From: a virus
DNA: 25,969 nucleotides
Virus record (IMG/VR): IMGVR_UViG_3300037245_000962
Span: 1-25,969 of that record
Strand: one strand, 5' to 3'
The notes beneath the pieces are model-generated. The model saw only the letters and a program-made list of their open reading frames with translations. It had not been told where the DNA came from and did no database searches. Each line of letters begins with the position of its first letter. Position 1 is the first letter of the stretch. Below, in pieces: positions 1 through 25,969 of the stretch. The position numbers were made by a program, and so were the translations under genes.

Positions 1-1
1 C

Positions 2-808
2 TTTGCCGTCGTAAAGGAATTGACTACAAAGGATTGCACTTGTAAATCGTGCCAAAAGTTTGGCGTGTTTAAAAATTTGGTCGAACTGGAAAAGAAAACC
101 GTTGATGACGTACTTTTGAAAAAGGTAAAGGTAACTAATGAGCAATACCTTCCGGCCAAAAAGAAAACCGAAGAGGTTAAGCCCAAACGTAAAGACCCGG
201 AACGCGTAGCGGAAGAGGTTGCAACCGCCGCCGATAAAAAGGCGAAAGCTGATAAGACAAAGGTAAGCGACCTACCGCCCAGCGACGAAAAACCAAAGCC
301 CGAACCTACTAAGGAAAAGGCTAAGGTTGACGACGACGAAGACGACTTCGCCGGGTTAAAAAACCTTATAGACATTCGGTTTAAGCGGCTGGAAACGCGC
401 TTGACTAAAAAGCTACACGCCTTCATTGACGACGCGCTTTTACGCAAGCCCGAATTTTTCCTAATTCAAAACATGACCGGCAAATATGGAATTGTCCATG
501 AGTCAAGCCGGTTAGTCATTGTAGATAATATTCTTGAAACGGCGGCGAAAGAAATGTTACCGAAATTTCTTGATATTGTCTACAAATGGAATGGTCAAGA
601 TAAAATGCCTAAAGAATGGGTAACGGCCATTAAAGACATTATTGAAAAGGAAATGCCAAAGGCTAAAGCTGAACTTGCAAAAGCTGATAAGCCACGCGTA
701 GCGCGCAAGATTAAAAGGCGTAAGCCTGCAAAGGCCGAACCAAAGCGCAAGCTAAAACGGCGTGCTAAAGAACCGAAGCGAACTATTAAACGTAGATCGC
801 GGCACTAA
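2..808 (+). CDS. Basic Lys-rich protein with three KRR motifs, 5' partial
   Basis: Function not recognised. The frame is open to the left edge, so the true start probably lies upstream; a TTG at 20 is a possible but poorly spaced start. Near the N-terminus is a Cys cluster (CTCKSC). Residues about 45-110 (counted from 20) are a low-complexity Lys/Glu/Pro stretch. A compact, probably helical domain follows (nt about 350-690). The tail carries three KRR motifs: KIKRR (707-721), KLKRR (749-763) and TIKRR (782-796), before ending in RSRH. The peptide VKVTNEQYL at nt 125-151 is shared with the small coil gene at 22609. Basic tails of this kind suggest nucleic-acid binding or a sorting signal, which is inference. 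A terminator-like hairpin follows the stop. Confidence 0.75.
   Translation, partial: FAVVKELTTKDCTCKSCQKFGVFKNLVELEKKTVDDVLLKKVKVTNEQYLPAKKKTEEVKPKRKDPERVAEEVATAADKKAKADKTKVSDLPPSDEKPKPEPTKEKAKVDDDEDDFAGLKNLIDIRFKRLETRLTKKLHAFIDDALLRKPEFFLIQNMTGKYGIVHESSRLVIVDNILETAAKEMLPKFLDIVYKWNGQDKMPKEWVTAIKDIIEKEMPKAKAELAKADKPRVARKIKRRKPAKAEPKRKLKRRAKEPKRTIKRRSRH
112..151 (+). repeat. 40-bp dispersed repeat, copy 1
   Basis: This segment matches 22824-22863 at 37 of 40 positions, and the last 27 bases at 26 of 27. It is read in the same frame in both genes, giving LLKKVKVTNEQYL here and LLKDVKVTNEQYL there. In copy 2 it contains the start codon and Shine-Dalgarno of the Rad50 C-half gene. Here the equivalent ATG (138) opens only a short frame. 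Confidence 0.85.
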
Positions 809-816
809 AACCAGTA

Positions 817-849
817 CCCGCGAAGCCGCTATGACCGGGGCTTCGCGGG
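817..849 (+). terminator. Terminator-like GC-rich hairpin
   Basis: A perfect 11-bp stem (817-827 with 839-849) and 11-nt loop sit just after the stop of the first gene. No real T-tract follows, so it may be a weak or processing-type terminator, or a 3' stabilising hairpin. Confidence 0.5.
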
Positions 850-864
850 GGCCGGTCTTACCAT

Positions 865-960
865 TAAGTCATAAAATCGAAACGCTAAAGCGTCGTCGTA
901 ATGTAGTGATTACGGCTTGATAAGATTCCTAATGACTTATCAAAACATTAAATAGGAGGA
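865..960 (+). promoter_or_regulatory. 5' leader with two mutually exclusive hairpins
   Basis: One stem pairs 917-924 with 936-943 (8 bp perfect, 11-nt loop). The octamer at 865-872 is also fully complementary to 932-939, which overlaps the right arm of the first stem, so both pairings cannot form together. A strong Shine-Dalgarno (TAGGAGGA, 953-960) follows, seven bases before the ATG at 968. The layout would suit translational or transcriptional control of the next gene. That role is inference. Confidence 0.4.
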
Positions 961-967
961 TTTAAAA

Positions 968-1849
968 ATGGAAAATCAAAACGGAAGCATTTTAAACGAA
1001 GGTGTATTATGTAGTTTTCAAGTTGGCTACTGGGGCGCAAGCGCGAAGCTTGACAAAAATCATTTAGGGCCTAAAGTTCCTAAAGAAATTGTACGCGCTA
1101 TGCAAGATTTGTTCGACGACAAGTTATTGATTCAAGACATTATGACCGTACTAAGACAAGCTAAGTACTTCGTAACGTCAAATAGCTTGCCGTTCCCCAT
1201 TGACGCTGTAACCTTTATCCCTAAACATAAGATTACAGAAATTAATACCGGCCTGCTTGAATATCAAGCCGAACTTGACGAACGGGTTGACCGACTATTA
1301 AGTAAGTACAATTTGTTAAAGCGTCGGTTCCAGCGCAAATACCCCGAATACTACCGGCCCGAAAAGTACCCCGATAAGAATACTTTACGCGCGCGTTACT
1401 ATATGCGCTGGAACTTTTTTCAAATTGGAGTACCCGAAGCGGCGGCGGCGGTAATTGACCCGGTTGAATACCAAAAAGAAGTAGACAAGTTTAAAGGTAT
1501 GGTTAGCGAAATGGAAGAGCTAACCGTTAATTTGATCGGTAACGAATTACTTACACGGCTTGATAAACTGCATAAGCAATGCACAACCGGCGAAGGGCTA
1601 CACGGCAAAACAGTTAATTCGATTAACCGCCTTGTAGACAAGTGGGATGACCTATGGAAAGGCCACGTAGACGACAAGAAAATGAAGATGATTATAGCGC
1701 GGCTACGTAAGGAAATGAAAAAAGTTAGCATCGACCGTCTTAAAGGCAATGAAGATTTTAGGGCGGAGGTTGGCGACAAGTTAGGGTCAATGCTTAAAAA
1801 GCTTGACAAAATGCCTAACGTCCAGCTAAAACGGCGGCTTGACATTTAA
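968..1849 (+). CDS. DUF3150-like phage protein ending in LKRRLDI
   Basis: A 293-aa protein started at an ATG with a very good Shine-Dalgarno (TAGGAGGA). The N-terminal pattern (a strand, then YWGASAKLDKNHLG, then long helices with Pro-rich joints) resembles DUF3150 proteins found on phages and plasmids. I recognise that family only from memory, and its biochemical function is not known to me. Residues about 80-120 and 165-280 look helical or coiled-coil. The protein ends in LKRRLDI (1826-1846), and the protein at 24900 ends in KKRRLDI. The strong ribosome site and private structured leader suggest high or regulated expression. Confidence 0.75.
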   Translation: MENQNGSILNEGVLCSFQVGYWGASAKLDKNHLGPKVPKEIVRAMQDLFDDKLLIQDIMTVLRQAKYFVTSNSLPFPIDAVTFIPKHKITEINTGLLEYQAELDERVDRLLSKYNLLKRRFQRKYPEYYRPEKYPDKNTLRARYYMRWNFFQIGVPEAAAAVIDPVEYQKEVDKFKGMVSEMEELTVNLIGNELLTRLDKLHKQCTTGEGLHGKTVNSINRLVDKWDDLWKGHVDDKKMKMIIARLRKEMKKVSIDRLKGNEDFRAEVGDKLGSMLKKLDKMPNVQLKRRLDI

Positions 1850-1898
1850 ACCGCAATTTGATATTAACTTACTTTTAACTACCTTATGAGGTTTGCTC

Positions 1899-2411
1899 AT
1901 GTTTAAAACAACTTGTAAATATTGCAAACACTTCGCCGTTACGTCGAAAACTGGTAAGGTCCGAAAGGGTAAAGTCTTTAGGCGTTGTCCCGTTAAGGAA
2001 AAAGTAATGCATCCCGACAAATCGGCGTGCGATTACTTCGGCCCCGCAAATAACTTTCATTGCGATATGTACGAACATCAATTAGCTTTTGCTAATTGTC
2101 TGAATAGACGGGGCAACCGCCTTAAGCTTATGGAATGGGAAGATTGTAAAAAATGTAGACAATTTGAAAAAGAGTTAAAGGGTTTATTCATGGAATTTTT
2201 TATTGAAGGCCGCGACCCTATAACCCCTTCAAGCTACAGCGAATCCAAACCTAATAAGCCCGGTACTGAAAAAAAGCGTCGGGTTTTAAAGCGTCGTAAC
2301 AAAAGCCCATTAACAAAGGCTTTAGACGAACTGCTACCCAAACCAAAAGGCCGGACCATTAAGCGACGTAAACCCGCAAAGCGTAAGCTTAAGCGGAGGT
2401 TGAAAAAATGA
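1899..2411 (+). CDS. Cys-rich zinc-binding-like protein with KRR tail
   Basis: About 170 aa. The ATG at 1899 is preferred over an in-frame TTG at 1893 because TGAGG (1887-1891) lies at proper spacing. Two CxxC-xx-F knuckles are visible, TCKYCKHF near the N-terminus and DCKKCRQF near residue 85, with further Cys and His between, so one or two structural zinc sites are likely. The C-terminal third is basic with VLKRR (2283-2297), TIKRR (2355-2369) and KLKRR (2385-2399). The phrase LPKPKGRTIKRR resembles LPKPQRTITRR in the protein at 5849. Its stop overlaps the next ATG (ATGA), so the two are translationally coupled. Function unknown. Confidence 0.75.
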   Translation: MFKTTCKYCKHFAVTSKTGKVRKGKVFRRCPVKEKVMHPDKSACDYFGPANNFHCDMYEHQLAFANCLNRRGNRLKLMEWEDCKKCRQFEKELKGLFMEFFIEGRDPITPSSYSESKPNKPGTEKKRRVLKRRNKSPLTKALDELLPKPKGRTIKRRKPAKRKLKRRLKK

Positions 2412-2719
2412 TCGAAAAAAACCTAAGTAATTTGATTCCAGATGATAAGATAAGCCCATTAGATAAAGTAATTAAAGACGACAACTTCAAAAATCTTTCG
2501 TCCGAAGCTAAAGAACTGGTTTGGCTAATTCTAAACGCCCCGCAAGAAATTTTAGATTTACTACCGCGTGGCCGCTACAGATCGGACAAGCTAACCAAAA
2601 AGAAATGTCAACTTTATCTTAATGCAAGATGGAAACGGCCCTACCTATTGGCCGCAATTATCGACGCGCTTGTTAATCATGTAATTGACGAATTAACAAA
2701 ATGGGCTAATGACTTATAG
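2408..2719 (+). CDS. Small helical protein, unknown
   Basis: A 103-aa protein that starts inside the stop codon of its neighbour (ATGA) and is therefore probably coupled to it. It is predicted mostly helical, with a basic middle (RGRYRSDKLTKKKC) and a hydrophobic C-terminal helix (LLAAIIDALVNHVIDEL). There are no catalytic motifs and no family I recognise. It is the last gene before a strong intrinsic terminator. Confidence 0.65.
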   Translation: MIEKNLSNLIPDDKISPLDKVIKDDNFKNLSSEAKELVWLILNAPQEILDLLPRGRYRSDKLTKKKCQLYLNARWKRPYLLAAIIDALVNHVIDELTKWANDL

Positions 2720-2739
2720 GCGGAGGATTTACGAAAGAA

Positions 2740-2788
2740 CCCCGTGCAAACCGTTAGTAATAGCGGATTTGCACGGGGCCTTTTTTTT
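2740..2788 (+). terminator. Intrinsic terminator
   Basis: The left arm at 2740-2753 pairs with 2764-2778 (14 bp with one bulged base), and an 8-T tract follows at 2781-2788. It ends the transcription unit of the 968-2719 genes. Confidence 0.9.
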
Positions 2789-2789
2789 G

Positions 2790-2808
2790 TGCTATAATTT
2801 AGTAGGGG
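2790..2808 (+). promoter_or_regulatory. Extended -10 promoter fused to ribosome site
   Basis: TGCTATAAT (2790-2798) is a perfect extended -10. Only weak -35 candidates exist (TTGCAC at 2769). Initiation about 7 nt downstream would fall inside the Shine-Dalgarno AGGGGG (2803-2808), giving a very short leader before the ATG at 2815. The same module recurs at 16890. Confidence 0.7.
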
Positions 2809-2814
2809 GTCGTT

Positions 2815-4218
2815 ATGAAAAAAATACAAGTCATTGACGAAGTACACTGTAAGGCAAATGCCGAAGCCCGTAAGCGTATAAAGTATGTGTTTTCCTACAA
2901 GGTTGAATTTTGGCGGCAAGGCGTATTCGCAAAACAGCAAGAGGAAAAAAGGCAATTCCTTATAACAGGCCGCAAGGGTACAGGCGGTCAATTCCTAACC
3001 GGGTTATTACCGCGTGTTATGCGCTACTGTAAACGCCGGGGCATAGACATTGACTTAACCGACAACCGGGAAACGATTAGCCCTTTAACCCCGCCTAAGC
3101 TTGACGGCATTACATTTAGAGAAGATCAAACAAAAGCAATCCGCCGAATGACTACAACGCCACGCGGTAAAATCATAGCGCCTACAGGGTCCGGCAAAAC
3201 TTTAGTAGCGCTGGGTTTTATTAGTAAATTCCCTTTGCATAGGTCAATCATTGTAGCCCATACGCGCGACCTAATTGACCAGTTTACCGACGAAGCAAAG
3301 CGCTTTAGGAAAAACCTACCTAAGCTTTATACGTCAAACGGGTCTAAAGAATTGGTTGACCATTTTGCAAAGCTACGGAACATGAAAAAGCCGGGGCTTG
3401 TGATTACTACCATACAAAGCATTGACTATATAGACCCGCAAAACTACGTTGATTTATTCGACATTACTATAATAGATGAAGTCCACCACGTAAACGCGCT
3501 AAAATCCCAGTACGGCAAATTCATGCAACATAACCTAAGCCCCCGCCGTTATGGGTTTACCGCTACCGACCTTAAAAAAAGGGGTTTCCTACTGGTTAAC
3601 GAAGGGCTTGTAGGTCCACGAATAGCGCGGCTTCGCACAAGTGAAGCAATCAAGTTAGGCATTATAGCAAAACCTAAAATAGAAGTGGCTAACGTTCCCT
3701 ACAGCGTCAAGATTAATAAGGCTTGTACCAGTTATGCCGCCTACTATCAAAAGGCTATAGTTGAAAACAAAGCGCGAAATCAAATCATAGTAGATCGAAT
3801 TTCTAAATGTATTCGGCTTAAAAGACCTATACTGGTTTTAGTCGAAAAAATAAAGCACGGCGAAATATTGCAAGACATTCTTAAGCGCCGAAATAATTTA
3901 AAAGTACCTTTTATTCAAGGCAAGATGAACTCGAACCAGCGGAAGGAATTAAAGGCCGCGCTTATTGAGGAAAAAATACACGCCGCAATAGCTACACGCG
4001 TTTGGATGGAAGGAATAAACATACCGAACCTACAAGTAATTGTTTACGCGGCTGGTATGAAGGAAGAGAAAAAGGCGCTACAGGCTATGGGCCGGGGGCT
4101 AAGGGCTACCGACGATAAGCAAGAAATTTTACTACTGGATTTTTTAGACCCGTATAGATATTTGGCCGAACATTCTGTAATGCGTTTACAAGTTTATAAT
4201 AAGGAAGGCTGGCTATAA
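2815..4218 (+). CDS. UvsW-like SF2 DNA helicase
   Basis: A 467-aa superfamily 2 helicase/annealase. Seen: Walker A APTGSGKT (residues 122-129), Walker B DEVHH (221-225), motif III-like GFTAT, motif V-like RVWMEGINIPN, and motif VI QAMGRGLRAT (423-432) with the arginine finger. An N-terminal domain of about 90 residues precedes the motor, as in T4 UvsW. Proteins of this type unwind branched DNA, migrate recombination intermediates and remove R-loops at origins. Its place ahead of the primase and candidate origin fits a role in controlling initiation or rescuing forks. A restriction-type or RadD-like SF2 helicase is the alternative. Confidence 0.9.
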   Translation: MKKIQVIDEVHCKANAEARKRIKYVFSYKVEFWRQGVFAKQQEEKRQFLITGRKGTGGQFLTGLLPRVMRYCKRRGIDIDLTDNRETISPLTPPKLDGITFREDQTKAIRRMTTTPRGKIIAPTGSGKTLVALGFISKFPLHRSIIVAHTRDLIDQFTDEAKRFRKNLPKLYTSNGSKELVDHFAKLRNMKKPGLVITTIQSIDYIDPQNYVDLFDITIIDEVHHVNALKSQYGKFMQHNLSPRRYGFTATDLKKRGFLLVNEGLVGPRIARLRTSEAIKLGIIAKPKIEVANVPYSVKINKACTSYAAYYQKAIVENKARNQIIVDRISKCIRLKRPILVLVEKIKHGEILQDILKRRNNLKVPFIQGKMNSNQRKELKAALIEEKIHAAIATRVWMEGINIPNLQVIVYAAGMKEEKKALQAMGRGLRATDDKQEILLLDFLDPYRYLAEHSVMRLQVYNKEGWL

Positions 4219-4240
4219 CTTTAACTATTAGGGGGTTATA

Positions 4241-4504
4241 ATGATTAATTTTGTTTCAACCGATAAAAAATCCGGTGTAGTAATTGGAATCGGCTTTAAC
4301 CATGATGATTTAGACCGTCTATACGAAGGCCAATTTATAACATTGAAAGTTTCAGATATGGGAATTGATATAAGCGAAGGCGTCGAAATGGAAATAAAGA
4401 TTTTCGGCGGAAACAATGACGACCAAATGATCGAAGACTTGCGCTTAGTAATGGGGCCAGAATTAAAGCTATGGCCGGGCGTTGAAAAAGGCAAGTTAAA
4501 CTAA
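4241..4504 (+). CDS. Small protein between helicase and primase
   Basis: An 87-aa protein with Shine-Dalgarno AGGGGG (4230-4235) and a start at 4241. It looks like a small beta-rich fold (GVVIGIGF, QFITLKV, VEMEIKIFG) with an acidic middle. No Cys or catalytic motif is visible. Its stop is immediately followed by the primase ATG, implying co-translation. I do not recognise the family. Confidence 0.65.
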   Translation: MINFVSTDKKSGVVIGIGFNHDDLDRLYEGQFITLKVSDMGIDISEGVEMEIKIFGGNNDDQMIEDLRLVMGPELKLWPGVEKGKLN

Positions 4505-5425
4505 ATGGACTTATTAGAATTTTTAGACGATATAGAGATAAGATATTCAACGGGCGGTAAGAATGTAGCCCCCGGCTGGATAGGCTTGCGTTGCCCATTT
4601 TGCGACGACGAAAGCAATCACTTAGGCGTAAGGGTCAACGATTTAAAATGTACTTGCTGGAAGTGCGGCGGTCATAGCTTAGTAAATGTTATAACAGAAA
4701 TTGCAGATATAAGTAAAAAGGAAGCACGCCGGGTAGCTAAGTCATTGACCGGGGACGAAGACCACGTATTAACCTTACAAGACTACAACCTACAGGAATA
4801 CAAACGCCACGCAACCAAATTACCGCCCGAAGCTATCAAAGTTTTTCCGACCAAACACAAGCAGTACCTACGGGGCCGGGGCTTTCACGCGAACCGAATT
4901 ATACGCAAATATAACCTACTGGCTTGTCAAAATATAGGCGATTTTAAATTCCGTATAGTAATTCCTATATACGTCAAGCGGTCCCTTGTTAGCTTTACGT
5001 CGCGCGCGGTATATGACAGCATGGAACCAAAGTATAAAAACGCGCCACTTAAAGATTGTATAATGTCCGCAAAGAATAGCATTTACAATATTGATACAGT
5101 TAAAAAAAATAGTGATTGCCTTGTATGCGAAGGGCCGGTAGACGTTTGGCGCTTCGGGGACGGGGCGGTAGCTATTATAGGAATACAATTCACGCAATAT
5201 CAATTAAGTTTACTAAAGCAAAAAGAAATTCGTAACCTCTATATTATGCTTGACTCGGAACGCTACGCCCAGCGCGTAAAGGCTGAACAAATAGCCCGGC
5301 TTATGTCACCGTGGGTTAGTCGTTTTGAATTACTCGAAGCCAAATACCATAAAGATTTGGGGGAATTTAGCCACCGGGACGCGGAGCAACTACGCAACTT
5401 ATTGAAATTCAACCACAACATTTGA
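4505..5425 (+). CDS. DnaG-like DNA primase
   Basis: A 306-aa primase that makes RNA primers for replication. The N-terminal zinc ribbon has C30-x2-C33, then C49, C51 and C54 (CTCWKC). The C-terminal half carries a TOPRIM fold with EGPVDVWR (Glu209) and the metal-binding DSE (250-252) in place of DxD. It is about half the length of bacterial DnaG and lacks an obvious helicase-binding C-terminal domain, as is common for phage primases. The gene starts directly after the upstream stop. It is the last gene before the dyad-rich gap and is likely terminated by the hairpin at 5441-5477. Confidence 0.9.
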   Translation: MDLLEFLDDIEIRYSTGGKNVAPGWIGLRCPFCDDESNHLGVRVNDLKCTCWKCGGHSLVNVITEIADISKKEARRVAKSLTGDEDHVLTLQDYNLQEYKRHATKLPPEAIKVFPTKHKQYLRGRGFHANRIIRKYNLLACQNIGDFKFRIVIPIYVKRSLVSFTSRAVYDSMEPKYKNAPLKDCIMSAKNSIYNIDTVKKNSDCLVCEGPVDVWRFGDGAVAIIGIQFTQYQLSLLKQKEIRNLYIMLDSERYAQRVKAEQIARLMSPWVSRFELLEAKYHKDLGEFSHRDAEQLRNLLKFNHNI

Positions 5426-5426
5426 C

Positions 5427-5455
5427 TTGACAATGACTACACGGCCATGTATAAC
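5427..5455 (+). promoter_or_regulatory. Consensus sigma70 promoter
   Basis: TTGACA (5427-5432), a 17-bp spacer and TATAAC (5450-5455) match the bacterial housekeeping promoter almost perfectly. The start site would be near 5462. The -10 lies in the loop of the terminator at 5441-5477. Confidence 0.75.
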
Positions 5456-5477
5456 TATAGGCCGTTACTTTTTTTTT
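5441..5477 (+). terminator. Terminator nested with promoter
   Basis: A 6-bp stem (ACGGCC 5441-5446 with GGCCGT 5460-5465), a 13-nt loop, and a 9-T tract at 5469-5477. It would end transcription from the primase operon, while the overlapping promoter would start downstream of most of the stem and so escape it. Confidence 0.6.
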
Positions 5478-5848
5478 GTAGGGAATTACTTGTTAACTTT
5501 TAACCCCTTCTAAACCTATAGTATTCGCGGGCCTACCGGCCCTACCTTATTCATTTGACGAATTGCCTTTGTCATAATGCATCGCATAAGGTACATTTCC
5601 TACAAAAAAATGTCAAACGCCGGTAGGTCCACTAATACTATAGGTTTTATTAGTTCCAAATATTTATGATTTGTATATCTACCGTTCAATACAAATTGCT
5701 TGCGTTAGTATGTTTTATGGGCTTACATATTTTATTATTGCATACCTACGTAGTAGGTATATAAAAAATACGCAATTCCAAACATAATATCCGCGTGCGA
5801 ATTTAAAAAATTCGCGCAAGTATATATATTCGTGAAAGGTTTTCACAA
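5456..5848 (+). other. Dyad-rich AT-rich gap, candidate replication origin
   Basis: No gene is visible. It contains a 29-nt inverted repeat (5512-5540 with 5619-5647, about 25 of 29 paired) and an 8-bp repeat (5543-5550 with 5586-5593). A 12-bp complement (5471-5482 with 5599-5610) crosses the first repeat. Further dyads are an 8-bp stem (5669-5676 with 5689-5696), a near palindrome (5742-5749 with 5753-5760), 5795-5803 with 5809-5817, and a ribosome-site hairpin at 5832-5846. It lies between the primase gene and the DnaB-like helicase region, a common place for a phage origin. A long structured 5' leader is the alternative. Confidence 0.5.
5832..5846 (+). promoter_or_regulatory. Hairpin covering the ribosome site of the 5849 gene
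   Basis: GTGAAA (5832-5837) pairs with TTTCAC (5841-5846) around a 3-nt loop. The Shine-Dalgarno AAAGG (5835-5839) lies in the stem and loop, so it could be partly hidden. The GTG start follows at 5849. Confidence 0.4.
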
Positions 5849-6664
5849 GTGGTTAAGACAAATAGTAAACAAGTCAACCTTGTTGAAAAGAAATTTATCT
5901 TTGAAAAACGCCGCAAGCGAAGACGGCCATACATACCAGTAGATCAAGTTTTGCCTAAACCCCAGCGCACCATTACCCGCCGCCTAACAAAAAAGCATAA
6001 GCAAATTATTAACTACTGGGAAAAACTGGGACCGCCTTTTGCAGAAATCCGAAAAAAAGAAGTGCTTGCGGTCCCTTTATCGAAGGTGCTTCGCGAATGT
6101 AGTAATGACCCCCGGCAAGTCAACTTTGTAATTCAAACCGCCCACCAATATTTTTCATCAAATTATTTTATTTACAAACTTCGTAGCGGACCCACTAAAA
6201 ATATTCGACTATATGACTTCTTGGTCCTTAATCAATTCCAAATGCGCGGCCAATTCCTTATATCTAAAGGCTTTAAATCTTGGTTTGAAGTATTCCTAAT
6301 AAAAGATGAACAATGGTTAAGCGAATATCTTATACGTCTTCCAAAATTCTTAAAAGTCAAAGAGTACGACCCGAAAATAATTTACGAAAAAATAAAAGAG
6401 ATATTAGAAATTAAAAAAGTCGAATGGAAATGGAAGAGTCATTTAATTACTATAACTAACCGGCTTATGGAATTTTGCGAAGTCAATAAGGGTTATAGTA
6501 TAACCGCCGGACTTAGCGACTTTGAACAATATATAAAACACGAAGTCAACCAGCAAGCTAAACCTTTTTGGTTCGTATCCGATAATTTTTGGAATATGCG
6601 CTTTAAACCCTTTATAGTAAAGGTAGGCCGCTTTCAAGATGAACGCTACATAACAGAGATATAA
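5849..6664 (+). CDS. Unknown protein upstream of replicative helicase
   Basis: A 271-aa protein with a GTG start and AAAGG nine bases upstream. The N-terminus is strongly basic (KRRKRRRP), followed by LPKPQRTITRR, a degenerate form of the KRR phrase in the 1899 protein. The rest is helical and aromatic-rich, without Walker, Cys or nuclease motifs that I can see. It lies between the candidate origin and the DnaB-like helicase and ends four bases before it. A helicase loader or origin-binding role would be reasonable from position alone, but no motif supports it. Confidence 0.7.
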   Translation: MVKTNSKQVNLVEKKFIFEKRRKRRRPYIPVDQVLPKPQRTITRRLTKKHKQIINYWEKLGPPFAEIRKKEVLAVPLSKVLRECSNDPRQVNFVIQTAHQYFSSNYFIYKLRSGPTKNIRLYDFLVLNQFQMRGQFLISKGFKSWFEVFLIKDEQWLSEYLIRLPKFLKVKEYDPKIIYEKIKEILEIKKVEWKWKSHLITITNRLMEFCEVNKGYSITAGLSDFEQYIKHEVNQQAKPFWFVSDNFWNMRFKPFIVKVGRFQDERYITEI

Positions 6665-6668
6665 AACT

Positions 6669-8408
6669 ATGCCTAAGCGATATAGGGAACTGATAACACG
6701 GAGAACGCTACCCGACGCGGAAGATGAAAAAACTATACTGGCATTTATGATAATGCACGACGACGTAGCCGAAGCGGTTTACAATTACTACACGGCGGGA
6801 CAACTTAAATTAAAACACTTAACGCAAATATTCAAACGTCAATACCGTAGCGTCTTTTCCTACTACAAAAAATATAGGGAAGCGCCACGCCGGGCTATAC
6901 GGTTTATTCACGACGGCGAAAAGGCCAAACTAAAATCAGACGAAATAACTTTAAACGAAGATTTACTACAAGTAGTTGCCACGGAGTATCAAGCCCAGCG
7001 CGAAGGCTACAGCGTAAACCCGCAATATATAATTAGCGACGTAGTACCGCGTTTCCTACGCGCGCGTAAGCTTAAGGAAATATCAGACAAGCTTGATAGT
7101 CAAATTGAACGCGGCGACATAGACAACGCCGAAGAACTAATAGCAGAATATGAAATAGTACAGGCCGAAGCCCCGGACCATACGCAAGGTTTTTTAGCTA
7201 CATTGTCCTATGATTATCAAATGGACTTTATGAAGCGTAAACGCCTTGAAGGTAGTAAAGAAGTATTTAGGTTCGACGGGGCTTTAGGCGCTATCATTGG
7301 TCCGCTTAAACGTCAATGGCTGGTATCAATTAGCGGGACCACTAAATCAGGTAAAAGTTATTTCCTACTTGACTTAGCTATAGACGCGACCCTATTTCAA
7401 AAGCGAAAGGTAATGTACTTTTGCCCCGAAATGAGCGAAGAGGATATGAACGAAGAGCGCGTAGTATGCTATATAGCTAATCGCGCGGGAACGCCCGAAG
7501 ACGCTGGCATTTTATGGGTCCCCGTCTTTGATTGTATCAATAATCAAACGGGTAAATGTACGGCCATGAAAAGAGTAAAAGAGAATGGCAAAATAAAACG
7601 TGTTCCCTTGCGTGTCGGTAATGGTCAACTAACTAAGTTTACCGAACATGAAGAGGTTATGCCCGGTAGTCAAATAGATGCAAGCGGCGAAGCGGCTTTA
7701 CGCTGGAATATTTGCACGGCCTGTAGGAATTTACCCGAACGTTATAGCTATTCCTTTTATAAAAAGTTTCGCCCGTCGATCTACTGGAAAAAGAAAAAGG
7801 TTTTGCCTATATCAGACAAGGCGCGCCGCCGTAGGTTTAAAGGTATAGAGTCATTACCCGTTAACAACCTATTGATTAAATATTTTCCTAAGTATCAAAT
7901 GACTATAGAACAAGCGTTCGACGTAGCGCGTAAATATGTAAAGGTCAATGGCTGGAAGCCCGACATAATTATATTTGACTACCTTGACGTACTACGCGCT
8001 TCAAGTGGTAATATCGAAATGTCGTGGCAAGATTACGACCACTTATGGAAAATCGCTTCTGCTTTTGCACAAGAAACCGACGCGCTATTAATCACGGCGG
8101 ACCAAACAACTAAGGCCGGACGGGTTGCCCGATTGATTGACCATACGGTAACGCCGCAAGCATCCACGAAAGACCATCATGTAGACGTAAAAATAGGGCT
8201 TAATAAATTCTTAGAGGAAACGCTAAATAACTTATGCCGGGTCAATGTAATTTATCATAGGCATAAATCATTCAATCGGGACTTGGAAATAATGCTAACA
8301 CAAAACTTGACTTTAGGTAAGGCTATGCTTGATAGCGCTTTATGGAATAACAAATCTACGCCGCCTTATCCTATAAGTATGCCCGAAAAAATTGTTTTAC
8401 CGTTCTAA
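6669..8408 (+). CDS. DnaB-like replicative helicase with Cys insertion
   Basis: A 579-aa RecA-fold helicase of the DnaB/gp41 type that unwinds duplex DNA ahead of the fork. The N-terminal 150 residues look like the DnaB helical N-domain. The motor has Walker A SGTTKSGKS (222-230), an H1a-like CPEMSEE strand, Walker B IIIFDYLDVL (Asp437) and a sensor-like ITADQTTKAG. Between H1a and Walker B is an insertion of roughly 130 residues with Cys289, Cys297, Cys349 and Cys352 (C-x7-C-x51-C-x2-C), a likely zinc site. The extra segment makes it longer than typical DnaB (about 470 aa). The Shine-Dalgarno is weak, so expression probably relies on coupling to the gene upstream. Confidence 0.9.
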   Translation: MPKRYRELITRRTLPDAEDEKTILAFMIMHDDVAEAVYNYYTAGQLKLKHLTQIFKRQYRSVFSYYKKYREAPRRAIRFIHDGEKAKLKSDEITLNEDLLQVVATEYQAQREGYSVNPQYIISDVVPRFLRARKLKEISDKLDSQIERGDIDNAEELIAEYEIVQAEAPDHTQGFLATLSYDYQMDFMKRKRLEGSKEVFRFDGALGAIIGPLKRQWLVSISGTTKSGKSYFLLDLAIDATLFQKRKVMYFCPEMSEEDMNEERVVCYIANRAGTPEDAGILWVPVFDCINNQTGKCTAMKRVKENGKIKRVPLRVGNGQLTKFTEHEEVMPGSQIDASGEAALRWNICTACRNLPERYSYSFYKKFRPSIYWKKKKVLPISDKARRRRFKGIESLPVNNLLIKYFPKYQMTIEQAFDVARKYVKVNGWKPDIIIFDYLDVLRASSGNIEMSWQDYDHLWKIASAFAQETDALLITADQTTKAGRVARLIDHTVTPQASTKDHHVDVKIGLNKFLEETLNNLCRVNVIYHRHKSFNRDLEIMLTQNLTLGKAMLDSALWNNKSTPPYPISMPEKIVLPF

Positions 8409-8561
8409 CATCTAACATTTATTTTACTTTTTGTACTTGTAAAAAATTTAAAAATATGAGGTCTTCGTGAAGCCTTGATAGTAACGGGTTTACGAAGGGG
8501 CTATTCACAACTTTGTTACACGAATTGGCCGGTATGATCTACAGGCGAATTTGTTTTAGGG

Positions 8562-8573
8562 TATAATTATAAT
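8562..8573 (+). promoter_or_regulatory. Tandem TATAAT, likely promoter
   Basis: TATAATTATAAT gives two overlapping perfect -10 boxes in the gap upstream of the acidic/basic protein gene. No good -35 is visible at 17 bp. A small hairpin (8581-8586 with 8603-8608) would lie in the leader. The Shine-Dalgarno AAAGGA is at 8628-8633. Confidence 0.5.
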
Positions 8574-8642
8574 AGATAGTTACCTTTTTACATTGTGTAC
8601 GAAGGTACAACCATTAATCATTTAACGAAAGGAATTTAGACA

Positions 8643-9491
8643 ATGGCAACTTTAAAAATGCTTAAGAAATTCGCCCGTAAGTTAAACAAAACCGAACTGG
8701 CCGAAGAGATTGACCTTGACCAAAGCGCCGACGATTTGCAGGAAGAATTTATCAGCGCCATTGAGGAAATCGACGACGAAGGCCAAACGGACGACGTTGA
8801 CGACGACGTATTAGACTTTTACGAAGGTCTAATCGACGAAGGCGGAGAAGACGAAGGCGGGGAAGAGGAACCCGAAGAAGGCGAAGAGGAAGGCGAAGAG
8901 GAAGGCGGGGAAGAGGAAGGCGGGGAAGAGGAAGGCGACGACTTTGACGATATGGACCGCGCCGAACTGAAACGCTACAATAAGGAAAATGAATTGGAAG
9001 TCCGTGTCCTTAAGTCAATGTCAGACGACGACTTGCGCGAAGCCATTCGCGAAGCAGATGAAGAGGAAGGCGAAGAGGAAGGCGAAGAGGAACCCCCGGC
9101 TAAGAAAAAAAGGACTCTTCGCAAACGCGAAGGCAAAAAGACCACGGACAAAAAGACCACCACGCGCAAGCGTACAGGCCGTAAGGCAACCGGCAAAAAA
9201 ACGACGGGGAAAAGGACGGCGGGAAAAAAAACAGGAAATAAAAAAGCTTCGACGAAAAAGCGGCCTACCGGCGTAGCCGAAGTAACCGCGCAAGTTTGCG
9301 CCAAGTATAAAGGTAAGGCCGTCAAGTACACGACGTTAGCCGAAACGGTAGCCAAACAGCGCGGCAAAGAAGGCGCACCCGCCGATATGAATAGCGCAAA
9401 GCAATATGTTCGTATCATTACTACAGCGCTTTGTGTACTGGGCTTTGCCAAAGAAGTCAACGAAGATTCGGTACGCATAAACAAAAAGTAG
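8643..9491 (+). CDS. Acidic then histone-H1-like protein with HeH-like modules
   Basis: A 282-aa protein of striking charge segregation. Residues about 5-40 form a small helical module, about 60-98 are Glu/Gly repeats, and about 99-135 form a second module (MDRAELKRYNKE...SDDDLREAI) resembling SAP/HeH/Rho-N folds. Another Glu/Gly run follows, then a Lys/Thr/Gly-rich segment (KKTTGKRTAGKK-type repeats, about 155-205) like histone H1 or bacterial Hc1/AlgP tails. The C-terminal 75 residues look like a winged-helix-type domain. The modules match those in the SSB at 17061. It is probably a DNA-binding or compacting protein acting at the fork. It is transcribed alone, between the promoter at 8562 and the terminator at 9573. 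Confidence 0.8.
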   Translation: MATLKMLKKFARKLNKTELAEEIDLDQSADDLQEEFISAIEEIDDEGQTDDVDDDVLDFYEGLIDEGGEDEGGEEEPEEGEEEGEEEGGEEEGGEEEGDDFDDMDRAELKRYNKENELEVRVLKSMSDDDLREAIREADEEEGEEEGEEEPPAKKKRTLRKREGKKTTDKKTTTRKRTGRKATGKKTTGKRTAGKKTGNKKASTKKRPTGVAEVTAQVCAKYKGKAVKYTTLAETVAKQRGKEGAPADMNSAKQYVRIITTALCVLGFAKEVNEDSVRINKK

Positions 9492-9503
9492 TAAGCCCGA
9501 TTA

Positions 9504-9570
9504 ACAACCGGCGTGATTTTGTTAGATTAATCCTCCTATTTTAATCAAACATTGCTTGCACGCCGGTTGT
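9504..9570 (+). ncRNA. Structured 3' region exposing a UCCUCC loop
   Basis: A perfect 12-bp outer stem (9504-9515 with 9559-9570) encloses an inner hairpin (9525-9530 with 9541-9546, extended after one mismatch by 9520-9523 with 9548-9551). The inner 10-nt loop begins TCCTCC (9531-9536), complementary to a Shine-Dalgarno. An intrinsic terminator follows at once. This could be a 3'-UTR-derived small RNA or simply a stabilising structure. The structure is seen; the RNA role is inference. Confidence 0.4.
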
Positions 9571-9572
9571 AC

Positions 9573-9616
9573 GGGTAAGGGCGGAACCACTACAAACCGC
9601 CCTTACCCTTTTTTTT
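9573..9616 (+). terminator. Strong intrinsic terminator
   Basis: A perfect 12-bp stem (9573-9584 with 9597-9608), 12-nt loop and 8-T tract (9609-9616). It closes the transcription unit of the 8643 gene. Confidence 0.95.
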
Positions 9617-9651
9617 ATTTTTTCTAATTCCTACATTCGAGAACTGCAACC

Positions 9652-11001
9652 ATGAATCGAAGACAATCAAATATACTACTGGTTGAACCGCCCTACCGTT
9701 CTGTTTACCTACCTTTGGGTTTACAAAAGATTGCCGCCTATCATTTACAGCGCGGCGACAAAGTAAAGTTTATTCACGAACACCCGAAGAAATTTTTTGC
9801 TATGAGTAAACCCGAAACCTTTAACCGAATTTATATTACTTCTATTTTCACGTATTACGGCAAGACGGTTGTAAGCATAGCAAATTACCTAAAGCGTTTA
9901 TTTCCTAACAGTAGGATAGCTATAGGCGGCGTATTTGCAAGCCTTATGCCTGATTACATAAAGGAAAAAACAGGAATAACCCCGCACGTAGGGCTATACG
10001 ATAAGGTTGAAAACGTAACGCCCGATTACTCTATATTCCCGCGTACAAATCAAGCCCTTATATTTACGTCGCGTGGTTGCGTTCATAACTGCGAGTTTTG
10101 CGCGGTATCTACAATCGTTCCTAATTTTTATATAACTGCTTTCAAGAAGCAAATCGAAGCCGGGTATAATGCCGGGTTTAGACATTTCAATATACAAGAC
10201 AATAACTTTGCGGCCACGCCCTATAGCCACCAAAAGGCCGTAGTTGATTACCTTGCAACCTATGAAGATATTACGGTAGACTTTAATAGCGGTATTGACG
10301 TTAGGGTATTCAGTGAAAAGAAGGCAAAGCTATTAACAAAATTAACTATACCATCTATTCGTTTCGCCTTTGATGCAATGAACGAAGACGGCTACTATCA
10401 AAAGGCTGTAGCAATAGCGCATAAGTACAAAATATATAAAAAGGAAGTCATTAGCTATGTGCTATATAATTTCAATGAGTCATTAGAGGAACTATGGTAT
10501 AGGATGAACGAAGTACTTAAAGCAGGGTCAAGCATATACGCTATGAAGTTCGCGCCGTTAGACGCGCTTAACAAATCATATATAGGCAAACACTGGACCC
10601 GCCGCAAGATAAATAATTTTAAGACAATGCTACAAGCCTATTCGTCTGTAGGCCAGCTTGTAAACCCGCGCGGAATAGACGGCTACAAGAATCGAAAAAT
10701 AGGGCGTACAGCCGAAGAGTTTATAGAAATGATTAGCGGCCACATGGTCGAAAATAATTATTTTTCGGCACTCCGTAGAAGTCCACGCGCGCGTAGTATA
10801 AGTTTCGGCCTAACAGATAGGGCCGAAATGGAAGAGTCAATAAAACGTAACGTAAAGCGCGGCGTATTGCATAAAGACGGCACGCGTAAAGTTAAAGGCA
10901 AGCTAACGCCGGGCCGTGAAATGGGCTACTATCAATCATCAGGAAGCAAGAAGGGTAGACATTTAAAGCGAAAATTAAAACGAAGGGGAAAGAAAAAATG
11001 A
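9652..11001 (+). CDS. Radical SAM protein with B12-binding-like N-domain
   Basis: A 449-aa radical S-adenosylmethionine enzyme. The cluster motif GCVHNCEFC gives Cys143, Cys147 and Cys150 (C-x3-C-x2-C), which would bind a 4Fe-4S cluster. The first 120 residues (NILLVEPPYRS..., ...RIAIGGVFASLMPDY) look like the cobalamin-binding-type domain found in B12-dependent radical SAM methylases, but a DxHxxG cobalamin-ligand motif is not evident. A TIM-barrel-like core follows. The tail is basic and ends with HLKRKLKRRGKKK. The substrate is unknown; a nucleic-acid modification is plausible given the basic tail and replication neighbours. Its stop overlaps the clamp gene start. Confidence 0.85.
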   Translation: MNRRQSNILLVEPPYRSVYLPLGLQKIAAYHLQRGDKVKFIHEHPKKFFAMSKPETFNRIYITSIFTYYGKTVVSIANYLKRLFPNSRIAIGGVFASLMPDYIKEKTGITPHVGLYDKVENVTPDYSIFPRTNQALIFTSRGCVHNCEFCAVSTIVPNFYITAFKKQIEAGYNAGFRHFNIQDNNFAATPYSHQKAVVDYLATYEDITVDFNSGIDVRVFSEKKAKLLTKLTIPSIRFAFDAMNEDGYYQKAVAIAHKYKIYKKEVISYVLYNFNESLEELWYRMNEVLKAGSSIYAMKFAPLDALNKSYIGKHWTRRKINNFKTMLQAYSSVGQLVNPRGIDGYKNRKIGRTAEEFIEMISGHMVENNYFSALRRSPRARSISFGLTDRAEMEESIKRNVKRGVLHKDGTRKVKGKLTPGREMGYYQSSGSKKGRHLKRKLKRRGKKK

Positions 11002-12044
11002 AAATCAAATGTAAAGAACTATTAGATATATTAGATAGGTTAAGCCCTGTAGCAAAGGCAATTAAAATCCGTGAACATATCCCGGCCATTTTGCTACATG
11101 ACAACCAGCTAATAGCGCAAAGCGAAGATTGCTATATATCAATCATGTTAGACCATGACTTTGATAATATAGTAATACCATTTGATAAATCCTACGAACT
11201 ACTTTCACGTATTAGCCCTAAAAAGAAAATCAGCTTGACGCAAGAAGATAATAAGATCAAAGTCATTGCCAGCATAGGCCGAAAGAAAACATCTGCTACT
11301 ATAGCGGCGTTAGCAGAAGTAGGGGACGAAATTAACTACATTGACCCGGTTGACTCTAAATGGCTACCACTACCGCATGATTTTATAGATGCAATAAAGT
11401 TTTGCAAATTTTCCCTACCGCGTGAATCACTTAACCCGGTCTTAATGAATTACGGCATTAACAAAGACGTAGTTATAACGTCGGACGATTTTAGAATAAG
11501 TCATTACACTTTAGATAATACCTTTGAACAAAACCTTGTTATCAGCGCGGCCAGCGGGGACATAATTGTAGCAAACCAATTTGACGAATACATACCTAAA
11601 AAGAAATACATTGACTTTCGTAAAGATGAAATATGGACCCGTGTAACACTGGCAACCATTGACTACCCTGTAATATCTGCAAAAATGTTTAACTATAATA
11701 ATTTTTTCAGTGTTAAAAAGGCTACGCTGATTAAAGCTTTAGACCGCGCGGCCATATTTGCGGAAGGTGAAAGCGAACTTGACTACGTAGTAAATTTACA
11801 TATCGGTTATGAACCAAAACCTAAGTTTACTATATACGCTAAAAATGACTTCGGCAAAATCAATGAAGCCGGGCTTTTAGAAGCATCTAACATTGAAAAA
11901 GATTTATCAGTTAACCCGGTTTATCTATTACAAATTCTAAAAAACATAAAAGAAAATACAATACAAATAGGCGTTGACGAATTTGACCGCTTGATTTTTA
12001 ACGAAGGGCCATATAGTCATATACTGGCAACCTATAAAAAATAA
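10998..12044 (+). CDS. DNA sliding clamp, DnaN-like
   Basis: 348 aa, close to the about 366 of bacterial beta clamps. Recognised from overall pattern rather than one motif: N-terminal LLDILDRLSPVAKAI, repeated beta-rich segments, a late VNPVYLLQILKNI that corresponds to the FNxxYLLDALK segment of DnaN domain 3, and a C-terminal YSHILATYK similar to the DnaN end. It would form a ring that tethers the polymerase to DNA. It starts within the upstream stop (ATGA) and is followed eleven bases later by the clamp loader, which supports the call. Confidence 0.8.
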   Translation: MKIKCKELLDILDRLSPVAKAIKIREHIPAILLHDNQLIAQSEDCYISIMLDHDFDNIVIPFDKSYELLSRISPKKKISLTQEDNKIKVIASIGRKKTSATIAALAEVGDEINYIDPVDSKWLPLPHDFIDAIKFCKFSLPRESLNPVLMNYGINKDVVITSDDFRISHYTLDNTFEQNLVISAASGDIIVANQFDEYIPKKKYIDFRKDEIWTRVTLATIDYPVISAKMFNYNNFFSVKKATLIKALDRAAIFAEGESELDYVVNLHIGYEPKPKFTIYAKNDFGKINEAGLLEASNIEKDLSVNPVYLLQILKNIKENTIQIGVDEFDRLIFNEGPYSHILATYKK

Positions 12045-12055
12045 GGGGTAACGAA

Positions 12056-12991
12056 ATGGCAAGCTTTGATAAGAAGTACAGACCGAAGACCTTTAGAACA
12101 TTTAAAGGAAATGAAGTTACCATACGGCTTTTGAAAAATCATATTGAAGCTATAGACAACTTCCCGTCTACCCTTATGTTTACCGGCCCCAGCGGTTGCG
12201 GTAAGACCACGCTTGCCCGGCTTGTAGCTAAAAACCTAAAGGTAGGCAAAGCGAACATATACGAATTAAACATAGCTGATTCCCGTAAGATCGACGACGC
12301 GCGCGCCATACTGGAAAACCTAAAGTATGCACCTATGCACGGTAGCGGCAAAGTCATTATTCTAAATGAATGTCATAAGGCAAACAATGAATTTCAAAAT
12401 GCTATGTTAGAAAAATTGGAAGAGCCGCCAGCAAATGTCTACTTTATTTTATGCACCACGAACCCCGAAAAACTTTTAACGACAATAAAGACAAGAACTA
12501 CACGGCTTGCAGTTGCCCGGCTTGACCATGAGGAAATGCAAGACTTGATTGACTACGTACTAAAGCGGGAAGGCATAACACTTAACACTAAAGTAAAACG
12601 CAAAGTACTAACCGCGTCGGAAGGCACGCCCCGTAGTGCTTTAATAATGCTTAATAGTTTGGTTACGTTAGATTCTATAGATGAACAAATACAATTTATA
12701 AATGACTTTAATCCGGTTGAAGACCCGCGCGTAAAAGAATTATGTCAAGCCCTGCTAAACGGGGAAAGCGCGGCGGTTACGATTGCAGGGGAACTTGACC
12801 TTGACCCCGAAGACATTAGACGTATGATTTTAGGTTATATGTCTAAAGTCATTCTAAACCCTAAAGCGGCTGGACCCGCGCAAGCTATGGCCGCACATAT
12901 TATAGACAACTTCTTTGAACCGCTATGGAATGTAGGAAAACCGGGGCTTGTGTTTTCCTGCTATAATATAATAGTAGCCTTAAACGATTAA
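12056..12991 (+). CDS. Clamp loader AAA+ ATPase
   Basis: A 311-aa ATPase of the DnaX/RFC-small-subunit type that opens and loads the clamp. Seen: N-terminal KYRPKTF (typical of DnaX/RFC), Walker A GPSGCGKTT (44-52), a Walker B in which the usual Asp is Asn (LNECHK, Asn104-Glu105), sensor 1 CTTNPE, and an arginine-finger region IKTRTTRL where SRC is usual. The catalytic Glu is kept, so ATPase activity is possible. The Shine-Dalgarno is AGGGG just upstream. It is one subunit only; a homo-oligomer or use of host partners is inferred. Confidence 0.9.
   Translation: MASFDKKYRPKTFRTFKGNEVTIRLLKNHIEAIDNFPSTLMFTGPSGCGKTTLARLVAKNLKVGKANIYELNIADSRKIDDARAILENLKYAPMHGSGKVIILNECHKANNEFQNAMLEKLEEPPANVYFILCTTNPEKLLTTIKTRTTRLAVARLDHEEMQDLIDYVLKREGITLNTKVKRKVLTASEGTPRSALIMLNSLVTLDSIDEQIQFINDFNPVEDPRVKELCQALLNGESAAVTIAGELDLDPEDIRRMILGYMSKVILNPKAAGPAQAMAAHIIDNFFEPLWNVGKPGLVFSCYNIIVALND
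12959..12967 (+). promoter_or_regulatory. Possible extended -10 promoter inside clamp loader gene
   Basis: TGCTATAAT (12959-12967) repeats the extended -10 seen at 2790 and 16890. It lies at the 3' end of the clamp loader gene, about 40 bases ahead of the next gene. No -35 is evident. Confidence 0.35.
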
Positions 12992-13008
12992 CTACAAAGG
13001 GGGTTAAC

Positions 13009-13332
13009 ATGGCAATTACTCTAATATGTAATGATTGCGGCGAAGCACTTTTAGTCGAAACAAGCAAGGTCGAAAAAAAGGTAATTGAATTAAAGGTACG
13101 GCCCTGTAGTATTTGTATTACTACTATAGCAACCAAAATGGTGAACAATGCAAACCATAATTTACTACATAGGCTTAACACTATGGCCGACAAGTTAGCC
13201 GACGAAGTAAAAGGCGAATTTCACCATAAATTAATCCATAACATAACTATAGCTATAGGCGAAGCAAAAGCAGGCACTCCGCCGAATGATGGTAAGATAC
13301 CTATAACTGTATTAGGGGAAGACGTAACATGA
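13009..13332 (+). CDS. Small zinc-ribbon-like protein
   Basis: 107 aa. Two Cys pairs, CNDC near the N-terminus and CSIC around residue 33, suggest one zinc ribbon. A helical region and a short beta end (IPITVLGEDV) follow. The Shine-Dalgarno AAGGGGG precedes the ATG well. No recognised family. It lies between clamp loader and polymerase, so a replisome accessory role is possible but unsupported by motif. Confidence 0.65.
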   Translation: MAITLICNDCGEALLVETSKVEKKVIELKVRPCSICITTIATKMVNNANHNLLHRLNTMADKLADEVKGEFHHKLIHNITIAIGEAKAGTPPNDGKIPITVLGEDVT

Positions 13333-13508
13333 ATCTAAGAATAAGGTATAAATCAAAATATATTTTGCATGACTTTGACCGGCAAGTAATAGAATTTTTT
13401 TCTAAATTCGATTTTAGAATTTTTACTACAACGCATAACGGCGAACAAAGGGCGCTTATATTTACACGCCCTACGCCGTGGCCGAAAGCAGAAATTGACT
13501 ATGAATAA
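13329..13508 (+). CDS. Small 59-aa protein overlapping polymerase start
   Basis: An ATG inside the stop of the previous gene (ATGA) opens a 59-codon frame starting MNLRIRYKSKYILHDF. It ends at a TAA eight bases beyond the polymerase ATG at 13501. It is aromatic and basic with no known motif. The perfect packing between neighbours is the main support. It may chiefly serve to couple translation into the polymerase gene. Confidence 0.6.
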   Translation: MNLRIRYKSKYILHDFDRQVIEFFSKFDFRIFTTTHNGEQRALIFTRPTPWPKAEIDYE

Positions 13509-16500
13509 TTTTTGTCACCTACACGTACATACGGAATATAGTACTTTAGACGGCTTCGGCAAACCCGAAGACTATGCTAAACGCGCTAAGGCATTAGGCC
13601 ATAAGTATTTAGCCTGTACGGACCACGGCAACATAGACGGCCTAATAAAATTTCAAAAGGCTTGCGAAGCTGTAGATATTATTCCTATACACGGTTGCGA
13701 AGTTTACCTAACGCCCGAAGTTAATAAGGAAAGAAAAAACGGCCATTGTCTTTTACTCATAAAAAATTCAAGGGGCTTTCGCAACCTATGTAAAATGCTT
13801 TCCTTTGCAAATATGGAAGGGTTTTACTATAAGCCGCGCATTACCTACCAAATGCTTATTGATAATTGTAAAGGGCTGGTAGTATCAACGGCTTGCCTAC
13901 AAAGCTTTATCTATATGGAATGCGGCGAAATTTTATGGCAATCCCTTAACGACATTATAGGCGACGATTTATATTTTGAAATCATGCCATTACAGGGTAA
14001 GCAATTTGTAAAGCATAACAAAAATATAGTTAGGTTAGCAAAAAAATTTAATAAGAAAATAATTGCTACAAACGATTGCCACTATATAAACCGGGACGAA
14101 TGGAAAGCGCAAGAAGTCCTTTTAGCCATACAGAGCAAAGCAAAATGGAAAGACGAAAACCGATTTAAGTTTAGTACAAAAGGGCTTTACCTAAGATCGG
14201 CCAGCGAAATGAAAAAATATTTAATGGCGGGTCCGTATAAGTATAGTAATTCATGGTTGACAAATACAATAGAGATAGCCGAAAAATGTAGCAAGTTTAG
14301 AATAAAGCCCCGGCCTGTACGGTTGCCAGCCTTTGAAAATCTTAAGCCGGAATTTGAAGCTAAGGCATTAAGGCACTTATGTTACGTAGGCTTTAAACGC
14401 TTGTTTGGTAATGACCTACGCAAAAACCCCAAATACTATAAGCGATTTTTAGAAGAGTTTAGGCTTATCAATAAAAAGAAATTTATTAGATATTTCCTTA
14501 TAGTCAAAGAGTTAGTCGAATGGTGCAAAGATAATGAAATCATGGTAGGGCCGGGGCGTGGTTCTGTAGGCGGTAGCCTAATTGCCTACCTACTGGGAAT
14601 TACTACAATAGACCCGCTTAAGTTTGGTTTGATATTTAGCCGATTCATAGCCGAAGACCGTATAGATTACCCGGATATAGACATAGACTTTGAACCAGAG
14701 AAGCGCGACCTAATTAGGCAACATTTAGAAGACCAATACGGCGAAGGTAATATAGCCGCCGTTTCAACTTTTAACCGTATGAAGTCAAGGGCGGTAGTGC
14801 GCGACGTATCAAGGGTATTTGATATAGACATAGCAGAAGTAAACCAAGTAACTAAGTTAATTGACCCGCAAGCCGAAGACGGTATCCAGCAAGCTATTGA
14901 CGAACACGACGAAGCGCGGGACTTTGCAGATTCCTACCCGCAAGTAATCAAGCTTGCTAAAAAATTGGAAGGCCAAATACGCGCCAAAAGCCAGCACGCG
15001 GCGGGGCTTATCGTTAGTAGACAAAGGCTTGATAAGTCAAACCGTTGTAACCTTATAGAACGCGACGGGACCACTTTAATTAACTGGGAAATGACCGACG
15101 CGGAATTTGTAGGGTTAATGAAGTTAGACATACTTGCCATAAACCTAATATCTATATTAGCCGAAACAAAACGGTTAGTAAAAGAAAATAAGAATATAGT
15201 AATTGAGTTTGAAAAAATCCCTTTAGATGATAATAAGGTATTAAAGGAAATAGGCAAGGGTAACAATGTAGGGCTATTCCAGCTTAACGCATGGGCTACT
15301 AATAATGTCATAAAGGAAATAGGCGCGGAAAACTTTATGCAAATTCCTATAGCTACCGCCCTATCAAGACCCGGCCCGGCTAATTCTGGAATGACCGACG
15401 AATTTATAAAACGCAAAAGGTCTAAACGCTGGGACCGCAAGCACGAAATATTTGAAGACATTTGCAAAGATACTTACGGCGTTATCGTTTATCAAGAGCA
15501 AGTAATGAACGTTATACATAAAATCGCCGGGCTACCTTATAGTACAGCCGATAAAATACGAAAGGTCATAGGCAAGAAGCGCGACGCTAAAGAGTTTGCC
15601 CCGTACAAGAAGCAATTCATTAAAGGTTGTCTACAGCAAGGTTACTTTGACCGGGACGAAGCTAACGACTTTTGGGTTATGCTACAGGAACACGCAAGCT
15701 ACAGCTTTAATCTTGCACATAGCGTAGCCTATGGAATGTTAGGCTACTGGACCGGCTACCTAAAGTTTTACTACCCTACTGAATTTATTTGCGCGTCCCT
15801 TACTTATGGGGCTAAAGAAAAAAAAGCTGAAATGGTCGAAGAGTCTTACCGCTTAGGGCTAACCCTTGTGCCGCCGCGAATAATAGGCGGTTACACGAAG
15901 GCTAATCAATGGATAGCTAAAAACAAAAATCTATATATACCATTTACAGAAGTAAAAGGCATAGGCGAAAAGCGCGCGCAAGAAGCAATTAAGCTTTCAA
16001 CCGACAAGCGCCGTTTACCTACATTCTTTACGGACCCTGTAAAAGAAAAAAAATACGAAAGTAAATTTGAAGAAATGTTAGATACTATAGGGGCGTTTCG
16101 TGATAATGATAATATAGAGGTAACGCCCACGCTTAAAGAATTTTTCGATTTTCGTTTGACTACAAACCCACGCGATACCTACCCGAACCTTTTTAAATTA
16201 TTCGGCCATATTAGATTAACCGACCTTGACGGCTTACTACAAGGCGACATTAGGACCGTTAGGCGAATGATTAAAAATAAAAAGGTAGTCAAAGTAGTAA
16301 AGTTTCGACGGTTTGAAAGGTTTGTAGATCGACTTTTTGAATGTCAAAAATGCAAGCTACGTTCTGAATGTAGCGAACCTGTACCGCCGTCAATAGGCCG
16401 CTATAATATTTCAATGGTAGGCGAAGCGCCGGGCTTTGAGGAAGACCGGGAAGGCCGGGGGTTTTATGAGCAAGCGCGTGCCGGGTCTAAGCTATGGGAA

Positions 16501-16881
16501 GATATAACTAAGGCGGGTTACTACAGAGAACAATTTCACATAAGTAATTTTAACAAGTGCTACCCGTCCGTATCACGAAACCCCGGCGTAACCGAAATAA
16601 AAAAATGTACTCATTGGATGAACATAGAATTTAAAAGAGTAAAGCCGATTTTAATTTTAGCCTTTGGTAATTCGGGTATGCAATTTTTTCAAGGCAAAAA
16701 AACGGGTATTACTCAAATGTCTGGAAAAGTCGAATGGAATGACCTTTATAAAAGCTGGGTTTGCTACTGCTTGCACCCGGCGGCGGTCCTACATAACCCC
16801 GACAATTTGACCTATTATAAAGCTGGTATGAAAGCCTTTTTTAAATTCCTACAAGTCATAGCCGGGCCGAAATTGCGATAG
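13501..16881 (+). CDS. DnaE-type polymerase III alpha fused to family-4-like UDG
   Basis: 1126 aa. The ATG at 13501 is preferred to a TTG two codons earlier. An intact PHP domain starts with HLHVHTEYS. The C-family palm has PGRGSVGGS (351 on), PDIDIDF (391-397) and a third aspartate in MKLDIL (Asp543), then LSRPGP and VYQEQVM fingers motifs and a helix-hairpin-helix (KGIGEKRAQ, about 819). From about 940 the usual OB-fold and tau-binding ends are replaced by a uracil-DNA-glycosylase-like domain. It has Cys948, Cys951, Cys1020 and Cys1036 for a 4Fe-4S cluster, GEAPG (974-978) and HPAA (1092-1095). It is the main replicative polymerase. The PHP domain may proofread. Confidence 0.92.
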   Translation: MNNFCHLHVHTEYSTLDGFGKPEDYAKRAKALGHKYLACTDHGNIDGLIKFQKACEAVDIIPIHGCEVYLTPEVNKERKNGHCLLLIKNSRGFRNLCKMLSFANMEGFYYKPRITYQMLIDNCKGLVVSTACLQSFIYMECGEILWQSLNDIIGDDLYFEIMPLQGKQFVKHNKNIVRLAKKFNKKIIATNDCHYINRDEWKAQEVLLAIQSKAKWKDENRFKFSTKGLYLRSASEMKKYLMAGPYKYSNSWLTNTIEIAEKCSKFRIKPRPVRLPAFENLKPEFEAKALRHLCYVGFKRLFGNDLRKNPKYYKRFLEEFRLINKKKFIRYFLIVKELVEWCKDNEIMVGPGRGSVGGSLIAYLLGITTIDPLKFGLIFSRFIAEDRIDYPDIDIDFEPEKRDLIRQHLEDQYGEGNIAAVSTFNRMKSRAVVRDVSRVFDIDIAEVNQVTKLIDPQAEDGIQQAIDEHDEARDFADSYPQVIKLAKKLEGQIRAKSQHAAGLIVSRQRLDKSNRCNLIERDGTTLINWEMTDAEFVGLMKLDILAINLISILAETKRLVKENKNIVIEFEKIPLDDNKVLKEIGKGNNVGLFQLNAWATNNVIKEIGAENFMQIPIATALSRPGPANSGMTDEFIKRKRSKRWDRKHEIFEDICKDTYGVIVYQEQVMNVIHKIAGLPYSTADKIRKVIGKKRDAKEFAPYKKQFIKGCLQQGYFDRDEANDFWVMLQEHASYSFNLAHSVAYGMLGYWTGYLKFYYPTEFICASLTYGAKEKKAEMVEESYRLGLTLVPPRIIGGYTKANQWIAKNKNLYIPFTEVKGIGEKRAQEAIKLSTDKRRLPTFFTDPVKEKKYESKFEEMLDTIGAFRDNDNIEVTPTLKEFFDFRLTTNPRDTYPNLFKLFGHIRLTDLDGLLQGDIRTVRRMIKNKKVVKVVKFRRFERFVDRLFECQKCKLRSECSEPVPPSIGRYNISMVGEAPGFEEDREGRGFYEQARAGSKLWEDITKAGYYREQFHISNFNKCYPSVSRNPGVTEIKKCTHWMNIEFKRVKPILILAFGNSGMQFFQGKKTGITQMSGKVEWNDLYKSWVCYCLHPAAVLHNPDNLTYYKAGMKAFFKFLQVIAGPKLR

Positions 16882-16889
16882 TAAAAATA

Positions 16890-16908
16890 TGCTATAATTA
16901 GGTAGGGG
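16890..16908 (+). promoter_or_regulatory. Extended -10 promoter fused to ribosome site
   Basis: TGCTATAAT (16890-16898) followed by GGTAGGGG (16901-16908) and ATG at 16916. Spacing and sequence nearly repeat the module at 2790. It would drive the membrane protein, SSB and recombination genes. Confidence 0.65.
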
Positions 16909-16915
16909 TTAACCT

Positions 16916-17110
16916 ATGTTAGAAAACTTTTTCAAATATCTATTCCTTATAATCGTAGGCGCGGTAGGGCTTTACGTGCTTACGCGTCTAATAAGCTATG
17001 CCTTTGCGAAGTCATGGTATCAAGTAAAAAATCAACATACAGAAATGGAGGGTTTTAACAATGGCAAGAAAAAGACGAACAATCAAACGAAGCAATCAAA
17101 CGACAAGTAA
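16916..17110 (+). CDS. Small single-pass membrane protein
   Basis: 64 aa with one clear membrane helix (about residues 5-30, FFKYLFLIIVGAVGLYVL) and a polar, Lys/Asn-rich tail. It has its own promoter and Shine-Dalgarno. Its last 50 bases overlap the start of the SSB gene in another frame. It might anchor replication proteins to the membrane, or be unrelated to replication. No family recognised. Confidence 0.6.
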   Translation: MLENFFKYLFLIIVGAVGLYVLTRLISYAFAKSWYQVKNQHTEMEGFNNGKKKTNNQTKQSNDK

Positions 17111-18371
17111 AAGAAGGGATAGGAAAAGTAGTAAACCTTCGTCAAGGGAAACAGGCCGCCGAAGTAGTAAACGCACAAGCCGCCGCAAATCAAGCCGCGC
17201 CAGCGAAGGCAATTCCTTATTAAAGCGAATTAAAAAAGGTCAGCAAAGAGTAACGACCGCCCGTAGCATTATAAAGTCAATCGACAATATACAGTTATGG
17301 CGACCACGTGACGGCCAGCATATTATAGATATTGTTCCCTACAATGCCGGGCCTAATGACGGGCTGGAAAAAGAAGGCGACGAAACATATACCTATGAAG
17401 CGTGGGTACATAGGGGCGTGGGGCCGAATGAGCAAATGCATATTTGCCCGGCTGAAACCTATAACGAAGATTGTCCTATATGTGAACATAGACAAACGCT
17501 AAGGGAACGCGGGGCCGACGATAAAATATGGAAATCCTTATTTCCTAAGCGTCGTAATATCTACAATATCTTATGTTATGATGCAAACGAAGAACGCAAG
17601 GGCATTCAAGTTTGGGAAGTCCCGTACTTCTACGCGGAAAAAAATATTTTGGCTATTGCCAGCGAACCCCAGCGCGGCGGCGGGTCCGATACAATAAACT
17701 TTCCTCACGCCGAACATGGCAAAAGTATTTCCTTTACTATAGAACCGCCCCAAAGCAAAGAAGATTTTGCAAGCTATGTAGGCTTTAAATTTCTTGACCG
17801 TGACTATGCTATAGAGGATGAAATTTTAGATGAAGCCCATACGCTTGACGAATTAGTTTTACTTCTTGCCTATGACGAATTATCAGAAATTTACTACGGC
17901 GGTAAATCAGCAGAAGAAAAAACGGATGAAGATTTGGGCGGTAGCCGTAAACGCGGACGGGGCGGACGTTCCCGAAAGAAACGAGAACCCGAACCCAAAG
18001 ACAAAGAGGAAGGGCCGTCAACGGAAGACCTTATGGATGAATTGGAAGAGTGCGAAGACCTTGACGACCTTGAAGAGTTTGCCGAAAATTATGACTTCGA
18101 TATTAAAATAACTAATAAGTCAAACGTTCGTAAAGTCAAACGGGAATTTGAAGGGTTGATAATGGAAGAGGAAGGCGAAGAGGAACCCGAAGAAGGCGAA
18201 GCGGAAGGCGAAGAGGAAGGCGAATACGCCTACGGCGATATTATCAAAATGAAGCGCCGCCAGCTAAAGAAGTTAATCGAAAGCGAAGACCTTGACGTAG
18301 ATATTGACGACGCGGAAGACCTTGACGACTTGCGACAAATGGTAGCTGAAGAATTAGATATTCCAGTGTAA
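17061..18371 (+). CDS. gp32-like single-stranded DNA-binding protein
   Basis: A 436-aa candidate ssDNA-binding protein. The ATG at 17061 has GGAGGG eight bases upstream. The order is: an Arg/Lys/Ser-rich N-terminus of about 50 residues with RRTIKR; a beta-rich core with a gp32-like zinc site around His127, Cys129, Cys138, Cys141 and His143 (CPICEH); a basic linker near 300; and an acidic C-terminal third. Acidic tails are usual in SSBs and recruit partner proteins. Here the tail contains two HeH-like modules (about 322-366 and 391-433) shared with the 8643 protein. It would coat single strands for replication and recombination. Much longer than T4 gp32 (301 aa) because of both tails. Confidence 0.8.
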   Translation: MARKRRTIKRSNQTTSKRRDRKSSKPSSRETGRRSSKRTSRRKSSRASEGNSLLKRIKKGQQRVTTARSIIKSIDNIQLWRPRDGQHIIDIVPYNAGPNDGLEKEGDETYTYEAWVHRGVGPNEQMHICPAETYNEDCPICEHRQTLRERGADDKIWKSLFPKRRNIYNILCYDANEERKGIQVWEVPYFYAEKNILAIASEPQRGGGSDTINFPHAEHGKSISFTIEPPQSKEDFASYVGFKFLDRDYAIEDEILDEAHTLDELVLLLAYDELSEIYYGGKSAEEKTDEDLGGSRKRGRGGRSRKKREPEPKDKEEGPSTEDLMDELEECEDLDDLEEFAENYDFDIKITNKSNVRKVKREFEGLIMEEEGEEEPEEGEAEGEEEGEYAYGDIIKMKRRQLKKLIESEDLDVDIDDAEDLDDLRQMVAEELDIPV

Positions 18372-18380
18372 GGCAATGTT

Positions 18381-19439
18381 ATGCGAAAATTAAAAAGAAG
18401 GAAAGTGACATTTGAAAAGTCGGACCCTGTAGATTTTATCGGGTCCGGCTGTACGTGTTTAAATTGCGCGCTTAGTGGCCGGGGACCGCGCGGGGGCTGG
18501 GCGCGCGCGCGTATAGTCAATATTGTAGGGGACCGTTCAAGCGGTAAAACAGTTCTTGCGCTTGAAGCCTGTTTTAGTTATTTCCAGACCATTAAAAAAC
18601 TTGAATCTAAAATATGGCCTAAAGTAAAACAGTTTGATATTGTCTACAATAACGCGGAAAGCGTTATGGACTTTGACATAAATACAATGTATGGCGAACG
18701 CTTTAACAAAAAAGTAAACTGGATACGTAGCCCAAACGTCGAACACTTTGGGCGCGACTATGCACGCCGGGTAGATGCACTAACGCCCGGCCACGCTTTA
18801 CTATATGTAGTTGATACCTTAGATTTTTTGAAGTCAAAGAAATCTATTGACCGTTTTCAAGATAGCATCGACGACGACGAAGAGGTAAAAGGAAGTTATG
18901 ATACAGAAAAACAAAGATTCCTAAGTAACTTTTTCGCGCATACCAGTGAATACTTATTGCGAAATGAAAAAGATGCAACCTTAATTATAATAAGTCAAGT
19001 TAGAAAAAAGATAGGTCAAGTATTCGGCAAGCAAGATATGCGTACAGGCGGTAAAGCCTTTGACCATGCTATTCATCAAGAAGCATGGATAAGGCAAATC
19101 AAACGTTTGCCTATGACTCGCAAAGGCGAAAGAAGGATTTACGGAATTGAAACAGCGGTAAAGATTGAAAAAAATAAATGCGCTAAACCCTTTAGAGAAG
19201 CGAACTTCCAAATTATTTTTGACTATGGTGTAGATAATTTAGCGTCAATGATTGATTATCTATATGGAAACAAGCAAATCAAACTTGACGGTAAGATATT
19301 CAAAACCCATAAAGCATTTATAAAATATATTGAGCAAAACAATTATGAAAAAATACTTGAAGAGAAAATCGAAATCAAGTGGCAGAACATTGAAACGGCG
19401 TTCGTTAAAGAAGTCGAAGTCAGAAAAAAGCGTTGGTAG
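18381..19439 (+). CDS. RecA-like recombinase
   Basis: 352 aa, the size of bacterial RecA. An N-terminal MRKLKRRK tag precedes the core. Seen: GSGCTCLNCALSG (the RecA STGSLALDIALG segment), Walker A GDRSSGKT (50-57), NAES in place of RecA DAEH, and SQVRKKIGQVFG (from 205) followed by GGKAFDHA, which align with RecA NQIRMKIGVMFG and GGNALKFY including loop L2. It would form filaments on single strands and catalyse strand exchange. It follows the SSB gene by nine bases, a functional pairing. Its 3' end overlaps the exonuclease start by about 95-110 bases. Confidence 0.88.
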   Translation: MRKLKRRKVTFEKSDPVDFIGSGCTCLNCALSGRGPRGGWARARIVNIVGDRSSGKTVLALEACFSYFQTIKKLESKIWPKVKQFDIVYNNAESVMDFDINTMYGERFNKKVNWIRSPNVEHFGRDYARRVDALTPGHALLYVVDTLDFLKSKKSIDRFQDSIDDDEEVKGSYDTEKQRFLSNFFAHTSEYLLRNEKDATLIIISQVRKKIGQVFGKQDMRTGGKAFDHAIHQEAWIRQIKRLPMTRKGERRIYGIETAVKIEKNKCAKPFREANFQIIFDYGVDNLASMIDYLYGNKQIKLDGKIFKTHKAFIKYIEQNNYEKILEEKIEIKWQNIETAFVKEVEVRKKRW

Positions 19440-20346
19440 ACAAACACGATTACCATTTAAGAAAAAGGGTAAAACCTATTTGCTATTCGATTCTACTGCT
19501 ATGTCTTACGCGGCCTACTATACAACGGGTTCACTTAGCTACAAAGGCAAGCAAACCGGCGTTATATACGGATTCCTAAAGCGTGTAGCAAATCTTGCCT
19601 ACAAGTATAAAACATCGAACTTAATTTTTTGCTGGGACGCTGGGGTAACGTGGCGGCATTTTAACTACGACGGTTATAAAAGGGACCGCCAGCATAAAAA
19701 GGAAATGCAAACCGAAGCCGAAAAAATAATAAGCGATTCCCTTTTACTACAAAGCCTACAGCTTAACCATGAGATTTTACCGCGTATGGGTTTAGTCAAT
19801 ACCTTCTGTTTTAAAAATTATGAAGCCGACGACTTAATAGGCGCGCTTGTAGACAAGCTACACGATAGGAAAATAATCGTTTCCAGTGATACCGATTTTT
19901 ACCAATGTCTTGACCGCGCCGATATGTATTTAATCAAGCAAAAAAAGTTACTCACTAAAAAAAGCTTTATGCGAAAATACAATGTCTACCCCGACAACTG
20001 GGCTTATGCGAAAGCTATAGGCGGTTGTAATTCGGATAGTGTTATAGGAATTGACGGCGTAGGCGACCCGAAAAGCCCCGGTAGTAAAGCGCTTAAATAC
20101 ATACGCGGCGAAATGGGACCGGGCAAAGTTAGGGACCGTATAGAATCAAGCAAAGGCAAAGAGATTGTCGAAAAGAATTTACCTATAGTAACCATTCCTT
20201 ATATGCTTGATTTAATGCCACGTATGCTAATACGCCGTCATAGGGTAACACGAAAGAAATTACTACAAGAGTTTGACCGCTGGCATTTTTCTTCATTTAT
20301 GGAACGTGAAGCCTTTGCAAAATGGAAAGAGATTTTTGACTTATGA
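19345..20346 (+). CDS. 5'-3' exonuclease, FEN/RNase H-like
   Basis: 333 aa from ATG 19345; a TTG at 19330 would add five residues. The core is a FEN-type nuclease with LLFDST, the acidic metal-site motifs YEADDLIG and SSDTDFYQ, and a helix-hairpin-helix-like GGCNSDSVIGIDGVG. It would remove RNA primers and 5' flaps. The first ~30 residues lie inside the RecA gene in another frame and encode TLKRR (19387-19401). No plausible start exists between the RecA stop and the catalytic core, so part of this overlap must be translated. QTRLPF, just after the overlap, fits the bacterial clamp-binding hexapeptide pattern QxxLxF. Translation is probably coupled to RecA. Confidence 0.85.
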   Translation: MKKYLKRKSKSSGRTLKRRSLKKSKSEKSVGRQTRLPFKKKGKTYLLFDSTAMSYAAYYTTGSLSYKGKQTGVIYGFLKRVANLAYKYKTSNLIFCWDAGVTWRHFNYDGYKRDRQHKKEMQTEAEKIISDSLLLQSLQLNHEILPRMGLVNTFCFKNYEADDLIGALVDKLHDRKIIVSSDTDFYQCLDRADMYLIKQKKLLTKKSFMRKYNVYPDNWAYAKAIGGCNSDSVIGIDGVGDPKSPGSKALKYIRGEMGPGKVRDRIESSKGKEIVEKNLPIVTIPYMLDLMPRMLIRRHRVTRKKLLQEFDRWHFSSFMEREAFAKWKEIFDL

Positions 20347-20579
20347 CTACAAAACACGAAGAACATTTACAACTAATAGCCGGGGCTTTAGAGCATTTTC
20401 TAAAGGAACTATACGGCGAAAAAATAGGGTTTTTCCTATGTGTCTTTAAATTTAACGAAGCTGGGGCCGCCGATTATATATCAAACGGCCAGCGCGAAGA
20501 TATGATAAAGGCATTAAAGGAAACCGTTGAACGGCTTGAAAAAAATGAAGTGATTCCCGTTACTATAGGCACGGCTTAA
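20343..20579 (+). CDS. Small conserved phage protein
   Basis: A 78-aa protein starting inside the exonuclease stop (ATGA). The segment GFFLCVFKFNEAGAADYISN followed by REDMIKALKETVERL matches a small protein common in phage genomes, known to me only as hypothetical. It is probably an alpha-beta fold. No function can be assigned. Confidence 0.65.
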   Translation: MTTKHEEHLQLIAGALEHFLKELYGEKIGFFLCVFKFNEAGAADYISNGQREDMIKALKETVERLEKNEVIPVTIGTA

Positions 20580-20581
20580 CT

Positions 20582-21523
20582 ATGATTAAAGTACTACAAT
20601 TAATAAACTATCAAAGCCATAAACGAACACGCCTAAGACTAAGCCCCGGTATTAATGGGATTATAGGCAAGTCAAACGCCGGGAAGACCGCTATAATAAG
20701 GGCTTTAAATCTGCTTAGGTCAAACAGGCCGGGCGGGTTTGCCTACCATTACAACCACGCTAAACGCGCCTTCACGCAAATCTTAGCGAAGGTCGATAAC
20801 CATACGATTAAATTTCATCGAACTAAGACGGCTACTACTTATCAAATCGACAAAGAAAAACCATACGAAGGCTTCGGGCGGGACGTACCCGACAAGATTG
20901 TAGACATTCTAAATTTAGACGACATTAATTTTAGTGAACAACTGGGGCTACCTTTCCTTATAACCGCGTCGCCCGGCGAAGTAGCAAAGACCATTAATAG
21001 AATCACTAAGGCCGACGACTTTGAAAAATGTATGTCAATAGCTAATAAGGAAATCAACGCACAAAATGCAAAGCGCAAAACTTTAGTTAAAGACATTTCA
21101 GATATTGAGTTAAAACTAAAACGCTTTAAACCATTGGCCGAAGCTAAACAATTTATTGCCCGTGCTAACAGGATTGAAAATATTATTGAATCATTGACCG
21201 GCAAACGCGACGGCCTAACCGACCTAATACAATTTATAAAAGATGCAAGGCAAGCGATTAAAGACGAAAGCAAATTGTTAAAGCCTAAACAGCTTATAGA
21301 CAAAGCAGAAATTTTACAGGAAGAAATTAAAAACGCAAATACTACTCATGCCTTGATTGACCAAATACTAAGCCTTAAAGATCAAATCAAATTAGCCAAA
21401 AAAGAAAAACGTTTCTTAATACGGGACTATGTAGCGGAACTTCGCCACGAAAAAAAATGTCCTACGTGTTACCATGAAATCACGTATAAACAATTAGGAG
21501 TCATAAGAAGGGAATTAAAATGA
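20582..21523 (+). CDS. Rad50/SbcC-like ATPase, N-terminal half
   Basis: A 313-aa SMC-family half protein. Walker A is GKSNAGKT (29-36). An N-lobe with DINFSEQ (Q-loop region, about 118) precedes coiled coil (about 160-285). It ends just after a zinc-hook-like CPTC (293-296). A complete Rad50 would continue into a returning coil and C-lobe; here those are encoded separately at 22609 and 22850. With the Mre11-like nuclease between the halves, the products should assemble into an end-processing complex like SbcCD or T4 gp46/47. The single, very short coil arm is unusual. Confidence 0.88.
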   Translation: MIKVLQLINYQSHKRTRLRLSPGINGIIGKSNAGKTAIIRALNLLRSNRPGGFAYHYNHAKRAFTQILAKVDNHTIKFHRTKTATTYQIDKEKPYEGFGRDVPDKIVDILNLDDINFSEQLGLPFLITASPGEVAKTINRITKADDFEKCMSIANKEINAQNAKRKTLVKDISDIELKLKRFKPLAEAKQFIARANRIENIIESLTGKRDGLTDLIQFIKDARQAIKDESKLLKPKQLIDKAEILQEEIKNANTTHALIDQILSLKDQIKLAKKEKRFLIRDYVAELRHEKKCPTCYHEITYKQLGVIRRELK

Positions 21524-21708
21524 CTACAGTTAATATTGAAATCAACGACCAAACCGCCGCCGTGCTTCGGGACTTGTTTGACCACATATTTAAAACAGGC
21601 GCTAAAATGACTTTGACTATAGATTTTCTTTTGCAAATACAAAAGCGTCTTGATAATTCGGAACAATTAACCCCTATAGTATCAAGTATAAAGGTAGCCG
21701 TTCAATGA
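21520..21708 (+). CDS. Small protein between Rad50-N and Mre11 genes
   Basis: A 62-aa protein with ATGA overlaps at both ends. It starts MTTVNIEINDQTAAVLRDLF and is probably a short strand followed by helices. No known motif. The overlaps make it part of the Mre11-Rad50 translational unit. Confidence 0.6.
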   Translation: MTTVNIEINDQTAAVLRDLFDHIFKTGAKMTLTIDFLLQIQKRLDNSEQLTPIVSSIKVAVQ

Positions 21709-22625
21709 AATTAGTTTTACTAAGCGACATACACTTGACAAGTAAACGGCCTATAGCCCGGCGTGATAATATAGAACGTACAGGCATTAATAAATTTCAC
21801 TACGTTTTAAAATGGGCGAACGAAAATGGGGCGGACATTTGCATAGCTGGGGACTTCTTTGACAAGTCGCGCGAATGGAATATTTTATTAAGGATAATAA
21901 TTTTGCTAAGGACATTTAATAGTCAAAAAGTTTATTGCGTTTACGGTCAACATGATTCCTATTACTATTCTAATATGGTTAACAATGCAACCACGTTAGG
22001 GGTTTTGTGGTCAATGGGTTTGGTTGAAATGCTAAACCCGACAAACCCTTGTAGAATAGGGACCGACACGCATCTATACGGAAGTAGTTGGGGCGAAGAT
22101 TTACCTACAGACATTGACGATAGTAAAACTAATATTCTAATTACTCATAGGCCGGTGGCACAAAAGGAAATTTTCCCCGGTCATAAGTTTATAGGGTCCG
22201 GGCGTTTCCTACGAACAAATAAAAAATTCAAGCTGATACTGGTAGGAGATATACATAGACATTTCTATATTGAACGAAAGGGTAGGCATATAGTCAATAC
22301 CGGCCCTATGCTACGTTTAGAAGCTACCGACTATAATAAAAAGCATAAGCCCTGCTTTTATGTTTACGAAACTGTTACAAATGAAATACATAAAGAGATA
22401 ATACCCCACGTACCGGGCGACGAAGTACTTGACTTTAGCCATTTACAGACCGCGCAACAAAGCCTTGTAGACGAACAAAAATTAACCGCGTTAGCAAAGG
22501 CTATGCAGGGTAGTAGATCACCCGGCGCGAAACGTATAGACATTCCTAAAATGCTTAGTAAGTTAAACGTAACCAAAAGAGTTAAAAAAATTGTAATGGA
22601 AATTCACCATGCCGCAAGATATTAA
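21705..22625 (+). CDS. Mre11/SbcD-like metallophosphoesterase nuclease
   Basis: 306 aa. The calcineurin-like metal motifs are all visible: SDIH (Asp8, His10), GDFFD (Asp50), GQHD (82-84) in place of GNHD, ITHRP (His148) and GDIHRHF (Asp182, His184, His186). The Asn to Gln change in the third motif is one I associate with phage members of this family. The C-terminus (about 260-306) is a basic helical segment that could bind the Rad50 coil. It would process DNA ends for recombination-dependent replication. It is encoded between the two Rad50 halves. Confidence 0.9.
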   Translation: MKLVLLSDIHLTSKRPIARRDNIERTGINKFHYVLKWANENGADICIAGDFFDKSREWNILLRIIILLRTFNSQKVYCVYGQHDSYYYSNMVNNATTLGVLWSMGLVEMLNPTNPCRIGTDTHLYGSSWGEDLPTDIDDSKTNILITHRPVAQKEIFPGHKFIGSGRFLRTNKKFKLILVGDIHRHFYIERKGRHIVNTGPMLRLEATDYNKKHKPCFYVYETVTNEIHKEIIPHVPGDEVLDFSHLQTAQQSLVDEQKLTALAKAMQGSRSPGAKRIDIPKMLSKLNVTKRVKKIVMEIHHAARY

Positions 22626-22902
22626 AAGTTTAAAAAGGAAAATTGACGCGATTACTTCTAACATAGCTATTTATAAACATGACCACGATAGGTATGTAGC
22701 TAAACTAAATAAGCTATTCGGCATAACTGATTTACAGCAAGCCGAAGCGTTATTAGATGAATTAGAAAATAAAATTTCCAAAGCCCAAAGACGGCAAACC
22801 CTATTACTTAGCCGGGCTAACCAACTTTTGAAAGACGTAAAGGTAACTAATGAACAATACCTTGAAGCAAACAAACGATTACTACAAAAGCCTGATAGTT
22901 GA
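22609..22902 (+). CDS. Small coiled-coil protein, Rad50 coil equivalent
   Basis: 97 aa, nearly all predicted coiled coil (KSLKRKIDAI..., EALLDELENKISKAQRRQTLL...), with LFGITDLQQAE as a hinge. It overlaps the end of the nuclease gene and the start of the Rad50 C-half gene. By position and nature it replaces part of the returning coil arm of Rad50. Its C-terminal VKVTNEQYL is shared with the protein at 2. It is one frame away from the C-half, so a +1 frameshift fusion is conceivable, but I see no clear slippery site. Confidence 0.7.
   Translation: MPQDIKSLKRKIDAITSNIAIYKHDHDRYVAKLNKLFGITDLQQAEALLDELENKISKAQRRQTLLLSRANQLLKDVKVTNEQYLEANKRLLQKPDS
22824..22863 (+). repeat. 40-bp dispersed repeat, copy 2
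   Basis: Matches 112-151 at 37 of 40 positions. This copy contains the Shine-Dalgarno-like AAAGG and the ATG (22850) of the Rad50 C-half gene while also coding the end of the coil protein. Confidence 0.85.
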
Positions 22903-23512
22903 AAAAAGATTATTGGAAAATGACGCTAAAAAGAAGGCATTTAGCTTAAGGATTATAGGCCGTAAAATAAATGACTATGGCGAAGCGCGTTCAGTGTTTG
23001 CTATTATGGCTAAACAAATACAAATCGAAACTACTGAACACATAGAAAACCTTGTAACTATGGCTATACAAACGGTTTACGAACAACCATTTACTTTCCA
23101 TTTGTTATTTGAGGAAAAGCGCAATACTATTTCCTGTACGCCTATAATCAAAGACGGCAAAGACGAATACGAACCTAAGCATACTATGGGCGGCGGAGTA
23201 TTAGATATAATAGGCTTCGCGCTACGTGTAGTACTTTGGTCAATGCAGGAACCACGTAGCCGTAATATATTTGTATTAGATGAACCCTTCCGATATTGCG
23301 GTAAGCTAAGTATTAAGGCCGGGCAAATATTAAAACGCCTTAGCGAAAAATTAAAGTTTCAAGTAATACTTGTAACGCATGACGATTCACTTATAGACAT
23401 TTGCGATAAGGTCTGGATTATTGAACATAGGGGCTTTAGCCGGGTTAGCCTAATAAAAACATTTACCGAACGAATTAAACAAAAAATGAAGAGGTTAAGA
23501 AATGCTAATTGA
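22850..23512 (+). CDS. Rad50/SbcC-like ATPase, C-terminal half
   Basis: A 220-aa SMC C-lobe. A short coil (about 1-65) leads into an ABC-signature-like MGGGVLDI (113 on), Walker B VLDEPF (Asp144, Glu145) and H-loop VTHDD (His177). The Walker A it needs is in the protein at 20582, so an active site requires both halves. It ends in a basic tail (KQKMKRLRNAN). It overlaps the coil gene upstream by 53 bases and the next gene by 11. Confidence 0.85.
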   Translation: MNNTLKQTNDYYKSLIVEKRLLENDAKKKAFSLRIIGRKINDYGEARSVFAIMAKQIQIETTEHIENLVTMAIQTVYEQPFTFHLLFEEKRNTISCTPIIKDGKDEYEPKHTMGGGVLDIIGFALRVVLWSMQEPRSRNIFVLDEPFRYCGKLSIKAGQILKRLSEKLKFQVILVTHDDSLIDICDKVWIIEHRGFSRVSLIKTFTERIKQKMKRLRNAN

Positions 23513-23858
23513 CAAAGATACTTTTAACGCGGAACCATTAAAGACAACTATAGTAATTGACATTCAATTAGGCGGCTGGCTTGTAGATAGTCATTGCTGG
23601 ATTATTGACCCGAATACGGTAGTATTAGGCAAGCCGGAAAAAGCAGTTATGAAATGCGAATGGTGCGGCCTAATGATTCCGCAAAACATAAGCGCCGACC
23701 CGAACTTTCCTATATGTGATAAAAACCCTATTGTAGATAAGCTATATAAAAGCACTTACGCGAATGTAGTAAAAACTTGTAAGCGCGAAATTGACCAAAG
23801 AATAGAATTATTTGAAAAACAATTTTCAAAAAAAATGGAGGTAAAACAAAATGGGTGA
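23502..23858 (+). CDS. Small Cys-containing protein, unknown
   Basis: 118 aa with CEWC (about residues 52-55) and later single Cys (FPICD, KTCKRE), a possible zinc site. The N-terminus is beta-like with Trp residues (IQLGGWLVDSHCWIID) and the C-terminus is helical. It overlaps both neighbours. Function not recognised. Confidence 0.65.
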   Translation: MLIDKDTFNAEPLKTTIVIDIQLGGWLVDSHCWIIDPNTVVLGKPEKAVMKCEWCGLMIPQNISADPNFPICDKNPIVDKLYKSTYANVVKTCKREIDQRIELFEKQFSKKMEVKQNG

Positions 23859-24108
23859 ATTAATTAGTATAGGCAATCAACCAAGTTTGCCCCGCGTGGC
23901 TTGCCCCCATTGCGGACAACATAACCTTATAGACATTATGGTATTCCGGGAAGACGTTAGCAAACTCATGCAAGATAAATGTAAGCATTGTAATGAAGAC
24001 ATTTTCGTAGCCTTGTTAATACTGGGTCATACCAAAGTCGAATTACTTTTGCAACTGGTTCAAAAGATTATATCTACAATCTCTTCGCCGCATAAAATTA
24101 TAGGGTAG
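23851..24108 (+). CDS. Zinc-ribbon protein
   Basis: 85 aa with a textbook four-Cys ribbon: CPHC near residue 18 and CKHC near 46, each with a basic or His residue in the knuckle. A hydrophobic helical end follows. It starts eight bases before the previous stop, with GGAGG a little upstream. Likely a nucleic-acid or protein adaptor; no family recognised. Confidence 0.65.
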   Translation: MGELISIGNQPSLPRVACPHCGQHNLIDIMVFREDVSKLMQDKCKHCNEDIFVALLILGHTKVELLLQLVQKIISTISSPHKIIG

Positions 24109-24143
24109 TCAAAACTATAAACACTTTAAACGGGGTCAAGTAA

Positions 24144-24341
24144 ATGGGCATTAAATCTGAAATAACTTACGAAGAAATGGACGGCGAATGGCGTGTAGTA
24201 ATTCACGATATGATTTTTCTTTCGTTTCAAACGAAAGAACACGCCGAAATGTTTAAGGCTATAGCATACCCTATTATATACCAGCACGCCGTAGGCGTAG
24301 GCATGATAGGCGATTTAGACACAATTCTAAGTAACAATTAA
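24144..24341 (+). CDS. Small protein, unknown
   Basis: 65 aa, Shine-Dalgarno GGGG about ten bases upstream. The acidic N-terminus (SEITYEEMDGEWRVVIHD) is beta-like; a helix follows. No motifs recognised. It is separated from the next ATG by one base. Confidence 0.6.
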   Translation: MGIKSEITYEEMDGEWRVVIHDMIFLSFQTKEHAEMFKAIAYPIIYQHAVGVGMIGDLDTILSNN

Positions 24342-24342
24342 A

Positions 24343-24753
24343 ATGGACCGACCAAATAAATATATACTTGTAGATAAAGTACCAGTAGCAACCGAAGACC
24401 TTTTAGCGTGGGCTAAGTGGGTTGAAGACGTAGTAAAACGCCGCGTAGCCCTTGACGTTATAGCAGGGTTTGAAATATCTACGGTTTTCTTAGGGCTTGA
24501 CTATGCCTATACGGGTCCGCCTATGCTTTTTGAAACAATGGTATTTGAACAATTAGAAAAACCTAAGACGCAAGTTATAGACATTGACGGCAAGATATAT
24601 ACATTCGGACCTTGTGAAAGGGAAAGCTTAGACAACATTGACGGTTATATGACCCGCTATAGTACATGGGACGAAGCCGAACGCGGACACGCGGCAACCG
24701 TGGCTTTAGTAAGGCGTAGCTTACTAAAGGTAGTAAACGGGGGTATAGAATGA
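24343..24753 (+). CDS. Conserved phage hypothetical (FLGLDY/FETM type)
   Basis: A 136-aa protein of a family common in phage genomes, recognised by YILVDKVPVATEDLLAWAKW, STVFLGLDY, LFETMVF and the closing YSTWDEAERGHAATV. The family is usually annotated as hypothetical and I know of no assigned function. The conserved acidic and His residues (Asp, Glu, His in the last motif) could be a binding site. The start directly follows the upstream stop. Confidence 0.75.
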   Translation: MDRPNKYILVDKVPVATEDLLAWAKWVEDVVKRRVALDVIAGFEISTVFLGLDYAYTGPPMLFETMVFEQLEKPKTQVIDIDGKIYTFGPCERESLDNIDGYMTRYSTWDEAERGHAATVALVRRSLLKVVNGGIE

Positions 24754-24899
24754 AGATATTTTTTGAATGGTTAGCCACGGCTACTTTTCCAGTATGGCAA
24801 GCGTTATTATTTGCTATAGGCATTTTAGTTTTAATTTTTGGCCGGGCCGTTTACGGGCTGTATAAAAAATATGTAGTCAAAGGAAAAAAGATAAAATAA
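24750..24899 (+). CDS. Very small membrane protein
   Basis: A 49-aa frame starting inside the previous stop (ATGA) and ending exactly at the next ATG. It has one hydrophobic helix (residues about 13-32, ending IGILVLIFG) and a basic C-terminus (KGKKIK), so it is probably N-out, C-in. The tight packing supports it as real. It is followed by another single-pass protein and the two may be partners. Confidence 0.6.
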   Translation: MKIFFEWLATATFPVWQALLFAIGILVLIFGRAVYGLYKKYVVKGKKIK

Positions 24900-25424
24900 A
24901 TGGATACCGAATTAGCTATTGTCATTAGTTGCCTTTGTGGTGCTATCATGGTTTTGATATATCTTTTGACAGGACGAATTGACAAGCTATCCAAAATGGT
25001 TAAAAAAAGCTGGCGTGGCTATAGAGAAGTAGCGGAACATTTAGACAATTATAATGATGAATACTTAGGGAATTTTGAAGTTGAAGACCGAATACAAGAA
25101 GCTATTGAAACGGAAACAACCGGGGAAACTGAAACGCGCGCGCCTTCGAAACGACAAGCCGGGCCGCTTAGACCGGGGCTTCCGCCCTATTATGCCCCCG
25201 GCATATCAATGACTACAAGGCCGCAAGACCTAAACGTCATTCAGCAAACGCACATACAGCTTTTACAAAAACAATTAATAGAACAAAATAATTTAAGGCC
25301 GCAACCGATAACGCTTGTAATGACCGATAAGGAAGGCAATCAAAGTATAGTAAAAGAATTTCCTGTAAATGACAAAAAGGAACCAAAGCAATTTAAAAAC
25401 AAAAAGCGAAGATTAGATATATGA
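24900..25424 (+). CDS. Single-pass membrane protein ending in KKRRLDI
   Basis: 174 aa. An N-terminal membrane helix (about 4-24) is followed by a short coil-like basic stretch, an acidic Thr/Glu segment, a Pro-rich disordered region (GPLRPGLPPYYAPG) and a Gln-rich helix (about 115-140). The C-terminus, KKRRLDI, almost repeats LKRRLDI at the end of the 968 protein. The bulk is probably cytoplasmic. Function not recognised; a membrane-anchored scaffold or, less likely, a lysis accessory is possible. Confidence 0.65.
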   Translation: MDTELAIVISCLCGAIMVLIYLLTGRIDKLSKMVKKSWRGYREVAEHLDNYNDEYLGNFEVEDRIQEAIETETTGETETRAPSKRQAGPLRPGLPPYYAPGISMTTRPQDLNVIQQTHIQLLQKQLIEQNNLRPQPITLVMTDKEGNQSIVKEFPVNDKKEPKQFKNKKRRLDI

Positions 25425-25666
25425 TTTTCAAATTTGTAAAGCTACAGGGTAAGCGGGTTTGTAGCGTATGCTATGACCGCACAAAAAAACCCGAATGGCG
25501 CAAAGACATTGTAGGGCTTATTATGGGCAACCGCGAAGCTGGCATACCGCCCGGCTTGTCGTCCTGTTTTTGCCCTAAGCATTTAAAGGAATTAAGGGCT
25601 ATGCCTGTAAAAAAATTACGGGTAGTCAAACCCAAAAAGCGAAAACTGAAAAGGCGGAAAAAATGA
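25421..25666 (+). CDS. Small Cys-rich protein with KLKRR tail
   Basis: 81 aa. CSVC (about 14-17) and a later CFC with a nearby His (CFCPKH, about 49-54) could bind one zinc. The C-terminus is basic and ends KLKRRKK (KLKRR at 25643-25657). ATGA overlaps link it to both neighbours. Same general plan, Cys knuckle then KRR tail, as the 1899 protein. Confidence 0.65.
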   Translation: MIFKFVKLQGKRVCSVCYDRTKKPEWRKDIVGLIMGNREAGIPPGLSSCFCPKHLKELRAMPVKKLRVVKPKKRKLKRRKK

Positions 25667-25866
25667 AGCAAGTACAAATCAATGCAATCGCATTAGCAAG
25701 GCAAATAATTAAAGAAGCATTTGAACAAGACGACGATTTTCTTAGGTCGTATGTAGACAACGTGGCTATGTTACTTTATGACGAAGCACAAGGCGCGCCA
25801 TTCAAAGTAAAAGAAGTACGCGACCAAATAGCTAAGTCAATACTAAAAAAGATATTTTGGAGTTAG
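25663..25866 (+). CDS. Small acidic helical protein
   Basis: A 67-aa protein starting inside the previous stop. It looks all helical, with an acidic patch (FEQDDDF) and an end resembling a small dimerisation domain (VKEVRDQIAKSILKKIFW). No known family. Confidence 0.6.
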   Translation: MKQVQINAIALARQIIKEAFEQDDDFLRSYVDNVAMLLYDEAQGAPFKVKEVRDQIAKSILKKIFWS

Positions 25867-25870
25867 ACAA

Positions 25871-25969
25871 ATGGCTAAAGGAAGCGAATTTGAAAGGGAA
25901 TTATCTAAAGCTTTTTCATTGTGGTTCACTAATGGTAAACGCGACGATATATTTTATCGAACGGCGGCA
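25871..25969 (+). CDS. Nuclease/resolvase-like protein, 3' partial
   Basis: The first 33 residues only; the gene runs off the window. MAKGSEFERELSKAFSLW and then KRDDIFYRT match the start of a small phage and archaeal family that I associate with PD-(D/E)XK, Holliday-junction-resolvase-like nucleases. The catalytic residues would lie beyond the edge, so the call rests on the N-terminal pattern. It would fit the recombination genes upstream. Confidence 0.5.
   Translation, partial: MAKGSEFERELSKAFSLWFTNGKRDDIFYRTAA

What the first reader, a model, noticed from the sequence alone, without database searches (positions are those of the whole stretch)
16320..16881. Replicative DnaE-type polymerase ends in a uracil-DNA-glycosylase-like domain
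Seen: after the helix-hairpin-helix of a complete PHP + C-family polymerase, the OB-fold and tau-binding tail are replaced by a domain with Cys948-x2-Cys951, Cys1020-x15-Cys1036, GEAPG and HPAA. These are the order and motifs of family 4 UDG with its 4Fe-4S cluster, and the Cys spacing agrees with what I recall for the thermophile enzymes. UDG-like domains fused to A-family phage polymerases (SPO1 type) are known, but I do not recall one on a DnaE polymerase. A fused UDG could sense uracil in the template ahead of the polymerase, as archaeal polymerases do with a pocket, or excise it.
Basis: partly seen in the sequence, partly recalled or inferred. Interest (0 to 1): 0.85.

Follow-up and report, generated by a model that had tools for sequence, protein, structure and literature searches.

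The report
Phage replicase with built-in uracil-DNA glycosylase
A phage copies its DNA with a bacterial-type polymerase whose tail has been replaced by an apparently working uracil-removing repair domain; this layout was first reported in 2014 in a degenerate form, but here it defines a large uncultured phage family that keeps the iron-sulphur site and usually the active site.

Summary
ORF 13495-16881 (1128 aa) is one intact C-family replicase (PHP + DnaE core + HhH) that ends in a family-4-type uracil-DNA glycosylase domain (Pfam E 7e-16; Thermus UDGa E 9e-19; isolated-domain model pLDDT 96, TM up to 0.87 to solved family-4 enzymes). It is not an artefact: 38 non-redundant metagenomic phage contigs carry the same fusion in one frame (polymerases 41-59% identical to this one). 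All 37 scorable domains keep the four cluster cysteines; 28 keep a complete active site; five carry the Gln-Asp motif-1 doublet known to preserve activity in Thermus UDGa; all lack the motif-3 water-positioning Asn. In 13 of 14 large records the fused domain is the virus's only UDG; none has a PF00692 dUTPase.

The architecture is not new: Timinskas et al. (2014) reported DnaE with OB+CTD replaced by PF03167; I find it in SSU5-type phages, where the UDG has lost its catalytic residues and cluster. The window belongs to a distinct lineage with the site intact: a new variant of a known kind. Most likely it is a fork-tethered uracil scanner/excisor that also serves as a DNA-binding tail. Function is untested.

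The parts
13495..16881 (+). DnaE-type replicase fused to UDG, 1128 aa (TTG; ATG at 13501)
   Evidence: single-frame relatives
13516..13914 (+). PHP domain, residues 8-140; the nine metal-site residues H10 H12 D19 H44 E69 H84 C134 D194 H196 (the last two beyond the Pfam stretch) are invariant in 34/34 members, so proofreading is predicted
14365..15138 (+). C-family polymerase core (PF07733); D394, D396 and D545 invariant 34/34
15151..15642 (+). finger domain PF17657, residues 553-716
15643..16104 (+). post-finger region with HhH (KGIGEKRA, residues 821-828)
   Evidence: assignment by homology to DnaE, Pfam HHH_6 found in only 2 of 34 members
16015..16029 (+). candidate clamp-binding motif LPTFF (841-845) in a disordered loop just after HhH; F844 and F845 each in 30/34
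   Evidence: low pLDDT 840-851; function inferred
16105..16329 (+). poorly conserved linker (mean 26% identity to window)
16330..16854 (+). family-4-type UDG domain, residues 946-1120
16342..16353 (+). Cys950-x2-Cys953, first pair of cluster ligands
   Evidence: 37/37 members
16420..16434 (+). motif 1 GEAPG (976-980)
16546..16548 (+). Asn1018 = uracil-reading N80 of Thermus UDGa
   Evidence: PMC5387724
16558..16560 (+). Cys1022, cluster ligand
   Evidence: 37/37
16573..16575 (+). Ser1027 at the place of water-positioning N89 of Thermus UDGa; never Asn in the lineage
16606..16608 (+). Cys1038, cluster ligand
   Evidence: 37/37
16774..16785 (+). motif 2 HPAA (1094-1097); His1094 = catalytic H155 of Thermus UDGa
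10998..12044 (+). phage sliding clamp (DNA_pol3_beta-like, weak Pfam match)
12056..12991 (+). phage clamp loader (AAA, phrog_5846 E 6e-56)
17061..18371 (+). gp32-like single-strand binding protein

Best explanation
This is the phage's own replicative C-family polymerase, in which the OB and tau-binding tail was replaced by a family-4-type, probably 4Fe-4S UDG domain. It probably works with the phage's own clamp and loader, encoded just upstream, through the [I/L]xxFF motif after HhH, so it does not need the host's tau contact. The UDG tail binds DNA at the fork, recognises uracil and, in most members including this one, can excise it, although probably more slowly than classical family-4 enzymes because the water-positioning Asn is gone. 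Shown: the fusion, its conservation, the domain folds by prediction, the conserved active-site residues and cysteines, and that the fused domain is usually the virus's only UDG. Inferred: the cluster itself, glycosylase activity, clamp binding, and whether the main benefit is removal of uracil from DNA at the fork or uracil-sensitive DNA binding.
For: Fusion real and conserved. Fold and domain identity. Conserved active site: 28 of 37 keep Cys4 + motif-1 doublet + E47/F54/N80/H155 equivalents. Natural EA-to-QD double change in 5 members with no clean single-step intermediate; in Thermus UDGa that double change costs 5-fold while the single changes cost 888- and 89-fold. UDG under the same purifying selection as the polymerase in a close pair, dN/dS about 0.10 against 0.11. 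Only UDG in 13 of 14 large records; PF00692 dUTPase in 0 of 14. Own clamp, loader, SSB and RecA-like genes around it. PHP and polymerase catalytic residues invariant.
Against: Motif-3 Asn replaced in all 37 members, and 9 of 37 have a damaged catalytic set while keeping all four cysteines, so catalysis is not what is most strictly kept. Score below NCBI's family-4 cut-off. Four members of the clade lack the fused UDG, and no UDG was found in two of their records, which are fragments, so it is not indispensable. No biochemistry exists.
Confidence: 0.58

Rival explanations
1. The UDG fold is mainly a structural DNA-binding or processivity tail, as poxvirus D4 is for its polymerase; uracil chemistry is a dispensable leftover that is decaying at different speeds in different branches.
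For: Four cysteines kept in 37/37 even where motifs 1 or 2 are wrecked (L033, L088, L098, L046); SSU5-type phages keep the fold with cysteines and catalytic residues mostly lost; it sits where OB+CTD normally sit; vaccinia D4 gives processivity without glycosylase activity (PMC3946371; PMC10253040).
Against: 28/37 still hold the full active-site set; the QD doublet is hard to explain without selection on chemistry; the viruses encode a normal clamp and loader.
Confidence: 0.27
2. The domain is a read-ahead uracil sensor: it binds template uracil and stalls the polymerase, as archaeal B-family polymerases do with a pocket, without excising it.
For: Loss of the water-positioning Asn in all members with retention of the uracil-reading Asn and His in most; in Thermus UDGa N89A leaves Km almost unchanged and lowers turnover 6- to 9-fold.
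Against: N89A still excises; most of the remaining catalytic apparatus is kept; a pure sensor would not need His155.
Confidence: 0.12
3. Assembly or frameshift artefact joining two genes.
For: None found.
Against: 38 other single-frame fusions from separate metagenome contigs; one clade in both the polymerase and UDG trees.
Confidence: 0.01

Closest known systems
DnaE with OB+CTD replaced by PF03167 (Timinskas et al. 2014, PMC3919608); SSU5-type phages (SSU5, PhiR41_1, ANB28, nickie, RHph_N1_10)
   Same: Same order PHP-Pol3-HhH-UDG, OB and CTD gone; phage replicase
   Different: Their UDG has lost the catalytic Glu, Asn and His and most or all cluster cysteines; polymerase only 26-28% identical; different clade (100 SH-aLRT) in the core tree
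Family-4 UDG (Thermus UDGa 1ui0, TM0511, Sulfolobus 4zbx)
   Same: Fold (TM up to 0.87), four Cys in order, GEAPG, uracil-reading Asn, HPxx
   Different: Fused to a replicase; motif-3 Asn is Ser/Thr/Ile; new conserved Asn1059; below the TIGR00758 cut-off
UDG-A-family polymerase fusions (PaBG and related; PMBT14, MW202455)
   Same: UDG-superfamily domain on a phage polymerase (PMC7412058)
   Different: A-family polymerase, UDG at the N-terminus
Poxvirus E9-A20-D4 holoenzyme
   Same: UDG as part of the viral replicase
   Different: Separate subunits, non-homologous polymerase, D4 a divergent UDG of another family; no sliding clamp
UdgX
   Same: Family-4-like fold
   Different: GEQPG motif and KRRIH loop absent here; 72.5 bits against a cut-off of 190

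Membership tests
C-family DNA polymerase, DnaE type | PHP + Pol3 core + finger domains in order | tested here: met
   (TIGR00594 746 bits, cut-off 434)
C-family DNA polymerase, DnaE type | Catalytic Asp triad | tested here: met
   D394, D396, D545 in 34/34
C-family DNA polymerase, DnaE type | C-terminal OB fold and tau-binding CTD (usual, not universal) | tested here: not met
   no Pfam hit; the region is UDG
PHP proofreader | Nine-residue metal site HHDHEH[C/H]DH | tested here: met
   34/34; criterion from PMC12926913
Family-4 UDG | PF03167 fold | tested here: met
Family-4 UDG | Four Cys ligands | tested here: met
   37/37
Family-4 UDG | Bound 4Fe-4S cluster | not testable with these tools
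   needs spectroscopy
Family-4 UDG | Motif 1 GE(A/G)PG and motif 2 HP | tested here: met
   GEAPG and HPAA in the window
Family-4 UDG | Motif 3 Asn (N89) | tested here: not met
   Ser1027; 0/37 Asn against 42/43 in free family-4
Family-4 UDG | Score over the curated TIGR00758 cut-off | tested here: not met
   87.6 against 125.3 bits
Family-4 UDG | Uracil excision | not testable with these tools
   no assay
UdgX | GEQPG and KRRIH loop | tested here: not met
   GEAPG; no such loop
DnaE-UDG architecture of Timinskas 2014 | OB+CTD replaced by PF03167 on a C-family core | tested here: met
SSU5-type DnaE-UDG lineage | Polymerase groups in that clade | tested here: not met
   separate 100% clade; joint origin not rejected, AU p 0.64

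The most novel reading that the evidence does not exclude
A replicative C-family polymerase carries a cluster-dependent uracil checkpoint in cis: the Fe-S domain tracks DNA at the fork, and the cluster is kept even where base chemistry is lost, because cluster-dependent DNA binding or damage signalling, and not excision, is the core function. The lineage would hold a natural series from active to dead forms of the same fused domain.
Probability: 0.25. Interest if true: 0.82.

Novelty: new variant of a known kind. Interest (0 to 1): 0.57.

Why it matters
Poxviruses, A-family phage polymerases and two groups of DnaE phage replicases have all attached a UDG fold to a replicase. Of the two DnaE groups examined here, the window lineage is the one with an intact cluster site and active site, and it offers dozens of natural variants. 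It therefore lets one test directly whether such a domain serves processivity, uracil sensing or repair at the fork. It also gives natural examples of the Glu-Ala to Gln-Asp active-site switch, previously made in the laboratory.

Tried and rejected
Frameshift or misassembly: rejected. UdgX-type cross-linking glycosylase: rejected on motifs and score. A first-seen fusion: rejected after finding Timinskas 2014. Single or double origin of the two DnaE-UDG lineages: unresolved (AU p 0.64; UDG tree grouping support only 80). Close-relative search of viral contigs with the full protein failed because the degenerate patterns were too specific; an alignment query worked. Terminase search with one Pfam model was positive in only 3 of 14 records. 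Kazlauskas and Venclovas 2011 (NAR) on viral replicases is not held, so an earlier mention of a phage DnaE-UDG there could not be checked.

Full report
WHAT IS THERE. The window is a 25,969-base virus record, a fragment of an uncultured phage. ORF 13495-16881 encodes 1128 aa from a TTG, or 1126 from the ATG at 13501. It carries PHP, the C-family polymerase core, the finger domain and, after the HhH region and a variable linker, a UDG-superfamily domain; no OB or tau-binding domain is detected. The closest solved relatives of the tail are family-4 enzymes. AlphaFold2 with 34 family members gives mean pLDDT 88 for the full chain and about 88-95 over most of the UDG. The isolated domain, with fused and free family-4 sequences, gives pLDDT 96 and matches 1l9g, 1ui1 and 4zby with TM 0.81-0.87. 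The full-length model matches DnaE first and family-4 UDG separately. pTM is 0.73, so the placement of the domains relative to each other should not be trusted.

SURROUNDINGS. The gene sits in a replication module: SF2 helicase, primase-like protein, DnaB-like helicase, sliding clamp, clamp loader, this polymerase, gp32-like SSB, UvsX/RecA-like protein, 5'-3' exonuclease, and SbcC- and SbcD-like proteins. Right after HhH lies a disordered loop with [I/L]xxFF or GFF; both Phe are kept in 30 of 34 members each. I take it as the clamp-binding motif (inference from its position and form). The nine PHP metal ligands and the polymerase Asp triad are invariant in 34 of 34.

THE FAMILY. An alignment query found 80 viral loci. 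Forty-two hold polymerase and UDG in one frame, 38 after removing duplicates. Their polymerases are 41-59% identical to the window's; phage polymerases at about 36% or less lack the fused window-type UDG, so the trait follows descent. In the core tree the fused forms, together with four members without UDG, form one clade (SH-aLRT 100); the UDG domains also form one clade (98). This argues for one fusion at the base of the lineage, followed by losses or separations in two places on the tree. In one such virus (L051) the polymerase ends after HhH and a separate UDG gene, with cysteines, GEAPA and HPS, lies about 5 kb away. In 13 of 14 large records the fused domain is the only PF03167 match; of 18 polymerase relatives outside the clade, four have a free UDG. 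None of the 14 records has a PF00692 dUTPase, which fits a need to deal with uracil, although other dUTPase families were not tested and the records may be incomplete.

THE ACTIVE SITE. I mapped residues on Thermus UDGa through the alignments and the published mutants (PMC5387724). All 37 scorable members keep the four cysteines. Twenty-eight keep the complete set of cysteines, motif-1 doublet and the E47, F54, N80 and H155 equivalents. The doublet is Glu-Ala in 27, Gln-Asp in 5 and Glu-Gly in 2; the other three have damaged motifs. In Thermus UDGa E41Q and G42D alone cost 888- and 89-fold, together only 5-fold, so the natural double change argues for selection on chemistry. Against that, the motif-3 Asn (N89), present in 42 of 43 free family-4 proteins here, is Ser, Thr or Ile in nearly all members and Asn in none. 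In Thermus N89A loses roughly 6- to 9-fold in turnover with little change in Km, so slower excision, not inactivity, is expected. In the close pair L019/L020 dN/dS is about 0.10 in the UDG and 0.11 in the polymerase. In L037/L038, where L037 has a damaged motif 1, the UDG changes almost three times as fast as the polymerase.

WHAT IS ALREADY KNOWN. Timinskas et al. (PMC3919608) described in 2014 a C-family polymerase in some Yersinia pestis and Salmonella enterica strains in which OB and CTD are replaced by a PF03167 domain. I infer this is the SSU5-type phage-plasmid polymerase. I did not fetch the Yersinia plasmid, and used phages SSU5, PhiR41_1, ANB28, nickie and RHph_N1_10 instead. All five have a UDG-like tail, but motif 1 is lost, the motif-2 His is Asn, and the cysteines are missing apart from one CxxC in nickie. 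These UDGs should be inactive and without cluster. The data do not reject a common origin of the two fused lineages (AU p 0.64). UDG domains on A-family phage polymerases are also known (PMC7412058).

MECHANISM. My preferred reading is a fork-tethered glycosylase that also acts as the DNA-binding tail of the polymerase. The active-site evidence favours real uracil chemistry in most members. The stricter conservation of the cysteines, and the dead forms elsewhere, favour an additional role of the folded domain as in poxvirus D4, whose glycosylase activity is dispensable for replication. Read-ahead stalling remains possible and is compatible with slow turnover. None of these has been tested.

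VERDICT. Observation confirmed. The idea of a first DnaE-UDG fusion is wrong, but the window belongs to a separate, large, uncultured lineage in which the UDG is largely intact: a new variant of a known kind.

Noticed in passing
L039, L057, L058, L059, L064 (polymerase ORFs of 1194-1556 aa): Large in-frame insertions, probably inteins, in the polymerase core; in L039 the insertion lies inside the UDG domain at motif 1 and ends in an intein-like VHN|S.
   Followed up: partly
L042, L043, L045, L054 C-termini; SSB ORFs at L049:3486-4625 and L051:8613-9818: A small Cys-rich tail (CPYGGxF..NNxYxECxxCxxWxxCA) after the UDG is shared with the C-terminus of the gp32-like SSB in L049 and L051, perhaps a common docking module.
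   Followed up: partly
L019, L020, L023, L024, L025 UDG motif 1: Natural GQDPG motif, a family-1-like Gln-Asp doublet on a family-4 scaffold.
   Followed up: yes
L056:321-3669: The polymerase is split over several frames and the UDG is in a separate frame, either a decayed gene or an error-rich assembly; UDG about 93% identical to L034.
   Followed up: no
window 9652-11001: Radical-SAM protein with a weak B12-binding match, encoded directly upstream of the clamp gene in the replication module.
   Followed up: no
UDG position 1059 (window 16669-16671): Asn1059 (GN after the fourth strand) is nearly invariant in the fused lineage but Ala/Arg/Ser/Lys in free family-4 UDG; possible compensation for the lost motif-3 Asn.
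   Followed up: no
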